Part shown: positions 1 through 64,000 of the stretch, in pieces
Numbering within the stretch: the stretch's first letter is position 1
Layout: the number at the start of each line of letters is the position of its first letter
NCBI RefSeq assembly: GCF_005871165.1
Contig: NZ_SWKP01000006.1
Location: 1-64,000, forward strand
Length of the DNA: 64,000 nt
Reading direction: 5' to 3'
Source of the DNA: Maricaulis alexandrii
Lineage (GTDB): Bacteria > Pseudomonadota > Alphaproteobacteria > Caulobacterales > Maricaulaceae
Notes under the pieces: model-generated
Database searches by the model: none
The model's input: the letters and a program-made list of their open reading frames with translations, nothing else
Told to the model about the DNA's origin: nothing
Position numbers and translations under genes: made by a program

Positions 1-682
1 TACCCCGGCCAGAGATCGAGAACACGTCTTCGATCGGCATCAGGAAGGGCTGGTCAACCGGACGATCCGGCGTCGGGATGTATTCGTCCACAGCCGCCAT
101 CAGCTCAAGGATCTTCTCCTTGCCGATGTTCTCGTCACGGCCTTCAACAGCCGCCAGCGCCGAACCCGCAACGATCGGAATATCGTCGCCCGGGAAGTCG
201 TAGGAGGACAGAAGTTCGCGAACTTCCATTTCCACCAGTTCCAGCAGCTCTTCGTCGTCGACCTGGTCAACCTTGTTCAGGAACACAACCAGGGCCGGAA
301 CGCCAACCTGGCGGGCCAGCAGGATGTGCTCACGCGTCTGCGGCATCGGGCCGTCAGCCGCGTTCACAACCAGGATCGCCCCGTCCATCTGCGCCGCACC
401 CGTGATCATGTTCTTCACATAGTCAGCATGGCCCGGGCAGTCGACGTGCGCGTAGTGACGGTTTTCCGTCTCATACTCAACGTGTGCCGTCGAGATCGTG
501 ATCCCGCGCGCCTTCTCTTCCGGCGCCGAGTCAATCTCGTCATAACCCTTGGCCGTGCCGCCACCGGCCTCAGCCAGAACCATCGTGATCGCAGCCGTCA
601 GCGTCGTCTTGCCGTGGTCAACGTGACCAATCGTGCCGATGTTCGCGTGCGGCTTGGTGCGCTCAAACTTTTCCTTCGCCAT
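1..682 (-). CDS. tuf: Elongation factor Tu, 3' end cut by window edge
   Basis: Translation GTPase that delivers aminoacyl-tRNA to the ribosome. The visible 227 residues start [16 protein letters not shown] and carry the G1 loop GHVDHGKTT (about residues 19-27), G3 DCPGH (about 81-85) and G4 NKVD (about 136-139), then enter domain 2. The full protein is about 395 residues, so the C-terminal 40% lies beyond base 1. The ATG at 680-682 is preceded by GAGGT. No fusA precedes it, so this is the stand-alone (tufB-type) copy, normally followed by tRNA-Trp, secE and nusG; that downstream part is outside the window and is an expectation only. Confidence 0.98.
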
Positions 683-1097
683 CGATCTTACCTCATGCGA
701 TGTCGATCTGGAGACGAATGGCCGATCGACTGGGTGGTGGTACACAAGGATGTCAAGACATCCCGAATTCAGTGCGCGCCTGATACACAAGGAATTGCCA
801 GCTAGGCAAGTCCGAATGCACACCCGGGCCGAAAGCAATTCCTTCGCAGGGCAGGATCGCCCGGGAAACGCACGCTTCTTCGTCAAATCTCGCGGGCGCC
901 CCTGGCCGGAATTCAGCAGCCCAAAGCCTCCCACCGCGGGTTGGCCAAGCTGTTCTGGCGATTGGGAAATCCACGACGAACCGAGATTTTTCGTGTAATT
1001 TCAAGTAAATAGAATTCACGAATGACGTGTTTTTGCTTGCCTCCTTATCGAGCCCCTGCCTAGGCTTTGCCGGACGAGAACACAGGAGGCGAAAACC
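683..1097. other. Divergent intergenic region between tuf and the ketosynthase operon
   Basis: A 415-base gap holding the leaders of two divergent transcripts. The open frames here are antisense or out-of-frame shadows with arginine-rich composition. On the minus strand a TTGACA lies at 751-756, about 70 bases before tuf, but the -10 at the expected distance is poor. The stretch 985-1035 is AT-rich and fits the upstream region of the plus-strand operon. No tRNA is seen here. Confidence 0.6.
1037..1065 (+). promoter_or_regulatory. Possible promoter of the five-gene ketosynthase operon
   Basis: TTGCCT at 1037-1042 and CTAGGC at 1060-1065 are 17 bases apart. This resembles the alphaproteobacterial housekeeping promoter only loosely. 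It lies 33 bases before the start codon at 1098. A strong ribosome binding site, AGGAGG at 1084-1089, follows. Confidence 0.3.
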
Positions 1098-2171
1098 ATG
1101 TCGCTCATCCGCCACATCGAACCCGCGATCGCAAACCCGATCACAACGGCACGGCTCAGCGGCCTCGCCCACCATCTTCCCGAACAGATTGTCGAATCGG
1201 CTGAACTGGATGCGCGCTACGAGAAACCCGCGGGTTGGCTGGAAGGTCTCTGCGGTGTCGCCGCGCGCAGTGTCGCCAGTGAGACGGACACGCAGGAAAG
1301 CATGGCCGTCAAAGCGGCCAGCGCCGCGATCGAAGACGCCGGGATTGATCCGGAGACGATCGATCTCCTGCTGTTTGGCGCAGCCGTCGGGCGCCAACCC
1401 ATCCCGGCGACGGCCCCCCTGATCAAACGCGAACTCGGCCTCTCTCACCTTGCTTTCCCGGCCTATGACGTCAACGCGACTTGCCTGAGTGCGCTGGTCG
1501 CCATGGACATGGCCCAGATGCAGATCGCACTGCAGCGGGCGCGCACCGTTCTGGTCGTGACATCCGAGATCGCATCCCGTGCCTTGCCCTGGGACACGGA
1601 TCCGAAAACGGCCGGCCTGTTCGGGGATGGTGCCGCCGCAATGGTCCTGACGACCACCAACGCGATGCCGCCCTCTTCGCCACAGCCCGGCTCCGGTGGG
1701 CTCGGCCTCCGCTTGCGGCATTTCCAGATGGAGACCTATGCCGAAGCCTATGACTGCTGTGCCCTCGCGTCCGGCGGCACCCGCTTTGACTTCCATCAGG
1801 ATCCCGGCGCGTTTGCCGACAACGCCTATTTCCGGATGGACGGCCCGGAACTCTTCGGCCTGACCGCCACCAAACTTCCCGACTTTCTGGATCGCTTGCT
1901 GGACGGGTTGGGCTGGACCCGACAGGACGTCGACCTGATCATTCCGCACCAGGCCTCCCCGCTCGCTCTCGCCCACATGGCCCGGCGCAGCGGCTTTGCG
2001 CGGGACCGTGTGTTCAACCAAGTATCGCGAACCGGCAACCTTGTCGCGGCCTCCCTGCCCGTCGCCCTCTCCTGCGCCCGTATGGAAGGCCGGATCCAGC
2101 CCGGCATGAAAATCCTGATGATCGGAACGTCGGCGGGTGTGTCGCTGGCAGGGGCCGGGCTGGAGAGCTAG
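1098..2171 (+). CDS. 3-oxoacyl-ACP synthase III (FabH/OleA-like thiolase)
   Basis: Thiolase-fold ketosynthase III, 357 residues. The family joins an acyl-CoA or acyl-ACP to a second acyl donor by Claisen condensation. The Cys-His-Asn triad of FabH/OleA is visible: C129 in DVNATCLSA, H284 in IIPHQAS and N314 in RTGNLVAAS. AGGAGG lies eight bases before the ATG. It opens an operon with an extended SDR, an MBL hydrolase, an adenylate-forming enzyme and a glycosyltransferase. That set recalls OleA plus OleD plus OleC rather than housekeeping fatty acid synthesis. Whether it is FabH-like (acetyl-CoA plus malonyl-ACP) or OleA-like (two fatty acyl chains) cannot be told from the sequence alone. Confidence 0.85.
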   Translation: MSLIRHIEPAIANPITTARLSGLAHHLPEQIVESAELDARYEKPAGWLEGLCGVAARSVASETDTQESMAVKAASAAIEDAGIDPETIDLLLFGAAVGRQPIPATAPLIKRELGLSHLAFPAYDVNATCLSALVAMDMAQMQIALQRARTVLVVTSEIASRALPWDTDPKTAGLFGDGAAAMVLTTTNAMPPSSPQPGSGGLGLRLRHFQMETYAEAYDCCALASGGTRFDFHQDPGAFADNAYFRMDGPELFGLTATKLPDFLDRLLDGLGWTRQDVDLIIPHQASPLALAHMARRSGFARDRVFNQVSRTGNLVAASLPVALSCARMEGRIQPGMKILMIGTSAGVSLAGAGLES

Positions 2172-2174
2172 TCC

Positions 2175-3143
2175 ATGCGCGTGCTTGTCACCGGAGCAAC
2201 CGGCTTCCTGGGCGGCCATCTGGTTCGCCGTCTCCACGCCGATGGACATTCGGTCCTGGCTCTTGGCCGTGATCCGGAACGCCTGGCGGCCCTTCGCCCT
2301 CATGCCGACCAGATCATCCGGCACGACCTGACCGGTCCCGACACTGTCAGGGACATGGAAGCCGATGCGGTCGTGCATGCCGCCGCCCTGTCGAGCCCGT
2401 GGGGACGATGGACGGATTTCGAACGCGCCAATGTCCACGGAACCCGCCGCATCATTGAGCTGGCCCGCACCAGCGGCGCTCGTCGTCTGGTGTTGGTCTC
2501 CTCACCCAGCGTCTATTTCCGGTTCGCGGACCAGGAAAACCTGCGCGAAGACAGCCCGCTTCCCAAACCCGTGAATGCCTATGCCGCGACCAAGCGTCAG
2601 GCCGAGCGCCTTGTGGAAGAGGCTACCGACCTCGACCCCATCATTCTGCGGCCCCGCGGCCTGTACGGGCGCGGCGACACCGCTTTGCTGCCCCGCCTGC
2701 TCCAAGCCGCCGCAAAAGGCCCGCTGCCCCTGATGCGCGACGGAGCCGCAGCCACGGACCTGACACATGTCGATGACGTCGCGAGTGCCATCCTGGCCGC
2801 GCTCCAGGCCCCGGCTGATCTTCCCCAACGCATTTTCAACATTTCCGGCGGTGTGGCCCTGCCCGTGCGCGACGTCGCAGAGGCCGCGGCCAGCCGGTGC
2901 GGGATCACGCCCCGCTGGCGTCGTTTGCCTGTGGGTCCGGTACTGGCGGCGGCTCGCTTGGCCGAAACAGCCTGCAGCCTTTTGCCCGGCCGGCCCGAAC
3001 CCCGCGTGACCGCCTATGGGGTCGGCCTGTTTGCTTACCGGCAGACCCTCGATCTGAGCGCCGCCCGGCAATGGCTGGACTGGGCACCACAGATCGATTT
3101 CCAGACCGGCCTCGATCTCACCTTCACGGCCGGGACCGCATGA
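2175..3143 (+). CDS. NAD(P)-dependent epimerase/dehydratase (extended SDR, OleD-like)
   Basis: Extended short-chain dehydrogenase of 322 residues. The N-terminal nucleotide loop TGATGFLGG (about residues 6-14), a serine pair in VLVSSPSVY and the catalytic Y136-x-x-x-K140 (YAATK) are all present. It starts three bases after the ketosynthase stop, so the two are co-transcribed. In head-to-head hydrocarbon (ole) pathways the SDR OleD reduces the beta-keto acid made by OleA; that role is plausible here but inferred. A sugar epimerase role is the main alternative, since the operon also encodes a glycosyltransferase. Confidence 0.85.
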   Translation: MRVLVTGATGFLGGHLVRRLHADGHSVLALGRDPERLAALRPHADQIIRHDLTGPDTVRDMEADAVVHAAALSSPWGRWTDFERANVHGTRRIIELARTSGARRLVLVSSPSVYFRFADQENLREDSPLPKPVNAYAATKRQAERLVEEATDLDPIILRPRGLYGRGDTALLPRLLQAAAKGPLPLMRDGAAATDLTHVDDVASAILAALQAPADLPQRIFNISGGVALPVRDVAEAAASRCGITPRWRRLPVGPVLAAARLAETACSLLPGRPEPRVTAYGVGLFAYRQTLDLSAARQWLDWAPQIDFQTGLDLTFTAGTA

Positions 3144-3943
3144 TCCGGGACCTGCAATTTCCCAACTCGGCCTGGGTCAGGGCACCGGAACGCTTTGTCC
3201 TGCGGGATGGGCGACTCGGTTTGATGAGCATTCCGGTCCGCTATGGGACGTTCACGCATCCCGAGGCCGGTCACTGCCTGATCGATACGGGCTATACCCG
3301 GCGTGTCACAAAAGGACGCCGGTCCCTCCCGCTCAACATCTACAATGCCGTGCTTCGGCCGCGGCTCACCCGGCATGCCCTGCCGGACGCAAAGCCGCTG
3401 GTCGACACGATCATTCTCACCCATTTGCACGCCGACCATGTCGCCGGCCTGAAGGATTATCCGCAGGCCCGCATCATCACGGACCGCGCCGCCCTCATGC
3501 ATTTTCTCGAACCGGGCGCCTCGCGGCTGCGCCATGGCGTGTTCCGGGAGTTGCTGCCGGAAGACATCATCGACCGGGTGACCGATTTTTCCGAGTTCGC
3601 CGCCATCGAATGCCCGTACGGGCTGGGTCCGGGACGCGACCTGTTGGGGGACGGATCCGTTGTCGCCCTTCCCCTGCCCGGACACATGCGAGGTCATACC
3701 GGGATATGCTTTCCGGACGAAACCCGTCCTCTTCTCTACGCCGTCGATGCCCAATGGCTGCACCGGGCGGTGATGGAGAACCGCCTGCCTGGCGCGCCAG
3801 CCCGCTGGATACTGGACGATGTCGAGGCCTGTCAGCGCAGCGCCGACCGTATCCGTCAGTTTTGCGAGGCCGGGGGGCGGGTCGTCTACTGCCATGACCC
3901 AGCATCCCCCGTTTCCACGGAAGAGGGCAACGGGACGGCATGA
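3140..3943 (+). CDS. MBL-fold metallo-hydrolase
   Basis: Metallo-beta-lactamase fold hydrolase, 267 residues. The ATG at 3140 overlaps the upstream stop (ATGA), which fixes the start; a longer frame running back to 2897 would overlap the SDR by about 245 bases and is rejected. The zinc motif H95-x-H97-x-D99-H100 (THLHADHVAGL) is intact. Further likely ligands are H182 (LPGHMRGHTG), D203 and H252. The family includes lactonases and thioesterases. In this operon it could release or hydrolyse an acyl or beta-lactone intermediate, in place of the alpha/beta hydrolase OleB of classical ole clusters. That substitution is an inference. Confidence 0.85.
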   Translation: MIRDLQFPNSAWVRAPERFVLRDGRLGLMSIPVRYGTFTHPEAGHCLIDTGYTRRVTKGRRSLPLNIYNAVLRPRLTRHALPDAKPLVDTIILTHLHADHVAGLKDYPQARIITDRAALMHFLEPGASRLRHGVFRELLPEDIIDRVTDFSEFAAIECPYGLGPGRDLLGDGSVVALPLPGHMRGHTGICFPDETRPLLYAVDAQWLHRAVMENRLPGAPARWILDDVEACQRSADRIRQFCEAGGRVVYCHDPASPVSTEEGNGTA

Positions 3944-5208
3944 CTTCCCTCTTCTCCCAGTTTCAGATTGCCGCCGCCTATCTCCGGACACGCTGGCTGA
4001 CAGCGCGCCTGAAGACACGCGCGGATGTGACCGCCTGGCAAACACGCCAACTGGAGCGCTTCCTGGCGGGACCTGTGGCCGCGGTGCCGGCCTATCGGGA
4101 GTTGGCCGGCCACCCTCTTGAAGACTTCCCCATCCAGGACAAGGCCCGGCTCATGGCGGATTTCGAGCGCTATAACCGTCTGGGCATGTCATCCGCCGAA
4201 GCCCGGGAGGCCTGGAAAAAGGATCAGTCGCCCAAAGGATATGCTGTCGGAGCGAGCACCGGAACCAGTGGCAATCGGGGCTTCTATGTCGTGTCCGACG
4301 CAGAACGCTATGCCTGGCTGGGCGTCATCCTGGGGCGGGGGCTCCCGGGCTTCTGGCGCGACCGTCTCAAGGTCGCGATCCTGCTGCCCGCCAATAGCCG
4401 TCTTTACGATGCCGCCAATGAGAGCCGGCGTCTGTCGCTTCGCTTCTTCGATCTGCATGAAGGCGTGGAGCGTCAGGCAGAGGCCGTTGAAGCCTGGCAG
4501 CCGGACGTGCTGGTCGCGCCGCCCAAAGTCCTGCGTCTGTTGAGCGACCGCCCGTCCGAACTCGCACCGCGGCATGTCTTTTCGGGAGCAGAAGTCCTGG
4601 ACCCGCTCGACCGCGAACGCATCGAGGCGCGGTTCGGTGTGACCGTCCGCGAGATCTACATGGCCACGGAAGGGCTGTTCGCGATCGCCTGTCCGCATGG
4701 GCGCCTGCACCTGCTGGAGGATCACATTGCGTTCGAGTGGGAGGACGATCCCGCTGGTGGCCGGCTCAAATCACCTTTGATCACGGACTTCACGCGGCGC
4801 ACGCAGGTCATGGTCCGCTACCGGATGAACGACCTGCTGGAACTGGACACCGGTCCCTGCCCGTGCGGCTCGCCGTTCACAGCTGTCCGCGCCATCGCCG
4901 GTCGGATGGATGATGTCCTAAGCCTGCCCGGCCCGGACGGGAATGTCTTCATCACGCCGGACATTCTGCGCAACACGATCATTGATGCCGACCCGGGCAT
5001 CGGCGATTTTCGCCTCGTCCAGACCAGCCCTGATCGCGTGATCATCACCCTGCCCCCGGAGAACGAATCCGCAGCCCTCAACGCAGGCCAAGCCTTGCAG
5101 GCCCTGTTTGACAGGCTGGGCGCCCGGGTTCAACTGGACAGCCGGATCGAACCCCTGCCGCCGCCTGACAGCCGCAAGCTCCGCCGGGTCATGCGGTTGA
5201 AGCCATGA
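3940..5208 (+). CDS. Adenylate-forming enzyme of the F390 synthetase/PaaK-like family
   Basis: A 422-residue member of the ANL-related family often annotated as F390 synthetase-related or putative adenylate-forming enzyme. The nucleotide-binding loop GASTGTSGNRG (about residues 105-115) and the downstream YMATEGLFA segment match PaaK-type acyl-adenylating enzymes. A Cys pair in CPCGSPF also resembles PaaK-like proteins. It overlaps the upstream gene by ATGA. Such enzymes activate carboxylates as acyl-AMP; OleC, which has the same fold class, converts beta-hydroxy acids to beta-lactones. The substrate is unknown. The rarity of this subfamily makes it a good marker for finding related operons. 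Confidence 0.8.
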   Translation: MTSLFSQFQIAAAYLRTRWLTARLKTRADVTAWQTRQLERFLAGPVAAVPAYRELAGHPLEDFPIQDKARLMADFERYNRLGMSSAEAREAWKKDQSPKGYAVGASTGTSGNRGFYVVSDAERYAWLGVILGRGLPGFWRDRLKVAILLPANSRLYDAANESRRLSLRFFDLHEGVERQAEAVEAWQPDVLVAPPKVLRLLSDRPSELAPRHVFSGAEVLDPLDRERIEARFGVTVREIYMATEGLFAIACPHGRLHLLEDHIAFEWEDDPAGGRLKSPLITDFTRRTQVMVRYRMNDLLELDTGPCPCGSPFTAVRAIAGRMDDVLSLPGPDGNVFITPDILRNTIIDADPGIGDFRLVQTSPDRVIITLPPENESAALNAGQALQALFDRLGARVQLDSRIEPLPPPDSRKLRRVMRLKP

Positions 5209-6449
5209 AGATCTCGATCCAGACCCTTGGCACGCTCGGCGATGTCCTGCCCTTCCTCACGCTGGCCCAAGCCCTCCAGGACCGCGGACACACCGTCACT
5301 GTCCTGGCTCCGCGCGATCACACCGAACGAATCCGCGAATCCGGTGTCGAGCCTGCCGCACCGCCGGACTTCTCCGTCGCCGGCTGGATGCGCGAGGCGG
5401 AACAGCGTGGAACCCTGACCGGTCCGTTTGCCTTCTTCCGTGACTGGCCGCGCATGATCCGCCCGCATGTGGAGGACGTTCTGGAACGCAGCCTTGAGGC
5501 CGCCGAAGGCGCCGATCTTGTCCTGGCCAATCCGATTGCCATGCCGGCCCGGATCGCTGCGGAGCATTGGCAGACCCCCTTTGCCCTGATGGCGCTGCAA
5601 CCGGTCATCGTCCCGACGCGCGCCCTGCCCTGCGCCATGATTGCCCGGCGGGCCCATTCCGGGTGGATGAACAGGGCCAGCTATCTGGCGGTGACTGCCA
5701 GTCTCGCGGCCTTGGGGCTGGCGGTCCGCCAGCACCGGGCCCGGTTGGTCAGACCACCCCGCGCCGCCTTCTGGAAACTGGACCGGCATCTCGGCCGGCC
5801 TCTGCCCAGGATCACCGCCCTCCCCGCCGTTTTCGATGTCCAGCAGCCCAGGGATACGCGGGATGACACATACTGGGTCGACTACCCGCCGCTGGCCTCG
5901 AGGGACAGGAGCCTGTCGGCTGACCTGACGCGTTTTCTGAAAGCCGGGCCGCCTCCAGTCCATCTGGGCCTGGGCTCCATGCCGCCGGACGAGCTCGCGG
6001 ACGACCTGCCGGTCTGGTTGTCCCGGATCGAGGCCTCAGGGCACAGGGCCCTGATTTCGCGGTCCCTCGCTGATTGTCTCCGCACCATTCCGGACACGTG
6101 CCATGTCTATGACGACGCGCCGCACGATGTCCTGTTTCCGCATTGCCGGCTGGTCATTCATCATGGCGGCGCGGGTACCCTGGATACGGCGGCCCGGGCC
6201 GGTGTCCCGCAACTCATTCTGCCGCAGGTCGTGGATCAGTTCTGGAATGCCTCTCGATTGGCGCAGGTCGGCCTGACTCCCCCTCCCATGTCCGGAAAAT
6301 CGACACCCAAACAGATAGATGACTTGCTCACCCAGGCTTTGGCAGCGCCAGCGCGGACCAAGGCGCAGAGTGTGGCACTTGAGCTGGAAAACCGGCAGCC
6401 TTTCAGCGGTACGGTCGACCTGATCGAGTCACTCGCCCAGACGCGCTGA
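5205..6449 (+). CDS. Glycosyltransferase family 1 (UGT/MGT-like)
   Basis: GT-B fold glycosyltransferase, 414 residues, of the nucleotide-sugar dependent family that modifies small lipophilic acceptors (macrolides, sterols, carotenoids, phenolics). The N-terminus has the GTLGDVLPFLTLAQAL acceptor-domain start. The C-terminal donor loop HHGGAGTLDTAARAGVP begins near residue 318, followed by DQFWNA, the usual nucleotide-sugar box. It overlaps the upstream stop by ATGA and closes the operon. Its presence suggests that the lipid product of the operon is glycosylated. The last 47 bases overlap the convergent DedA gene. Confidence 0.85.
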   Translation: MKISIQTLGTLGDVLPFLTLAQALQDRGHTVTVLAPRDHTERIRESGVEPAAPPDFSVAGWMREAEQRGTLTGPFAFFRDWPRMIRPHVEDVLERSLEAAEGADLVLANPIAMPARIAAEHWQTPFALMALQPVIVPTRALPCAMIARRAHSGWMNRASYLAVTASLAALGLAVRQHRARLVRPPRAAFWKLDRHLGRPLPRITALPAVFDVQQPRDTRDDTYWVDYPPLASRDRSLSADLTRFLKAGPPPVHLGLGSMPPDELADDLPVWLSRIEASGHRALISRSLADCLRTIPDTCHVYDDAPHDVLFPHCRLVIHHGGAGTLDTAARAGVPQLILPQVVDQFWNASRLAQVGLTPPPMSGKSTPKQIDDLLTQALAAPARTKAQSVALELENRQPFSGTVDLIESLAQTR

Positions 6450-7041
6450 CGTGTCGCCACAGCCAGATGCCGGCCAACCCAAGCAGATTGGCTCCGATCA
6501 GCAAGGACAGAGCATGCGCTTGCACCCAATGGCCCAGATCGCCGCCCGCGAGCGCGACACCGGCGGCCAGCAACCAGCCATACAGGATGAATTGCCCAAC
6601 CCCGATCACCACGCCCAGGACCGACCCCAGACTGAAGCGCAACCAGGACACATCCAGGCTGCCAGCCAGGGTTGGCGTGATCCAGGCCACCGGGCCGAGC
6701 AGGCGGCTGACCGCGACGAACAGGATGAGCCGGGACTGCAAGCCCTGGCGGGCGCGGCGATAGGCCCGGCGTCGGCCGGACCGCGCCCATACCAGTCTTT
6801 TCAAGGGTGTGGCGGCCCGTTGACCGATCCAGAACCCGGTCTGATCCGCCAGGAGCGCTCCAACCAACACACTGATGGCGGGCCAGACAGAGCCGGTCTC
6901 ATGCAAGAGATGGCCGGCCATCAAAAAGAAGGGTTCGCCCAAGATGAACAGGCAGGGCCCGGGCAAGGCGTCCAGAAACGCCCCGCCGAACAGGATCAGC
7001 AGGAGCCAGGCGTCCAGAGCAGTCTCGGCCAAACTCGTCAT
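6403..7041 (-). CDS. DedA family membrane protein (VTT/SNARE-associated domain)
   Basis: Integral inner-membrane protein of 212 residues with four to five hydrophobic segments. The DedA features are the FLDALPGPCLFILGEPFFLMAG stretch and the later QSRLILFVAVSRLLGP (the FxR-G/P region). DedA proteins are linked to lipid flipping, proton motive force and envelope homeostasis. An ATG at 7039-7041 is preferred to one 26 residues upstream, because the added residues are not hydrophobic and look unlike family N-termini; this is uncertain. It runs convergent to the glycosyltransferase with a 47-base tail overlap, so it is not part of that operon but may share its lipid context. Confidence 0.75.
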   Translation of the reverse strand: MTSLAETALDAWLLLILFGGAFLDALPGPCLFILGEPFFLMAGHLLHETGSVWPAISVLVGALLADQTGFWIGQRAATPLKRLVWARSGRRRAYRRARQGLQSRLILFVAVSRLLGPVAWITPTLAGSLDVSWLRFSLGSVLGVVIGVGQFILYGWLLAAGVALAGGDLGHWVQAHALSLLIGANLLGLAGIWLWRHVSASGRVTRSGRPYR

Positions 7042-7142
7042 TTCCCGAGCATAGGCGGCGCCATCCGACAGCGATACGTCAAACGGATTCACGCACCGCG
7101 TCGGCGGGCTCATTCTCAAGGATCAGATTTCGAGGAAAGAAT

Positions 7143-7216
7143 TGGAGCGGGTAGCGGGAATCGAACCCGCATCCTCAGCTTGGAAGGCTGCTGCACTACC
7201 ATTGTGCTATACCCGC
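7143..7216 (-). tRNA. tRNA-Gly (anticodon UCC)
   Basis: A full cloverleaf of 74 bases. The 5' arm GCGGGTA pairs with TACCCGC, the T loop is GGTTCGATTCC and CCA is encoded. The anticodon loop CTTCCAA reads GGA. It stands 114 bases downstream of tRNA-Tyr on the same strand, probably in one transcript. Confidence 0.97.
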
Positions 7217-7330
7217 CCGAAAGAGCGTCCCCGGATCAGGGAGAGATGGTGTTTAGCCAATTCAATCGGAAGCGTCGAGAGGGCTGTGCGGCGGCCTCAT
7301 CCGGCCAAACCAAGCCCGACGGGCGAAGGA

Positions 7331-7415
7331 TGGTGGAGGGGGCTGGATTCGAACCAGCGTACGCAATGCGGGCAGATTTACAGTCTGCTGCCTTTAACCA
7401 CTCGGCCACCCCTCC
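7331..7415 (-). tRNA. tRNA-Tyr (anticodon GUA)
   Basis: A class II tRNA of 85 bases with a long variable arm, the anticodon loop CTGTAAA and an encoded CCA. The acceptor stem pairs GGAGGGG with CCCCTCC. The order tRNA-Tyr, tRNA-Gly on the strand that also carries tuf matches the tRNA-tufB locus known from many proteobacteria. Confidence 0.97.
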
Positions 7416-7542
7416 AAGGGTGTCTTCGCTCCGGACATAACCGGCTGAAGAAGCTCCTGCAACGAAGTCTCTCAGCTTTCCTTCAGCCGTGCTAGGACAC
7501 GCGAAAAGCGGGTAGAGCCCCGAAACAGGAGCGCGGACTATA

Positions 7543-8355
7543 GTGACGAAGAACCCAAGGCGCAACAGCCCGAAACGGGCCGATTACAGCCGCCGCTCCA
7601 GGCCTGCTGGTGCAGGCGATTCCGGCTGGATCTGGGGGCGCCATGCCGTGCTCTCTGCACTGGCGAATCCCAAACGCAAAATCATCGAGCTGCGAGTCAC
7701 CCGCAATGCGGCCCGTGATCTGCCTGAGGGTCGCGAGGCACAGATCGTGGAACCGCACGCCATCGACAATGATCTGCCGCCCGGCGCCGTTCACCAGGGT
7801 TTCGCCCTGAAGGCCGAAGCGCTGGAACCGGAACCGGTCAATGCAATCATGGATGCCACCCATGGCCTGGTCCTGGTGCTCGACCAGATCACCGACCCGC
7901 ACAATGTCGGCGCCCTGCTCCGATCAGCAGCGGCCTTCGGGGTGCGGGCCGTGGTGATGCAGGACCGCAAGGCCCCGCCCCTGTTCGGGACGGTGTGCAA
8001 GAGTGCGGTGGGCGCTGCGGAGCGCGTGGCGCATGTGCGGGTGACCAATATCGCCAATACCCTCCTGGACATGCGCAAGGCGGGTCGCACGGTGCTGGGC
8101 CTGGCCGGCGAAGGTGAAACGGAGCTGGCCGACGCGCTGGCGGGCGTGGACAAGCAGGGTCTCGGACCGGGCGTGGTTCTGGTGATGGGATCGGAGGAAA
8201 AGGGTTTGCGGCCGCGCGTGGCGGAAGCCTGTGATCAGCTGGTCCGCATCCCGATGACAGGCGATGTGGAAAGCCTGAACGTCTCCAACGCGGCCGCTAT
8301 CGCCTTGTATGAAGCTGCAAAATGGCGCCCGGCGAAACACCGGGCGCCTGATTGA
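7543..8355 (+). CDS. rlmB: 23S rRNA (guanosine-2'-O-)-methyltransferase RlmB, SPOUT/TrmH family
   Basis: SPOUT-class methyltransferase of 270 residues that methylates the ribose of a conserved guanosine in 23S rRNA (G2251 in E. coli). An N-terminal substrate-binding domain starting WGRHAVLSAL is followed by the three SpoU motifs: DQITDPHNVGALLRSA, VMGSEEKGLR and IPMTGDVESLNVSNA. The start is GTG at 7543, with AGGAG at 7526-7530. The N-terminal 25 residues are basic and probably unstructured. A nine-base-pair hairpin (8324-8332 with 8340-8348) falls in its last codons. It is divergent from tRNA-Tyr. Confidence 0.92.
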   Translation: MTKNPRRNSPKRADYSRRSRPAGAGDSGWIWGRHAVLSALANPKRKIIELRVTRNAARDLPEGREAQIVEPHAIDNDLPPGAVHQGFALKAEALEPEPVNAIMDATHGLVLVLDQITDPHNVGALLRSAAAFGVRAVVMQDRKAPPLFGTVCKSAVGAAERVAHVRVTNIANTLLDMRKAGRTVLGLAGEGETELADALAGVDKQGLGPGVVLVMGSEEKGLRPRVAEACDQLVRIPMTGDVESLNVSNAAAIALYEAAKWRPAKHRAPD

Positions 8356-8383
8356 GCAGCACTTACGCTAGGGGGGCGGTACG

Positions 8384-9376
8384 TTAGTCCGTGCTGCCAA
8401 CCCGAAGGATTGAGCGGCCATTGCGGCGCCAGTCGATATTGCCTTCAACTTCGCGGATATCGACATCTCCACCGCCGCTTTCGCGAACGGTGACATTCAC
8501 GGCCGTGCCGCGGAAAGCGATGTCTCCGGATCCATTGATGTAGGCCTCGAAGGGTTCGGCGCGTCCACCGCGGACGAGCACGTCACCAGAGCCTGAAATC
8601 GAGGTGCGGAAGCCACCATTCACAGCGGCCGCCTCGACATCGCCGGAGCCGGAAATATCGATGTCCAGACCGGCCAGGCGGCCCAGTTCGACATCGCCGG
8701 ACCCGTTGATATCGATCTCGGTACCGCCGCCGACATCGCCCGCTTCGATATCGCCGGAACCATTGATATCGATCGTGGCATCCCCGGCAATATCGCCCGC
8801 TTCAATGTCACCGGACCCGTTCACATTGAGGACCGCATTGCCGCCAATCCCGTCCAGATCGATATCGCCGGAGCCATTGATGCGGATGCGGGCATCCCCG
8901 GCCACCTCGCCGGCAGAGAAATGACCGCAGGAATTCATCGACAGGTCCATCGCGCCGAGATCCCCGGCCGTGCCGACGAAGGCACTGTCATCAATGGAGA
9001 AATTCACCGTGTCCGGTGCCGTGATGATGAGCACAGGATACTCATTGATCGAGCGGGAATTGCGCCAGCGGCCAATGAAGACTTCATCATCCCGGGTGCG
9101 GCAATTGAGATTGCGGACGCGCTGTCCCCCATCAATGGCGACACCGGAACCGGCGGGTGACCAGGTCGGGTCGTCCGCGGCATCCCCCGGATTTTGCACC
9201 TCGACCTGAATGCCCGATCCGCCGGTGCGAACCTCCACCCGGCCAATGAAATTCTCGATGCGGACCGTGTCGCCGGCATAATTGCTCGTGTCGGCCGGCT
9301 GCGCCTGGGCGGTCATCGCCAGCGCGCCGATACCGGCCAGGGTCACCAGTCCACCGGTGATCAGTTTGACAGTCAT
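8384..9376 (-). CDS. Exported GIN-domain (DUF2807) repeat protein
   Basis: A 330-residue protein with a signal peptide (hydrophobic to about residue 22, cleavage likely after MTAQA). The body is a head-GIN/DUF2807 domain with a 19-residue repeat carrying the core GSGD: NGSGDI, NGSGDV, SGSGDV and so on, at least eight copies from about residue 165 to 290. Alternating small and beta-branched residues with regular G-S-G-D turns predict a right-handed parallel beta-helix. These proteins are exported and are sometimes called adhesin heads, though function is unproven. GGAGGG sits a few bases before the ATG. It converges with rlmB, 28 bases apart. Confidence 0.8.
   Translation of the reverse strand: MTVKLITGGLVTLAGIGALAMTAQAQPADTSNYAGDTVRIENFIGRVEVRTGGSGIQVEVQNPGDAADDPTWSPAGSGVAIDGGQRVRNLNCRTRDDEVFIGRWRNSRSINEYPVLIITAPDTVNFSIDDSAFVGTAGDLGAMDLSMNSCGHFSAGEVAGDARIRINGSGDIDLDGIGGNAVLNVNGSGDIEAGDIAGDATIDINGSGDIEAGDVGGGTEIDINGSGDVELGRLAGLDIDISGSGDVEAAAVNGGFRTSISGSGDVLVRGGRAEPFEAYINGSGDIAFRGTAVNVTVRESGGGDVDIREVEGNIDWRRNGRSILRVGSTD
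8580..8900 (-). repeat. Tandem 57-base coding repeat (GSGD units)
   Basis: Within the GIN-domain gene the sequence recurs with a period of about 57 bases, built around the core ATCGCCGGA followed by an AACCATTGAT-like segment. Copies are imperfect at DNA level but strict in protein as G-S-G-D. It is a protein repeat, not a CRISPR or intergenic element. Confidence 0.7.
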
Positions 9377-9719
9377 TTTGATCCCTCCAAGATCGCTTCA
9401 TCCCCTAGATGCCTCTGCGGCACCGATTGGATGCAGCTATGGACAAGCGCGACCCACAGGGCTGTGTCCACGCCATGACGATGGCGTAATCTTGCGGGGG
9501 ATAGGCGCGGTCCGATAGCGGGACGCTGCGCGGCTGAATACCCCGCGCAATGATCGCGCATTTTAATGAAACCGCGCGCAATCACGGCTCAGCACGGCAT
9601 CGCTACGGGGTTACAACCGGCCCCGAAACGACTCATCACGGCATCAAGATGGGATCAAAGACGCACCGGGACAGTATCAGCACCGACCCGGTCACGGCCC
9701 AGGATGATCCGGAACCGGG
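9377..9719. other. Intergenic region upstream of the GIN-domain gene
   Basis: A 343-base gap between two minus-strand genes. No convincing coding frame is seen. It holds a short hairpin, CGCCAT-GACG-ATGGCG at 9471-9486, and several GCGC-rich half-palindromes around 9525-9580. It probably contains the promoter of the GIN-domain gene and the 3' untranslated end of the DUF819 gene. No clear -35/-10 pair was found. Confidence 0.5.
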
Positions 9720-10871
9720 TCAGCCGGGCCAGAACTGGTAGACCGCCGTCGCGATGATCGTGCCGATCGCATACCCGAACACACCGACCAGCACGCCCGG
9801 CGTCACCAGATCCTTCCAGCCCTTCGCCGCGGCCAGGGCCGGTGCGGTGGTGGCGCCGAGGATAGCGGCGTTGGAGGCGGTGATCAGTTCCGGCAGGGAG
9901 AGGCGGAACAGCGCGCCGAGGCCGAAGGTGACAATCCCGTGGACAACCAGCATCACGCCGATCACGAAGATCAGGATGGGCGCGGTCTCGATCAGGCCGA
10001 TGACATCGGCGCCGGCGGCAATCGCGGCGAAGAAGACGAAGCTGAGACCAATGCCCAGTTCATACCCGCCATGCAGCGACCCCATCGTCCTGGGAAAGGC
10101 GGTCGCGGGGATCAGGGCGAGCACGGTGATCACCGCATAGCGCCAGTTTCCGGCGCCCTCCCCGAATTGCGACACCATCCAGCCGGTGATGGCATCCCCC
10201 AGCACGACGACGATCAAGGCAAAGGTGGCCGAGAACATGAGGCTGGCGGCCGACGTGGACGTCGTCTCCGTTGCGGTTTCCTCTTCCGACGCCTGCGAGT
10301 GGTCACGCTGGACGAAGCGTTTGGCGATCCAGTTCCAGCCCGGCAGCAGGGCCAGCAGGGCCAGGAAGAGACCGGAATAGAGATTGTCGACCGCCGTGGC
10401 GCCGGACACGAAGCTGGGATCGCTCTCGCGCAAGCCGGTCAGATCAACCAGGGCCGCGTAATTGACCGAACCACCGATATAGGTGGCGGTGAAGGTGCCG
10501 GCTGCAGCGGCTTCGCGATCGCCCAGATCGACCAGCGAGAAGGCGACGATGGCGCCGATCACCGTGCCCAGTGAGGCCAGAAGGAAGGCCAGCGTGGTTC
10601 GGGTGGTCTCGAAGAAGATTTTCTTGAGGTCCGCCTTCATCAGGAAGAGCGGGATCAGGATCGGCACGAAATAGGTGAAGACGAAATCATAGCCGTCCGA
10701 GGATTGCGGAATCAGCCCGATATTGGAGGCCAGAATGGCCAGCAGGATCGCCCAGACCGCACCGGTCAGAAGCGCCCCGATCTTGGTCTTCTCGATCAGG
10801 AATCCCGCCGCCGCAATGACGAACAGGCCCGCCACAGCGGCAATCGGGTTATCAGCCGGAATCAAGGACAT
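9720..10871 (-). CDS. DUF819 family membrane protein
   Basis: A 383-residue polytopic inner-membrane protein with about ten hydrophobic segments, starting MSLIPADNPIAAVAGLFVI. The segments FTATYIGGSVNYAALVDLTG and ITASNAAILGATTAPALAAAKGWK are typical of DUF819 (YjcL-like), which resembles carboxylate or ion transporters with two inverted repeats. A charged loop rich in E, T and S (about residues 195-212) separates the halves. The substrate is unknown. It stands alone; the repeat element upstream separates it from the hydrolase gene. Confidence 0.8.
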   Translation of the reverse strand: MSLIPADNPIAAVAGLFVIAAAGFLIEKTKIGALLTGAVWAILLAILASNIGLIPQSSDGYDFVFTYFVPILIPLFLMKADLKKIFFETTRTTLAFLLASLGTVIGAIVAFSLVDLGDREAAAAGTFTATYIGGSVNYAALVDLTGLRESDPSFVSGATAVDNLYSGLFLALLALLPGWNWIAKRFVQRDHSQASEEETATETTSTSAASLMFSATFALIVVVLGDAITGWMVSQFGEGAGNWRYAVITVLALIPATAFPRTMGSLHGGYELGIGLSFVFFAAIAAGADVIGLIETAPILIFVIGVMLVVHGIVTFGLGALFRLSLPELITASNAAILGATTAPALAAAKGWKDLVTPGVLVGVFGYAIGTIIATAVYQFWPG

Positions 10872-11194
10872 GCCATTTCCCCCTCACGCATTCGCCGCGC
10901 ACGGTAGTGGGTGCCACGCGCCGAGGCAATTGACGGGGGTGTGATGGGACACCCCACCCTGAGGTCCGTTCTGTTCCATTGTCATCCCGGACGGATGCCC
11001 GGCCTCGAGCCGGGCGCAGATCCGGGACCCATGCCTGAACCAGCAAGGCTCTCGGAAATGGGTCCCGGCTCTGCGGCCTGCTTTCGCAGGCCATTCGGCC
11101 GGGATGACAAAGCTTTGCAGTCGAAGACGAAAAGCTGGCATTGCCCCCTCGCCCCACCACACTAAGCTCGCCTCAACAACACAAGGGGAGCAGC
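10872..11194. other. Intergenic region with a palindromic repeat element
   Basis: A 323-base gap between the divergent DUF819 and alpha/beta hydrolase genes. Its middle is filled by the 132-base inverted-repeat element at 10979-11110, listed separately. The remaining flanks carry the two leaders. GGGGAG at 11185-11190 is the ribosome binding site of the gene starting at 11195. Confidence 0.6.
10979..11110. repeat. Intergenic palindromic element, family A copy 1
   Basis: The ends are perfect 12-base inverted repeats, TTGTCATCCCGG at 10979-10990 and its complement at 11099-11110. Inside, CCGGGACCCAT (11022-11032) pairs perfectly with ATGGGTCCCGG (11058-11068), and smaller hairpins (GCCCGGCCTCGAGCCGGGC, GCCTGCTTTCGCAGGC) fill the rest. 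The whole element can fold into one branched structure. There is no transposase gene. A related copy lies at 11993-12089 and a half copy near 22252. Confidence 0.85.
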
Positions 11195-11959
11195 ATGAAA
11201 TTCTGGACGGCGGATGACGGGGTGAAGATTGCCTATGAGGTGTTCGGGGAGGCCGGGGATCCGGCGGTGATCCTGCAGCACGGGTTTGCCTCGCATCTTC
11301 AGGGGGAGTGGAAGTCCTCCGGGATCGCGAAGACGCTGGCGGCGGCCGGGCGTTATGTGATCGTGATGCATGCGCGCGGACATGGCGCGTCGGACAAACC
11401 CCATGACAGCGCTTTTTATGGCGAGGTGCGCATGGCGAAGGATGTGCGCGGTGTCGCCGATGCGGAAGGCCTGACCCGGTTTGATCTGGGCGGCTATTCC
11501 ATGGGCGGGGTGATCTCGCTCTTGGTCGCGGTCGAGGAGAACCGGATCGGGAAACTCCTGATCGGCGGGGTCGGCGAAGGCATTGTGGCGCGTGGCGGTG
11601 TCGATACGCGCGCCGCCCCGAACCAGCTGATCGTTGACGCCCTGATGGCCGACACGTCGGAGGGAGCCCCGGAGATCACGCGCGGCTTCCGCCTGTTTGC
11701 CGACAGTGTCGGGGCCGACCGGCTGGCCCTGGCGGCGCAGGCGCGGGTCGTGCACCAGGACAAGATCCCGCTTGAGACGATTTCCGCCGAAACCTGCCTG
11801 GTTGCGGTGGGCGATGATGATGATCTGGCCGCCAATCCCCAGGCGCTGGCCAATGCCATTCCGAATGCCAGTCTGCATGTGAGTGCGGGTGACCATCTGG
11901 GCATTTTCGGGAATGCGGAATTCCGCGACGCGATCACCGGGTTCTTTTTGGGCCGCTGA
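11195..11959 (+). CDS. Alpha/beta hydrolase
   Basis: An alpha/beta-hydrolase fold protein of 254 residues without a signal peptide. The oxyanion region LQHGFASH, the nucleophile elbow GYSMGG, a late aspartate (VGDDDDLA) and the terminal histidine (SAGDHLG) give a complete Ser-Asp-His triad. The start MKFWTADDG at 11195 has GGGGAG five bases upstream; the longer frame from 11141 would begin inside the preceding gap and is not favoured. The substrate is unknown. It is a single gene flanked on both sides by palindromic repeat elements. Confidence 0.82.
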   Translation: MKFWTADDGVKIAYEVFGEAGDPAVILQHGFASHLQGEWKSSGIAKTLAAAGRYVIVMHARGHGASDKPHDSAFYGEVRMAKDVRGVADAEGLTRFDLGGYSMGGVISLLVAVEENRIGKLLIGGVGEGIVARGGVDTRAAPNQLIVDALMADTSEGAPEITRGFRLFADSVGADRLALAAQARVVHQDKIPLETISAETCLVAVGDDDDLAANPQALANAIPNASLHVSAGDHLGIFGNAEFRDAITGFFLGR

Positions 11960-11992
11960 TTGATCGCCCTCCGTGAGGCGACACCCAAACTG

Positions 11993-12089
11993 ACCGTCAT
12001 CCCCCGGCTTGTCCGGGGGACCTCTCCTAACCCGCCGAGAGGTTAGCTCAGGTCCCCCGGAGGCCCTGCGGGCCCCGTGGGATGACGGT
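11993..12089. repeat. Intergenic palindromic element, family A copy 2
   Basis: The ends are 11-base perfect inverted repeats, ACCGTCATCCC at 11993-12003 and GGGATGACGGT at 12079-12089. An inner arm GGGGGACCT pairs with AGGTCCCCC, and CCTCTCCTAACC is near its counterpart GGTTAG. It shares the GTCATCCC terminus with the element at 10979 and follows the hydrolase gene directly. Confidence 0.8.
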
Positions 12090-12143
12090 GCTTAGGTTTA
12101 AAAATGGAGTGTGATTTCAAATCACACTCACCATCATCTCAGC

Positions 12144-13493
12144 CTATTCCGTTCCCAGGATATCCAGCGTCACCGCCGTCATGGCTTCGGCGGCCTGGAC
12201 GATGGTGCCTTGCGGGTCGTCGGGGGCGAAGAAGGGGGAGTGGTTGGAGGGCGGGGTGACGCCGTCATCGATATAGGACTGGAGACGTCCCGGCGTGGTG
12301 CCGCCGACCCAGAACATGAAGGTCGGGATATTGTGTTCGGTGCGGTGGTATTGGGAATAGTCCTCACCGCCCATCACCGGATCGGTCTCGACAACATTCT
12401 CGGCCCCGAAGCGCTCACGCATGGCAGCGACGGCGCGTTCAGCCAGTTCCGGCGAGTTGTACAGCGCCGGCGTATAAATCTCCTCGACCTCGACGCGCGG
12501 ATATTCCGATTCCAGCAGGCCATAGGCGGCGGCCTGGGCATGGGCGATGCGCTCGATGCCGGACAGGAGGAGTTCGCGCGTCTCGTCGGAATAGGAGCGC
12601 ACAGTCAGCTGCAAATGGGCCTGATCGGAAATGATGTTGTGCTTGGCACCGGCATTGAAGGCCCCGACCGTGACCACGCCCGGTTCCAGCGGCGAGAGTT
12701 CGCGCGAGACCAGGGATTGCAGGTTCACGACAATCATCGAGGCCAGATAGATCGGGTCCTTGGTCGTGTGCGGGTAGGCACCGTGACCGCCGCGGCCCTG
12801 AACATAGATGTCGACACTGTCGACATTGGCCATGGCATAGCCAGGCACATAGGTAATCGTGCCGGTCGGGATGGCGGAGAAGGTGTGGAAGGACAGGTTG
12901 AAGTCCGGGGTCGGGAAGCGCTCGAACAGGCCATCCTCGATCATGGCGATGGCGCCCTCACCCAGTTCTTCGGCCGGCTGGCCGATCAGGACCAGCGTGC
13001 CGGACCAGTCATCCTGGTTCTCGATCAGCTGGCGGGCCGCCCCGACCAGGGCGGTCATGTGGGTGTCGTGGGCACAGGCATGCATGACCGGATTCTCGAC
13101 ACCGCGATGATCGACATCGGTGTCGGTGGAAGCATAGGAGAGCCCGGTCTGTTCCGGGACCGGAAGGCCGTCCATGTCAGCGCGGAGCATGACCGTCGGG
13201 CCCTCGCCATTCTCCAGCACGGCGACAATGCCGGTGCCGCCAATGCCTTCGGTGACCTCATAGCCCAGATCGCGCAGTTCGGAGGCCAGACGGGAGGCCG
13301 TCTCGTGTTCCTGGTGGGAGAGTTCCGGATGGGCGTGGAAATGCTGGTAGAGGCCTTCCAGATTGGCCTCGTAATCCGCCGTGATGGCCTGGCGCAGCGC
13401 ATCATCGCCCGCCCCGTCCTGGGCTGCGGCGAAACCCGCTCCCCCCAGTGCCAAACCCATAGCCGTCGTCAAAGCGAGCAGATGCCGTGTCAT
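12144..13493 (-). CDS. Exported M20 family amidohydrolase (hippurate hydrolase-like)
   Basis: A zinc metallo-amidohydrolase of 449 residues with a signal peptide (MTRHLLALTTAMGLALGG..., cleavage near AAAQ). M20D motifs are visible: HAHPELSHQEHETA, LRADMDGLPV, MHACAHDTHMTAL, the catalytic-base pair PAEELGEG and the C-terminal MGGEDYSQY. The family removes N-acyl groups from amino acids or cleaves small amides. The start at 13493 is chosen because AAGGGG lies nine bases upstream and the signal peptide begins there; a frame 20 residues longer adds an implausible N-terminus. It probably acts in the periplasm. It is a single gene. Confidence 0.85.
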   Translation of the reverse strand: MTRHLLALTTAMGLALGGAGFAAAQDGAGDDALRQAITADYEANLEGLYQHFHAHPELSHQEHETASRLASELRDLGYEVTEGIGGTGIVAVLENGEGPTVMLRADMDGLPVPEQTGLSYASTDTDVDHRGVENPVMHACAHDTHMTALVGAARQLIENQDDWSGTLVLIGQPAEELGEGAIAMIEDGLFERFPTPDFNLSFHTFSAIPTGTITYVPGYAMANVDSVDIYVQGRGGHGAYPHTTKDPIYLASMIVVNLQSLVSRELSPLEPGVVTVGAFNAGAKHNIISDQAHLQLTVRSYSDETRELLLSGIERIAHAQAAAYGLLESEYPRVEVEEIYTPALYNSPELAERAVAAMRERFGAENVVETDPVMGGEDYSQYHRTEHNIPTFMFWVGGTTPGRLQSYIDDGVTPPSNHSPFFAPDDPQGTIVQAAEAMTAVTLDILGTE

Positions 13494-13575
13494 TGAACTC
13501 ATCCCCTTGTTCGATGTTGGACGCATTCGAGCGGTCCGCCGGACAAAGGTCAATGCGTCTTCTCGGTTGCGCGCG

Positions 13576-14067
13576 CTAGCGGGGCTTCGTCAGGTCGATG
13601 ACCATGAGGGTGGAGGTGCCATGCGCGACGATCTTGCCGTCGGCATTGGTGATGTGGGATTCCGCCGTGATGATCTGGCGTCCCTGCCCCACCACGCGGG
13701 CCTCGCAGCGGATTGGCCGGCCATCGGGCAGGATGGGCCGGGTGAAATTGGCCTTGGTCTCCACCGTGGTCTGGGCCTTGCCGGGCGGCAGAAGCGAATG
13801 GGCGGCGCAGGCCGTGGCGCTGTCCACCAGGGTCAGCGCCCAGCCGCCATGCACTGTCCCGGCCGGATTGAGCAGGTCGGGCGTGGGATGGCCTTCGAAC
13901 ACGGCGCGCCCCTCTTCCACCTCGACAATCAGAAAGCCCAGCGTTTTCGCGATCGGCGGGGCTGGCAGCCGGCCCTCGATCATGGCCTGCATGGCCTCCA
14001 GACCACTCAGCCCGGCCATTTCGTCCGGCTTGGCGACGCCGTAGCGTGTGGGCGTTTCGACCGTCAT
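13576..14067 (-). CDS. PaaI-type hotdog thioesterase
   Basis: A hotdog-fold acyl-CoA thioesterase of 163 residues. The diagnostic segment NPAGTVHGGWALTLVDSATACA (about residues 66-87) holds the HGG turn and the catalytic acidic residue of the PaaI/YbaW group. The later KANFTRPILPDGRPIRCEA strand is also typical. GAGGG stands six bases before the ATG at 14065-14067; the frame has upstream ATGs with poorer spacing. Such proteins hydrolyse aromatic or medium-chain acyl-CoA. There are no obvious pathway neighbours. Confidence 0.85.
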   Translation of the reverse strand: MTVETPTRYGVAKPDEMAGLSGLEAMQAMIEGRLPAPPIAKTLGFLIVEVEEGRAVFEGHPTPDLLNPAGTVHGGWALTLVDSATACAAHSLLPPGKAQTTVETKANFTRPILPDGRPIRCEARVVGQGRQIITAESHITNADGKIVAHGTSTLMVIDLTKPR

Positions 14068-14193
14068 GAGCATCCCTCGTCTCCGTTTCGACACCAGATT
14101 GCCGCGTCCGGCCGGATCGGCAAGCCGATCAAGCGCTTCATGTCCGTATGCTAGCCATGCCGTGCTGACGGCGTTGTGTCAGGAGATGGTTTT

Positions 14194-14343
14194 CCTCCCC
14201 ATGCCATGGGGAGGTGGATCGCCCACAGGGCGAGACGGAGGGGCCGGCGAAGCCGGTTGACACCCGGCACGGTTTTCGGCGCTGCGCGCCGCCCCATCGA
14301 CCCGATGCTCCGCATCGGCCCACTTCCCCATGCCATGGGGAAG
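14194..14343. repeat. Intergenic MITE-like element, family B copy 1
   Basis: The element is bounded by two near-identical perfect palindromes: arms CCTCCCCATG around a single C at 14194-14214, and arms CTTCCCCATG around a single C at 14323-14343. Between them are three GC-rich hairpins (GCCGGCGAAGCCGGT, GGCGCTGCGCGCC, CCGATGCTCCGCATCGG). There is no coding potential. The same architecture, with different terminal hairpins, recurs at 21746-21877. Confidence 0.85.
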
Positions 14344-14353
14344 AAAGCCCCCC

Positions 14354-15622
14354 TCACCCGAACAGGTGCTCGTAGCGTGAGGAGACGTCGCGCAGGGAGA
14401 TTTCGTTGAGGAAGGTGGAATAGGCGAGATAGGAGAGCAGGTAGCGCAGATCGCCGGCCCAGGGCGGCAGGAGGGCCGGCGCCTGGAGCAGGCCGGCCGA
14501 CTGGAGCTGCTGCATGGCGTCGAGATCGCCAAGATCCATCTTGCCCACGAAGAGCAGGCGAATGAGGCCGGCATCCCCGGCACGGACCGCTGCCCGAAGA
14601 TAATTGTGAACTTCCAGAAGCCCACCCAAATATATGGAGTCCTTGGTGAAAGGCGCGCCACCAGAGGTCAGGCCGCCGCGCACGACGCGGCGGGCACTCT
14701 CGAAGGCCTCGATGGGCCGGTCGGCCGAATTGCGCTCGCGGAAGAAGTTGAACAATTGGATGAAGTCGGCGCCCTGCTGCGCCATGTCGATGGCAATGGC
14801 GCGATCGGCGAGACGGCGGAAACGGCGCGGATCGAGGGCGCCGGAAATGAATTCGGCGAAGACGGCGAGGCCTTCCTGGGTCCGGGCATTGCCGGGATGG
14901 CTTTCGGCCAGAATGGGGAAATGTGTCTGGCGCAGCCCGTTCTGGCTGGTGGCGATATGGATATAGGCTTCGTGCTGGAGGAGCTGGATCACGTCCAGAT
15001 CCGAGAAGGCCGCATCCTCGCGCAGCTTGATATAGTCGCGGCCCGCGGCCGCCTTGGCGGAGACCTGGAGCGTCACCTCGACACGCGGTGCCTGGGTCCC
15101 GAACACGTCGGGCAGCTCCACGTCGAGCCGCGCCTTGAGTTCATGGGCGGTCAGGCTCTCCGGCGGTTCCAGCCGGATGGCCGCCGCGTCGAAATCGGCC
15201 AGGACATCATCCAGCCGCACGGCGAGGTCAAGCGCGGTCCGCTTGCCGTCAGCAATCGGGCTGGAGGGATCGCCATAGAGGCGGCGGGAATAGGTGTTGA
15301 ACTCGGCCGTGCCGGTGGCGGCCAGAAGCCGCGCCGTATCGGTGAAAGTCTCGCACAGGCGCAAAAGCCAGGCATGGACCGGGCTGTCGCCATCGATCAG
15401 GCGGCGGGCTTCGGCGATCCGCTCGAGCGAGGGTTCCGGATCGATATGCGGGTAGACGGGATCGGGCAGTTCGCGCTCACCGGAGGCGAAGAAGGCCTCG
15501 GCATGGCTTCGATCCCAGGCAATGGTCTTGAGGACGGGGAGCCGGTCCTCGGCGGCCAGCAGGAGCCGGCCGGCCCGGGTCAGGCGGTCGAGTTCCGCGG
15601 ATGAGAACCCGTCCTGCCCCAT
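14354..15622 (-). CDS. DUF1704/QEGLA-motif metallopeptidase-like protein (MATCAP family)
   Basis: A 422-residue cytoplasmic protein. It carries the putative zinc motif HEAYIH (H-E-x-x-x-H, about residues 216-221) and, about 30 residues on, QEGLAVFAEF, the family signature. The family (DUF1704) was first annotated in bacteria as flavohemoglobin expression-modulating; eukaryotic members (MATCAP/KIAA0895) are tubulin tyrosine carboxypeptidases with the same HExxxH centre. The bacterial substrate is unknown. It starts three bases after the small gene at 15626 and is the last gene of a cyclophilin operon. Confidence 0.8.
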   Translation of the reverse strand: MGQDGFSSAELDRLTRAGRLLLAAEDRLPVLKTIAWDRSHAEAFFASGERELPDPVYPHIDPEPSLERIAEARRLIDGDSPVHAWLLRLCETFTDTARLLAATGTAEFNTYSRRLYGDPSSPIADGKRTALDLAVRLDDVLADFDAAAIRLEPPESLTAHELKARLDVELPDVFGTQAPRVEVTLQVSAKAAAGRDYIKLREDAAFSDLDVIQLLQHEAYIHIATSQNGLRQTHFPILAESHPGNARTQEGLAVFAEFISGALDPRRFRRLADRAIAIDMAQQGADFIQLFNFFRERNSADRPIEAFESARRVVRGGLTSGGAPFTKDSIYLGGLLEVHNYLRAAVRAGDAGLIRLLFVGKMDLGDLDAMQQLQSAGLLQAPALLPPWAGDLRYLLSYLAYSTFLNEISLRDVSSRYEHLFG

Positions 15623-15625
15623 GGC

Positions 15626-15919
15626 CTAGATCCCCTTGGCCTTGAAGTGGTCGATATCATCCTGCGCCGTCAGGCAGGTGCCCCGCAGATTGGAGGCATG
15701 ATCCGGAAAGTCGTGCACCCGGGACCAGAGCGCCTGTTTCATCCCCAGCGGGAAGCTCTTGAAACGGCGGGCGGCGTGGCCGATGGCCAGGATGCCGGCA
15801 TTGATCACCCAGGGATCCTGGGACGTGGCCGCCTGTTCCAGCACGGGGGTCAGATCATCCAGGCTCTCGCACTCCATGGCGAGGCTGACAATGTCGAGGG
15901 GTTCCAGCTTGGTCGTCAC
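15626..15919 (-). CDS. Small hypothetical protein in the cyclophilin/DUF1704 operon
   Basis: A 97-residue protein of unknown function. It is mostly helical, has no signal peptide or membrane segment, and has two cysteines (positions about 17 and 81). The pattern SLDDLTPVLEQAATSQDPWVINAGILAIGHAARR resembles a single HEAT-like helical pair. Its ATG overlaps the stop of the cyclophilin gene (15916-15919), and its stop lies three bases from the DUF1704 gene. That tight coupling argues it is real. A partner or adaptor for the DUF1704 protein is a possible role; this is a guess from position. Confidence 0.6.
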   Translation of the reverse strand: MTTKLEPLDIVSLAMECESLDDLTPVLEQAATSQDPWVINAGILAIGHAARRFKSFPLGMKQALWSRVHDFPDHASNLRGTCLTAQDDIDHFKAKGI

Positions 15920-16779
15920 GGTGCGGTCTCCACCAGGCGGACCGGTGCGGGCATGTGGCAGGCCTCGATCACCGGCGGCGGGGTTTCGAAAAAGAAGTCA
16001 TGGGTGCGGTTGCGGCGCGCGGCCTTGGCATCGGCGAAGGTTTCGCTGTCCGTGCGCAGGATTTCATAGTGCGGCTGCTCGGCCTCGGGCAAATCGGCCG
16101 CAACGCGCATCGACAGGATGGCGTCGCGGGCCGCCGGATCGGCGATGACGCCGGAATTCACGGCCGGGTCTCCACGGCGCAGGGCCTGGACATGCTCCAT
16201 CCCGTCAATCACGCGGCCGAAGACGGACATGATGCGGTCGAGATGGCGCGGGCCGTGACCGATCACGATGTAGAATTCCACATCGCCACTGTCCGGATCA
16301 TTGCCGCGCGCCATGGCGACCGTGCCCGGGCAATGGATCGGCCAGACTTCGTTGCCCGTCTCATTCATCGCCGCCGGCATGCCGCGCACATGACCGACGG
16401 TCGGCGCGTAAAGATCGCGGTCGATCATGGGCGTGAAAGTGACGCTGTCCGCCGGCACGGTGAACTCGCCAGTCAGGACCGGGTATTGCGGCAGGTCGAT
16501 ACTGTCCTCTTCCTCGCCGCGACCGCCCTGGGCCACGAAACCGTCGATGACGCGATAGAAGCTGAGCCCGTCGAAGAAGCCGTCGCGGGCGGCCTGGCGC
16601 ATGCGTCCGGCATGCTCCGGCGCGATCCAGTCGGCCAGTTCGATGACGATGGTGCCATCCTCCACCTCGACCAGGAGCAGGTCTTCCGGATCGGCAGCGC
16701 GCCAATCAGGGTCCGTCTGGGCGGCGGCCGGCAGGCTGGCTGTCAGGCCGAGCGCGAGGGCAAGGGCAAGGGCTTTCAT
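15916..16779 (-). CDS. Exported cyclophilin-type peptidylprolyl isomerase
   Basis: Peptidyl-prolyl cis-trans isomerase of 287 residues, with a signal peptide cleaved near PAAAQT. The cyclophilin core starts EDGTIVIELADWIAPEHAGRM, then FYRVIDGFVAQGG (the catalytic FHRVIxxFMxQGG motif with Y for H), and later GTVAMARGNDPDSGDVEFYIVIG. A C-terminal extension of about 70 residues ends with a Cys (IEACHMPAP). The main oddity is the Y at the FHR position and an insertion around EEEDSIDLPQYP. It is the first gene of a three-gene operon. Confidence 0.85.
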   Translation of the reverse strand: MKALALALALGLTASLPAAAQTDPDWRAADPEDLLLVEVEDGTIVIELADWIAPEHAGRMRQAARDGFFDGLSFYRVIDGFVAQGGRGEEEDSIDLPQYPVLTGEFTVPADSVTFTPMIDRDLYAPTVGHVRGMPAAMNETGNEVWPIHCPGTVAMARGNDPDSGDVEFYIVIGHGPRHLDRIMSVFGRVIDGMEHVQALRRGDPAVNSGVIADPAARDAILSMRVAADLPEAEQPHYEILRTDSETFADAKAARRNRTHDFFFETPPPVIEACHMPAPVRLVETAP

Positions 16780-16788
16780 CCGTCTCCC

Positions 16789-18504
16789 CTAGCCGTCCGA
16801 CCCGCCGAAGCGTTCGGACCATTCCGCCACTTGCGCATCCTCGATCTTGGCGAAGAGGACGGCCGGCGGCTCAATGGCGTGGCCGTGCGGGAGGGCGTCC
16901 AGCAGGGCTTTCATGTCGTCGCCGAATTGCCAGGAGCGCTTGTCCTCCGGGATGCCCAGCGCGTCCAGCACAGTGGCGGCGGCATTGGGGATGAAGGGCT
17001 GGGCCAGGATGGCGAAGAGGACGACCAGGTTGAGCCCGGTACGCACGCCGATGGCGGCAGCGTCGACATCCGTCTTGTACTTCACCCAGGGTTCCGCCTT
17101 GGTGAGGTATTCATTGCCGGCGGCCCAAACGGCGCGGACCTCGGAGGCCGCCTTGCGGAATTCCATGGCCTCCATATTGGCGATGATCGCCGGCAGGCGT
17201 TGTTCCAGTTCCGCCGCGATCCAGTCTTCCGCCTCGCCCCACTCGCCGGTGGCCGGCACCTGACCGTCGAACTTGGAGGCGGTGTATTTGGTGATCCGGT
17301 TGACGAAATTGCCCAGCACATTGGCCAGGTCGGAATTGATCAGGGTCTGGAAATGCTCCCAGGTGAAGGCACTATCCGAGCCTTCCGGCGCGTTGGCGGT
17401 GAGATACCAGCGCCAGTAATCGCCCGGCAGGAGATCCAGCGCCTGGTCCATGAAGACGCCGCGCTTTTCGGAGGTCGAGAACTTGCCGCCATACCAGGTC
17501 AGCCAGTTGAAGGCTTTCAGCTTGTCGACCGTCTTCCAGGGCTCCTGCGAGCCCAGAATGGTGGCCGGGAAGGAGACGGTGTGGAAGGCGACATTGTCCT
17601 TGCCCATGAACTGGACATAGGTGACGTCGTCCGCGCCCTTGTCAGTGCGCCACCAGCTTTCCCAGTCGCCGCCATTGGCCTGGGCCCATTCCTCGCTGGC
17701 GCCGATATAGCCGATCGGGGCATCGAACCAGACATAGAAGACCTTGGTCTCGAAGCCCTCACGCGGTGCGCCGTCCTTGGTCACCGGCACGCCCCATTTC
17801 AGGTCGCGGGTGATGGAGCGGTCGCGCAGGCCTTCATCGAGCCATTTATAGGCGATGGATTTGGCCAGCGACGGCCAGCCGTCCGACGCGTCGACCCAGT
17901 CGCGGATCCGCCCCTCCATCTTGGTCTGCAGGAGGTGAAGGTGTTTGGTCTCGCGCACTTCCAGATTCTTGGAGCCGGAAATCTTGGAATACGGCTCTTT
18001 CAGATCGGTCGGCTCAAGCAGGCGGCCGCAGCTGTCGCACTGGTCACCGCGGGCGCGCTCGAAACCGCAATGCGGACAGGTGCCCTCGACATAGCGGTCC
18101 GGCAGGAAGCGGTCATCATCAATGGAGAAGACCTGGTGCTCGATCCGTTCCTCGATCAGCCCCTTCTCCTCGAGCACGTCGGCGAAATGCTGGGTCAGGC
18201 GGATATTGGGCTCGTTCGAGGTGCGGCCGAAATAGTCATAGCTCAGCGAGAAACCGTCTCCGGCCCGCTTCTGGATATCGTGCTGCTCGTCGCAATAAGC
18301 GCGCACATCCATGCCGGCATCGGCGGCGGCCAGCTCGGCCGGCGTGCCGTGTTCGTCGGTGGCGCAGATATAGAGGACGTCATGGCCCATCAGGCGCTGG
18401 AAGCGGGCATAGACGTCCGCCGGCAGCATCGACCCGGCCAGATTCCCCAAATGCTTGACGCCATTGATGTAGGGCAGAGCGCTGGTGATCAGTATGCGGG
18501 CCAT
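16789..18504 (-). CDS. metG: Methionyl-tRNA synthetase
   Basis: Class I aminoacyl-tRNA synthetase of 571 residues. The HIGH box appears as HLGNL (about residues 18-22) after SALPYING. A zinc knuckle [17 protein letters not shown] is at about 141-157. The KMSKS loop is replaced by [11 protein letters not shown] near residue 340, as in the archaeal/eukaryotic-like MetRS type. There is no C-terminal EMAP/TrbP domain, in keeping with the short form. It is a single gene, with a divergent DUF1761 gene 120 bases away. Confidence 0.96.
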
Positions 18505-18624
18505 TTCGATTTTCTTCTCTTGCGCGAAAAACGGGATAAACTCGACGGTCTGAAAGGCGGCTCACGGACGAGTCTGCCTGACCGGGCGAGACATACAGGC
18601 CCGGCATGGGGGAGGAAACAGGAA

Positions 18625-19059
18625 ATGCCGCGAATTCTGGGATTGAACCCGCTCGCCGTACTGGTGGCGGGCCTCGCTTTCTGGATGGTGGGCGCGCTCT
18701 GGTACGGCGCGCTGTTCGCCGAACTCTGGTCCGGCCTGTGGGGCTTCACCGAGGCCGACGAGGCGCGGATGGAAGCCAGCATGGCGACCTCCATGCTCGG
18801 CGGGCTGGTGCAATGCCTCCTGTTTGCCGGCTTACTCGGCAAGGCCCTGCAGGCGGTCAAGGCGGACGGAATGGCCAGCGCCATCAAATGGGGGATCTTC
18901 TTCTGGGCCGGCTTCGTGCTGATGACCCTGCTCTACGGCACGCTCTACGCCCTGCAACCGGTCATGCTCCTCATCCTGGACGGCAGCCACACCTTCACCG
19001 GCTTCGTCGTGATGAGCGTCATCCTGACCGTAATGGACAAGGTGGCCGTGAAGGACTGA
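18625..19059 (+). CDS. DUF1761 family small membrane protein
   Basis: A 144-residue inner-membrane protein with about four hydrophobic segments, beginning MPRILGLNPLAVLVAGLAFWMVGALWYG. The first helix with FWMVGALWYGALF is typical of DUF1761. GGAGGAAAC lies upstream of the ATG at 18625, with ggaa immediately before it. The function is unknown. A rho-independent terminator lies about 100 bases downstream. Confidence 0.8.
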   Translation: MPRILGLNPLAVLVAGLAFWMVGALWYGALFAELWSGLWGFTEADEARMEASMATSMLGGLVQCLLFAGLLGKALQAVKADGMASAIKWGIFFWAGFVLMTLLYGTLYALQPVMLLILDGSHTFTGFVVMSVILTVMDKVAVKD

Positions 19060-19160
19060 AGCACCGGCTCCGCGGGTACGCAGCCGGTCGCATCGCGCAA
19101 CGCGGATGACCGGTATTGCCACAGGGCGCAGCAATTGGCGCCGCAATCGCGCCAGAAACG

Positions 19161-19190
19161 GGCGGCCCGGCCTTCACGGGCCGCCTTTTT
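19161..19190 (+). terminator. Rho-independent terminator after the DUF1761 gene
   Basis: Stem GGCGGCCCG (19161-19169) pairs with CGGGCCGCC (19177-19185), the loop is seven bases and TTTTT follows. Confidence 0.85.
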
Positions 19191-19270
19191 CATGCGGCAC
19201 TGGCCGTGCGCGCGATAGCCGCTATGTCTGGTCCGGTCGGGGTCAGCCGGAAAAGGTCACACCAACGCCC

Positions 19271-20113
19271 ATGCCGGGACAGGAATTCGAACTGATGCAA
19301 TTGGGCCAATTGGTCGGCGTGCTCATGCTCGCCGGACTGGTGGCAGGCTTTGCCGCCGGCCTGTTCGGCATTGGCGGCGGCTTCGTCGTGGTCCCGGCCC
19401 TGCTGTTGGTGTTCAGCTTTTTCGGTGTCGAGCCCATGGTGATCAGCCATGTCGCAATCGGCACCTCTCTGGCCACGATCATCGTCACCTCGCTGCGCTC
19501 GGTCCATGCCCACAACAAGCGCGGCGCGGTGGACTTCCAAGTGATCCGCGACTGGGCCCCCTGGCTGGTCCTGGGTGTCAGTGGCGGGCTCCTAGTGGCG
19601 CGCGAACTGGATGGCCAGGCGCTCAAATGGGTCTTCGCCATCGGCGTGCTGATCATGGGCGTCCACTTCATCTACCCCCTCATCCGCACCGACCGGATGA
19701 AACCCCGGCAAATGCCCCGCGGCCCCATCCTCGCCGGCATTGCCACCTTCCTCGGGGCGTTTTCTGCGCTCCTGGGCATTGGCGGCGGCACGATTGCCGT
19801 TCTTGTCATGACGGCGTGTGGCCGCCCCATCCATCAGGCCATCGCCACCGCCGCCGGGTTCGGCTTCATCATCGCCCTGCCCGGCACGGCCGGATTCATC
19901 CTTCTGGGTCTCGGCCAGGCCGACCTGCCCCTGGGCAGTTTCGGCTATATCAATCTCATCGCCGTCGTCTGCGTGACGGCGATGTCCTTCATCACAGCCC
20001 CGCTCGGCGTCCGGGCCGCCCACCGGCTCAACGCCAAGGCATTGGAGAAAGTCTTCGGTGTCTATCTCGTCGCCACCTCGGCGCTCGTCATTCACAATTC
20101 GCTGGGCCTTTGA
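19271..20113 (+). CDS. TSUP (TauE/SafE) family permease
   Basis: A 280-residue inner-membrane protein with about eight hydrophobic segments in two repeats. The glycine-rich signatures GLFGIGGGFVVVPALL and, in the second half, LLGIGGGTIAVLVM are diagnostic of the sulfite exporter TauE/SafE family. The substrate is probably a small anion such as a sulfur compound; specificity is not deducible. The ATG at 19271 is favoured over a longer frame of 55 arginine-rich residues that starts within the terminator zone. It may read into the aminotransferase gene 44 bases later. Confidence 0.85.
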   Translation: MPGQEFELMQLGQLVGVLMLAGLVAGFAAGLFGIGGGFVVVPALLLVFSFFGVEPMVISHVAIGTSLATIIVTSLRSVHAHNKRGAVDFQVIRDWAPWLVLGVSGGLLVARELDGQALKWVFAIGVLIMGVHFIYPLIRTDRMKPRQMPRGPILAGIATFLGAFSALLGIGGGTIAVLVMTACGRPIHQAIATAAGFGFIIALPGTAGFILLGLGQADLPLGSFGYINLIAVVCVTAMSFITAPLGVRAAHRLNAKALEKVFGVYLVATSALVIHNSLGL

Positions 20114-20157
20114 CACAGGGGCGCAGCGGACCGGGTCTTTTTGAAGGAGGCATCACC

Positions 20158-21327
20158 ATGCCACTCGATCTCTCTCGCCGCTCCCTGTTCACAGGCGCCG
20201 CCGGTCTCACCGTTTCCGGGCTCGCTGGCGCGGGCCTGGCGGGCTGTTCCCAGACCGCCCCGTCGGGCACGACGGACGCCGCCTTCCCGCCTGGTGCCAT
20301 CGATCCCCATCTTCTGGGCCCGGCCGAAGGCGTCGCCCTGCTCTCGCGCAATGAGAACCCGTACGGGCCCTCGCAATCGGCGCTCGACATGATCGAATAT
20401 GCCGCCAGCAAGGGCGCCTATTACGCCAACCAGGAAGCCGCCGTCTCGCTGATGTCGATGATCGCGGAAAAGAATGGCGTCGATCCGGAACAGGTGGTGC
20501 TGACGACAGGCTCCGGCGAGGTGCTCAGCGCCATTGCCGTGCTCTACGGGCCGCGCGGCCCGATCGTGGCGCCGCGCCTGTTCTGGGACACGACCGCGCT
20601 CTATGCCGCCAATCTGGGCATGGCCGAGATCCAGCGCGTGCCGCTCACGGACGAAATGGAGATCGATCTCGCCGCGATCGAGGCCGCCGTCACGCCGGAC
20701 ACCGGTCTGGTGCAATTGTGCAATCCGAACAATCCGACCGGTCTGGTCTCCGATCCGGCCACCTTCCAGGCCGCGGTGCGTCGCATGGCGGCCACCACGA
20801 CCGTGCTCGTCGACGAAGCCTATATCGAGCTGTCCGATGATCCGGAGGCCAATTCCTGCGTGCCGCTGATCAGTGAGGGCCATGACGTGATCGTCACGCG
20901 GACCTTCTCCAAGATCTACGGCATGGCCGGCATTCGTCTGGGCTATGCCATCGCCTCGGCCGAGACCGCCGCCGCGATCCGTCCGGTAGTGATGTCCTGG
21001 TCGCCCTGTACTTCCTATGCCGCCGGCATTGGCTGTTACAATGATGACGCCTTCATCGACTTCTCCAAGTCCAAGGTGACCGAGGCCCGCGACATGGTCT
21101 TCGCCACGCTCGACACGCTGGGTCTGGACTATCTGCCCTCGCAGACGAATTTCGTCTATTTCAAGTCGGGACTGGAGGCCAATGCGGTGCAGGCGGCGAT
21201 GGCGGAACGCCTGATCTCCGTACGCGGGCAATACATGGATTATAATGAGTGGACGCGCGTCTCGATGGGCAAAGTCGAGGATGTGGAGCGCTTCTGCCGC
21301 GCCTTGCCCGAACTGATCGAGGCCTGA
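20158..21327 (+). CDS. Tat-exported HisC-like pyridoxal-phosphate aminotransferase
   Basis: A 389-residue fold-type I aminotransferase of the histidinol-phosphate aminotransferase family. Unlike cytoplasmic HisC it begins LSRRSLFTGAAGL, a twin-arginine signal, and ends the signal with LAGC, a possible lipobox. The catalytic part has SRNENPYGPS, NPNNPTG, VDEAYIE and the PLP lysine in TRTFSKIYGMAG, with the phosphate arginine in GIRLGYA. AAGGAGG lies seven bases before the ATG. The enzyme would therefore act in the periplasm or be anchored to a membrane. The substrate is unknown. Confidence 0.85.
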   Translation: MPLDLSRRSLFTGAAGLTVSGLAGAGLAGCSQTAPSGTTDAAFPPGAIDPHLLGPAEGVALLSRNENPYGPSQSALDMIEYAASKGAYYANQEAAVSLMSMIAEKNGVDPEQVVLTTGSGEVLSAIAVLYGPRGPIVAPRLFWDTTALYAANLGMAEIQRVPLTDEMEIDLAAIEAAVTPDTGLVQLCNPNNPTGLVSDPATFQAAVRRMAATTTVLVDEAYIELSDDPEANSCVPLISEGHDVIVTRTFSKIYGMAGIRLGYAIASAETAAAIRPVVMSWSPCTSYAAGIGCYNDDAFIDFSKSKVTEARDMVFATLDTLGLDYLPSQTNFVYFKSGLEANAVQAAMAERLISVRGQYMDYNEWTRVSMGKVEDVERFCRALPELIEA

Positions 21328-21431
21328 ATTTCGGGCTTGGTTTGGGGCGGGCGGCGGGCGACCTGAAAAACCCGCTCGCCTCCCCCGCCTCCGGTCTGTA
21401 CAAGCGGGCCCGATGCATCGTCATCCCGCGT

Positions 21432-21507
21432 GCCGGCTTAGCTCAGCTGGTAGAGCATCTGATTTGTAATCAGAGGGTCGGGGGTTCGAGTCCCTCAGCC
21501 GGCACCA
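21432..21507 (+). tRNA. tRNA-Thr (anticodon UGU)
   Basis: A 76-base tRNA with encoded CCA, acceptor stem GCCGGCT/AGCCGGC, anticodon loop TTTGTAA reading ACA, and a standard T arm GGGTTCGAGTCCC. Confidence 0.97.
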
Positions 21508-21745
21508 GTTTTCTTGATCTCACGACAGTTTGCTTCGCAAACGTCTCCGATGGGGCGGCCCATCAGGGGCCGACGCGCGGTCGCGCTTGCGGGCCGGAGG
21601 CCCGGGGAGTGGGGAGCGGGGAGCGAGTTGGCGAAATGGTGTGTGTCCCTGTTTTTTGAAGACTGCGCCTTGGCTTGTGCGAACCTGAACTGCAGCATCG
21701 AAAATTGGTGCCTGGCCCTGATTTTTCCGCCCCCTCTATCGTCCT

Positions 21746-21877
21746 CCTTCTCCCGGGGGAGAAGGTGTCCCGAAGGGGCGGATGAGGGGGGACGGCAGGG
21801 TCTTCGCGATTACTGAAGAGCACCGGGATTTCCCCCTCTCCCGGCGCATGCGCGCCACCCTCTCCCCAGGGAGAGGG
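21746..21877. repeat. Intergenic MITE-like element, family B copy 2
   Basis: The terminal hairpins are CCTTCTCCC (21746-21754) with GGGAGAAGG (21757-21765), and CCCTCTCCC (21858-21866) with GGGAGAGGG (21869-21877), each with a two-base loop. The interior holds GGCGCATGCGCGCC. The layout mirrors the element at 14194-14343. Confidence 0.8.
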
Positions 21878-22124
21878 AGTGCCGACCCAGCCAAACTTAT
21901 CCCCACCCTGAAAACCTGTGGGACACTTATCTCGACTTCCGGGAAGAGAGGCGCGAGCTCAGTCCCTTGTGCCCGGAAGTGTGCGGAGCCTGTCCGCGCG
22001 AGGGGGTGACATCCCAAGCTCCGGCAGGGCCATCGCCCGGGCCACACGGCACAAGGTCACGACCGTGCTGGCACCCAGGCGGTTTCGGTGCGTCGCCCGC
22101 AAGGGAAGACGATCAAACCTCCGC

Positions 22125-22188
22125 GTGCGGGAGACCTGTCAGGTCACTCACACTCACTACGAAATCCGACCCGTCAGGTCTCCCGCAC
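22125..22188. repeat. Nested inverted repeat
   Basis: GTGCGGGAGACCTG (22125-22138) pairs perfectly with CAGGTCTCCCGCAC (22175-22188). The inner part GACCTG-T-CAGGTC (22133-22145) is itself a palindrome, so two exclusive folds are possible. Confidence 0.75.
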
Positions 22189-22251
22189 ACCTCTCATACC
22201 GCCAGGCGGAAACGCCGTGGCGCTACGTCCGCTTCTTCAACCGCATCCCCT

Positions 22252-22322
22252 TGTCATCCCTGACACCCGCCTTCGCGGGCGCAGGCTTCTGCCCCGCGAA
22301 AGCGGGGCGCAGCCCCGGGACC
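22252..22322. repeat. Family A palindromic element, partial copy
   Basis: It begins TTGTCATCCC like the element at 10979, then has two hairpins, ACCCGCCTTCGCGGGC and GCCCCGCGAAAGCGGGGC, and the CCCCGGGACC segment. The right-hand terminus with GGGATGACAA is missing. Confidence 0.65.
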
Positions 22323-22486
22323 AACCGAAGGCGCCACGTCCTCATCCGACGAAGGCAAAACGGGACACACACCCTAAATTCTGTGTGCCACTGAACGGCG
22401 CCCACAAGACTTCAAGCATGACCGGCACGTTCCCATTTCCAACATCGATAACTGATGTGTCCCTGCTTTAGCGAACAGGTTGGGGC

Positions 22487-23800
22487 TCATTGCCGGTCGG
22501 GCTTGATCCAGGCGGAGAGGTAGAGGCGTTCCAGGCCGAAGACCGCGGTGATGGAGAGGGCGGCGATCAGGACGATGAGCGGATCCTGCTGCAGTTTGAG
22601 TGCGGTGAAGGCGGCCAGAACGATCGCGTCCAGGCCGAAGGCCGAGAGCAGGACGAGGCCGGAAGCGCCGATCTCCCGGCGCCGGAACCGCCAGACGCCG
22701 AAATGCACGGCCATGTCCATCACCAGGTAGAAAAAGGCGCCCAGCGAGGCGATCCGGCCCAGATCGAAGAAGACGGCCAGCACGGACGCCACGACCACGG
22801 TATAGACCAGGGTGTGGCGCTGGATCGGGCCGGACATGCCGAAATGGCGATGCGGGATCATCTCCATGTCCGTCAGCATGGCCAGCATGCGGGACACGGC
22901 GAAGACGCTGGCCAGCAGGGCCGAGGCCGTCGCCACCACGGCCAGCAGGACCGTCAGGAAAAAGCCGACCCGCCCCAGGGCAGGCTCGGCAGCCTCTGCC
23001 AGGGCATAATCCCGCGCCGCCACGATCCGGTCGAGCGAGAGGCTGGACCCGACACCGAAGGCGACGAGCAGGTAGAGCAGCACGCAGACCAGGATCGAGA
23101 TCAGGATGGCGCGGCCGACATTGCGGTGCGGATCGGTGATCTCCGACCCGCTATTGGTGATGGTGGTAAAGCCCTTGAAGGCCAGAATCGTCAGGGCCAC
23201 CGAGGCCAGAAAGCCCAGCGGTCCGCTGGCATCCGCCTCCGGGGATGCGGCGGCAAATCCGAGCCCGCTGGACCAGAGGGCGGCGATGCCGAACAGCGCG
23301 ATCCCGCCCAGCTTGATCACCGCCATGACCATGGAGAACAGGCCGATCGAGCGATTGCCGGAGATATTGACCAGAAAGGCAAAACCCATCACGCCGACCG
23401 CGAGCAGCGGGACCAGCGGGCCTCCGGAAATGTCGAAGGCGCGCAGGAGATAGGTCGCAAAGGTTCGCGCCACGAGGCTCTCGGCAATCACCATGCTCAA
23501 GGCCATCAGGAGCGCGGCCCCCGCTGCGAGGGCGCCGGGGCCGTAGCATTTCTGCAGGATCATCGCGATCCCGCCGGCGGACGGCCAGGCCATGGACATC
23601 CGGATATAGCTGTAGGCGCTGAAACCGGTGATCGCGGCACCGAGGATGAAGGCCAGGGGAAACAGCGGCCCCGCCAGTTCGGCAACCTGACCGGTCAGCG
23701 CGAATATGCCCGCACCGATCATCACACCGGTCCCCATCGCCACCGCACCGGGGAGCGAGATGGAGCCGGCCTTGTAAGAGGTCTGCTGCTTGTCGGACAT
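22487..23800 (-). CDS. APC family amino acid permease
   Basis: A 437-residue inner-membrane transporter with about twelve hydrophobic segments, beginning MSDKQQTSYKAGSISLPGAVAMGTGVMIGAG. The first helix GTGVMIGAGIFALTG is the substrate-binding unwound helix of the amino acid-polyamine-organocation superfamily. FKGFTTITNSGSEITDPHRN is the helix 6-7 region. The ATG at 23800 is preferred to one 14 residues upstream. The substrate is not deducible. Confidence 0.85.
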   Translation of the reverse strand: MSDKQQTSYKAGSISLPGAVAMGTGVMIGAGIFALTGQVAELAGPLFPLAFILGAAITGFSAYSYIRMSMAWPSAGGIAMILQKCYGPGALAAGAALLMALSMVIAESLVARTFATYLLRAFDISGGPLVPLLAVGVMGFAFLVNISGNRSIGLFSMVMAVIKLGGIALFGIAALWSSGLGFAAASPEADASGPLGFLASVALTILAFKGFTTITNSGSEITDPHRNVGRAILISILVCVLLYLLVAFGVGSSLSLDRIVAARDYALAEAAEPALGRVGFFLTVLLAVVATASALLASVFAVSRMLAMLTDMEMIPHRHFGMSGPIQRHTLVYTVVVASVLAVFFDLGRIASLGAFFYLVMDMAVHFGVWRFRRREIGASGLVLLSAFGLDAIVLAAFTALKLQQDPLIVLIAALSITAVFGLERLYLSAWIKPDRQ

Positions 23801-23871
23801 GGATTCAGGCCGAGCCGCTTCCCCCGCAAGCAGCCACGTCACCGCCCCGGGGTCAAGCCGGGCCGGGTGGA

Positions 23872-24498
23872 TCAGTGGGGCGGCGAGGGCCTTTCGGCGG
23901 CCGGCGCGTCGATCCAGACCACGTCGGAGCCGGCCTTGAAGCGGGCGGTGAAGTCGGCCAGGCGGGCAGCGAGCAGGCGTGTGGTCTGACGATCGGAGAC
24001 CGGCGGCGCAATGTCGCCGCCCTGGTCATTATTGGCCTGGGCCATGGCCCCCAGCGAGCCGCCGATCCGGTTGATGTCCTCGATCGAACCCGTAGAGGAA
24101 TTATTCCCCGGCAGCAGGCCCAGACTGACCCAGAGCATACCGTGCTGGGCGGCGAAGGTGGCGAGCTGGCTGAGCGTGGCGAACTTGTCGCCGGCCTGGG
24201 AGCTGGACACGGTGAAACCGGCGGCCAGCTTGTCCTGCCAGCCCCGCTCCGCCCAGATGCGCGAGGACTGGTCCATGAAGGTTTTGAAAGGGCCGGAAAC
24301 GGCGCCCATATAGGTGGGCGAGCCGAACATGATGGCGTCGGACCGGTCGAGAAGCGCCCAGCCCGCCGCGTCGATCGTGCTGACATCAATGCGGTGAATC
24401 CGGGCCTGGGGGTGTGTTGCGGCGCCCTCACAGGCGGCCTCGGCGAGGGCCGCAGTGTGGCCGTAACCGGAATGATAGGCGACAGAAAGCGTGATCAT
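23872..24498 (-). CDS. Flavodoxin-like NAD(P)H-dependent oxidoreductase
   Basis: A 208-residue WrbA/FMN-reductase type flavoprotein. An N-terminal beta-strand is followed by the phosphate loop YHSGYGHTAALAEA, and the FMN ring loops are FGSPTYMGAVSGPFKTFMD and FTVSSSQAGDK. GGAGG stands eight bases before the ATG. It is on the same strand as, and about 100 bases downstream of, the lysR gene, so it may be read with it. It likely reduces quinones or flavins. Confidence 0.85.
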   Translation of the reverse strand: MITLSVAYHSGYGHTAALAEAACEGAATHPQARIHRIDVSTIDAAGWALLDRSDAIMFGSPTYMGAVSGPFKTFMDQSSRIWAERGWQDKLAAGFTVSSSQAGDKFATLSQLATFAAQHGMLWVSLGLLPGNNSSTGSIEDINRIGGSLGAMAQANNDQGGDIAPPVSDRQTTRLLAARLADFTARFKAGSDVVWIDAPAAERPSPPH

Positions 24499-24595
24499 GA
24501 TGGGGTCCTCCAGACTGAGGCCCATCAGATAGATCATCCCGCCTGATGCATTAATACACCCAGTCTTGCGAACTCTTTTCGATCCTGGTGAACAA

Positions 24596-25504
24596 TCAGC
24601 CGGAACCGACCGGGCCGTCCGGTGCGGCGAGATGATGAACCAGAAAGTCCAGGAAGAGGCGGAGTTTGCGGGAGGTTTCCCGGTGGGCCGGATAGACGCC
24701 GTAGAGATGCTGCGGCTCACCAGACCAGTCCGGCAGGACACGGACGAGGCGGCCATCGGCCAGGGCGTTCCGCGCATAGATGAGCGGAATGAAGGCCAGA
24801 CCGCTGCTCGCCATCGCCGCATCGCGCAGGGCGAGCGAGTTGTTGGCCCGGAACCGGCCCTGGACAGTGACGGTCTCGCGCACCTCATCCCGTTGCAGGG
24901 TCCAGGCATTGGGAGACGCGGCCAGGGAGAAAATGAGCGCGTCATGACCCGCCAGCGCGTCGGGGACTTCGGGTGTCCCCCGCGCCTCCAGATAGGCCGG
25001 TGACGCGACGAGGCCCCGTTCAATCGCCATGAGCTTGCGCGCGCGAAGGCTGGAATCCTGCAGCTCGCCGCCGCGGATGGCGAGATCGAAGCCTTCCCCG
25101 ACCAGATCGACATAGCGGTCGCCCAGTTCCAGATCGATGCGGATATGGGGGTAGCGGGCCGAGAAGCGCGCAATAACGGCGGACAGGCGGATCACGCCCA
25201 GCGACATGGGAAGGCTGAGCCGCAGCCGGCCGCGCGGCTCGCGGCTGGAGGCGCGGGCGGCTTCATCCATGTCGGACCAGTCGTCGAGCAATTGGCTGGC
25301 CCGCTCGAAATAATCACGGCCCGTATCGGTCAGGCTGAGGGAGCGCGTGGTGCGCACGATGAGAGGCGCCCCGAGATCGGCCTCAAGATCCTTGATGATC
25401 TTGCTTACTGCGGCGTTGGAATAGCCCAGATCCCGCGCGGCCGCGCTGAACCCGTTGCACTCGATCACCCGCCGGAAGACGGACAGCGCGACATAGCGAT
25501 CCAT
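24596..25504 (-). CDS. LysR family transcriptional regulator
   Basis: A 302-residue LTTR with an N-terminal winged helix (MDRYVALSVFRRVIECNGFSAAARDLGYSNAAVSKIIKDLE) and an effector-binding domain from about residue 90. It is of the sub-group with RGRLRLSLPMSLG and GFDLAIRGGELQDSSL, often seen next to quinone or aromatic stress genes. It is divergent from the cyclase/EamA operon; an ATTC-N11-GAAT box lies between. It probably controls both that operon and the flavodoxin-like gene. Confidence 0.9.
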   Translation of the reverse strand: MDRYVALSVFRRVIECNGFSAAARDLGYSNAAVSKIIKDLEADLGAPLIVRTTRSLSLTDTGRDYFERASQLLDDWSDMDEAARASSREPRGRLRLSLPMSLGVIRLSAVIARFSARYPHIRIDLELGDRYVDLVGEGFDLAIRGGELQDSSLRARKLMAIERGLVASPAYLEARGTPEVPDALAGHDALIFSLAASPNAWTLQRDEVRETVTVQGRFRANNSLALRDAAMASSGLAFIPLIYARNALADGRLVRVLPDWSGEPQHLYGVYPAHRETSRKLRLFLDFLVHHLAAPDGPVGSG

Positions 25505-25526
25505 TTTTCACCCCAGCTGAACAGTT

Positions 25527-25545
25527 ATTCAACAACTACCGGAAT
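25527..25545. promoter_or_regulatory. LysR-type operator (T-N11-A) between lysR and the cyclase operon
   Basis: ATTC at 25527-25530 and GAAT at 25542-25545 are separated by exactly 11 bases, the standard LTTR recognition geometry. The site lies 23 bases from the lysR start and 57 bases before the cyclase ATG. Confidence 0.6.
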
Positions 25546-25601
25546 TATCACTCCAAGGTAAAGGGTCCAGCTTCAGGACAGCGTTTCAAACGGAGGCTGT
25601 C

Positions 25602-26621
25602 ATGCCGCAAACCCTGACTCTGAGAACCCTTGCCCGGACCACGCTGCCGCTCGTCCTGGGCCTGTCCCTGTCACTTGCCGGCCATACGGCCAGCCACGCC
25701 CAGAGCGTGGGCACCAGCCCCTGGGGGCCGGAGGACGAGATCGGCCGGCTCAACCTGATGAACGAGGCCAGCCGCGCCGCCATCCTGGCGCGGGTCGATG
25801 GCAGGCAGACCTATGATCTGTCCGTGGAATATTTCATCGGCATGCCCAGCTGGCAGGCTGCGGGCGATCCGCACTACCGGATCTGGATGACCCACACGCC
25901 GCGCGGCACCCAGGTGGATGATCCGCTGGGTGTGGGTGCGCCGATGAATGATCATGTGAGCTATTCCGGCAGCGCGATCTCCCTGTACACACACACCGGA
26001 ACCCATATCGACACGCTGGCCCATTTTGGCTTGGACGGCCGGATCTGGAACGGGTTCGAGGCCGATACGCATCTGGGAGATCGCGGCTGGCAGGTCGCCG
26101 GCGCCGAAGCCCTGCCGCCGATCATTGCGCGCGGCGTGCTGATCGATCTGCCTGCGGCGCTCGGGGTCGATCAATTGGCGGACAATCACCGGGTCAGCGT
26201 CGCGGATCTGCAGCTGGCTCTCGAGCAGCAAGGCACGCGCTTGCGCGAAGGCGATGTCGTCCTGATCCGCACGGGACGGATGCAGGACTATGAGACGGCG
26301 CAGGACTACATGACCGATGCGCCGGGGCTGGGCCTGGAGGCGGCGCGCTATCTGGTCGAGACGGCCGGCGCAATGGTGGTCGGAGCCGACAATCTGAGTT
26401 TCGAGGCCTTCCCGCCGGAAACGCCCGACAATTACGTCCCGGTACACACCTATCTCCTGGCCGAACAGGGCACGCCCATCCTGGAACTGGTCTATCTGGA
26501 GGACCTCGCCCGCGACGGGATCCATGAATTCGCCTTCATCGGCGGCGGGCTGCGCCTGCGCGGGGCCGATGCCGCCCCGATGCGGCCGATCGCCCTGCCC
26601 CTTCGTGCCGAGGGAGGATAG
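25602..26621 (+). CDS. Exported cyclase family protein (kynurenine formamidase-like)
   Basis: A 339-residue protein with a signal peptide (cleavage near SHAQS). The PF04199 metal motif HTGTHIDTLAHFG is intact, with a later ENLSFE-like stretch (VGADNLSFEAFPPE) that carries the usual acidic residue. Family members hydrolyse cyclic or formyl amides (kynurenine formamidase, isatin hydrolase) with manganese. GGAGG lies six bases before the ATG. It is the first gene of an operon with the EamA permease, under likely LysR control. Confidence 0.85.
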   Translation: MPQTLTLRTLARTTLPLVLGLSLSLAGHTASHAQSVGTSPWGPEDEIGRLNLMNEASRAAILARVDGRQTYDLSVEYFIGMPSWQAAGDPHYRIWMTHTPRGTQVDDPLGVGAPMNDHVSYSGSAISLYTHTGTHIDTLAHFGLDGRIWNGFEADTHLGDRGWQVAGAEALPPIIARGVLIDLPAALGVDQLADNHRVSVADLQLALEQQGTRLREGDVVLIRTGRMQDYETAQDYMTDAPGLGLEAARYLVETAGAMVVGADNLSFEAFPPETPDNYVPVHTYLLAEQGTPILELVYLEDLARDGIHEFAFIGGGLRLRGADAAPMRPIALPLRAEGG

Positions 26622-26624
26622 ATC

Positions 26625-27539
26625 ATGCGCAGCAACGGCCCCGACCTGCCCCTGCTGGGCGTGACCGCCCTGGCCCCGATCATCTGGGGCACCACCTATC
26701 TGGTGACGCGGGAAATGCTGCCGGCCGGCATTCCCCTGACCATTGCTCTGCTGCGCGCCCTGCCGGCCGGGCTCCTGCTCCTGCTTGTGGTCCGCCGCCT
26801 GCCCGCCCCGTCGCAATGGCCCGGCGTGCTGCTTCTGGGCGGGCTGAATTTCGCGATCTTCTGGACCTGCCTCTTCATCGCCGCCTATCGCCTCCCCGGC
26901 GGTGTCGCGGCAACCCTGGGGGCCAGCCAGGCCCTGTTCGTGATCCTGATTGCACGGGGCGTGCTGGGTACGCCGGTGCGGCGGCGGGCCCTGCTGGCCG
27001 GCCTCATGGGCGTGGCCGGCGTGGCGCTGATCGCCCTGACCGCAGCGGCGCGGCTGGATCCGATCGGTATCGGCGCGGCCCTGATCGGCGCTGCCTCCAT
27101 GGCGGGGGGCACTGTCTACAGCCGTAAACTGCGCGGCGACACGCCGCTTCTGACCTTCACCGCCTGGCAATTGGTCGCGGGCGGATTCTTGCTGCTGCCG
27201 CTGGCCCTGGTTTTCGAGCCCGGCCTGCCGCCCGTCACGGGACAACACCTGGCCGGGCTGGCCTGGCTGGGTCTGATCGGAGCCGCGGCCACCTATGCCA
27301 TCTGGTTCCGCGGCGTGGCGCGGATCGATCCGGCCGCCGTCTCGGTCCTGGGCTTTCTCAGCCCGCTTACGGCCGTGCTGCTGGGCTGGTGGGTGCTGGG
27401 CGAGACTTTCACCCTGTTCCAGGCCCTGGGCGCCGCACTGATCCTGATGGCGATCTGGTTCGGGCAAGCCGGCACGCCGCGACGCGACACCCCTGCCCGC
27501 CAGACCGCGAGATCGCGCGTGCCACGACTTTTCTCATGA
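26625..27539 (+). CDS. EamA/DMT superfamily permease
   Basis: A 304-residue inner-membrane exporter with ten hydrophobic segments in two EamA repeats (first PIIWGTTYLVTREM, second SMAGGTVYSRKLRG onward). It starts three bases after the cyclase stop. DMT exporters remove amino acids or metabolites, so it may export the product or substrate of the cyclase. The C-terminal tail is basic (RRDTPARQTARSRVPRLFS). Confidence 0.85.
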   Translation: MRSNGPDLPLLGVTALAPIIWGTTYLVTREMLPAGIPLTIALLRALPAGLLLLLVVRRLPAPSQWPGVLLLGGLNFAIFWTCLFIAAYRLPGGVAATLGASQALFVILIARGVLGTPVRRRALLAGLMGVAGVALIALTAAARLDPIGIGAALIGAASMAGGTVYSRKLRGDTPLLTFTAWQLVAGGFLLLPLALVFEPGLPPVTGQHLAGLAWLGLIGAAATYAIWFRGVARIDPAAVSVLGFLSPLTAVLLGWWVLGETFTLFQALGAALILMAIWFGQAGTPRRDTPARQTARSRVPRLFS

Positions 27540-27655
27540 ATTTCAGGGCGGCGGATACCGGCATTGGCCCAGTCGGTCGAAAGCGCAGGGGCCCCAAGTC
27601 TTCCGCCGCCACCCTTGGGCCCTGGCGCTGCATGACATCATGCCGGCAAGCCGAG

Positions 27656-27683
27656 TTGACCCGTGAACCGAGCCATCCATAGT
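27656..27683 (+). promoter_or_regulatory. Possible promoter of the SDR gene
   Basis: TTGACC at 27656-27661 and CATAGT at 27678-27683 with a 16-base spacer. It lies about 90 bases before the SDR start at 27776. Confidence 0.45.
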
Positions 27684-27775
27684 GTCGCGCTTGCCATTTC
27701 CTTTTCCATGAAATCCCGACGTGCGAATTCGGACCGGCCCGGATTTCATCGTCCATTCCATAAAAGGTCTATCTC

Positions 27776-28540
27776 ATGACACAACCATTGCAGGGGCGTG
27801 TTGCGGCCGTCACCGGCGCGTCCAGCGGACTGGGCCGGCGATTTGCGCTCCAACTGAGCCAAGCGGGCGCAGCTGTCGCCTTGCTGGCGCGTCGGACCGA
27901 CCGCCTCGAAAGCCTGGTCTCTGACATCGAAGCTGCCGGCGGCCGCGCGATCGCGGTTCCGCTGGATGTCATGGACACGGCGGCGATCGGCCCCGCACTG
28001 GAGACCGTTGAAGCCGAACTCGGACCATTGTCCATCATGGTCAACAATGCCGGCGTAGGGGGCGATGGCATGGCATTGGACATGAGCGAGGCGCATTTCG
28101 ACCAGACCTTTGCGGTCAATGTGCGGGGCGTCTATTTCGGGGCGCGTGAAGCCGCTCGGCTTATGCTGGCCAACGGATCGGCTGAGGCGGGCCAAGCGCG
28201 CATCATCAATATCGCCTCGATTGCGGCCTTCACCCAATTGCCCGGCCTGACCGCCTACTGCGCGTCCAAGGCCGCCGTCGTCTCCATGACGAAGGGCCTG
28301 GCCCGCGAATGGGCCCGCCACTTGATAGCGGTGAATGCCATCTGCCCGGGCTATATCGAGACCGAGATCAATGCGGACTGGTTCGCCACGGAAGGCGGAA
28401 AGAAGCAGATCAGCAAATTCCCGCGCCGCCGCCTGATGGATGAGGATGCGCTGGACGCCGCCCTGATGATGCTCGCCGGGGATGCCGGCCGGCAGATCAC
28501 CGGCTCGGCCTTCCAGATTGATGACGGGCAGATCCTTTAG
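27776..28540 (+). CDS. Classical short-chain dehydrogenase/reductase
   Basis: A 254-residue classical SDR. The glycine motif TGASSGLG (about residues 15-22), NNAG (about 89-92) and the catalytic S-Y-K set in INIASIAAF...YCASK are complete. An arginine after the first beta-alpha-beta unit (ARRTDR) suggests NADPH preference. It is annotated in relatives as 3-oxoacyl-ACP reductase-like, but the true substrate is open. It is a single gene ended by a strong terminator. Confidence 0.88.
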   Translation: MTQPLQGRVAAVTGASSGLGRRFALQLSQAGAAVALLARRTDRLESLVSDIEAAGGRAIAVPLDVMDTAAIGPALETVEAELGPLSIMVNNAGVGGDGMALDMSEAHFDQTFAVNVRGVYFGAREAARLMLANGSAEAGQARIINIASIAAFTQLPGLTAYCASKAAVVSMTKGLAREWARHLIAVNAICPGYIETEINADWFATEGGKKQISKFPRRRLMDEDALDAALMMLAGDAGRQITGSAFQIDDGQIL

Positions 28541-28592
28541 CTTGTCCAAGGATACAGACCTTAGCGAGGTCCGCCTGCAATGGCTGAAACTA

Positions 28593-28627
28593 AAACAGGG
28601 ACATGCGTCGCATGTCCCTGTTTCTTT
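28593..28627. terminator. Bidirectional terminator between the SDR and MFS genes
   Basis: A 31-base perfect palindrome: AAACAGGGACATGCG (28593-28607) pairs with CGCATGTCCCTGTTT (28609-28623) around one T, followed by CTTTTT. An A-run on the other side serves the convergent MFS gene. Confidence 0.85.
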
Positions 28628-28647
28628 TTGCCTCGATACGGGGAGGC

Positions 28648-30000
28648 TTACACTTCGACATCCTTGCGAAGCGTCAGCGAGGCCAGCCAGAAGGCCGGCA
28701 GGGCCAGAAGGCCCACAACACCGATCGTGACGAGCGAATAGCGAAGCCCTTCCGCAGGCCCATGCTGGACGGCGAAGATATCGGAGATCACGCCGGCGGC
28801 CAGCGGCCCCAGGCCCAGACCGATCAGATTGATCACGAACAGGATCACGGCCGAGGCCGTGGCGCGGGTGCGCGGCTTGACCAAGCTTTGCGCGCTGGCA
28901 AAGACCGGGCCGTACCAGACCGAGTTCAGGCAGGTCACGATGGCAAGGGCGCCCAGGGACAGGAGCGTGGACCCGCTCAACATGGCAACCAGGAAGGGCA
29001 CAAATCCGGCAATGCCAGCCAGGGCGGGAATCGCCGCATAGGCACGAGCATCCTTGTGAACATAGCGGTCAGCGAACTGCCCACCGGCAAACGTGCCAAT
29101 GGCACCGAAGATGCCGATCAGCAGGCCCAGAGCCAGTCCCGTGAAGCCGATGGCGCCCAGTTCCGTACCGAGGAATCCGTTGAAGAAATCCGCCAGGGAT
29201 TGGAGGCCTTCACTGTGATTGCGCAGGTAGAAGGAGCCGTAGAACGCGATGTGGCCGTAGGACACCATTGCATTGATGGCGGCCCCCAGCGACATCCAGA
29301 TGAAGGCCGGCTTGCTGGCCAGTTCGCGCACGGCATCCATCACCGTGGGGTGCGCCGTGGTTTCGACCTTTTTCACGCTCTTGCGCGGTTCCGGCAGCGT
29401 GATCCACGCCAGGACGGCCAGGATGAGCCCCGGAGCACCGGCAATGAAGAAGGCGGCGCGCCAGCCGAAACTGTCGGCAATGATGCCCCCCAGCGCCATG
29501 CCAGCCAGTGACCCCAGCGGGATACCCATGGAATAGAAGGCAATGGCTGAAGAGCGCTTTTCAGGCGGTGTGTAGTCGGAAATCAGGGAGTGTGCCGGCG
29601 GCGTGCAGCCCGCCTCGCCCACGCCTACACCGATACGGGCAATGAGGAGCTGAACGAAATTGCCGGCGAGGCCGCAGGCCACGGTGCAGATACTCCAGAA
29701 ACCGGCCGCAATGGAAATGATCGAGACCCGGTTGGCCTTTTCCGCGAGGCGCGCAATGGGCAGGCCGAGCACCGTGTAGAACAGCGCAAAGGCCAACCCG
29801 GTCAGGGCTCCCAATTGCCAGTCCGCCAGACCGAGATCGAGCTTGATCGGCTCGGCCAGAATGTTGACGACCTGGCGATCCAGGAAGTTGAGCACATAGA
29901 TGACCAGAAGCAGCCCCAGCGCATAACGGCGCGGGCCTGCGGCCAAAGGTTCGATCTTGTCCGAAACGGTTTTGCCGTCTGCCTGACTGATATCCGCCAT
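28648..30000 (-). CDS. MFS transporter (spinster-like)
   Basis: A 450-residue major facilitator protein with twelve hydrophobic segments, starting MADISQADGKTVSDK. Motif A-like GLPIARLAEKANRV in loop 2-3 and GVGVGEAGCTPPAHSLISDY are typical of the MFS group annotated spinster-like, common in Caulobacterales and sphingomonads. GGGGAGAAAC directly precedes the ATG; the longer frame to 30264 adds a basic, Cys-rich tail without support. Substrates proposed for the family are lipids or organic acids; none can be assigned here. Confidence 0.85.
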   Translation of the reverse strand: MADISQADGKTVSDKIEPLAAGPRRYALGLLLVIYVLNFLDRQVVNILAEPIKLDLGLADWQLGALTGLAFALFYTVLGLPIARLAEKANRVSIISIAAGFWSICTVACGLAGNFVQLLIARIGVGVGEAGCTPPAHSLISDYTPPEKRSSAIAFYSMGIPLGSLAGMALGGIIADSFGWRAAFFIAGAPGLILAVLAWITLPEPRKSVKKVETTAHPTVMDAVRELASKPAFIWMSLGAAINAMVSYGHIAFYGSFYLRNHSEGLQSLADFFNGFLGTELGAIGFTGLALGLLIGIFGAIGTFAGGQFADRYVHKDARAYAAIPALAGIAGFVPFLVAMLSGSTLLSLGALAIVTCLNSVWYGPVFASAQSLVKPRTRATASAVILFVINLIGLGLGPLAAGVISDIFAVQHGPAEGLRYSLVTIGVVGLLALPAFWLASLTLRKDVEV

Positions 30001-30250
30001 GTTTCTCCCCGAGTGCTCTTGCACTGATTGTTCTAACTGTTGATGGCCCGGACCGGCCGGGGCACAGAGAACAGGCTTTCCGCGCGCCTGACAACATACC
30101 GAAGCATGGAAACGCACCGATTTCGACCCAAAGCGGACCGGCCGGAGGTGCGGGTCAATGCAACATTGCCGGAACAGGGCGCCACACGCTAAACTTGACA
30201 CCCCGCAGCGGAACAACCGGTTTGGCCAGAACACGCAGGAGAGACGGACA

Positions 30251-31873
30251 ATGACCGAAATCAAGGGACCGGGTGTTTATGTCGAGGAATTGCCCGCACC
30301 AGGCTCCATCCAGGCGGCCCCCACCTCCCATACGGCCTTCATCGGTCAGGCCGAGCGTGGCGAAACGGGGCAATCCGTGCTGATTACGTCCTGGCACGCC
30401 TACACCGCTGAATTCGGTGGCTTCGCCTGGAATGCGCCGCTGGCCCTGTCCGTGTACAATTTCTTCGCGGCGGGTGGCTCGATTGCCTACATCACCCGCG
30501 TCACGGCAGCGGGGAGCGCGGCGGCGACCGGACAGACCGGCGCCCTGGTTTTCTCGGCCGCTTCGCCGGGCCTTTGGGGCAATGATATCCGGATCCTGGT
30601 CGAGCCGTCCTCCCCCGAAGCCGATCCCGAAACGGCGGACGTGTTCCGGATTTCCGTCCTCTACCCTGTCCCCGACAAGACGGAGATGTCCGAGCTGAAC
30701 AGCCAGCTCATGGCCCGCTTTGCCGATATCAACGCCCTCAAAACCCTGACGCGTGATGACGCCAGCTACCTCGTGCTGGAAGACTATGACGGTGTTGTTG
30801 GCGGGCAGTTGGACCGAAGCGGCGACAGCAAGTCCGAAACACCGCTCGAACACCGCATCAACACGCAATCCTATTTCGTCCGCCTGTCCGTCGATGAGGC
30901 GGCCCTGTCCGACACGCCCCTTAAAGCAGGCAGTCTTTTGACCCTGGCAGGGGGATTGGGCGATCCCGTGGATACGCCCATCGATCTGGAAGCCGCCCTG
31001 CAAACCCTGGACAAGACAGACGATATCAGTCTCGTCCTCGTGCCCGATATCAGCCTGATCAGTGATCCGGACCTGCAACGCGACCATGCCAACCGCATCC
31101 TGACCTATTGCGAGCAGAATACCGACAAGGGCCTGTTTGCCATTCTCGACATGCCCTTCGGCCTCGACGTGGAAGAGGCGGCCGCCTTCAAGACGGGCGC
31201 GAGCGCCGGACCGGTGAAGAGCGGCGATGCCCTGACGTCCAGCCTGGGCGCGCTCTATTATCCGTGGGTCGATATTCTTCTGCCCGTGAATATGAGGCAG
31301 GTCCCGACACCGCCCAGCGGGATGATGGCGGGTGTCTACGCGCAGACCGACCATGCGGTTGGTCCCTGGCAAGCGCCGGCCGGCACGACATATGGACATC
31401 TCAGCTTGGCCACCGGCCTGGAGCGCAAAATCTCTGCAGATGACCAGGACACGCTCAATCCCATTGGGATCAATGCGATCCGTGAGTTTCCGACCTATGG
31501 CATTGTGGCGTACGGGGCCCGCACGCTCACCCGCGATCCCGCGCTTGTCTATCTGTCGGTCCGGCGCACCTTGCTGCTGATCGAAACCTCACTGCGAGGC
31601 GGTTTGCGCTACCTCGTCTTCGAACCCAACACCCCCTCAACCTGGGCAATCGTCACCCGCCAGGTCTCCGATTTCCTGACCGACCTGTGGCGCCAGGGTG
31701 CACTGGTCGGCAGCAAGGCCAGCGAAGCCTTCATCGTGATCTGCGACGCCACCAATAATCCGCCGGAGGCGCAACGCTCCGGCAAGCTGGTTGTGGATGT
31801 GTCAGTATCGATGATCCACCCGGCTGAATTCACCTCGATCCGGCTGGAATTCCTGGTCGGTTCTGAAAGCTGA
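30251..31873 (+). CDS. Contractile phage tail sheath protein (isolated gene)
   Basis: A 540-residue tail sheath subunit. It starts GPGVYVEELPAPGSIQAAPTS, the standard N-terminal handshake arm of phage and contractile injection sheaths, then IGQAERG...YNFFAAGGSIAYITRV. The C-terminal sheath domain has NPIGINAIREFPTYGIVAYGARTL and VRRTLLLIETSLRGGLRYLVFEPN. AGGAGA lies eight bases before the ATG. No tube, baseplate, spike, AAA+ ATPase or capsid genes adjoin it, unlike phages, R-tailocins and eCIS clusters. The base composition resembles that of the host. It could be a domesticated phage gene or a scaffold protein. Confidence 0.85.
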   Translation: MTEIKGPGVYVEELPAPGSIQAAPTSHTAFIGQAERGETGQSVLITSWHAYTAEFGGFAWNAPLALSVYNFFAAGGSIAYITRVTAAGSAAATGQTGALVFSAASPGLWGNDIRILVEPSSPEADPETADVFRISVLYPVPDKTEMSELNSQLMARFADINALKTLTRDDASYLVLEDYDGVVGGQLDRSGDSKSETPLEHRINTQSYFVRLSVDEAALSDTPLKAGSLLTLAGGLGDPVDTPIDLEAALQTLDKTDDISLVLVPDISLISDPDLQRDHANRILTYCEQNTDKGLFAILDMPFGLDVEEAAAFKTGASAGPVKSGDALTSSLGALYYPWVDILLPVNMRQVPTPPSGMMAGVYAQTDHAVGPWQAPAGTTYGHLSLATGLERKISADDQDTLNPIGINAIREFPTYGIVAYGARTLTRDPALVYLSVRRTLLLIETSLRGGLRYLVFEPNTPSTWAIVTRQVSDFLTDLWRQGALVGSKASEAFIVICDATNNPPEAQRSGKLVVDVSVSMIHPAEFTSIRLEFLVGSES

Positions 31874-31986
31874 CGCCGTTCGGGACGCTTGATCCCGGGA
31901 AGGGAGTATGGACACTGGCGACATCCACCACCCTTTTCGGGCCGCCACAGCCATTTTGTGCGCCCGGCAGCGGAGCACCGCCATCC

Positions 31987-32349
31987 ATGGGACGTACCTA
32001 TTCCCTGACCGACAAGACCCGCGAGACGGAACTGATGGGCGGCTCCGGCCGCGGTGCCTGGGACCTGGCCCGGCATCTCGACGAGACCGAAAATCCGGCC
32101 CTCGACATCGCCCTTCTCACCAAAGCCGATTACCATGGCCATGACGGATCCGAACCGGACCCACGCCTGATCAGCGCGGCCGAGCTGGAAGCGGACACGG
32201 CGCGCCTTGTTGACTATCTGAACACGCTCGCCCCGGATCACAGGTTCGGCGCGGTGACGGTCACGGACTGGTCGGAATGGTTCGCGGCCGTGCATGTCTA
32301 CGCCACGAAATACCCCGACAGCCAGTTTGTCTCCGCCTTTTTCGAGTAG
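31987..32349 (+). CDS. Hypothetical protein downstream of the sheath gene
   Basis: A 120-residue soluble protein of unknown function. It is acidic, with no signal peptide, and has a C-terminal aromatic-rich part (TDWSEWFAAVHVYATKYPDSQFVSAFFE). It lies 113 bases after the sheath gene on the same strand. The ribosome binding site is weak (GCGGAGC); a better purine run at 31898-31905 precedes another frame, but that frame's product is arginine and proline rich and looks spurious. Co-location suggests a sheath partner or chaperone, which is inference only. Confidence 0.5.
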   Translation: MGRTYSLTDKTRETELMGGSGRGAWDLARHLDETENPALDIALLTKADYHGHDGSEPDPRLISAAELEADTARLVDYLNTLAPDHRFGAVTVTDWSEWFAAVHVYATKYPDSQFVSAFFE

Positions 32350-32358
32350 ATCAAAGGC

Positions 32359-34179
32359 CTAGCGATAGGCCTCCGCCTGGAGCTCGAAGAGCTCGGCATA
32401 GAGACCGCCATCCTCCATCAGGCTGGCATGATTGCCCGCCGCGACCAGCCTGCCCTTGTCCAGCACCAGAATCGTGTCCGCCGTGCGCAAGTTGGACAGT
32501 CGGTGAGAGATCAGAATGAGCGACTGGCCAGGCCGTTCCTCATTGAGGAAGGCCGCCTCTGCGGCCGGGTCCAGCGCCGCCGTCGGTTCATCCAGTATCA
32601 GGATGTCGGCGTCTTCATTGACCAGGGCCCGCGCCATGGCGAGGCGTTGCCACTGACCGCCCGACAGTTCGAGCCCGTCCGGAAAGCGCTTCGAGAGCCG
32701 CGCGTCCAGGCCGCCCGGCAGATCCTCAATCACGGATCGCGCGAGACCGGCATCCAGCGCCCGCTCGACCTGCCCCTCCGGGATCGGCCGCCAACCCGTT
32801 CCGGCCCTGATATTGTCGCGCACCGAGAGCTTGTAGTTCACATGGGGCTGAAACAAGACGCCGATCCGCGATCGTAGCGCGGCCGAGTCCCAGTCCGCCA
32901 CATCCAGTCCGTCCAGCGTGACCCGGCCGCCATCGGGGGCGTACAGCCCCGTAGCCAGCTTCACCAAGGTGGTTTTGCCGGAGCCATTGACCCCGACGAT
33001 GCCCATCCGCATGCCGGGCTGGAGCTGGAAGCTGACGCCATCCAGTGCGGCGCGTTTCTGGCCGGGATAGCGATAGGTCACGCTGTGGAAGCGAAGCCCG
33101 TCCTCCGGATCCGGGCCGGCCACGGCGCGGCCGGGCGAGCGCGGAACAGGCGTATCAAGAAGGTCATAGAGGTTGGTAACGTACAGCACATCTTCGTAGG
33201 TGCCCGAAAAGGCGGACAGCACATTGTTCACTGCGGCCTGTCCCTGTTTGAGCAAGCCGATCAGCATGGTCATCTGGCCCAGCGAGAACGCGCCACCGAT
33301 CGTCACGGCCACAATCCACAGCTTGCCTCCCAGAAAAACAGCGGACCCCACCAGTCCCAGCAGGGTGCCGAACAGGGCCTGGCGCCGTTTCAGGGCCGTG
33401 TCATCCCCATGCAGATCGTCGAACAGCGCCCGGAAGCGCGCCTTAAGCTCGGGGCTCTGCCCGAAATGCAGGCGCTCCCGGGCAGAGCCTTCCTGCGTCA
33501 TGAGACCTTCGAGATAATTGCGCTCACGCATCTGGGGCGTCCGCCCCGTATAAAAGCGGTAAGCGTCGCCGGAGAAGCGGACATTGCCGATGAAGACCGG
33601 CAAACCACCGGCAATCACGAGCAATGCCAACCAGGGCGCGCTGGCAAGCAACAGGGCCAGGAGAGACGCCAGGGTCAGGCCGTGCTGGGCCACATCAAAA
33701 ACGCGATTGATCAGGCTGTAGGGACGGCTGGCGGAAAACTGCCGGGCCAGGATCAGCTTTTCCTGGATGTCCGGGTCCTCGATCTGCGCCAGGGTCAACC
33801 CGGCCGCCTTGTCGAGAATGCGCTCGGAAACAATGAAGCCGATCTCGGCGTGCAACTGCCCCTTGAAGAAGACCAGACCTCGCCGGGCGGCCAACAGCAG
33901 GGCAAGAAGTCCGGATTCCACACCGACCCAGATCAGGGCGGTTTGACGATCCGCCTCCGAGCCGGTTTCGATCGCAGCAACGACACCATCAATGATGAGT
34001 TTGGACACGTAGAGGGCCGCGGCCGGCAGGAGCGCAGCCGCCACTGTCAGCGCCGCGATCACCAGAACCAGGAGCGGACGCGCCTGCGCGGCCAGCTTCA
34101 GGGTGCGCACCGCCTGCCGCACGCTGTCGAGGCGAGCCGGGCGCGGCTCCGGCTCCGCCGTATCGCGGGTCTCGTTCAT
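32359..34179 (-). CDS. ABC exporter, fused permease and ATPase
   Basis: A 606-residue half-transporter of the type I exporter class (MsbA/peptide exporter type). Six hydrophobic helices lie in the first 330 residues. The ATPase domain has Walker A GVNGSGKTT (about 393-401), signature LSGGQWQR (about 503-510), Walker B DILILDEPTA (about 520-530) and the H-loop ISHR. It lacks an N-terminal C39 peptidase. It is the last gene of a three-gene operon after two sulfotransferase-type genes (24-base gap). Export of a sulfated or glycosylated compound is a reasonable inference. Confidence 0.88.
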   Translation of the reverse strand: MNETRDTAEPEPRPARLDSVRQAVRTLKLAAQARPLLVLVIAALTVAAALLPAAALYVSKLIIDGVVAAIETGSEADRQTALIWVGVESGLLALLLAARRGLVFFKGQLHAEIGFIVSERILDKAAGLTLAQIEDPDIQEKLILARQFSASRPYSLINRVFDVAQHGLTLASLLALLLASAPWLALLVIAGGLPVFIGNVRFSGDAYRFYTGRTPQMRERNYLEGLMTQEGSARERLHFGQSPELKARFRALFDDLHGDDTALKRRQALFGTLLGLVGSAVFLGGKLWIVAVTIGGAFSLGQMTMLIGLLKQGQAAVNNVLSAFSGTYEDVLYVTNLYDLLDTPVPRSPGRAVAGPDPEDGLRFHSVTYRYPGQKRAALDGVSFQLQPGMRMGIVGVNGSGKTTLVKLATGLYAPDGGRVTLDGLDVADWDSAALRSRIGVLFQPHVNYKLSVRDNIRAGTGWRPIPEGQVERALDAGLARSVIEDLPGGLDARLSKRFPDGLELSGGQWQRLAMARALVNEDADILILDEPTAALDPAAEAAFLNEERPGQSLILISHRLSNLRTADTILVLDKGRLVAAGNHASLMEDGGLYAELFELQAEAYR

Positions 34180-34204
34180 TCCTTCGTGCCCTTGCGGGCC
34201 CTCA

Positions 34205-35635
34205 TCAGGCGACGCGAATGGATTGCGGTTCGCCGGCGGCCTTCATCTGCGCACTCAGCACCGCGCCCTTGTGCGGGAAGGGTGTCGCCGGAACCGGCCT
34301 GTCCAGGAAGGGCGCGAGTTTCTCAAACCCTTCGCCGGCACAGACATCAATGATGAGAAGGTCGTCCGGGCGGTCCTTGAAATAGGCCTTCACCTGCTCG
34401 ACGTGACGATCAAAGACCCAGGAAAAGCGCTCCGGATCGAAATTGTAGCAGCCATAAACCGATGCCCGCAGGAATTGGCGCATGCGCAGATGCACTTCCT
34501 CGTCCGGGTCCTCGACATCCTTGAAGGCCGGCCGGTTGTACCAGTGGCGGGCACAGGAACCGAGCCAGTCCTCCTTGTCGCGCACGGTCAACACGAACTT
34601 CGAGCCCGGGTAGAGCTTGTCGAACTGCTGGTAGAACGGGATCGTGGTGATATCGGTCAGACCATCATAGAAGCGCAGCAAGGTCAGGTCGTACTGGGCA
34701 TTGGCAAGTTCGATATAGGTGTCCTCGTCGATCGGATAATGCGACGTGTCGAAGCCCAGAACCTGCAGGGCCGCTGTCAGGCTGCGCGTGCCCGTCCTGG
34801 ACAGACCGAGACCGAAGATTTTCGGCTTATCAGCTTTTTGCCCATAGGCGATGCGATCATTATTCTGTTCGAGCCAGGACTCGAGTTCGTCCCGCGTGAA
34901 CGCACCCTTCTCCTGCACGCCCAGCTGCTTCATCGCCCGTTCGGCGTGTTCCGGCAGGGCCTCGATGAAGGCGTGCACCTCATCCGGCGTCGCCGTCTTG
35001 GGCATTTCCTTGCGGGCATATTCCACTGCGTGGCGCGCCATGGTCAGGTCGCAGAACACGGTATCGTCATAGGTCCAGCGCATCATGGAACGATCCAGAC
35101 GCGTGCGCTGGATCTTGGTGCGGCTGCGCAATTCGCGCAGGGCGTATTTCATGAAAATATGGGTGTGCGCCTGGAAGTGGTCATGCAGGATGTCGAAATT
35201 CCGGAACTGCTTGGCCTCGCCCATTTTCTTCATGGCGAGATTGCGCAGCCGGCTCTCCGGTCGCAGCACATATTTCATGTCGTCCTTGGGAATTTCGACT
35301 GCGGCCATCGCCCGGACCACGTCGGATCGCGTGATATGAACACCGCAGTGCAGACGCCCGCGGAACCGGTCTGACACATAGGCATCGACATAAGGGGCGT
35401 CACACTGATCGATGAAGGGCCGCATGTCCTCCAGGATCAGGCAATCGGCATCGACATAGACCACATAGTCGCAGTCGTGCTCGATCCGCAGCATCTGGTT
35501 CACGCATTCGGTGAAGGGGCGCACATCGTCGATGACGTGAACATTCTCCGGCTGGAGATTCTTGATCGCCAGTTCGAGCGCCACATCGCGCGTTCTTTCG
35601 TCTATCTGGCGGAAGACCAAATCCACTTTCGCCAT
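34205..35635 (-). CDS. Glycosyltransferase-like/sulfotransferase fusion protein
   Basis: A 476-residue two-domain protein. The N-terminal part (about 1-180) resembles a GT-A glycosyltransferase: an early VDLVFRQID strand and the DxD-like VYVDADCLILED. The C-terminal part (from about 270) begins KIFGLGLSRTGTRSLTAALQVLG, a PAPS 5'-phosphosulfate loop of the Sulfotransfer_4 type, with the 3'-phosphate site SKFVLTVRDKEDWLGS. The linker is helical and charged. It lies three bases after the upstream sulfotransferase gene. It may add a sugar and a sulfate to one acceptor. Confidence 0.75.
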   Translation of the reverse strand: MAKVDLVFRQIDERTRDVALELAIKNLQPENVHVIDDVRPFTECVNQMLRIEHDCDYVVYVDADCLILEDMRPFIDQCDAPYVDAYVSDRFRGRLHCGVHITRSDVVRAMAAVEIPKDDMKYVLRPESRLRNLAMKKMGEAKQFRNFDILHDHFQAHTHIFMKYALRELRSRTKIQRTRLDRSMMRWTYDDTVFCDLTMARHAVEYARKEMPKTATPDEVHAFIEALPEHAERAMKQLGVQEKGAFTRDELESWLEQNNDRIAYGQKADKPKIFGLGLSRTGTRSLTAALQVLGFDTSHYPIDEDTYIELANAQYDLTLLRFYDGLTDITTIPFYQQFDKLYPGSKFVLTVRDKEDWLGSCARHWYNRPAFKDVEDPDEEVHLRMRQFLRASVYGCYNFDPERFSWVFDRHVEQVKAYFKDRPDDLLIIDVCAGEGFEKLAPFLDRPVPATPFPHKGAVLSAQMKAAGEPQSIRVA

Positions 35636-35638
35636 TCC

Positions 35639-36481
35639 CTACCCTTCCCATTTGAATGCGGCATTGGCTGAAGCAGCCAGGTCTTCGAACAGGGCCAGGT
35701 GGGCGGGGGACATCTCCTCCCGCCAGCGCAGATCGAGCTCGATATCGCCGGAGTGGTTTTCGTAATAGTCACGCGTGCGGTCCGAGAGGCTGACAAAGGC
35801 CTCGTCCGGATCCTTCATCTGTTCGCGCGCAACAATGAATTGGGTGCCGCTATTGCCCCCCAGAACATGCTGTTCGGTCTCGGAAAAACGCAGCATGCCC
35901 GGCTCGAAGTCCAAGCCGACGACCGCACACAGCGCGCGGGCCACGGCCTCGGTCGACGTCGCCAGGTCCTCATAGCGGACACGGATTTTGGGGCCTTCGA
36001 ACGCCGCGAAGAGCGCTTCGCTGGAGGCCATCTTGTCGACCCAGTCCCGGATCTGCCCTTCAGGGTCGCGGTCCGGATATTTGCGGATTCGCGAATTGAC
36101 GACGGCCCGCCCGTCCCGCCCGAGCAGGATCAGAACAGCCCGTCCGCCCACGGCAACGGTTTCCGCGGCACGCGCCCTGATCCAGGCCTCGTCTTTGGTG
36201 CTGTCGATGATCACAGGCTTGCCGACATGATCGGCGACCGCAGCATGCAGGGGGCGCTCGCCATCCCATTCGAAACCCGACCACACCGGGCAGGCTTCGC
36301 CGCAGATCTTGCAGACGCGCTTGCGCAACGGCTTTCTGGTATCGCCGAGGTAACGGGCCTTGCCGCCCTCTCCCATGTAGAAAGTGCGTGAATGACTGCC
36401 CAGGATCATGCCCAGCAGTGTGGATCCCGAGTGACCGGCGCCGCATATCATGACGCTCACCGGTCCGGTGGTCTTGCTCAT
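35639..36481 (-). CDS. Sulfotransferase
   Basis: A 280-residue PAPS-dependent sulfotransferase. The 5'-phosphosulfate loop is CGAGHSGSTLLGMILGSH (about residues 13-30). The 3'-phosphate site is LILLGRDGRAVVNSRIRKYP. A four-Cys-like segment (RVCKICGEACPVW) may bind metal or form a disulfide. It is the first gene of the sulfotransferase / fusion / ABC operon. The acceptor is unknown; carbohydrate or lipid head groups are usual for this family. Confidence 0.8.
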   Translation of the reverse strand: MSKTTGPVSVMICGAGHSGSTLLGMILGSHSRTFYMGEGGKARYLGDTRKPLRKRVCKICGEACPVWSGFEWDGERPLHAAVADHVGKPVIIDSTKDEAWIRARAAETVAVGGRAVLILLGRDGRAVVNSRIRKYPDRDPEGQIRDWVDKMASSEALFAAFEGPKIRVRYEDLATSTEAVARALCAVVGLDFEPGMLRFSETEQHVLGGNSGTQFIVAREQMKDPDEAFVSLSDRTRDYYENHSGDIELDLRWREEMSPAHLALFEDLAASANAAFKWEG

Positions 36482-36762
36482 TCTGTCCCCTCGGCCAGAC
36501 CTTCATCCCAAAGGGTGAAAGCGCGCCCGGGTCAACTTGGCCACGGAATGCGCTGAACACTCAAGCGAAAAAGCTTCGCCGGCCCTGTTTACGGACATCA
36601 TGCCCTGCCGGCCTGCTGTAAATACGCCGGAAGTCCTGTTTGGTTCCGTGTGCGTCGCGCTTCGCCTGCGAGGATGATGGCCGGGCGTCACACTGACGCA
36701 TCGCCTTGCGGACGCACCGAGGTATAGGTCATGACAGAGACCGACCTGTTCAGGAGTTGACC

Positions 36763-37290
36763 ATGCTGCGCCCCCTCATCCCCGTGATTTCCGTTCTCGC
36801 TTTGGCAGCCTGCGGCAATGGTTCCGGCGAAGGCGGAACCGGCTCACAGGCCAGCGCGCAAGCCGAGACGCCGGCCCCGGTTCAGCAGACGGTCGAGGAA
36901 ACGGCGAGCCCCGCAGCAGAGGAGAGCCCCGCAAGTGCCGTTCTCAGCCTGGACGGTGCCGATCTCGCAAATGGGGCCCGGCAATACCGTCGCTGTCAGT
37001 CCTGCCACACGCTGGCCGAAGGCGGACGCCACACGATCGGCCCGAACCTGCATGGCGTGATCGGAGCGCCGGCAGCCGGCCAATCCGACTTTGCCTATTC
37101 CCCGCGGCTTCGCGAATCCGGCCTGGTCTGGGATCTGGAGACGCTGAATGCCTGGATCGAGAACCCGCGCGCCCTGGTGCCGCAGAACCGGATGAGCTTT
37201 GTCGGCCTTCGCAATGCCGAAGACCGCCGCGACGTGATCGCCTACATCGCCCAGGAAACCGGTGCGACTTTCGACGAAACGGACGAGTAG
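36763..37290 (+). CDS. Class I cytochrome c, lipoprotein-anchored
   Basis: A 175-residue cytochrome c with a lipoprotein signal (VISVLALAACGN). After an Ala/Glu/Pro-rich linker of about 45 residues comes a single haem site C78-Q-S-C81-H82, and the likely sixth ligand is M144 in NRMSFVG. The fold, with GPNLHGVIG between, is that of mitochondrial-type cytochrome c (c2/CycM-like). It would carry electrons at the periplasmic face. CAGGAG lies six bases before the ATG. A hairpin ends the transcript. Confidence 0.88.
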   Translation: MLRPLIPVISVLALAACGNGSGEGGTGSQASAQAETPAPVQQTVEETASPAAEESPASAVLSLDGADLANGARQYRRCQSCHTLAEGGRHTIGPNLHGVIGAPAAGQSDFAYSPRLRESGLVWDLETLNAWIENPRALVPQNRMSFVGLRNAEDRRDVIAYIAQETGATFDETDE

Positions 37291-37296
37291 GGCGAT

Positions 37297-37320
37297 GCGG
37301 GTCAGTTGATAATGACCCGC
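37297..37320 (+). terminator. Hairpin after the cytochrome c gene
   Basis: GCGGGTCA (37297-37304) pairs with TGACCCGC (37313-37320) with an eight-base loop. No immediate U-run follows, so termination may be weak. Confidence 0.5.
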
Positions 37321-37396
37321 AATACCAAAATCTGTTGATTTTTGCTGCGCATGCTCACAAAACGTCTGCGGGGGACGTTACAGCGTGGGGTATTTC

Positions 37397-38404
37397 ATGC
37401 GCAAACTTATCGGAGAATTGCGCGGTGACGTCACGATTGTGGCGTCAACCTATAACCGTGCACCCGTCCTTTCACGCGCACTCAGAACGGTCCTCAAGCA
37501 AACTCACCGAAACTGGCGAGCCCTGATCATTGGTGATCAGTGCGATCAGGAGACGGCTGACTGTGTCGCCGCGTTTCAGGATCCGCGCCTGCGCTTCATC
37601 AATCTTCCGGAGCGGTTCGGCGAACAGTCCGGCCCGAATTCCGTCGGCATGGCTTTGGCCGACACGCCCTACATCGCGTTTCTCAATCACGATGACCTTT
37701 GGCTGCCGGATCATTTGTCCAACGCCCTTAAAGCCCTGAAAGTCTCGCGGGCCGAACTCGTCTGGAGTCAGGCCGCGATCTTCACAGGCCGCGGCCCTCG
37801 AGACGATCGCCCGTACTTCGTCCACTGTACGCCGCCAGGGCGCAACCTCGACGCCGCTTTTGACGCCCCCTTCTTCTACGGCGAACCCATCAGCTGTTGG
37901 GTCGGCCGAACGGACCTGTTCCGCAGGATTGGCCCGATGACACCGGCCGCCGACGTGGACGGCACCTCCCTGCAGGACTATTGCAAACGCCTCAACCAGG
38001 CAGGCGTGCGTCTGAAGGCGCTCGACGACATAACCGTCCTCAAGGACCAGATGCGGCTCAGGCCACCAGTCTATGCCCATGACGGCACCTATGCGGAACG
38101 TTGGACCCGCATGATCGAAAATGGGGAGACAGACGCCATCCGGTCCGAAATCGATGAGGACGTCTGGCTGGCGAACCTTCTCGGCGAGACAGACCGGTTC
38201 GAGCCCCCCTCACCCCCCGACCAGTCGACCCAGCTGGCCCGGGTGGCCAGAGAAAGCGGTATCGATCTCAACCGGGCCCTGATCAAGGCCCGGGGAAGCA
38301 AGCTGGACATGCTTGGACGCGTTGTAACCCACAGAACCGGTCAGTCCGTCGCAAGACAGGCTGAACTCGCCGCGATGATCGACCATGCGAGGGCTATGCT
38401 GTGA
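37397..38404 (+). CDS. Glycosyltransferase family 2
   Basis: A GT-A inverting glycosyltransferase of 335 residues. It shows VTIVASTYNRAPVLSRALRTVLKQ at the N-terminus and a FLNHDDLW acidic motif that binds the metal-nucleotide. The ATG at 37397 with GGGG six bases before is chosen; a GTG four codons upstream is possible. The C-terminal third is helical and unassigned. Its stop overlaps the GTG start of the NDP-hexose dehydratase gene (38401), so the two are translationally coupled. Confidence 0.82.
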   Translation: MRKLIGELRGDVTIVASTYNRAPVLSRALRTVLKQTHRNWRALIIGDQCDQETADCVAAFQDPRLRFINLPERFGEQSGPNSVGMALADTPYIAFLNHDDLWLPDHLSNALKALKVSRAELVWSQAAIFTGRGPRDDRPYFVHCTPPGRNLDAAFDAPFFYGEPISCWVGRTDLFRRIGPMTPAADVDGTSLQDYCKRLNQAGVRLKALDDITVLKDQMRLRPPVYAHDGTYAERWTRMIENGETDAIRSEIDEDVWLANLLGETDRFEPPSPPDQSTQLARVARESGIDLNRALIKARGSKLDMLGRVVTHRTGQSVARQAELAAMIDHARAML

Positions 38405-39729
38405 AACTGGGAACCCAGACCATCCAGCATTGGCTGCAGGACGCGCACGAACACAGCCAGATCCGTGTCGAACCAATCCGCTTCGAGGAGTGCGAGCACT
38501 GGTCCCTTCGCGAAGGCGCGATGATCCATGACACAGGCGGCTTCTTTGCGCTGCGCGGGCTGCGGATCGAATCAGCGTCGCCCCGGCTAAACGGGTTTGT
38601 TGCACCGATGATCGACCAGCCCCAGCCGGGCTGGCTGGCCTTCCTTGTCCGTCAAGGCCCGTCCGGCCTGGAATGGCTGCTGCAGGCAAAAACCGAGCCC
38701 GGCAACGTCAATCCAACCCAGATTGCCCCGAGCATCCAGGCCACGCCAAGCAATTACAACCGGCTTCATGGCGGAGCACCGACCCTGTTCCTGGAACACA
38801 TCCACAAGAATGCCCTCTACCTGTCCCTAGGGGCCCATTCCGAACAGGGCAGCAAATTTCTTTGGAAATTCAACAAGAATTCCGTCATCGCCTTGCCAAA
38901 GGACATGTCCGTCGAAGCCCCGGAGCCTTTCTTCAGATGGTGCTCCTCGCACATAATGCGCGAGCTTCTGGGGCAATCGAACTGTCTCAATACCGATGCG
39001 CGTTCTGCCATCGCGACCGCGCCGTGGGTGAGTCTGGCCGAACATGGAGAGCTGTTCGGGGCCGACGTCCTGAAGGCATCCTATGCGAAACCCTGCGGGG
39101 AACCGGTGAAGGCCCGGCTCTCGGAGCGGGTCACGCCGGTAGTCGGGCGTGCCGGCCTCCACTGGGTGTTCGACCCGCTCGACTCATTGGAAGGCTGGGA
39201 TTTCACGCCGGACGGGATCATCAATGCGGAAACGGGCGCACCGGCCCTCACCTATGCTCGTGTTGACGTTCAGGGCCGTGAAGTGAGCCATTGGTGCCAG
39301 CCCTTTCTCACGCATGCGGGAGAACCGGATCACGTGCTGCTGATGCGGATCGAGGATGGCGTCGCCCAATTCTTCATCCGGTCCCATCAGGAACCCGGTT
39401 TTGGCTTGCGCCGCGAATTCTCGCCCTCCTTCCAGGATGGTCAGGCAGACCGGGACAAGGTGCGTCACTGGATGAAGCCTGACAGTGCAGTGCTCGCCGA
39501 AATCTCCCAGAGTGATGAAGGCGGGCGCTTCATGCAGGCCCGGGCGCGCTACAGGATCGTCCTGGTTGGCGACACGCCACCACCCCGGTCCCACCCGACG
39601 GGCATGTGGGTTCCGCTATCCGTGCTCGAACATGCCATGCGGACGCCCGGCCGGTGCACGAATGAGCTGCGCACACTGGGCTCGCTCATTCTCAGCACGG
39701 ACTTCGATCACGCCTGCCGCAAACTCTGA
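38401..39729 (+). CDS. NDP-hexose 2,3-dehydratase family protein
   Basis: A 442-residue protein of the NDP-hexose 2,3-dehydratase family (TylX3/EryBVI-like), which removes the C2 hydroxyl from NDP-4-keto-6-deoxyhexose. It has the two tandem repeats typical of the family. The first carries FFALRGLRI, QAKTEPGN and ATPSNYNRLHGG; the second repeats the layout in weaker form with HVLLMRIEDG. GTG at 38401 overlaps the upstream stop. The partner 3-ketoreductase, 4,6-dehydratase and thymidylyltransferase are not in the window. The second repeat looks divergent, so activity is uncertain. Confidence 0.78.
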   Translation: MKLGTQTIQHWLQDAHEHSQIRVEPIRFEECEHWSLREGAMIHDTGGFFALRGLRIESASPRLNGFVAPMIDQPQPGWLAFLVRQGPSGLEWLLQAKTEPGNVNPTQIAPSIQATPSNYNRLHGGAPTLFLEHIHKNALYLSLGAHSEQGSKFLWKFNKNSVIALPKDMSVEAPEPFFRWCSSHIMRELLGQSNCLNTDARSAIATAPWVSLAEHGELFGADVLKASYAKPCGEPVKARLSERVTPVVGRAGLHWVFDPLDSLEGWDFTPDGIINAETGAPALTYARVDVQGREVSHWCQPFLTHAGEPDHVLLMRIEDGVAQFFIRSHQEPGFGLRREFSPSFQDGQADRDKVRHWMKPDSAVLAEISQSDEGGRFMQARARYRIVLVGDTPPPRSHPTGMWVPLSVLEHAMRTPGRCTNELRTLGSLILSTDFDHACRKL

Positions 39730-39740
39730 CCCCCTCGGCA

Positions 39741-40526
39741 TCAGAACCGGCGCCAGGCCGAGACGAAGATCATCCGCTCATTGATGACATTTCGACCGGC
39801 AGGAGTTGCGGCCAGACCGACATGGTACTGGACTTCTCCCCATTGCCGGCCGACCGATAGCTGAACCTTGTGCTGCTCGAATTCGGGCCGGCCCGTCCGG
39901 GCCGGTTCGACACTCCAGACGGAAAAGCTCTGCGCCAGAACCTGCCAGCGATCTGTCGGCTGCCAGCCCCATGTCAGATCCAGACGCGCTTCGTTGAGGT
40001 CATCACCGCCGCGCCAGCGATGGGACAGTTGGAGATCGGCGAACTGGTCATCGCCGAGATGACGCCCCCACAGGCCGCGGACCTCCCAAGCCGTTTCGCC
40101 GGATCCAAGCGGCTGATTGGAGACATTCTCTCCGGCTCCGGGAAGCAGGACCGTGAGTTGCCCGGAAACAGTGTCCGGGCCGCGTGACCAGACCCGGTGG
40201 CGCAATCCCAGCTCGCTGGCCGCCAGGCCGCGGGCCGCGTCGACCCGCGTGCCCTGGCGGCGCTCGACAGACTGCCAGGCCAGGCGGGACACCCAGGTCG
40301 TGCGACCGGTCAGCCCGTATTCCAGATAAGCGGCGGTTTCGTCCTTGTGAAAATAACCGTCATCGACGGTCTCGCCGTCGGGCCCGAAGCCCTGATCGGC
40401 GCGGTCCAGCAAAGTGGTGAAGATCAGAAGGCCCTCACCCTTTTCCTGGGGCCAGGCCCCGGCCTGGGCAGGCGGTGCGATCATCACACTGCCCACCAAG
40501 CCGGTTCCGGCCAGAGCCCCTGTCAG
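39741..40526 (-). CDS. Predicted outer-membrane beta-barrel protein
   Basis: About 261 residues with a cleavable N-terminal region (ALAGTGLVGSVMIAPPAQAGA) and alternating amphipathic strands, ending in WRRF, the terminal aromatic typical of outer-membrane barrels. No family is recognised. The start is unclear. No ATG, GTG or TTG gives a normal signal peptide without a 130-base overlap of the aldolase. A CTG at 40526 overlaps the aldolase stop as CTGA and yields a 24-residue signal-like segment. An upstream ATG at 40655 is the alternative. It converges with the dehydratase gene. Confidence 0.6.
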   Translation of the reverse strand: MTGALAGTGLVGSVMIAPPAQAGAWPQEKGEGLLIFTTLLDRADQGFGPDGETVDDGYFHKDETAAYLEYGLTGRTTWVSRLAWQSVERRQGTRVDAARGLAASELGLRHRVWSRGPDTVSGQLTVLLPGAGENVSNQPLGSGETAWEVRGLWGRHLGDDQFADLQLSHRWRGGDDLNEARLDLTWGWQPTDRWQVLAQSFSVWSVEPARTGRPEFEQHKVQLSVGRQWGEVQYHVGLAATPAGRNVINERMIFVSAWRRF

Positions 40527-41290
40527 GCGTCGAAGCCGGGGCTTTCGCGCCGCACGCGGTCCAGCACGGCCGCCCAGGCGATCTCCTTGAAGAATTCGTT
40601 GGAGGAGATCTCGTCGGACTGGCCGAAGACACGATCCTGCATCTTCTGATCCCATTCGATCAGCTCCCCACCAGCCTGGGCCATGACCTGGATCTTGCAG
40701 GCACGCTCCAGTAGATAAAGGCGAACATACGCGCTAAACGGGTGGTCGCCAACCGACAACGTCCCATGGCTGCGCAGGATCATCAGATTCTTTTCGCCCA
40801 GATCGGCTACAAGCCGAACCTTTTCCTCCGCTTCCAGGGCGATGCCCTCATAGTCGTGATAGGACACATCATTCATGATGTTCATTGCGAGCTGCGAGAT
40901 CGGGCGAAGCCCGCCCTTCTGCGCCGCAACAGCCACACCGGCATCCGAGTGCAGGTGGATCGCCACCGCCACATCTTCCCGCGCGTCATGGATCGCGGAG
41001 TGGATCGTGAAGCCGGCCGGATTGATCCCGTATTGCGAGGGCGGCAGGACATTGCCGTCCAGGTCCACCTTCACCAGATTGCTCGCGGTCACGTCTTCAT
41101 AGAGCAGGCCGAACGGATTGAGCAGGAAATGCTCGTCCGGTCCGGGGACCCGCATGGAAATGTGGGTAAAGAAGAGATCATCCCATCCGTGCATGCGCAC
41201 GAGACGGTAGAGCGCCGCCAGATCACAGCGCGCTTTCCACTCTTCGGCGGAGACCTGGTCTTTTACTGACAGGTTAGCCTGATCATCCAT
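40523..41290 (-). CDS. Class II aldolase/adducin family protein
   Basis: A 255-residue protein of the AraD/FucA-like class II aldolase family. The zinc ligands are visible in AIHLHSDAG (two His) and a later RSHGTLSVG His. GGGAGG lies six bases before the ATG at 41290; the frame to 41350 is not needed. Enzymes of this group cleave or epimerise sugar phosphates; many alphaproteobacterial members are of unknown substrate. Its stop is shared with the start zone of the outer-membrane protein gene, so the pair may be one transcript. Confidence 0.85.
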   Translation of the reverse strand: MDDQANLSVKDQVSAEEWKARCDLAALYRLVRMHGWDDLFFTHISMRVPGPDEHFLLNPFGLLYEDVTASNLVKVDLDGNVLPPSQYGINPAGFTIHSAIHDAREDVAVAIHLHSDAGVAVAAQKGGLRPISQLAMNIMNDVSYHDYEGIALEAEEKVRLVADLGEKNLMILRSHGTLSVGDHPFSAYVRLYLLERACKIQVMAQAGGELIEWDQKMQDRVFGQSDEISSNEFFKEIAWAAVLDRVRRESPGFDA

Positions 41291-41563
41291 GTAAACCTCC
41301 CGGGGATTGTTTTTATCGCCAACGCCACAGAATTGCTCCGGATCCGTCACAGGTCAAACAGGGCAACTTCGACCTTAGCGCGACTCATACGATATGACCC
41401 CCTATGCTTGTTCTGCATTGATATCAAAACAATAAAAGGAAGACTTGGGGATTCACTCACGAATCCAACACTGTGAGCACCGCCCTTCACAGCCGGATTA
41501 ACAAGTTTTCAAGGCGTTTCTGTCTTCATACAGACTGACCACAACCCGCAAGCCGCGATAAAG

Positions 41564-42622
41564 ATGAACATTAATACTGCGGAAACCCTAAACACCCTGG
41601 CCAGACTCAAGGACCCGGGAAAGCGCAAAGAGCTGGCTCTGGGCATTACGGAACTGTGCCTGGCGCAACCGCTTGCGCCCCGGACCGAGCCTGTGGCCGG
41701 CGACCTTCTCGTTACATTGTCGAGCAAGGCCGACGATGAAACCAAGTCGGTCATCGCCACCAAGCTGGCCAATTGTGACTGGGCACCGCACGCGGCCATC
41801 CGCTTTTTCGCCTTCGAACCGATCGAAATCGGCGCAGTGATCATCAAGAAGAGCGAACGGTTGACGGTGAAGGACATGGTCGAACTGGCCGAGACCGGGA
41901 CGACGGAACACCGGCGCCACCTGGCCATGCGTCCGAACATCTGCCTGGCGATCACCGACACCCTGGCCAAACCGGGCGAGGCCGTCGTGCTGCGCGCCCT
42001 GGCCAATAACGACACGGCCGAGATTTCCGAGAATACGCTGGGCATCTGCATGACGGTTGCCCGCGATCACCCCAAACTGCGTGAAGCGCTGGCCCGGCGG
42101 CATGATTTGTCGACGGAATACGCTACCCAGCTGTGCATCATGCTGCCGGAGAACTGGCGCGAGGAACTCTATCGCCGCTTTGGCCTGGACAAGGACAAGG
42201 TCGAGAACCTGACGGTGAAAGCCGCCCTCGGCGCCACGCCGGAAGATGTCGACCTGGCCGCGGCCAAGACGGTGGCGGACGCCGCAGAAGCCGGCAAGCT
42301 GACCGGTGAATTTGCCCTCGACGCGGTGAAACGCGGCGACCAGGCCGTTTTCGACCACGCCATCGCCCACCTGTGCGGGGTCAAGGCCTCGCAATGGCGA
42401 GTCGCCCTGGCCATGAGCGGCGTCAAGGCAGCGGCCATGGCCTGCCAGGCCGCCCATCTCGACCGGACGGCCTACCCGATCATCCACAAGGCTCTGCAAC
42501 GGGCTGGCCGGATGCACCAGTCGCTGGAAGGCGATGCGATGGCTGCGGCTGCCAATGTCTTCCGCATGTACGGCGCGGAAAAGGCGGCGAAGGTCTTGCG
42601 TCAGATGGGAACCAGAGCTTGA
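41564..42622 (+). CDS. DUF2336 protein
   Basis: A 352-residue all-helical cytoplasmic protein of the DUF2336 family, common in Caulobacterales and Rhodospirillales. It is built of HEAT-like helical pairs (MNINTAETLNTLARLKD, then repeats such as AETGTTEHRRHLAMRPNICLAITDTL). A low-similarity relative is encoded at 44538-45674. Its function is unknown; context next to a receiver and an Hpt gene suggests signalling. A stable hairpin (42625-42648) follows the stop and precedes nadK. Confidence 0.8.
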   Translation: MNINTAETLNTLARLKDPGKRKELALGITELCLAQPLAPRTEPVAGDLLVTLSSKADDETKSVIATKLANCDWAPHAAIRFFAFEPIEIGAVIIKKSERLTVKDMVELAETGTTEHRRHLAMRPNICLAITDTLAKPGEAVVLRALANNDTAEISENTLGICMTVARDHPKLREALARRHDLSTEYATQLCIMLPENWREELYRRFGLDKDKVENLTVKAALGATPEDVDLAAAKTVADAAEAGKLTGEFALDAVKRGDQAVFDHAIAHLCGVKASQWRVALAMSGVKAAAMACQAAHLDRTAYPIIHKALQRAGRMHQSLEGDAMAAAANVFRMYGAEKAAKVLRQMGTRA

Positions 42623-42624
42623 AT

Positions 42625-42648
42625 AAAGACTTGTTCGACCAAGTCTTT
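42625..42648 (+). promoter_or_regulatory. Hairpin between the DUF2336 and nadK genes
   Basis: AAAGACTTG (42625-42633) pairs perfectly with CAAGTCTTT (42640-42648) around TTCGAC. No T-run follows. It ends 14 bases before the nadK start proposed here. Confidence 0.6.
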
Positions 42649-42662
42649 GCAAGAGCCTCCCC

Positions 42663-43427
42663 ATCACTGAACCGATTGCCTTCCTGGCCAGCCCCCGACC
42701 TGAAGCCAAGGCCGCCAAAGCGCGCCTGGAGCGCCATTATGGCTGCGTGCCGATCGAGGAAGCGGAGACCATTATCGCCCTGGGTGGTGACGGTCTCATG
42801 CTGGATGCCCTGCACACATCGCTGAAAACCGGGGCTCGCGTTTACGGGATGAATTTCGGTTCTGTCGGCTTCCTGATGAACGAGTTCCAGGCCGACGGCC
42901 TGCTGGAACGCCTGGCCTCCGCCGACCCGGTCCGCATTCACCCGCTGCGCGTGACCGGAGAGGATATTCACTGCAACCCGTTCGAAGCCTTGGCCATCAA
43001 CGAAGTCTCTCTGCTGCGGGAAACCCGGCAAACCGCCAAGATCAAGATCATGATCGATGGCCGCGACCGGATGGGCGAGTTGCAGGCGGACGGTGTCCTG
43101 GTCGCCACGCCGGCCGGCTCGACAGCCTATAATCTGTCGGCCCATGGCCCGATCCTGCCGCTGAACTCGAAAGTCCTCGCCCTGACCCCGATCAGCGCCT
43201 TCCGCCCGCGCCGCTGGCGGGGCGCCCTCCTGCCCTGCACGGCCCGGGTCGGTTTCGAGATTGTCGAACCGCGCCATCGGCCCGTATCGGCCGTAGCCGA
43301 CAATCGGGAGTTCCGGGAAGTCGCCCGGGTCGATATCGAAGAAGCCAGCGACGTCACCATGACTTTGCTGTATGATGAAGGTCGAGACTTGGCGGAGCGT
43401 ATCCTCACCGAACAGTTCGAATCCTGA
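42663..43427 (+). CDS. nadK: NAD kinase
   Basis: ATP-dependent NAD kinase, 254 residues, making NADP. The GGDG ATP site is at residues 41-44 and the second signature [20 protein letters not shown] follows at about 150. Conserved sequence ([17 protein letters not shown]...) continues upstream of the first GTG at 42747, back to 42663. No ATG, GTG or TTG exists there, and a stop lies at 42624. The likely start is therefore the rare ATC at 42663, or a sequencing or frame error is present. A product from 42747 would lack the first beta-strand. Confidence 0.88.
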
Positions 43428-43499
43428 TCTCGCTTAGGCTGGTGTTAAGCAAGCTGCGCTAGCGTTCAGGCAGGATTTTCGGATTGGACCGGCCTCACA

Positions 43500-43955
43500 A
43501 TGAGCTGCACTGGCACCACAAAGGACATCACCCGTTTGCGGGTCCTGCTTGTCGATGACAATGCAGCCCTGCGCGGTGCCCTGCGCGTAACGCTGCAAGC
43601 CTTTGGCTGCGCCGAGGTGCTCGAAGCCGACACGGTGGATCGGGCGCTGGACGTCATGAAAAGCAAACCGGTCGACCTTCTGATCACCGACTGGAAGATG
43701 AAGCCGCGGGACGGACTGGACCTGGTGCGCACCCTGCGACGCTCGGCCACCAGTCCGGCGCCTTTCCTGCCCATCATCATGCTGTCGGCCTATTCCCGCG
43801 AAGACCGGATCACCGAAGCCCGGCAGTGCGGTGTCGACGCATTCCTGATCAAACCTTTCACGGCGGCCTCCCTGGCCTCCGTCATCCAAGAAACCTTGAG
43901 CCAGACCAACCAGGACGATGCGCACAACGCAACGGACCTGGCTTGCACGAACTAA
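43500..43955 (+). CDS. Stand-alone response regulator receiver
   Basis: A 151-residue CheY-like receiver without an output domain. The acidic pocket VDDN, phosphoacceptor D64 (LITDWKMKPRDG) and K118 (LIKPF) are all present. It is transcribed just before an Hpt-domain gene (13 bases apart), so it probably exchanges phosphate with it in a relay. Confidence 0.88.
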   Translation: MSCTGTTKDITRLRVLLVDDNAALRGALRVTLQAFGCAEVLEADTVDRALDVMKSKPVDLLITDWKMKPRDGLDLVRTLRRSATSPAPFLPIIMLSAYSREDRITEARQCGVDAFLIKPFTAASLASVIQETLSQTNQDDAHNATDLACTN

Positions 43956-43968
43956 GAGGAATCACTCC

Positions 43969-44463
43969 ATGGCCAAGCAAAATGATGTCGAAGTGATTTC
44001 GGTCCCCAACCTGCTGCAAGCCAAGGTCGGCGGTCCGATCAGCCAGGGCGACCTGCACATGATCGAAAAGGCCGAAGAGGCCCTGAAGGATCTGCGGGCC
44101 GATTTCGGTGGCTGGCTGGAAGAAGAAGTCCAGAAGCTCGAAGCCGCCGCCGCCGAGGTGAAGACCAAGGGGCTCAAAGGCGATGAAGGCGAGAACCTCT
44201 TCGTTCGCGCCCATGACCTGCGCGGCGTCGGAACGACCTATGAATTCCCGATCATCACCCGTCTGGCCTCGTCGCTGACCAAGATGATCGACCTGCCGGA
44301 AAAGCGCCAGAAGGCCCCCATGCCGCTGGCCCTGGCCCATGTCGGCGCGATCCGCGCAGCCCTCAGCCAGAACATCCGGGACGAGAATGATCCGGTAGCT
44401 GCTGAGCTCGCCAAGGAACTGGAAAGCCAGTCCCTCGCCTTCGCCCAGCCCTGGGAAGACTGA
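43969..44463 (+). CDS. Hpt domain protein
   Basis: A 164-residue helical protein. The histidine phosphotransfer motif is H82 in RAHDLRGVGTTYEFP. AGAGGA lies eight bases before the ATG. It follows the receiver gene and is ended by a strong terminator. It is a probable phosphorelay intermediate or sink for the receiver. Confidence 0.82.
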   Translation: MAKQNDVEVISVPNLLQAKVGGPISQGDLHMIEKAEEALKDLRADFGGWLEEEVQKLEAAAAEVKTKGLKGDEGENLFVRAHDLRGVGTTYEFPIITRLASSLTKMIDLPEKRQKAPMPLALAHVGAIRAALSQNIRDENDPVAAELAKELESQSLAFAQPWED

Positions 44464-44484
44464 GCGGGCCGACCAATCCCCAAC

Positions 44485-44514
44485 AAAAAGGCCGCCTTAC
44501 CGGGCGGCCTTTTT
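44485..44514. terminator. Rho-independent terminator after the Hpt gene
   Basis: AAAAAGGCCGCC (44485-44496) pairs with GGCGGCCTTTTT (44503-44514) over a six-base loop. The flanking A- and T-runs make it work in both directions, serving the convergent DUF2336 gene too. Confidence 0.9.
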
Positions 44515-44537
44515 CGTGTCTGGCAGAAGGGTGTGCC

Positions 44538-45674
44538 TCAGCTGGCCTGGGCCAGCTCGGCCTCGTCGCTGTCCAAGCGGGACAGGATGTAATCGACATC
44601 GGCTTCCGGCAGCCCCTGGAAGCGGGTGATGGCCCGCTCCGCCAGAACCCTGCGATAGTGGGCGCGTCCAGCCTCATCCTGCGGCAGCTGCATGGAATGG
44701 ATCACATCGAGACAGGCCCGGATGGCCGGATAAAGACGCGGCGGCATGCCGGTCCGGTCATAAATGGCGCGCAGGCCCAGTGGCCCGGCATCGTGTATGA
44801 GCAACCAGGCTTTGGAATGGGCTACGCCAGCCAATTCGGCGAAGGCGTGCTCCAGAAACGCCACATGGCCCCGCATAAGGGCCCGCAGGATCAGCGACGG
44901 CGTCAGCCGCGCATTCATGCGCAATTGCTGGACGAAATGTTTGGGATCCTGCGCAAGCCCGGCCTGATCGACCAGGTCGACGGTTGCGCGTTCCCGCATG
45001 CCCTCGGCGATCTCCACCGCCAGTTGGGGCGGAAGCGCATGACGCGTCACAAGGCGCTGCATGGCGGTGTCGGAGATATGGGCGATCAAGCGTTCCGTGA
45101 TGTCGAGCGGCAGGTGCGAGCGTGCCACGAAGGCATCCATCACCTCAGCATTTTCGCAGAAGTCCGCGAAGGCACGCTGATAAGCCGCCGGATCGAACCG
45201 GGCCCCGTCATTGGCGGCCGCCGTGCTGACAGCTGCGCGGTCGCCGGAGTCCAGCAGGCGATGCACGATCGGTTCCGACACGTCGGCACGGGAGGCCACG
45301 GCACAGCGTTTGACGGTGTCGGCCTTATTGAGGACCGCCATCAGGTCTTCATCCTCAAGGACCGGTGAGTCCTCGATCACTGGCAGGGCGACCGTATCCA
45401 CGTCCATGGCCAGACGAATGGCGATTTCGCGCGGCAGGTTGGGAGACTGGCGAAGCGTCACTGACAGGGCGCGGCGCACCAGTTCGGCCGCATCGGTGGC
45501 GATCAGCTCCAGCACGCTCCGGGCGGCATCGCGTTCGGTCTGGGTGAGATTGGGCGAATCCATCCGCCGGCAGACCTTCCGCGCGGCCATGGCCCTCACT
45601 TCATCGCTCTCGCCCTTGATGAGGCGGCGAATGTCGTCCTGGGTCAAACGGTTACGCAGCGCTACGACGCTCAT
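44538..45674 (-). CDS. DUF2336 protein, second copy
   Basis: A 378-residue all-helical protein of the same DUF2336 family as the gene at 41564. It begins MSVVALRNRLTQDDIRRLIKG. It shows the family's pairs of helices with DAAELVRRALSVTLRQSPNLPREIAIRLAMD, and the C-terminal domain YRRVLAERAITRFQGLPEADVDYIL. No catalytic residues are evident. It is convergent to the Hpt gene. Confidence 0.8.
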   Translation of the reverse strand: MSVVALRNRLTQDDIRRLIKGESDEVRAMAARKVCRRMDSPNLTQTERDAARSVLELIATDAAELVRRALSVTLRQSPNLPREIAIRLAMDVDTVALPVIEDSPVLEDEDLMAVLNKADTVKRCAVASRADVSEPIVHRLLDSGDRAAVSTAAANDGARFDPAAYQRAFADFCENAEVMDAFVARSHLPLDITERLIAHISDTAMQRLVTRHALPPQLAVEIAEGMRERATVDLVDQAGLAQDPKHFVQQLRMNARLTPSLILRALMRGHVAFLEHAFAELAGVAHSKAWLLIHDAGPLGLRAIYDRTGMPPRLYPAIRACLDVIHSMQLPQDEAGRAHYRRVLAERAITRFQGLPEADVDYILSRLDSDEAELAQAS

Positions 45675-45754
45675 CTCACTATCATCTCATTGTTTTGCAA
45701 GGCGGACACTAGGTCTCACATGCTTAACGAAAGCTTGCCGAACCGCGCCCCTGA

Positions 45755-46582
45755 TCAGGAATTGCGACGACGGGACGCGGCCTGCGGAGCCTCCAGAGAG
45801 GCCAGGATTTCCACGACGGTCGGCGACAATTCGCCCGTGCCGATCTGGTGACGAACCGGGGCCATGACGGCATTGCGAACCGGGGAATACCGGCCTGTCA
45901 GACGCACAGTCTGCGCATCATTGGCACCACTGGCTGCATGGGAGGGCATCACGGGCGCATCGCCCCGATGGGTCAGGACGGCCAGGACTTCCTGGGCCGA
46001 GCGGGCCTGTCCGCCCTCATAAAAAATGGCACGATTGGCCCGGGCGGCGGCGGGAAACAACTGGTCCGCCCGCTGGGACGGATCCGATTGCGCGGCCTCG
46101 ATCAGACTGGCTGCTCCCTGGGCACCGAGGAAGTGGGCGGCATAGAGCTCACCCGAGGTGGCTTCGCGCCCGATACGGCTCTGGATCACGCTGGCATTCT
46201 CAGCTGCCAGCTCGCCGGCCATTCGGGCCGAAGCCTCGGCGTCAAAGCGCAGATCCAGGATTTGCTGACGCTGGACCGGATCGGAAACGACAAAACGGCC
46301 CGACTCGTCCCGCGTGATCGCAGACGCGGCGTCCGCATAGCCATGATCAGCCCCGCGCCGCTGCATCACGCCCAACCAGGTCTGCTCGATGAACTGGAAC
46401 AGGCCGGATGCGCTGGACGTGCTGGCCTCGGCGCGGACATCGAAATTGCTTTCGCGCGCCGCCGTCTGGAGCAGATAATTGAAATCCGTGCCGGTTTCCT
46501 GCGCCGCCTGGCGCAAGGTCCGGGTCATGAAGTCCTGGCTGGGGTTTTCGACGGGACTGACCACATCGCTCTCCGGAATCAC
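45755..46582 (-). CDS. Lytic transglycosylase (SLT-like) domain protein
   Basis: A 275-residue protein with a goose-type/SLT lysozyme-like domain at about residues 20-200. The catalytic Glu is in AARESNFD, followed by SSASGLFQFIEQTW. The segment GELYAAHFLGAQGAASLI is also typical. No signal peptide is visible. The GTG start at 46582 is weakly supported; an ATG at 46528 with AGGA upstream would remove 18 residues. It may be carried to the periplasm by another route, as in flagellar or secretion-linked enzymes. Confidence 0.8.
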   Translation of the reverse strand: MIPESDVVSPVENPSQDFMTRTLRQAAQETGTDFNYLLQTAARESNFDVRAEASTSSASGLFQFIEQTWLGVMQRRGADHGYADAASAITRDESGRFVVSDPVQRQQILDLRFDAEASARMAGELAAENASVIQSRIGREATSGELYAAHFLGAQGAASLIEAAQSDPSQRADQLFPAAARANRAIFYEGGQARSAQEVLAVLTHRGDAPVMPSHAASGANDAQTVRLTGRYSPVRNAVMAPVRHQIGTGELSPTVVEILASLEAPQAASRRRNS

Positions 46583-46691
46583 TGGATCGAATCAGGGCAA
46601 CAGAGTCGCGCCATCATGGCTAATCCCGCGTTAACATTCGGCCCGGGCCCTGATATCCTCCGACGCGAGGGATGCTAGGAGTTTGATAGTG

Positions 46692-47087
46692 ATGAAACAT
46701 CCGATCTACATCGCCATGGCCACCGCAGCCCTGCTCGGGGTGACAGCCTGTGCCAGCACGCCATCGGAGTCCCGCTCCTCGGTCCGCGTGGTCAATGTCA
46801 ACGGCTACACTATTCTGGACCGGGAACATGTCCTCCTGAACGGCGGGGTCAGCCGGCATTATCTCGTGACCCTGCGCAACCGGTGCTCGGGCCTGAATTT
46901 CGGCATCCAGCTGGCCACCAGCTTCCCGTCCACCGCGACGCTCTACTACCCGATGAACGAGCATATCGTGCTGGATGATGGTCGCCGCTGCTATATCGAG
47001 ACCGTCGAGGCGGTCGAGAGCGAAGAGGCCGCCCAGGCCCTTATCGCCGAGCGGGCAGAGGCCGAATCCAATGACGCCGGGGGCTGA
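46692..47087 (+). CDS. DUF6491 family lipoprotein
   Basis: A 131-residue exported protein with lipobox GVTAC. The mature part has NGYTILDREHVLLNGG, RHYLVTLRNRCSGLNFG and a second Cys in RRCYIETVEAVE. The two cysteines could form a disulfide. The ATG at 46692 is chosen for its signal peptide; GTG one codon earlier is possible. A diverged paralogue lies 86 bases downstream. Its function is unknown. Confidence 0.72.
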   Translation: MKHPIYIAMATAALLGVTACASTPSESRSSVRVVNVNGYTILDREHVLLNGGVSRHYLVTLRNRCSGLNFGIQLATSFPSTATLYYPMNEHIVLDDGRRCYIETVEAVESEEAAQALIAERAEAESNDAGG

Positions 47088-47173
47088 GCCGATCGCGATA
47101 TTTTGGCTTAAAGCTTGACGGGCACACCCGCATCCTTGCAATCTACAGGTTGAGGGAACAAGGAGAGGTGCTC

Positions 47174-47575
47174 ATGAAATACGCGATTATGGCTGCCCTG
47201 GCGGCGGCGGGAATGACGGGTGCAGCCAGCTGGGCCAGCACGCCTGAAGACGCGCCGCAGTCGATCCGGCTGTTCAACATCAACGGTTATTCTGTCCTCG
47301 ATGAGGAGCATGTCCTGCTGCGTGGCGGCGGGCGCAAGCGCTATCTGGTGACACTGACCGATCGCTGTCAGGGCCTGGATTTCGGGATTCGCATGGCGAC
47401 CAGCTTCCCGTCCTCCACGACGCTGTACCATCCGACGATGGAGTATATCTCCAGCCCGAGCATCGGGCGCTGCTACATCGATACAGTGGAAGAAGTGGAA
47501 AATGCTGACGCGGCGCGTGCCCTGATCACGCAACGCGCCGAGGCCGAAACCGAAGCTGACGCCCAGGACAGCTGA
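47174..47575 (+). CDS. DUF6491 family exported protein, paralogue
   Basis: A 133-residue paralogue of the preceding gene, about half identical by eye across NGYSVLDEEHVLLRGG, RYLVTLTDRCQGLDFGIRMATSFPS and GRCYIDTVEEVE. It has a signal peptide (cleavage near SWAS) but no lipobox Cys, so it should be free in the periplasm. AGGAG lies seven to twelve bases before the ATG. A terminator follows. Confidence 0.72.
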   Translation: MKYAIMAALAAAGMTGAASWASTPEDAPQSIRLFNINGYSVLDEEHVLLRGGGRKRYLVTLTDRCQGLDFGIRMATSFPSSTTLYHPTMEYISSPSIGRCYIDTVEEVENADAARALITQRAEAETEADAQDS

Positions 47576-47601
47576 CCCCAACACCTCGACAACCCCATCC
47601 G

Positions 47602-47630
47602 AACGGCCGGAGCCTTGCTCCGGCCGTTTT
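47602..47630 (+). terminator. Rho-independent terminator after the DUF6491 pair
   Basis: AACGGCCGGAG (47602-47612) pairs with CTCCGGCCGTT (47618-47628) over CCTTG, then TT. Confidence 0.8.
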
Positions 47631-47709
47631 GCTTTGCGCCGGCCCCATCGGACACGGCGCTGGCTCGGGGCGCGCTCACCAGACTTGGGACGAAGGAAAT
47701 TCGCGCAGA

Positions 47710-48582
47710 CTAGAGCGCCAGCTGGGCGGCGAACCAGTCACGCACCCGGTCCGGCGCTTCCATCGGCGCCAGATGCCCTACCCCGTCCATCCGGGTGAGC
47801 GAAGCGCCCTGCCCGGTCAGCGTGGCGGGACGGATAACGGTCGAGCCGTATTCCGCCTTCAGGACCGACGCCCGCGACGCGGCCTTGCGGGCCGCCCGGG
47901 CAATGTCATGGCCTTGGGCCTCGTAATTGGCCGCTTCCCAGGCCGGGTCACAGGACAGCGCAATCGTCCCGTCCGCCTGCTCGGACAGACCGTCCTGCAG
48001 ATAGGCCTCCAGCATGCCCGGGGCCCAGCGTTTGAAGGTCGGGTGGTTGGCATAGCGGGCCAGCGCTGCCGCGCGGTCCGGCCAGCCATTGCGCCGCCGG
48101 CGCGCCTGGCGCGCAATCGGCATCCGGTTCTTGAAAAAGGACCGCAGCGGACCACCGAACACCCAATAGGCCGAAGGCGGCATCACCACCGGCTCGATCA
48201 GGACCAGGCGCGGCACGACATCCAGCTTCGAGGCCGCCAGAAGCGAACTCACCGCCCCCATGGAATGCCCGGCCATGATGTCCGGCTGGCGTCCCAGCGT
48301 GCCGATCAGCGCAAGGAGGTCGCGCGCATAGATATCCCAGCTGCGATGCGTGTCGGGATTGGCCTGCAAGCGTGTACGCCCATGCCCGCGCAAATCCGGC
48401 ACGATGATCTCGTAGTCACGCGCGAGGGGCGCGAGGAAGGGCGTATAGGCCGAGCCGCAAAACCCGTTGGCATGCGCAAAGAGCAGGACCGGCTTGCCCG
48501 GATTGGCCCAGCGCCGCACCGCCATCTCGCCATCGGCGAGCGCGATGAATGTCTCTTCCGGTTCGATGACCTGACCGTCCAT
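47710..48582 (-). CDS. Alpha/beta hydrolase
   Basis: A 290-residue alpha/beta hydrolase. The oxyanion segment AHANGFCGSAYTPFL, nucleophile elbow AGHSMGA and final histidine VGHLAPMEAPDRV give a full triad. The N-terminus starts MDGQVIEPEETF at 48582, with GAGGT eight bases upstream. There is no signal peptide. The cap region is rich in arginine (RQARRRRNGW). The substrate is unknown; it stands alone between two other transcripts. Confidence 0.82.
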   Translation of the reverse strand: MDGQVIEPEETFIALADGEMAVRRWANPGKPVLLFAHANGFCGSAYTPFLAPLARDYEIIVPDLRGHGRTRLQANPDTHRSWDIYARDLLALIGTLGRQPDIMAGHSMGAVSSLLAASKLDVVPRLVLIEPVVMPPSAYWVFGGPLRSFFKNRMPIARQARRRRNGWPDRAAALARYANHPTFKRWAPGMLEAYLQDGLSEQADGTIALSCDPAWEAANYEAQGHDIARAARKAASRASVLKAEYGSTVIRPATLTGQGASLTRMDGVGHLAPMEAPDRVRDWFAAQLAL

Positions 48583-48731
48583 GCCGACCTCGCTTGTCTT
48601 GCGGTCGAACCTAGCGTGGCTGGCACAGATCGCCACTGGCGATGTCAGAATGCGGGGTATGCGTGGGATGCAATCTTGGGAGAACGCATCTATTTTAAGG
48701 TGCAACAAAACCAACCACCAATAATAGAGCG

Positions 48732-49220
48732 ATGCGTATGGCCAAACCCATTTCGCCCAAGGTTGTGTTTCTTGATCTGGTTCCGATCGGCTCGAACCTC
48801 GTGCTCATCGGGGCGTCATACCGGATGCTCCAGAGCTTGTTCGCATCCTCGATCCTGACTTGCTATCTCGTGGCGGCCCTCATGCTCATTGCCACGATTG
48901 TGAGCCTCGTTGCCCTGACGCTGCACGAAACAACATTAAGAGAAACCCTAAGGGTTTTGAGCATTCAGAGCTTTTTGCTGATAATCGGCTTCGCGGCCAT
49001 CCACTTGGGAGCCGGGCTGAAAGGCGATGCCGAGCCCATCGACTTGTGGGATGCGCTCTATTTCTCGATCGTCACCTGGACAACGCTCGGCTATGGGGAC
49101 TTGCAGCCACAAGACGGGCTGAGAGTTCTCGCCTCACTCCAAGCCGTGATCGGCTATCTGTTCCTGGGGGTCGTTGTGGGACTGGTCGGCGCAGCTTTTA
49201 ACCCGCCGAAGCAATCATAG
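48732..49220 (+). CDS. Small two-pore-domain-like potassium channel
   Basis: A 162-residue inner-membrane protein of the Ion_trans_2 family. Two hydrophobic segments precede one pore loop with the selectivity filter TLGYGD (about residues 119-124), then a final transmembrane helix ending VVGLVGAAFNPPK. There is no cytosolic RCK domain, so it would form simple tetramers. The start MRMAKP may be either of two ATGs. Confidence 0.82.
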   Translation: MRMAKPISPKVVFLDLVPIGSNLVLIGASYRMLQSLFASSILTCYLVAALMLIATIVSLVALTLHETTLRETLRVLSIQSFLLIIGFAAIHLGAGLKGDAEPIDLWDALYFSIVTWTTLGYGDLQPQDGLRVLASLQAVIGYLFLGVVVGLVGAAFNPPKQS

Positions 49221-49402
49221 ACAAAATTACGGCACCAATAGCCGGAGAGAGTCCCGCCAAAACGAGCGGAATCCTGACGCGATGGTTGCGATCAAAAATC
49301 CAAGCGATCATGAACTCCTCCCTTCTCCGTTCACAGATATAGGCTAGCGCCGAATGATGTTCAAATCATGATCCGGCATTCCAGGCACTGAAGAATGGAA
49401 AA

Positions 49403-49479
49403 TGGTACCGCCTCCCCGGTTCGAACGGGGGACCTCTAGATCCACAATCTAGCGCTCTAACCAACTGAGCTAAGGCGGC
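49403..49479 (-). tRNA. tRNA-His (anticodon GUG)
   Basis: A 77-base tRNA with encoded CCA and anticodon loop TTGTGGA. The base before position 1 is T, not the usual G-1. The discriminator is A73, and the first pair reads G1-U72. This matches the divergent tRNA-His of alphaproteobacteria. Confidence 0.95.
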
Positions 49480-49617
49480 ACGCGGCGCGAGGGCAAAGCA
49501 CCTCGGCGTAAGGCGCGGGAAACTAGCGCCAGTCCGGGTGACTGGCAACCGGCTTGTCAGCGGTTTTGCAGCCCGATCTGCGCCCCCTCACCGGTCGCCC
49601 GTCAAACCTTGGACTCC

Positions 49618-50421
49618 TCAGACATAGCCCCGGTCGCGGATATGGGCACGCATGGCCGCGATCCGGTTGTCGTCGGAGGGGTGGGTCGAGGTGAACTCGG
49701 CCACATTATGGGTGTTCATCGCCGACATGCCGACCCAGAAATCGACCGCCTGGCGCGGGTCGTATCCGGAGCCGACCATGTAATCGACGCCGAGCCGGTC
49801 GGCCTCATACTCATGTTCGCGCGAATACGGCAGGATCACGCCGAGCGTGACGCCCATGCCAAGCGCCGCGCCGATATCGTCGGAATACTGGGCGTATTGC
49901 GTGTTGGACGACCCCAGCGCGCTGGTCAGAAGCGAGACGCCCATCTGGGCGGCCATCTGCTGGCTGGCCCGTTCGGCGGAGTGGCGGCCGGCGACATGGC
50001 CGACCTCATGCCCCATCACGGTGGCGAGATGGTCATCCGTCTCCATGATGTCGAGAATGCCCTTGTAGAAGCCGACCTTGCCGTTCGGCAGGACCCAGGC
50101 ATTCACCGTATCGCTGTCAAAGACGACGAATTCCCAATTGTGATGGGTCTGGCCGGAGGCGCGTACAACGCGCTCGCCAACCCGTTGCAAACGGCGGGTA
50201 TAGGCCGGATCGCGCAAGACGCGTTCGCGGCGCAGACTGTCCTGCCAAGCCTGATCGGACAGCTGGGCCAGCTGACCGTCGGACACCAGCATGAGCTGGG
50301 ACCGACCCAGGGCCGCATTGTCGGCGCAACCGCTGACGAAAGGCACAACCGTTCCCGCGGCCAGGCCAATGATGAGCTCACGGCGATGCATGAGTGACAG
50401 GGTGGATTTCTTGTCCGGCAT
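49618..50421 (-). CDS. M48 family metallopeptidase lipoprotein
   Basis: A 267-residue zinc metalloprotease of the M48 (BepA/LoiP/YggG-like) family with a lipoprotein signal (VVPFVSGCAD). The active site is H138-E-V-G-H142, and the third ligand lies in EHEYEADRLGVDYM. The protein likely sits in the periplasmic leaflet and cleaves misassembled outer-membrane proteins. AAGGTGGT precedes the ATG at 50421. Confidence 0.88.
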   Translation of the reverse strand: MPDKKSTLSLMHRRELIIGLAAGTVVPFVSGCADNAALGRSQLMLVSDGQLAQLSDQAWQDSLRRERVLRDPAYTRRLQRVGERVVRASGQTHHNWEFVVFDSDTVNAWVLPNGKVGFYKGILDIMETDDHLATVMGHEVGHVAGRHSAERASQQMAAQMGVSLLTSALGSSNTQYAQYSDDIGAALGMGVTLGVILPYSREHEYEADRLGVDYMVGSGYDPRQAVDFWVGMSAMNTHNVAEFTSTHPSDDNRIAAMRAHIRDRGYV

Positions 50422-50550
50422 ACCACCTTCCCCTTTGGTTTTCCGACACAATCGGGATTAGACTAAACCAGAAGTGGGCGTCCGTCTCGCCAAGAAACCG
50501 ATAAATACGCCTGCTAGACTGCGTTGGAATCGCTGGATGGAGCTCTCCCC

Positions 50551-52665
50551 ATGAAACGCCTGGGTCTCGGCCTGCTTGTTGTCGTCGGTGTCCTCATCGC
50601 CGCCCTGTTCATCCTGCCGGCCATCATCCCGGCCGCGGCCTACAAGGACCGGGTCGAGCAGGCCGCCAGCCAAGCCTTGAACCGGGACATCGTGCTGGCG
50701 GGCGATGTCCGCCTCACCCTCTTCCCGCGTGTGCAGGTTCAGGCAGACAATGTCTCCATCGCCAATGCCGACGGGTTCGGCGAAGACGCCTTTGCCGAAA
50801 TGACCCAGATGCGGGTCGGGGTGGAACTCCTGCCCCTCCTGTCACGCCGGGTCGAGATTACCGAATTCGTGCTGGTCGAACCGGTCATCCGGCTGGAACA
50901 GCGCGGCGGCGCCAATAACTGGACCTTCGCGTCGGACGAAGCCGCCCCGGCTCCGGCATCGAGCGCGTCCGGCGGTTTTGTCCGACAGCCGGGCGCCCTG
51001 CCGATCGAAGCGAGCTTCGGTGATGTGCGTATCGAGAATGCGGAAATCCATTTTTCCGACGGCACGCAGAGCCAGAACATTACCGGTCTGAACCTGGCCA
51101 TCGCCCTGCCCTCGCTGGATGAGGAAACACGCATTGAAGGCTCCCTGGCCGCCAATGGCGAGGCGCTGGAGTTTGATGCCACGCTGGGATCGATCCGGGA
51201 CTTCTTCGAAGGCCGGGCCACCCCGATTGCGCTCAATCTGGGCGGCCGCCTTGTGGATCTCGGCTTTGACGGCGAGATTCCCGAGGGCGAGGCCATCGCC
51301 TTGGCGGGTGACATCCGCGCCGACATCCCGAACATCCGCGCCCTGGCCGCCTTTGCCGGCGCCGAACTGCCGCCGGGCGACAATCTGGAACGCTTTTCCA
51401 CGCGGGGCCGGATTTCCGGCACGACCTCGCAACTGGCCCTGACCGCCGAAAGCCTGCGTCTCGACGACATCACGGGCTCCGGCGGACTGACCGCGGACCT
51501 GTCCGGCGCCAAGCCGCGCATCACCGGCGCGCTGGACCTGCCGGCGCTCAACGTCACGCCCTACTTGCCGGAAGCAGCGGACGAGGCTCCGGCCTCCGGC
51601 AGTGGCGTGCCGCCCTGGAGCGAGGAAGAAATCGATCTGGCCGGGCTGGGCTTGGTCAATGCGCAGCTTGACCTGACCGTCGGCGAGTTGACCTATCGGG
51701 ATATCGAGGTCTCCGACGCGGCCCTCAATGTGGTGCTGGAGAATTCCCGTCTCGTCGCCCGCCTGCAGCGGATCTCGCTCTATGAGGGCCAGGGCGCCGT
51801 CACCATCATCGCCAATGCCCGCTCGGCCACGCCCAGTTTCTCGTTGGAAGCCAGCCTGGACGGTCTGGACGCCTACCCCTTCCTGCAGGCCGCGGCCGGG
51901 TTTGAACGCCTGCAGGGTACGGGCTCGATGGGCCTGAATTTCAACGCGACCGGCAGCAGCCAGGCGGCGATCATGAGCTCGCTGGACGGAAACGGCACTT
52001 TCAACTTCGCCGATGGCGCCATTGTCGGGATCAATATCGCCCAGACGATCCGCAATGTGTCCGGTTTCCTCAATCGCGATAATGCCGACAGTGCGGACAC
52101 CTCGACCGAGGACAGTGAGTCGGCAGAGACGGGCGAAACCCAGACCACAGACTTCACCAGTCTGGGCGGCAGTTTCACCATCGTCGACGGCCAGTTGAGC
52201 AATCAGGACCTGCTGATGCTGTCCCCGCTCCTGCGTGTGGAAGGCCTGGGCAATGTGAACCTGCCCGGGCAGAGCGTGGACTATCGGCTGCGCCCCCGCG
52301 CCGTCGCCTCGATCGAGGGCCAGGGTGGCGCCAGCGATCTGCAGGGCGTGATCGTCCCCATCCGGATCCGCGGCGGGTTCAATGATGTGTCCATCGGCGT
52401 GGATACCGAAGCGGTCGGCCGGGCCCTGCTGCAGGGTGCGTTGAACAATGCCATCGGCGGCGATGGTTCACAGAGCCTCGAGGACACGGCGCGCAATGCG
52501 CTGAGGGACGCGATCGGACTGGGCGGTTCGGACACGTCCGATGACGGAACGGATGAAGACACGCAAACCGATCCGGCCCAGCAACTCCTGCAGGGGCTTC
52601 TGAACTCGCGCCGGTCGCGTGATACTGAACCGGACGAGGAGACCACTGACGAGGGTCCGAACTGA
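50551..52665 (+). CDS. AsmA family protein
   Basis: A 704-residue envelope protein with an N-terminal membrane anchor (KRLGLGLLVVVGVLIAALFILPAIIP) and the AsmA domain (DIVLAGDVRLTLFPRVQVQADNVSIANADGFG). The C-terminal AsmA_2 part has MGLNFNATGSS and LRVEGLGNVNLPGQSVDYRLRPR. A low-complexity E/D/T tail (DTSDDGTDEDTQTDPAQ) ends it. AsmA-like proteins are thought to form periplasmic bridges for lipid transport to the outer membrane. GGAG lies eight bases before the ATG at 50551. Confidence 0.88.
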   Translation: MKRLGLGLLVVVGVLIAALFILPAIIPAAAYKDRVEQAASQALNRDIVLAGDVRLTLFPRVQVQADNVSIANADGFGEDAFAEMTQMRVGVELLPLLSRRVEITEFVLVEPVIRLEQRGGANNWTFASDEAAPAPASSASGGFVRQPGALPIEASFGDVRIENAEIHFSDGTQSQNITGLNLAIALPSLDEETRIEGSLAANGEALEFDATLGSIRDFFEGRATPIALNLGGRLVDLGFDGEIPEGEAIALAGDIRADIPNIRALAAFAGAELPPGDNLERFSTRGRISGTTSQLALTAESLRLDDITGSGGLTADLSGAKPRITGALDLPALNVTPYLPEAADEAPASGSGVPPWSEEEIDLAGLGLVNAQLDLTVGELTYRDIEVSDAALNVVLENSRLVARLQRISLYEGQGAVTIIANARSATPSFSLEASLDGLDAYPFLQAAAGFERLQGTGSMGLNFNATGSSQAAIMSSLDGNGTFNFADGAIVGINIAQTIRNVSGFLNRDNADSADTSTEDSESAETGETQTTDFTSLGGSFTIVDGQLSNQDLLMLSPLLRVEGLGNVNLPGQSVDYRLRPRAVASIEGQGGASDLQGVIVPIRIRGGFNDVSIGVDTEAVGRALLQGALNNAIGGDGSQSLEDTARNALRDAIGLGGSDTSDDGTDEDTQTDPAQQLLQGLLNSRRSRDTEPDEETTDEGPN

Positions 52666-52731
52666 TCCCGTCCAGGAGAATGAATGGGGAATGAACCCCT
52701 TGCTGAACTGGCATTCAGCCAGTCTGGGGTA

Positions 52732-52761
52732 TCCGTGCAGACAGATAACGGCCTGCACGGA
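52732..52761 (+). promoter_or_regulatory. Inverted repeat in the crystallin-gene leader
   Basis: TCCGTGCAG (52732-52740) and CTGCACGGA (52753-52761) are a perfect nine-base inverted repeat with a 12-base spacer. It ends three bases before the ribosome binding site AAGAGGA (52764-52770). It could be a repressor operator or a leader hairpin that hides the ribosome binding site. Confidence 0.55.
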
Positions 52762-52779
52762 AAAAGAGGACGACTGATC

Positions 52780-54264
52780 ATGCGCAAGTATCTGACACCC
52801 ATCGCGGCCCTGCTGGCCAGCGGCTTCGCTGCCGCAACGGCATCCGCCCAGGAGATCATCCTGTTCGATGGTCCCAATTTCAACGGGCAGCAGGTGCGTG
52901 TGACCGGCGATGTCCGCAATCTGGATTCACGCGGTTTCAACGACCGCACCTCCTCTTTCCGCGTCGTCCGCGGGCAGTGGGAGCTGTGTCAGCATGATGA
53001 TTACCGCGGCACGTGCATCACCTATTCGGCGGATGGACGCAATCTGGGCCGGATGGACAACCAGATCACCTCCCTGCGGCCGATCCAGCCGGGTGGCCAT
53101 CGTCCCGGCGGCGGCAGCCGCCCGCGCGGTGAAGCCATCACCCTGTATTCCGGTCCGAACTATACCGGACGTTCGGTGACGCTGTCGGTCTCTTCGCCGG
53201 ATCTGCGCCAATACAATTTCAACGACCAAGCCCGCTCCATCCAGCATTCCGGCCGGCGCGCCTGGCGGGTCTGCCAGCACGCCAATTTCGGCGGTGCCTG
53301 CATGCAGGTGGATGGCGACATTGCCAATATCGGCGGAGGCATGTCGGCAGAGATCTCTTCGGCCGAGCCGGATTATGGTGCCCGCCCGGGCCGCGGCGAC
53401 CGCAATGACCGTCCGCGCAATGGTGTCTTCCTCTATGACGGGGTGAGCTTCCAGGGCCAGCGCGTCGATGTCTCCACTGACACGGACAATCTGACCCGGA
53501 TGGGCTTCAATGACCGGGCTGACAGCCTGATCGTGGCCCGCGGCGAGACCTGGGTGGTGTGCGAAGACGATTACATGCGCGGCCGTTGCCAGCGTGTGCA
53601 AGGCGAAGTGCGCGATCTGAGCGCACTGGGCTTGCGCAACCGGATCACCTCCATGCGCCGTGTCGATGGCAACTGGAATGGCGGTGGCTATCCCGGTGGT
53701 GGCTGGGATGATGGCGGCTATCGCCGCAGCGTGGCCCTGTTCGCCAGCCCCAACTTTTACGGCCAGAGCATCGAGATCGACCGCGATGTCCGCAATCTGC
53801 GCGAATACCGCTTCAATGATGACGCCATGTCCATCCAGATCCCGCGCGGCCAGCGCTGGGAAGTCTGTGATGACAGCGATTATCGCGGCCGCTGCCAAGT
53901 GCTCGACGGGGATGCCAGCAATCTGGGCCGCTTCGGCCTGGCCAACCGGGTCTCGTCCCTGCGTCGGCTCGACGGCCCGTCGGGCGGCTATCCGGGCGGC
54001 GGCTGGAGCCGCGGCGGCGAGATCATCCTCTATGACGGGTTCAGCCAGACCGGCCGGTCTGTCCAGATTGAGGACGAGGTCTACAATCTGGAACGCTTGG
54101 GCTTCAATGATCGCGCGATGAGCCTAGAAGTCCGTGGCTATGGCCGCTGGCTGGTCTGCGAAGACTCCAATTTCCGCGGCCGCTGCGAGGAAGTCTCCGG
54201 CGAAGTGGACAATCTCCACCTCCTGAACCGGGAAATCTCCTCGGTCCGCCGCATCGACTACTAG
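52780..54264 (+). CDS. Secreted multi-domain beta-gamma-crystallin protein
   Basis: A 494-residue protein with a signal peptide (cleavage near ASAQE) and about five tandem beta-gamma-crystallin units joined by Gly/Pro/Arg-rich linkers (PGGHRPGGGSRPRG, NGGGYPGGGWDDGG). Each unit has the Greek-key start (ILFDGPNFNGQ, TLYSGPNYTGR, FLYDGVSFQGQ, ALFASPNFYGQ, ILYDGFSQTGR) and the second-motif pattern WxxCxxxxFxGxC with two Cys. The paired Cys are conserved across units and probably form disulfides. Microbial members bind calcium; a D/N-x-x-S-S site is seen only in parts here. AAGAGGA lies nine bases before the ATG, and a terminator follows. Confidence 0.88.
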   Translation: MRKYLTPIAALLASGFAAATASAQEIILFDGPNFNGQQVRVTGDVRNLDSRGFNDRTSSFRVVRGQWELCQHDDYRGTCITYSADGRNLGRMDNQITSLRPIQPGGHRPGGGSRPRGEAITLYSGPNYTGRSVTLSVSSPDLRQYNFNDQARSIQHSGRRAWRVCQHANFGGACMQVDGDIANIGGGMSAEISSAEPDYGARPGRGDRNDRPRNGVFLYDGVSFQGQRVDVSTDTDNLTRMGFNDRADSLIVARGETWVVCEDDYMRGRCQRVQGEVRDLSALGLRNRITSMRRVDGNWNGGGYPGGGWDDGGYRRSVALFASPNFYGQSIEIDRDVRNLREYRFNDDAMSIQIPRGQRWEVCDDSDYRGRCQVLDGDASNLGRFGLANRVSSLRRLDGPSGGYPGGGWSRGGEIILYDGFSQTGRSVQIEDEVYNLERLGFNDRAMSLEVRGYGRWLVCEDSNFRGRCEEVSGEVDNLHLLNREISSVRRIDY

Positions 54265-54285
54265 GGCCGACATCGGGCCAGACAG

Positions 54286-54319
54286 GGGCTGCGTGGCACG
54301 CGCTGCGCAGCCCTTTTTT
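54286..54319 (+). terminator. Rho-independent terminator after the crystallin gene
   Basis: GGGCTGCG (54286-54293) pairs with CGCAGCCC (54306-54313), the loop is 12 bases and TTTTTT follows. Confidence 0.85.
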
Positions 54320-54349
54320 GTGCTGTGCAGGAATCCTGCGCGCACCCCC

Positions 54350-54396
54350 TTGGGTCAGCCGCCAATCCCGCGTATATTTAGTTTCATATGAAACTA
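54350..54396 (+). promoter_or_regulatory. phhA: Promoter and palindromic operator of phhA
   Basis: TTGGGT at 54350-54355 and TATATT at 54373-54378 are 17 bases apart and make a good promoter. A perfect 18-base palindrome, TAGTTTCATATGAAACTA, lies at 54379-54396, exactly over the expected transcription start. A repressor bound there would block initiation. Its identity is not known from the window. Confidence 0.6.
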
Positions 54397-54418
54397 GTTG
54401 ATCACTGGATGCCGCACC

Positions 54419-55300
54419 ATGCCCGTCAATGATCCTGTTGTCGCCGAACAGACCCCGGCCGCCGATTTTACCATCGACCAGAAATGGGACCTCTACACAC
54501 CGGAGGAACACGCCATCTGGACCACGCTCTATGAGCGCCAGATGGGCGTACTCAAAGGGCGCGCGGCACCGGAACACTTCCGCGGACTGGAACTGCTCAA
54601 TCTCAATGAGGGTGGCATCCCGGACTTCCGCCGGGTCAATGAGAAGCTGGAGAAGCTGACCGGCTGGACCGTTGTGACGGTGCCGGGCCTGATCCCAGAA
54701 AAAGAGTTCTACGAGCATCTGGCCAACCGTCGCTTCGTCTCCGGACGATTCATGCGCGATGGCGAGAAGCTGGACTATCTGCCCGAGCCCGACATCTTCC
54801 ATGACGTGTTCGGTCATGTCCCCCTGCTCACCCAGCCGGTGTTCGCCGACTACATGCAGGCCTTCGGTCAGGGCGGACTGCGCTCGCTGGAGTTCGACAC
54901 GATCAAGAACATGGCGCGCCTCTACTGGTATACGGTGGAATTCGGCCTCATCAACACGCCGGAAGGCCGGCGCATCTACGGGGCGGGCATCGTCTCTTCG
55001 AAAGCGGAAAGCATTTTTGCGCTGGAGGCCCGCTCGCCGAACCGGATCCATTTCGATCTCGAACGCATCATGCGGACCGACTACCGCTATGACGACTTCC
55101 AACAGTCCTACTTCGTCATCGACAGTTATGACGAGCTGATGGAAGCGACCTATGCCGATTTTGAGCCGATCTATGAGCGTCTGCCCAAAATGCCGGAACT
55201 CGCCGCCAGTGATGTCCTGGAGACCGACAATATCTACACGCGGGGCACGCAGGAATATGCCAGCGCCGGCGGTTTGACCGGCCACGCCGTCGCTGTCTGA
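54419..55300 (+). CDS. phhA: Phenylalanine 4-monooxygenase
   Basis: Pterin-dependent phenylalanine hydroxylase of 293 residues; converts phenylalanine to tyrosine using tetrahydrobiopterin and non-haem iron. The iron motif H128-D-V-F-G-H133 and the later acidic ligand region (YWYTVEFGLI) are intact. The N-terminal regulatory ACT domain of animal enzymes is absent, as in bacteria. The ATG at 54419 is chosen (MPVNDPVVAEQ); the ATA-rich upstream part belongs to the promoter. It converges with a receiver gene 3 bases away. Confidence 0.95.
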   Translation: MPVNDPVVAEQTPAADFTIDQKWDLYTPEEHAIWTTLYERQMGVLKGRAAPEHFRGLELLNLNEGGIPDFRRVNEKLEKLTGWTVVTVPGLIPEKEFYEHLANRRFVSGRFMRDGEKLDYLPEPDIFHDVFGHVPLLTQPVFADYMQAFGQGGLRSLEFDTIKNMARLYWYTVEFGLINTPEGRRIYGAGIVSSKAESIFALEARSPNRIHFDLERIMRTDYRYDDFQQSYFVIDSYDELMEATYADFEPIYERLPKMPELAASDVLETDNIYTRGTQEYASAGGLTGHAVAV

Positions 55301-55303
55301 CGT

Positions 55304-55747
55304 TCAGGCCGCCGCGCTGCTGGACAGGACGAGGTGGAGCTTGCCATCGCGGTCTTCCAACTCGAACACGCTAAGGCCTGACAGGGTTTCCTCGAAGACG
55401 GGACGCGTCACCGGTTTGACGATGTAGAAGCTCGCCCCGGCTTCACGACACTTGGCCTCAACCTCCGGATTGCGCGTTCCGGAATAGACCCCCACGGCTC
55501 CGTCACGGATCAGGGGTTCGGTCCGGGCAATGAAGTCCACAGCATCATGCCCCGCCAGAGACAGGTCTGAGAGCACCATGACGGGAATGCCCGGGGTGGC
55601 GCCCAGCCAGTCGAGCGCGTCTTCCGGACGCGTAAACGCCTGGAACTCAAAATGGATACCCGCGTCCTCGAGATCGGCCCGGAACAGGAAATGCTCGTCC
55701 GGATCATCGTCCACGAGAACGATTGTCACACTCTGGCGATCACTCAA
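55304..55747 (-). CDS. Stand-alone response regulator receiver
   Basis: A 147-residue CheY-like receiver with VDDDPDEHFLF, phosphoacceptor D61 (VLSDLSLAG) and a KP pair (IVKPVTRP). The DEHF variant near the acidic pocket is typical of small receivers that act in relays (Rcp1-like). It ends with a short Ala/Ser tail. No kinase is adjacent. Confidence 0.85.
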   Translation of the reverse strand: MSDRQSVTIVLVDDDPDEHFLFRADLEDAGIHFEFQAFTRPEDALDWLGATPGIPVMVLSDLSLAGHDAVDFIARTEPLIRDGAVGVYSGTRNPEVEAKCREAGASFYIVKPVTRPVFEETLSGLSVFELEDRDGKLHLVLSSSAAA

Positions 55748-55826
55748 TCTGCCACTCCCCGGCGAAATTGAAGCGCGAAAACTATCACGATTTTCGGGTT
55801 TGGATAGTGACCACGTCCCCTCGGCC

Positions 55827-55854
55827 CGAAAGGCCTTGCCTGGCGGGCCTTTCG
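55827..55854 (-). terminator. Hairpin after the astB gene
   Basis: CGAAAGGCC (55827-55835) pairs with GGCCTTTCG (55846-55854) over ten bases. It lies right after the astB stop at 55859. No clear U-run follows, so this is a weak candidate for the end of the ast operon. Confidence 0.4.
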
Positions 55855-55858
55855 CGCA

Positions 55859-57196
55859 TCAGGCCCTCTGGAAGGGATAATAGCCGCCACCCAATTCCAG
55901 AATCTGCGTCAATGCGTCCAATGCCTCGCGGGATTCGACCAACAGGGCCGGATCAGCCAGGTCATTCGGACCCAATTGCTCGCGATAATGCCGCTCGGCC
56001 CAGGCGACGAGCTCCGGATACAACGCATCCGACATCAGGGCCCGGGGCGTCACCGCTGCCAGTTCCTGGTCCGTGAGCACCACACGCAACCGAAGACAGG
56101 CCGGACCGCCCCCATTGCGCATGGACTGGCGGACCTCGACGAACTCCACCCGGCCGATCGGACCATTGCCCACCGTCATGGCCGAACAATAAGCCTGGGT
56201 GGATGCCGTTTCTTCGGTCTCTTTGGGAGCAATCAGCACGAGACGATCTTCCCCGGGCCATTCCAGCAGCTGGGAATTGAACAGATAGGACGTGATGGCG
56301 TCACTGATCGGCACCTCGGCTTGCGGTACTTCCACAAAGTCCGGCTCGAACAGACCGTCGGCCGCCCGACGGATCGCCTCCAGCGCGCTGTCCCGGTCGG
56401 CAAAGGCCAGTTCATGGAAGAAGAGCGTGGTCCGGGTGCCCACACAGACGACATCATTGTGGAAGGCACCGGCATCAATCGCCTCGGGCGACTGGCGCAG
56501 AAAGACCGTCCGCTTGGGATCCAGCCTGTGCGACCGAGCCACGGCCTGACAGGCTTCCAAGGTCTGACGGGCCGGAAACTTGCCGCTCCAGGCTTCGTCA
56601 GCCGTCCGGCCATACACGAAGATCTCGACGCCCTCCCCGCCCTGCTCGGCGCACAGGCGGACATGGTTGGCGGCGCCCTCATCGGCGAAGTCCGGCTGCA
56701 TGGGCAGGACATCATGGACAGCGAACCGTCCGGTGTCCGCGAACGCCCAGTCCAGGGCGCGCTTGGTCTGCTCGCCCTCGATGGAGCGGTGCAGCGTCGT
56801 CAGAAGATTGGCCGGGGTGAAGTGAAGACGGCCATCCTTGGTATCCGCAGATGGTGACACGGTCGCGGCATTGGCGGCCCACATCGGAGAAGCCGAGCAG
56901 GCCTTGCGCAACAAACCGGGCGCAGATCTCCAAGCCGCCTCGATCACGGCCGAATCCGAGCCGGAGAAACCCGCACGGCGCAGCAGCGGCAGATAGGGGC
57001 GCTCATGCGGCGGCAGCAGGCCCTGTACCAGTCCGCTGTCGGCCAAGCGCTTCATCTTGGCGAGACCTTCCAGCACACCAGCGCGCGGCGACGAGACCAG
57101 GCCTTCATTGCGGGCGCTGGCCAGATTGCCGTCCGACAGGCCGCCATAATTGTGCGTCGGACCGACCAGCCCGTCGAAATTGGCCTCGCGCGCCAT
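55859..57196 (-). CDS. astB: N-succinylarginine dihydrolase
   Basis: The second enzyme of the arginine succinyltransferase (AST) pathway: it removes two ammonia and CO2 from N-succinylarginine to give N-succinylornithine. It has 445 residues, like E. coli AstB. It begins ANFDGLVGPTHNYGGLS and has SMRNGGGPACLRLRVVLT with the probable catalytic Cys. GAFHNDVVCVG carries a catalytic His. Its ATG overlaps the astD stop (TGATG), so the two are coupled. It is the last gene of the operon. Confidence 0.96.
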   Translation of the reverse strand: MAREANFDGLVGPTHNYGGLSDGNLASARNEGLVSSPRAGVLEGLAKMKRLADSGLVQGLLPPHERPYLPLLRRAGFSGSDSAVIEAAWRSAPGLLRKACSASPMWAANAATVSPSADTKDGRLHFTPANLLTTLHRSIEGEQTKRALDWAFADTGRFAVHDVLPMQPDFADEGAANHVRLCAEQGGEGVEIFVYGRTADEAWSGKFPARQTLEACQAVARSHRLDPKRTVFLRQSPEAIDAGAFHNDVVCVGTRTTLFFHELAFADRDSALEAIRRAADGLFEPDFVEVPQAEVPISDAITSYLFNSQLLEWPGEDRLVLIAPKETEETASTQAYCSAMTVGNGPIGRVEFVEVRQSMRNGGGPACLRLRVVLTDQELAAVTPRALMSDALYPELVAWAERHYREQLGPNDLADPALLVESREALDALTQILELGGGYYPFQRA

Positions 57197-58644
57197 CAAT
57201 CCACTCCCTTCACCGCCATGCGTTCCGGCTTCGGTGCGGCCTGGGTGGCGACCGGATAGGCGCAGTAGTCCGCGGCGTAATAGGCGCTCGGACGCAGATT
57301 GCCGGACTGGCCCGGTCCACCGAACGGCATGTTGGACGCGGCACCACAGGTCGGCCGGTTCCAGTTCACGATCCCGGCACGCGATTCCACCCAGAAACGC
57401 TCCCACAGGGCCTCGTCATCGCTGACCAGGCCGGCCGACAAGCCGTAGGCGGTGTTGTTGGCTGCCGCGATCGCGTCATCGAAACTGGCGACGCGCGTGA
57501 CTTGCAGCATGGGACCAAAGACTTCCTCGTCAGGGACCTCCACGCCGGTCACGTCCAGCAGGCCCGGACGAATGAAGGCTTCGCCGAGCTCCGGAACGCG
57601 CGCGGCTTCCAGCAGCGGCTGCGCACCGCGCTTCACCAGATCGGTCTGGGCATCGAGCACGCCCTGCGCGGCTCGGGCCGATACGAGGGGACCGATGAAC
57701 GGCTCTTCCTCGGCATCCCAGCGATCCAGGGTCAGCTGATTGGCAATGCGGATGATGGCCTCGACCACCGCCGTCCCGGCTTCGCCCTCCGGCAGGATCA
57801 GGCGACGGGCGCAGGAACAGCGTTGGCCAGCCGTGATATAGGCGGAATGAACCGCGATCCGGGCCACAGCCTCGGCGTCCTCGGCATCCCAGACGACCAG
57901 CGGGTTGTTGCCGCCCATTTCCAGCGCCAGCTGGATACCGGTCCGGCCGGCGAACTTTTCGTGGATGAAACGTCCCGTCGTCCAGGACCCGGTAAACAGG
58001 ACCCCGTCCAGCTCGCCATGATCCAGCGCGGCGGCCCCGGTTTCCCGGGCGCCCTGGACCAGGTTGAGCACACCGGCCGGCAGACCGGCGGCTTCCCAGG
58101 CCTTCACCATGGCTTCGCCGACGCCCGGCGTGATTTCCGATGGTTTGAAGACCAATGTGTTGCCGGCGATCAGGGCCGGGATGATGTGACCATTGGGCAA
58201 ATGGCCCGGGAAATTGTACGGGCCGAGGACGAACATCACGCCCAGCGGCTTGTGGGCCAGGCGGGCATGGCCGAACGCGGTATCGCTGACATGGCCGCCG
58301 GTGCGTTCCGTGTAGGATTTGATCGAGATATCGACCTTGCCGATCATAGCGCCCGCCTCGGCCAGGCCTTCCCAGCGCGGCTTGCCGGTTTCCCGGGAAA
58401 TCAGCTCGGCCAGTTCGGGCTTGCGCTCTTCCAGGATGGATTTGAAGCGCTCGACAATGGCGATGCGATCGGCCAGCGGTGCCCGGCCCCAGGCCGGAAA
58501 TGCGGCGCGGGCTGCCTGGAAAGCGGCATCGACATCGGCCGGAGCGGCCGCCTTGCCGGACCAGACCACGTCCTGATTGGCCGGGTTTTCCGATTTGAAT
58601 TCCGCGCCGGCGCCCTCGCGCCACGCACCATTGATGAACAGCAT
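57196..58644 (-). CDS. astD: N-succinylglutamate 5-semialdehyde dehydrogenase
   Basis: The AST-pathway aldehyde dehydrogenase, 482 residues; oxidises succinylglutamate semialdehyde to succinylglutamate with NAD. The catalytic Cys is C276 in GQRCSCARRL, the NAD loop is FTGSWTTGR and the Glu is in ALEMGGNNP. The start MLFINGAW at 58644 gives the usual length. Four bases separate it from astA. Confidence 0.95.
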   Translation of the reverse strand: MLFINGAWREGAGAEFKSENPANQDVVWSGKAAAPADVDAAFQAARAAFPAWGRAPLADRIAIVERFKSILEERKPELAELISRETGKPRWEGLAEAGAMIGKVDISIKSYTERTGGHVSDTAFGHARLAHKPLGVMFVLGPYNFPGHLPNGHIIPALIAGNTLVFKPSEITPGVGEAMVKAWEAAGLPAGVLNLVQGARETGAAALDHGELDGVLFTGSWTTGRFIHEKFAGRTGIQLALEMGGNNPLVVWDAEDAEAVARIAVHSAYITAGQRCSCARRLILPEGEAGTAVVEAIIRIANQLTLDRWDAEEEPFIGPLVSARAAQGVLDAQTDLVKRGAQPLLEAARVPELGEAFIRPGLLDVTGVEVPDEEVFGPMLQVTRVASFDDAIAAANNTAYGLSAGLVSDDEALWERFWVESRAGIVNWNRPTCGAASNMPFGGPGQSGNLRPSAYYAADYCAYPVATQAAPKPERMAVKGVD

Positions 58645-58648
58645 GGGG

Positions 58649-59665
58649 TTACCTCTTGCGTCGCCAGAAGCGGGCCTTGTCGCCCTCGCGCAGGTCGAGT
58701 GCCTGCATGATATCATTGGAAACACCAAGCACATCGCCATCACCGATGGCGCTGACCTGGCAGGTCCGGAAATCCGGGAATCGATCCGTCGACAGGATCC
58801 CCTCCGCATTGCCGGGACCGGAGGCCGCTTTCACGGTCACTTCGCGGCTCTCACGCAGCGTCCGGACATTCTCTGTCCAGGTGGAGACCAGCGGCCCGCC
58901 GTCGAAAATGTCGACATAACGGTCATAGTGGAACCCCTCCCAGAGCAGAAGGTTATAGGCCCCTTCCCCTTGCTCGTGCGGCTTGCCGATCACATCGCGG
59001 ACCTCCTGCGGCAGGAGATCGAGATAGATGAGATGCTGGGGCCCCAGGTCCAGAATGAACTGGTTGTCCGTGGCAGCTGACAGCCGGTCGGCATCGTCGA
59101 AATCCATCCGGAAAAAGGGCCGCGACACAGCGTCGAAGAAGGGCGAGGAACCGTCTTCCTTTACCACACCGCGCAATTCGGCCAGCACACGGTCGCCGAA
59201 CCGGCTGCGATCCGCCGCGATCATCAGATAGCGCGACTGTGCGACCAAGCGCCCGGCCCCGGTCCCGCGCCCGGCCTCGGACACGAAAAGCGTGCCGACT
59301 TCGGAGGAACCGGCAAAATCATTCACCAGGAGCATGGCATCCATGTCGAAGCGGCGATCCGCCTCCGAGGAGTGCTGGGCCAGGGTGATGATCTTGAAGT
59401 CCCAATAGGGTTTGGAGACACCGACCATGGCCTTGATCGCGGAACACCCCACGATCCGGCCGGTTTCGGTATCTTCCAGCATCAGCTGGTAGGTATCCTC
59501 GGTCTGCCCCGGATCCGGGGCGCGGAATGCGGCCTCGGACTTTTCCAGACGCTCGGCCAGCACATCCGCCGGCACCGCCAGGGATGTAAATCCGGTTCCG
59601 GCTTCACCGGCCAGACGCACCAGATCATCGATGTCCGATGTCCGGGCTGCACGTACGATCAGCAT
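58649..59665 (-). CDS. astA: Arginine N-succinyltransferase
   Basis: The first AST enzyme, 338 residues: transfers succinyl from succinyl-CoA to arginine. The GNAT-related fold starts MLIVRAARTSDIDDLVRLA, with TGFTSLAVP and later GTLFVSEAGRGTGAGRL and FFDAVSRPFFRMDF. GGGGAGGG lies five bases before the ATG. One astA chain is present; some bacteria have two (aruF/aruG). Confidence 0.95.
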   Translation of the reverse strand: MLIVRAARTSDIDDLVRLAGEAGTGFTSLAVPADVLAERLEKSEAAFRAPDPGQTEDTYQLMLEDTETGRIVGCSAIKAMVGVSKPYWDFKIITLAQHSSEADRRFDMDAMLLVNDFAGSSEVGTLFVSEAGRGTGAGRLVAQSRYLMIAADRSRFGDRVLAELRGVVKEDGSSPFFDAVSRPFFRMDFDDADRLSAATDNQFILDLGPQHLIYLDLLPQEVRDVIGKPHEQGEGAYNLLLWEGFHYDRYVDIFDGGPLVSTWTENVRTLRESREVTVKAASGPGNAEGILSTDRFPDFRTCQVSAIGDGDVLGVSNDIMQALDLREGDKARFWRRKR

Positions 59666-59696
59666 TTGCCCTCCCCGATCGTGTTCAATCTTGTTG

Positions 59697-60959
59697 TTAT
59701 CCCGAGCGTGCGAGCGCCCGCGCTTCACGCGCATCGAACTCGCCCCGGGCAAATTTCATCAGCAGAATGGCCGACAGTTTGGCGCGCTCGGCAAAGCTGG
59801 ACAGCTTCACGATTTCACGGTCGGAGTGGATATCCGCCCCGCGCACGCCCAGCGTATCGACATTCGGACAGCCGGCGGCCCACAGATTATTGCCTTCGCA
59901 AACCCCGCCCGTGTCCTGCCAGCGAATATCGAGGCCAAGGGCCGTTCCGGCCGCGCGGGTCCATTCGAACATCTTGGCGTTGGCCGGGCTCATCGGCTTG
60001 GGCGGACGGGTGAAACCACCATGCAATTCCGCTTCGATCCCGTCGCGCACGCGGACTTCGTCCAGCAGTCGTTCCAGTTCCGCCTCGACCCAGATACGGT
60101 CATTCTCGGTCTGGACCCGGACATTGAAACGGGCCACGGCATTGTCGGGCACGACATTGGGCGGACCACCGCCATCAATGCGAGCCAGATTGAAGGTGAC
60201 GCCCTCACGGCGGCCATTGAGCTCATCCAGCCCCAGACCGAACTGGCAGGCGGCAGCCAAGGCATTGCGTCCAAGATGATGCTCCCGTCCGGCATGCGCC
60301 GCACGGCCGGAGAGTTTCAGCGACCAATTGCCCGACCCCTTGCGCGCACCGGCCAGGGACCCGTCTGCCAGGGCGGGTTCGTAGGTCATGCCCAGGTCGG
60401 CCCCGGCCCCGAGTTCAGCCAGGATCGGTCCTGAACCCAGCGAGCCGATTTCCTCGTCAGGCGAGATGAGTACATCCACACCGATTTCGTCTTTCCAGGG
60501 CGAGCGCTCCAGGCCGAGCAGGCTATGCAGCATGACGAGGATACCGCCCTTCATGTCCGCAACGCCGGGACCATTGAGCGTGTCATCATCCCACATTTCC
60601 GTGGACTGGAAATGACTGTCGGCCGGAAACACTGTGTCATGGTGCCCGGTCATGACGATACGGATCGGCGCCTGCGGACGCAGACGGCAATGGAAGGACG
60701 GTGTGAAGTCCTGCTGGCGAACCGTGCCATCGGGATCGACGATCGTGGTCGGCGGCAGGTCGACGGACGAAATTTCTCCGCCCAGCTCCTCGAACGCCTC
60801 GGCAACAACGCCGCGCATCTGTTCCAACCCATCCGGGTTCCGGCTGCCGGAATTGATCGCGGACCATGCCTTGACGGTTTCGATCATGTGGTCGGACCGG
60901 CTGTCGATCCAGTCGAGCACGGCCTGTTCTTCGGAATTGATATCCAGTCTGTCCTGCAT
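59697..60959 (-). CDS. M20 family hydrolase in the AST operon
   Basis: A 420-residue zinc peptidase-family hydrolase (CPG2/DapE type). Ligand motifs: MTGHHDTVFPAD, GPGVADMKGG, the catalytic base SPDEEIGS and GVRGADIHSDRE at the C-terminus. There is no signal peptide. It lies 31 bases before astA and is probably the first gene of the operon. The operon shows no AstE; this enzyme could remove succinate from N-succinylglutamate in its place. That is an inference from position and reaction type. Confidence 0.85.
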   Translation of the reverse strand: MQDRLDINSEEQAVLDWIDSRSDHMIETVKAWSAINSGSRNPDGLEQMRGVVAEAFEELGGEISSVDLPPTTIVDPDGTVRQQDFTPSFHCRLRPQAPIRIVMTGHHDTVFPADSHFQSTEMWDDDTLNGPGVADMKGGILVMLHSLLGLERSPWKDEIGVDVLISPDEEIGSLGSGPILAELGAGADLGMTYEPALADGSLAGARKGSGNWSLKLSGRAAHAGREHHLGRNALAAACQFGLGLDELNGRREGVTFNLARIDGGGPPNVVPDNAVARFNVRVQTENDRIWVEAELERLLDEVRVRDGIEAELHGGFTRPPKPMSPANAKMFEWTRAAGTALGLDIRWQDTGGVCEGNNLWAAGCPNVDTLGVRGADIHSDREIVKLSSFAERAKLSAILLMKFARGEFDAREARALARSG

Positions 60960-60985
60960 GGTTCAGTGATAGACCTTTAAAACAA

Positions 60986-61033
60986 CCGGTCCACCCCTGC
61001 CGGCACCCGGCCTGCAGGGGTGGGTCCGTTTTT
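60986..61033. terminator. Terminator between the cystathionine synthase-family and M20 genes
   Basis: CCACCCCTGC (60991-61000) pairs with GCAGGGGTGG (61014-61023). A T-run follows on the plus strand (TTTTT at 61029) and a T-rich stretch on the minus strand (from 60985 down). It separates the upstream gene from the ast operon. Confidence 0.65.
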
Positions 61034-61038
61034 CCGGA

Positions 61039-62325
61039 TCAGGCGTGTTCCAGCGCCTGTTTGAGATCAGCGATAAGGTCGTCAGGGTTTTCGATCCCGA
61101 CGGAAATCCGCACCAAACCGTCCGAGAAACCCTGGCGCTTGCGCAGTTCGGGATCGACACCCCGGTGGGTCGTGGAGCCCGGGTGGCAGATCAGGGTTTC
61201 CGTTCCACCCAGGCTGACGGCCAGCTTCATCACCTGCAAGGCATTGAGCATGCGGAACGCCGCGCCCTCATCGGCGAGGTCGAAGGCGAATGTCGAGCCA
61301 GCCGAACTGGATTGGGCATGGAAGATGTCGCCATCGCGCGTGCCCTTCTCCAGGAAGCCCAGATAGCGCACACGATTGACCTTGGGATGGTCGCGCAGGA
61401 ATTCGGCGACCTTGCGGGCGCCTAGCGCAGCCGCTTCCATGCGGATCTTCACCGTCTCCAGCGACCGCAGCAGCATCCAGCAGGTGTGCGGGTCGAGATT
61501 GGTCCCGAGATAGCCGCGCAGGCTACGCACTTGCGCCATGGCTTCCGCCGTGCCCGAGGCGGAACCGGCAATCAGGTCGGAATGACCGCCGATATACTTG
61601 GTCAGCGAATAGACGACGACATCGGCGCCCAATTCCATCGGCTTCTGGCCGACCGGTCCCAGGAAAGTGTTGTCGACAACGAGGAAGGGACGCTTGCCCT
61701 GCTTCTCGGCAATACGGTCGGCCAGGTCGCGACAGAATTTGAGGTCGACCAGGTCATTCGTCGGATTGGTCGGGGTCTCGGTATAAATGACCGACACCTC
61801 GCCCTTCGCCAGGGCCTCATCGGCGGCGCGTTCGATCTCGGCTTCACCGGCACCGGCAAAAAAGTCGACGGACTCGATTCCATAGTGCGGCAGGAATTTG
61901 CGGATCAGGCTCTCAGTACCGCCATAAAGCGGGGTCGACTGAAGGATGACGGAACCCGTATGGGCGAGCCCCATCAGCGTGGTCGAGATTGCGGCCATGC
62001 CGGACGAGAAGACACAACACTCATCGGCACCGTCATACAGGGCCAGGCGGTCTTCCAGCACTTCCATGTTGGGATTGTTGAAGCGCGAGTACATCAGTCC
62101 GGCGACTTCCGGGTCACCTTCTTCGGCTTGACCCAGCGTCACACGGAAAAAGGCCGCGCCGGCTTCGGCGCTCTCGAAGGCGAAGGTTGAGGTCAGGAAG
62201 ACCGGCGGCTTGATCGACATTTCAGAGAGCTTGGGGTCATAGCCATAGCTCATCATCTGGGTTTCGGGGCTCAGCGTGTGGCCCGCCACTTCACGCTTGC
62301 GATACGGCTTGTCCGGCTTGCTCAT
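61039..62325 (-). CDS. Cystathionine gamma-synthase/methionine gamma-lyase family PLP enzyme
   Basis: A 428-residue fold-type I PLP enzyme of the Cys/Met metabolism family. The PLP lysine is K243 in YSLTKYIGGHSD. Other family marks are YSRFNNPNMEVLE, CCVFSSGMAA, VDNTFLG and the C-terminal GGTETLICHPGSTTH. The extra N-terminal part (about 40 residues) is usual in the alphaproteobacterial subgroup. It could be a synthase or a lyase; sequence alone does not decide. It is preceded by its own promoter. Confidence 0.88.
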   Translation of the reverse strand: MSKPDKPYRKREVAGHTLSPETQMMSYGYDPKLSEMSIKPPVFLTSTFAFESAEAGAAFFRVTLGQAEEGDPEVAGLMYSRFNNPNMEVLEDRLALYDGADECCVFSSGMAAISTTLMGLAHTGSVILQSTPLYGGTESLIRKFLPHYGIESVDFFAGAGEAEIERAADEALAKGEVSVIYTETPTNPTNDLVDLKFCRDLADRIAEKQGKRPFLVVDNTFLGPVGQKPMELGADVVVYSLTKYIGGHSDLIAGSASGTAEAMAQVRSLRGYLGTNLDPHTCWMLLRSLETVKIRMEAAALGARKVAEFLRDHPKVNRVRYLGFLEKGTRDGDIFHAQSSSAGSTFAFDLADEGAAFRMLNALQVMKLAVSLGGTETLICHPGSTTHRGVDPELRKRQGFSDGLVRISVGIENPDDLIADLKQALEHA

Positions 62326-62382
62326 GCTTCTCTCCCGGCTGAAGGGCGCGCTCAGCGCCCGGTCTTGTTGCTCTCATGCCGG

Positions 62383-62409
62383 TGTGTACCCGCCATCCGC
62401 GCGGGTCAA
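62383..62409 (-). promoter_or_regulatory. Promoter of the cystathionine synthase-family gene
   Basis: On the minus strand TTGACC (complement of 62404-62409) and TACACA (complement of 62383-62388) are 15 bases apart. They are followed by a leader of about 50 bases with a GGGCGC-CTGA-GCGCCC hairpin and then GGGAGAGAAGC before the ATG. Confidence 0.4.
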
Positions 62410-62511
62410 GCTTGCCCTCAGCACCGGGGCAAATGCGACCATTTCGTCTGCCGGACACCGGAAAGCGCGCACGGATATTCCAAAACTGCGCTTCCACTTG
62501 TCTGAACACCG

Positions 62512-62549
62512 CGCAAAAGAAATGCGGCCCGGCAAAAGCCGGGCCGCAT
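62512..62549 (-). terminator. Rho-independent terminator after the ompA-like gene
   Basis: ATGCGGCCCGGC (62522-62533) pairs with GCCGGGCCGCAT (62538-62549) over a four-base loop; on the minus strand TTTCTTTT follows. Confidence 0.9.
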
Positions 62550-62575
62550 CTTTTGGGTTCGCAATCGTTTCGACC

Positions 62576-63655
62576 TTAGTCGAGAACGATGACCACTTCC
62601 GTACGACGGTTGAGCGGCTCGCGGACACCGTCAGCGGTCTGGACCGCGTTACGGGTCTCACCATACGCTTCCATCGAGATCGTGGAGGCCGGAACGCCGA
62701 GGCGGACCAGTTCGTCGCGGACGACGCGAGCACGACGCTCGGACAGGCCGACATTGTAGGACGCAGCGCCCGAACGGTCGGTGAAGCCGGCGACGGTGAC
62801 ACGGGTCACGCCACAGCTACCACGCTGGCTGGCAGCCTGGGAGATCACGGCACGAGCCTGATCCGTCAGATCCGCACGATCCCACTCGAAGTAGACCGGG
62901 AAGCTCACATCGTCGCAAGCCGGCGGAGGCGGCGGCGGCGGCGGAGGCGGAGGCGGCGGAGGCGGCGGCGGGGGCGGCGGCGGCGGGGGCGGCGGCGGGG
63001 GCGGCGGAGCCGCGAAGGAGTACCGCAGACCAACCCAGGCCTCGTGACCCGCCAGCGAATCAACGCTCACGTTCGACACGTAATCCTGAGAGGACGCCGA
63101 GAAATAACGATATTCCGTGTCCAGGGTCAGACGCTCGGTCAGTTCCCAGCCCACACCGGCCAGAAGCTGCCAGACAAACGGGTTGTCGCTGTCTTGGACC
63201 AGAACATAGTCAGCCGGAGTCGGGGACGGCGGCATCGTGCCAGCGGACCAACCCGCGAGGGTGCCCGACACTTCGCTCAGACCGATACCAGCACCGACAT
63301 ACGGGTGATACCAACCATCCGGATTGAAATCGAAGATAGCGTTCGCCATCACCGACCAGATCTGGAAGTCACTCAGGCTGTTCTCGAAAGAGCCGATCGC
63401 ACCGGTATCATTGTAGCGGTGGGCCAGTTCACCTTCGAGACGGAAACCGTCAGCCCACTCGTAACCGAGGGCCACGGCTTCACGCCAGTTGGAAGCACCA
63501 TTGATTTCGCCATTGAGCGAGCCAGAGACGTCGGTGTCGCCCGGGCCGCCGTAACCGACGGAACCACGCACATACCAGCCTTCGTCAGCGAACGCGGGAC
63601 CCGCTGCCAACAAGGCCCCGACGGCGGCCGCCGTAAAAAGCCGTTTTTTCATCAT
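62576..63655 (-). CDS. OmpA-family outer-membrane protein with polyproline linker
   Basis: A 359-residue protein with a signal peptide (cleavage near AFAD), an eight-stranded OmpA-type beta-barrel (about residues 22-220), a run of 29 prolines and a C-terminal OmpA peptidoglycan-binding domain. The latter has PVYFEWDRADLTDQAR, VAGFTDRSGAASYNVGLSERRARVVRDEL and NRRTEVVIVLD. GGAGGGGGA directly precedes the pair of start codons at 63655/63652. It links the outer membrane to the cell wall; the linker may space the two across the periplasm. A strong terminator ends it. Confidence 0.95.
   Translation of the reverse strand: MMKKRLFTAAAVGALLAAGPAFADEGWYVRGSVGYGGPGDTDVSGSLNGEINGASNWREAVALGYEWADGFRLEGELAHRYNDTGAIGSFENSLSDFQIWSVMANAIFDFNPDGWYHPYVGAGIGLSEVSGTLAGWSAGTMPPSPTPADYVLVQDSDNPFVWQLLAGVGWELTERLTLDTEYRYFSASSQDYVSNVSVDSLAGHEAWVGLRYSFAAPPPPPPPPPPPPPPPPPPPPPPPPPPPPPACDDVSFPVYFEWDRADLTDQARAVISQAASQRGSCGVTRVTVAGFTDRSGAASYNVGLSERRARVVRDELVRLGVPASTISMEAYGETRNAVQTADGVREPLNRRTEVVIVLD
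62921..63007 (-). repeat. Uninterrupted tract of 29 proline codons
   Basis: Codons read CCG, CCT and CCC without a break from 62921 to 63007 (plus strand CGG, AGG, GGG). The mix of synonymous codons shows it is not a single expanded triplet. It lies between the barrel and the OmpA domain. Confidence 0.9.
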
Positions 63656-64000
63656 TCCCCCTCCGGAGGCGGAGGCCTCCTTGGTGTGACTGATCGCAAT
63701 CGACCGAATGTCGACCACGAGGAATCACCCCTCGCGGGCGTTTCCTCCTCATTTCCCTACTACAATTACTCAGCGAGCGCTATAGCGATGACGGCGTTAC
63801 GCCCCCTCAGGTGCAAAAAAATCGCTGCGTTGCAACGAAGTGACAGGCGTATTCGCTTTTGATCAAAATTCGGCCCAATCCATGAACGAAATCAGCTCAC
63901 TATATAAGTGGCTCAATCCGGGGCTCTGACGGCACACCGCACAGGTGACCCCCTGGGTCGACCTCGCGGAAGGGTTGTGCGACCAAGCCGGAAGCGCTCA
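63656..64000. other. Upstream region of the ompA-like gene to the window end
   Basis: A 345-base stretch with no credible gene. It contains the ompA-like leader, a self-complementary GAGCGCTATAGCG motif near 63776 and an AT-rich block at 63820-63910. TATATAAG at 63901 is a -10-like sequence on the plus strand, possibly for a transcript that leaves the window. No known RNA is recognised in the final 90 bases. Confidence 0.5.

Follow-up and report, generated by a model that had tools for sequence, protein, structure and literature searches.

The OleABCD pathway is among the described systems closest to the locus discussed here: it, too, groups a ketosynthase III (KS) with an OleD-type extended SDR and an adenylating enzyme in a single cluster. 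OleC is a canonical AMP-binding enzyme. The present operon differs from OleABCD in having a KS without the Glu base, a PaaK-type ligase and no OleB, and in carrying an additional MBL hydrolase, a glycosyltransferase (GT) and a VTT-domain protein. The ketosynthases MxnB and CorB are also related to the window KS; according to the available portion of PMC5724707 they function within PKS clusters, releasing an alpha-pyrone, whereas in this operon a reductase, a hydrolase and a ligase come after the KS. Three NCBIfam models, PRK07204, TIGR02304 and PRK06849, cover parts of the same conserved cluster under names that specify no pathway (“beta-ketoacyl-ACP synthase III,” “F390 synthetase-related” and “hypothetical protein”).

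The window analysed is a 64,000-nucleotide stretch of a Maricaulis alexandrii contig (NZ_SWKP01000006.1). The original prediction of a five-gene operon encoding KS, SDR, MBL hydrolase, ligase and GT was exact in its coordinates, gene order and overlaps: a three-base gap follows the KS gene, and the MBL, ligase and GT genes each begin 4 bases before the end of the preceding stop codon, giving three ATGA overlaps. A sixth gene absent from that prediction is convergent with the operon, encodes a VTT/DedA-like protein and overlaps the GT gene tail to tail by 47 bases (Table 1).

Table 1. Features of the Maricaulis alexandrii island, in window coordinates
Feature	Coordinates	Strand	Remarks
EF-Tu (tuf) gene	1..682	-	cut by contig start; left island border, outside the system
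AGGAGG, likely ribosome-binding site	1084..1089	+	8 bases upstream of KS start codon; read directly
KS, ketosynthase III	1098..2171	+	357 aa; Pfam, NCBIfam and tree
Intergenic gap KS/SDR	2172-2174		3 bases
SDR, extended, OleD-like ketoreductase	2175..3143	+	322 aa
MBL hydrolase	3140..3943	+	267 aa; AHL-lactonase clan
PaaK/F390-type adenylating ligase	3940..5208	+	422 aa; TIGR02304
GT1-type glycosyltransferase	5205..6449	+	414 aa; HHGGAGT...DQ motif
VTT-domain (DedA-like) membrane protein	6403..7119	-	likely start 7041; PF09335
tRNA-Gly(TCC)	7143..7216	-	right island border

The EF-Tu call was made by clustering of the window ORF with ORFs of five other loci, among which L088 matches GTP_EFTU domains. 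A promoter scan of positions 680-7300 returned no sigma-70-like promoter, and the repeats upstream were limited to short two-copy matches. A phage or defence origin of the operon was rejected, as the two proteins scanned against PHROGs (KS and ligase) had no match and PADLOC returned one weak match, the MBL protein to LmuA at 17.7 bits, with none for the other four operon proteins. A single phage record was found as a relative of the ligase, at 25% identity.

The KS matches PF08541 (80 bits) and PF08545 (63 bits), and the intact Cys-His-Asn triad claimed for it is present as C129/H284/N314, invariant in 99/99 aligned homologues. The original prediction had also called for a comparison with housekeeping FabH, and that identity was rejected: the KS scores 176 bits on the FabH model TIGR00747 (cut-off 292; the genome's C1 copy scores 404), and in the tree it lies outside the seven FabH rows, three of them verified against the FabH model, which group apart from it (86/80). 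At the column of OleA's catalytic Glu the KS has Ile102, and its homologues have I (74), L (23) or V (2), with Glu in 0/99. The available text of PMC4578411 places MxnB/CorB V94 opposite PpyS E105 and OleA E117 at this position. The KS thus combines, as do MxnB and CorB, the C-H-N triad with a hydrophobic residue in place of the OleA/PpyS Glu. These two are also its nearest solved structures (161 and 151 bits), and in the tree they sit with the more remote of the core KS sequences. On NCBIfam models the KS reaches 253 bits for PRK07204 (cut-off 402) and 113 bits for PRK09258 (cut-off 285). We take PRK09258 as the OleA model because the row L269, which scores 527 bits and so passes its cut-off, has at E 1e-30 no PDB relatives outside a set that includes 3s23, the OleA entry according to the accessible part of PMC5724707. 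A search of eight genomes, that of the window and seven more that carry the cluster, found none above the PRK09258 cut-off; 11 of 299 phylum genomes passed it, and these supplied the six OleA rows of the KS tree, from which the window KS groups apart.

The SDR (PF01370, 157 bits) has a conserved G7/G10/G13 motif, R32, S109, Y136 and K140, and its best NCBIfam model is OleD (NF042422), on which its 172 bits fall far under the cut-off of 580. The MBL protein (PF00753, 38 bits) has a complete di-zinc site of the form HxHxDH...H...D...H (H95-H97-D99-H100-H182-D203-H252), with all seven ligands invariant in 100/100 homologues. It belongs to the AHL-lactonase clan and has its zinc set in common with AiiA, AttM, AhlX and 4-pyridoxolactonase; the top Foldseek matches of its predicted structure are the AhlX entries 9kho and 9khq (query TM about 0.74). 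Its scores on the AttM and AiiA models, 51 and 26.5 bits, are nevertheless below the equivalog cut-offs of 390 and 375, and it differs from AHL lactonases in having Trp206 after the metal-bridging Asp (100/100), a position that is a tyrosine in AiiA. The ligase falls under the Pfam AMP-binding cut-off (PF00501, 18.1 vs 29.9) and above that of TIGR02304 (275.2 vs 251.9), with K413, C251, H257, C307 and C309 conserved. Its predicted structure (pLDDT 94.2) is nearest to PaaK1 (2y27) and further AMP ligases of the PaaK family, 6siw and AjiA1 among them. The window ligase shares fold and adenylation motifs with this family (PaaK1, 6siw/NatL2, AjiA1, BagE/FevW), though its identity to the solved members is only about 20%.

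Neighbourhoods were compared for the window, for 41 of the 44 other ligase hits in the order (three at 92-105 bits omitted), for nine of the better-scoring hits in the class and phylum (108 bits or lower omitted) and for the best 80 of 559 encoded ligase relatives; after removal of 24 duplicates with an identical ligase stretch, the 131 loci became 107 distinct ones. The full core of KS, SDR, MBL and ligase is present, mostly collinear, in 98 of the 107, and all five genes occur together in 17, both counts including the window's locus; the co-occurrence elsewhere on which the original prediction depended was therefore found. Aligned rows for the residue counts came from 99 (KS), 96 (SDR), 100 (MBL) and 105 (ligase) of the 107 loci, homologues under the score threshold being omitted. 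This operon grouping is not chance. Within 1.5-kb flanks, 30 of 37 TIGR02304-like ligases (at least 240 bits, window's own included) had an MBL homologue and 30 of 37 an SDR homologue, and both were found at 3/3 loci with ligases of 150-190 bits, compared with 0/32 weaker PaaK-like ligases and 0/8 canonical AMP-binding enzymes of the window's genome. The control is uninformative on the KS, which sits outside such short flanks. Clustering of the four genes extends over Pseudomonadota, Bacillota and Fusobacteriota: two Bacillota (L217, L219) also carry them on plasmids, with KSs that score above the PRK07204 cut-off of 402 (445 and 425 bits), and a Fusobacterium record has all four genes in a different order. 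Among 5426 complete E. coli genomes, 672 (~12%, about one in eight) have a seven-gene version. The core is a separate, widespread four-gene set whose tailoring enzyme varies, the GT being one option of several.

Among the 98 full-core loci, the GT was found in 17, a BtaA-like protein in 13 and an ATP-grasp protein in 53, with no locus having two of the three; the loci are phylogenetically non-independent and some are truncated by contig ends. The slot of the GT is taken in relatives by the BtaA-like enzyme, by ATP-grasp/GNAT/Rieske genes, by a sulfotransferase (directly 3' of the ligase in L207) or by PAP2 and a fatty-acid hydroxylase (E. coli L220 and L130); a desaturase is also among the partners. 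Eleven of the 98 have none of the five tailoring families, one being L136, whose GT is cut by a contig end. The tailoring counts are lower bounds, since a few free shadow ORFs (L174, L206) hint at GNAT or ATP-grasp genes that escaped detection; neighbour clusters 5, 8, 9, 10, 13, 14, 16-20 and 22 were excluded as shadow ORFs, and in each of them 82-100% of the ORFs overlap a named gene by more than half. We would like to note that the BtaA-like label comes from Pfam DUF3419 alone, one example having neither a PDB relative at E 0.01 nor an NCBIfam match, and that the window lacks this counterpart of the betaine-lipid synthase. Two ATP-grasp partners best match PRK06849, at 338 and 364 bits (cut-off 406).

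The window GT (PF06722, 67 bits), whose HHGGAGT...DQ stretch is presumably the nucleotide-sugar motif, resembles antibiotic GTs (GtfB and the rifamycin-inactivating Rgt) at least as much as sterol glucosyltransferases. It is strictly paired with the VTT gene, which is present in 17/17 GT loci and 0/90 of the other distinct loci. The VTT domain (PF09335, cut-off 33.9) scores 37.8 bits in the window protein and 49.5 in L152. Five of 17 same-genus genomes carry VTT, exactly the five with the GT-type operon, and in one of these copies (G909) a stop codon lies within the match. The GT loci form one clade in a concatenated tree (1/98 loci lost; L136 hand-labelled as GT), so the pairing may reflect one acquisition kept together, perhaps helped by the overlapping ends. 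The available sections of PMC9876793 present DedA proteins as candidate lipid-carrier translocases, including for C55-P.

We judge the chances about even that the operon and the convergent VTT gene together constitute a six-gene module for glycolipid synthesis and transport; such a gene set would probably assemble an unusual membrane lipid, attach a sugar to it and translocate it. A glycosylated lipid as product, as originally proposed, remains probable, and no assigned pathway was found for the combination, again as proposed. We infer the following steps. The KS would load an acyl-CoA or acyl-ACP on Cys129 and join it to a nucleophile, a malonyl- or beta-ketoacyl-thioester, expected to be pre-activated because the KS lacks the OleA/PpyS Glu base. 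The SDR, with NADPH as the probable cofactor, would reduce the 3-keto group to a 3-hydroxyl; the di-zinc MBL enzyme would hydrolyse the thioester (or a lactone) to a free hydroxy acid; and the ligase would adenylate that acid and couple it, by an ester, amide or CoA thioester bond, to an acceptor. The GT would then add a sugar from a housekeeping nucleotide sugar to a hydroxyl of the lipid, and the VTT/DedA-like protein is a candidate for moving the glycolipid through the inner membrane. In relatives, the BtaA-like aminocarboxypropyl transferase, the sulfotransferase or the ATP-grasp/GNAT/Rieske set may place other polar heads on the same acyl core. The accessible text of PMC10685587 has BtaA acting on diacylglycerol, suggesting that the acceptor is a lipid hydroxyl group.

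More tentatively, and at somewhat less than even chances, the core may define an undescribed class of bacterial membrane lipids, distributed over three or more phyla and ~12% of complete E. coli genomes, with one acyl backbone made by the KS-reductase-hydrolase-ligase set and heads interchangeable by lineage: a sugar with a dedicated VTT translocase, a homoserine-type head, sulfate, an amino-acid type or the phosphatase/hydroxylase set. If so, this membrane component is absent from current lipid catalogues and its head-group enzymes are swapped like cassettes. The GT-VTT pair also offers a defined candidate substrate for a member of the DedA family, and culturable Maricaulis and Hyphomonas make the lipid reading directly testable.

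A diffusible product deserves consideration because of the GT's resemblance to antibiotic GTs. We give perhaps a one-in-four chance to a secreted signal or antibiotic, alpha-pyrone-, butenolide- or amide-like, made by an MxnB/CorB-like interconnecting KS and glycosylated for export or self-protection. The position of MxnB and CorB in the KS tree, the AHL-lactonase clan of the MBL protein and the ATP-grasp, GNAT and Rieske partners, which we regard as typical of natural-product clusters, are consistent with it, as is the presence, ~2.5 kb from the Paracoccus alcaliphilus (L225) core, of genes for NRPS, carrier-protein and AMP-binding functions. However, a scan of ten representative neighbours revealed no PKS, NRPS, carrier protein or efflux pump, the alternative partners include lipid enzymes (PAP2, fatty-acid hydroxylase, desaturase, BtaA-like), and a VTT membrane protein accompanies the GT. 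Rather unlikely is a modifier of the fatty-acid or 3-hydroxy-acid pool, in which KS and SDR would provide lipid A or ornithine-type lipids with 3-hydroxyacyl groups, while the acceptor of GT and VTT would be a separate molecule, for example undecaprenyl phosphate. In NCBIfam the E. coli hydroxylase matches nothing but OlsE, an ornithine-lipid hydroxylase (66 vs a cut-off of 475), and C55-P is a proposed DedA cargo; nevertheless, the start of the GT gene inside the ligase gene ties it to the core, a dedicated hydrolase and ligase would seem superfluous for simple 3-hydroxyacyl-ACP supply, and GT1-type enzymes are not known to use polyprenyl-phosphate acceptors. An Ole-type pathway to an olefin or beta-lactone is very unlikely, since the OleA/D/C-like activities and the OleD match of the SDR are outweighed by the missing Glu, the tree position of the KS, the OleD and PRK09258 scores, the PaaK/F390 type of the ligase and the absence of an OleB alpha/beta-hydrolase domain from the six proteins scanned with Pfam; the picture of an OleABCD cluster with OleB replaced by an MBL enzyme is wrong.

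The gene set is conserved yet apparently unstudied. Among the papers listed by full-text literature searches, none described the cluster, the portion of PMC3091784 available does not treat the locus, and the “F390 synthetase” texts, as far as they were accessible, do not describe the set. In the same partial texts, PMC2649909 offers a guess that an acyl-ligase takes part in attaching glycerol in ladderane lipids, an “F390 synthetase” gene appears in a strain-specific gene list and in a list of plant-pathogen transposon mutants, and a protein of this name is among those changed during phenol degradation.

The five operon genes, encoding a ketosynthase III (KS), an SDR, an MBL hydrolase, a PaaK/F390-type ligase (TIGR02304) and a GT1-type glycosyltransferase (GT), lie consecutively on the plus strand of C6:1-64000 in a genome of 3.35 Mb, and the junctions given in the original prediction, three of them ATGA overlaps and the fourth a gap of three bases, were borne out, with all frames open and matching their families. 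The nearest named loci come from Maricaulis, which is taken here as the genus of the window. The operon's G+C content (65.7%) is close to that of the window (63.5%), so base composition gives no mark of foreign origin. Together with a convergent gene for a DedA-like membrane protein (VTT), the operon is flanked by tuf and tRNA-Gly, and a tuf ORF is also found near five other loci. On the minus strand of the window, an ORF at 8384-9376 carries many imperfect NGSGDIEAGDIAGDA-type repeats, resembling a repetitive beta-structure protein.

Coordinates of the operon, its neighbours and related gene sets
Feature	Record	Coordinates	Strand	Remarks
Likely ribosome-binding site AGGAGG	window	1084-1089	+	5' of KS; read in sequence
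KS	window	1098-2171	+	open frame, family match
SDR	window	2175-3143	+	open frame, family match
MBL	window	3140-3943	+	open frame, family match
Ligase	window	3940-5208	+	open frame, family match
GT	window	5205-6449	+	open frame, family match
VTT-domain (DedA-like) membrane protein	window	6403-7119, likely start 7041	-	47-base overlap with GT 3' end
NRPS, phosphopantetheine-binding and AMP-binding genes	Paracoccus alcaliphilus (L225)	1-2754		about 2.5 kb upstream of core, beyond sulfotransferase and TetR gene
Seven-gene set	E. coli ABU 83972 (L235)	2501-9382		core with added genes for PAP2, a fatty-acid hydroxylase and a desaturase

At E <=1e-20, the order sample gave matches to the TIGR02304 ligase in 45 of 398 genomes and the phylum sample in 14 of 398, the window's own counted in each; in the class sample, 55 of 385 genomes matched at E 1e-3, and only the window's own scored above cut-off. 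The neighbourhoods of 131 loci, the window included, reduced to 107 distinct ones, among which KS was present in 99, SDR in 102 and MBL in 101. Together with the ligase these make up a four-gene core, which is complete in 98 of the 107 loci. The usual order is collinear KS-SDR-MBL-ligase, and a subset of loci has an opposite-strand MBL-SDR-KS about 2-6 kb after the ligase. MBL and SDR homologues each occur in 30 of 37 flanks of TIGR02304-like ligases; control flanks (32 weaker PaaK-like ligases and 8 canonical AMP-binding genes) contained no MBL, SDR or GT homologues, all of these flanks being too short for any judgement on KS.

Ligase matches were also found in 84 plasmid records, 13 of which were examined for gene order. 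The core is contiguous and in order in eight (Shinella, Rhizobium, two Paracoccus, Ketogulonicigenium, Paraburkholderia, Pseudomonas sp. FeN3W and E. coli), and two Bacillota records have an ATP-grasp gene inserted after KS. In Pseudomonas sp. Leaf58 (pBASL58), KS, SDR and MBL-ligase are scattered across 10 kb and interrupted by other genes, in P. amygdali pMPPla107 the ligase is the sole annotated core gene within 9 kb, and an ORF search of the unannotated Fusobacterium record gave SDR-MBL, then ligase-KS. In both of these Pseudomonas megaplasmids the ligase gene sits among mostly hypothetical genes.

The position held by GT in the window is filled by other tailoring enzymes in relatives. Across the 98 full-core loci we counted GT in 17, DUF3419/BtaA-like genes in 13, ATP-grasp in 53, GNAT in 53 and Rieske in 64; GT never occurs together with any of the other four, nor BtaA-like with ATP-grasp. 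DUF3419 (BtaA-type) and Rieske genes replace GT at L139, L144-L147, L149, L150, L157 and L202. A sulfotransferase gene immediately follows the ligase in Ruegeria haliotis (L207) and lies divergently upstream of the core in two Paracoccus records and one Ketogulonicigenium record, while PAP2 and fatty-acid hydroxylase genes follow the core in L130 and in E. coli, the latter with a desaturase in addition. A quick concatenated tree requires 9 changes for the four head labels vs 32 when the labels are shuffled, and 4 for BtaA-like alone; much of the distribution thus follows lineage, but the heads were probably exchanged on more than one occasion. Hyphomonas strains include both GT-type and DUF3419-type clusters. 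Glycosyltransferases and sulfotransferases act on hydroxyls. According to PMC10685587, the BtaA product is diacylglycerol-O-homoserine. By analogy among these enzymes, a lipid hydroxyl would therefore be the simplest common acceptor.

GT and VTT are tightly paired. A VTT profile run against the 107 distinct loci matched all 17 GT loci and none of the 90 others, the latter including one GT locus cut by a contig end (L136), and the tail-to-tail overlap of the two genes measures 29-59 bases in all 17. Maricaulis maris DSM 4734 (L138) is among the carriers of the GT-type set. Within the genus, VTT was found in 5 of 17 genomes searched, exactly the five with a GT-type operon, one copy (G909) having a stop within the match; it was absent from the other 12, comprising 2 with a DUF3419-type cluster and 10 without a TIGR02304 match. 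Since the GT loci form one clade in the concatenated tree (18 rows, support 96), this is strict co-retention, after what was probably a single assembly, rather than repeated independent pairing. The Maricaulis loci L144 and L146 (genomes G914 and G814) have the Rieske/DUF3419-type cluster instead, without VTT, and the L144 KS falls outside the window's Maricaulis group in the KS tree.

The proposed likeness of KS to OleA, of the olefin/beta-lactone pathway, was not upheld. Among NCBIfam models PRK07204 ranks first (253 bits), followed by FabH-type models, with the OleA model PRK09258 at 113, all under their own cut-offs; among PDB entries MxnB (161 bits) and CorB (151) precede FabH, and the OleA entry 3s23 is in the group at 56 bits. 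In a KS tree of 64 rows with an uncertain root, including six OleA, seven FabH and 47 core KSs, the OleA rows come together with full support and the FabH rows group at 86/80. All 47 core KSs lie outside both, so the separation from FabH stood; they are not one clade, because MxnB and CorB fall among the more distant core rows. The base residue is E117 in OleA and E105 in PpyS, with V94 in MxnB and CorB, according to PMC4578411. In 99 of 99 core KSs this position is I, L or V, a likeness to MxnB and CorB, and a core KS with such a hydrophobic residue would be expected to require a nucleophile that is already activated, either malonyl- or beta-ketoacyl-. A second acyl tunnel is a feature of MxnB and OleA. 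Two adjacent PRK07515-family KS III genes, separate from the operon, are found on contig C7 of the same genome at about 5342 and 8306, scoring 584 and 490 respectively vs a cut-off of 304.

The likening of SDR to OleD stood only in part: OleD is its nearest NCBIfam model, but the score is far under the cut-off. Its Rossmann glycines, R32, S109, Y136 and K140 are conserved at 97-99% (96 rows). The seven zinc ligands of MBL are present in 100 of 100 rows, and its predicted model (pLDDT 94.3) is nearest to the AHL lactonase AhlX and 4-pyridoxolactonase; MBL has Trp where AHL lactonases have Tyr. For the ligase, the predicted model (pLDDT 94.2) comes closest to PaaK1 and PaaK-family AMP ligases, with C251, H257, C307 and C309 invariant over 105 rows and K413 at 99%. 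GT is similar to GtfB/GtfA and, more weakly, to sterol glucosyltransferases.

The enzyme families are established ones, and NCBI models exist for parts of the cluster, though their names say little. As originally predicted, no pathway assigned to this gene combination was found in full-text searches of the open literature. We propose that the core would make and activate a hydroxylated acyl unit, that GT would glycosylate it, and that the VTT protein may move the resulting lipid; DedA-family members are described as candidate translocases of a lipid carrier in PMC9876793. The most serious rival is that the product is a secreted metabolite, in favour of which NRPS and carrier-protein genes lie close to the Paracoccus alcaliphilus core. 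In E. coli the core is part of the seven-gene set, which is chromosomal, between narI and two tRNA-Tyr genes; of 5426 complete genomes, 672 contain a match to this set, and in 671 of them the match covers 80% or more of it.
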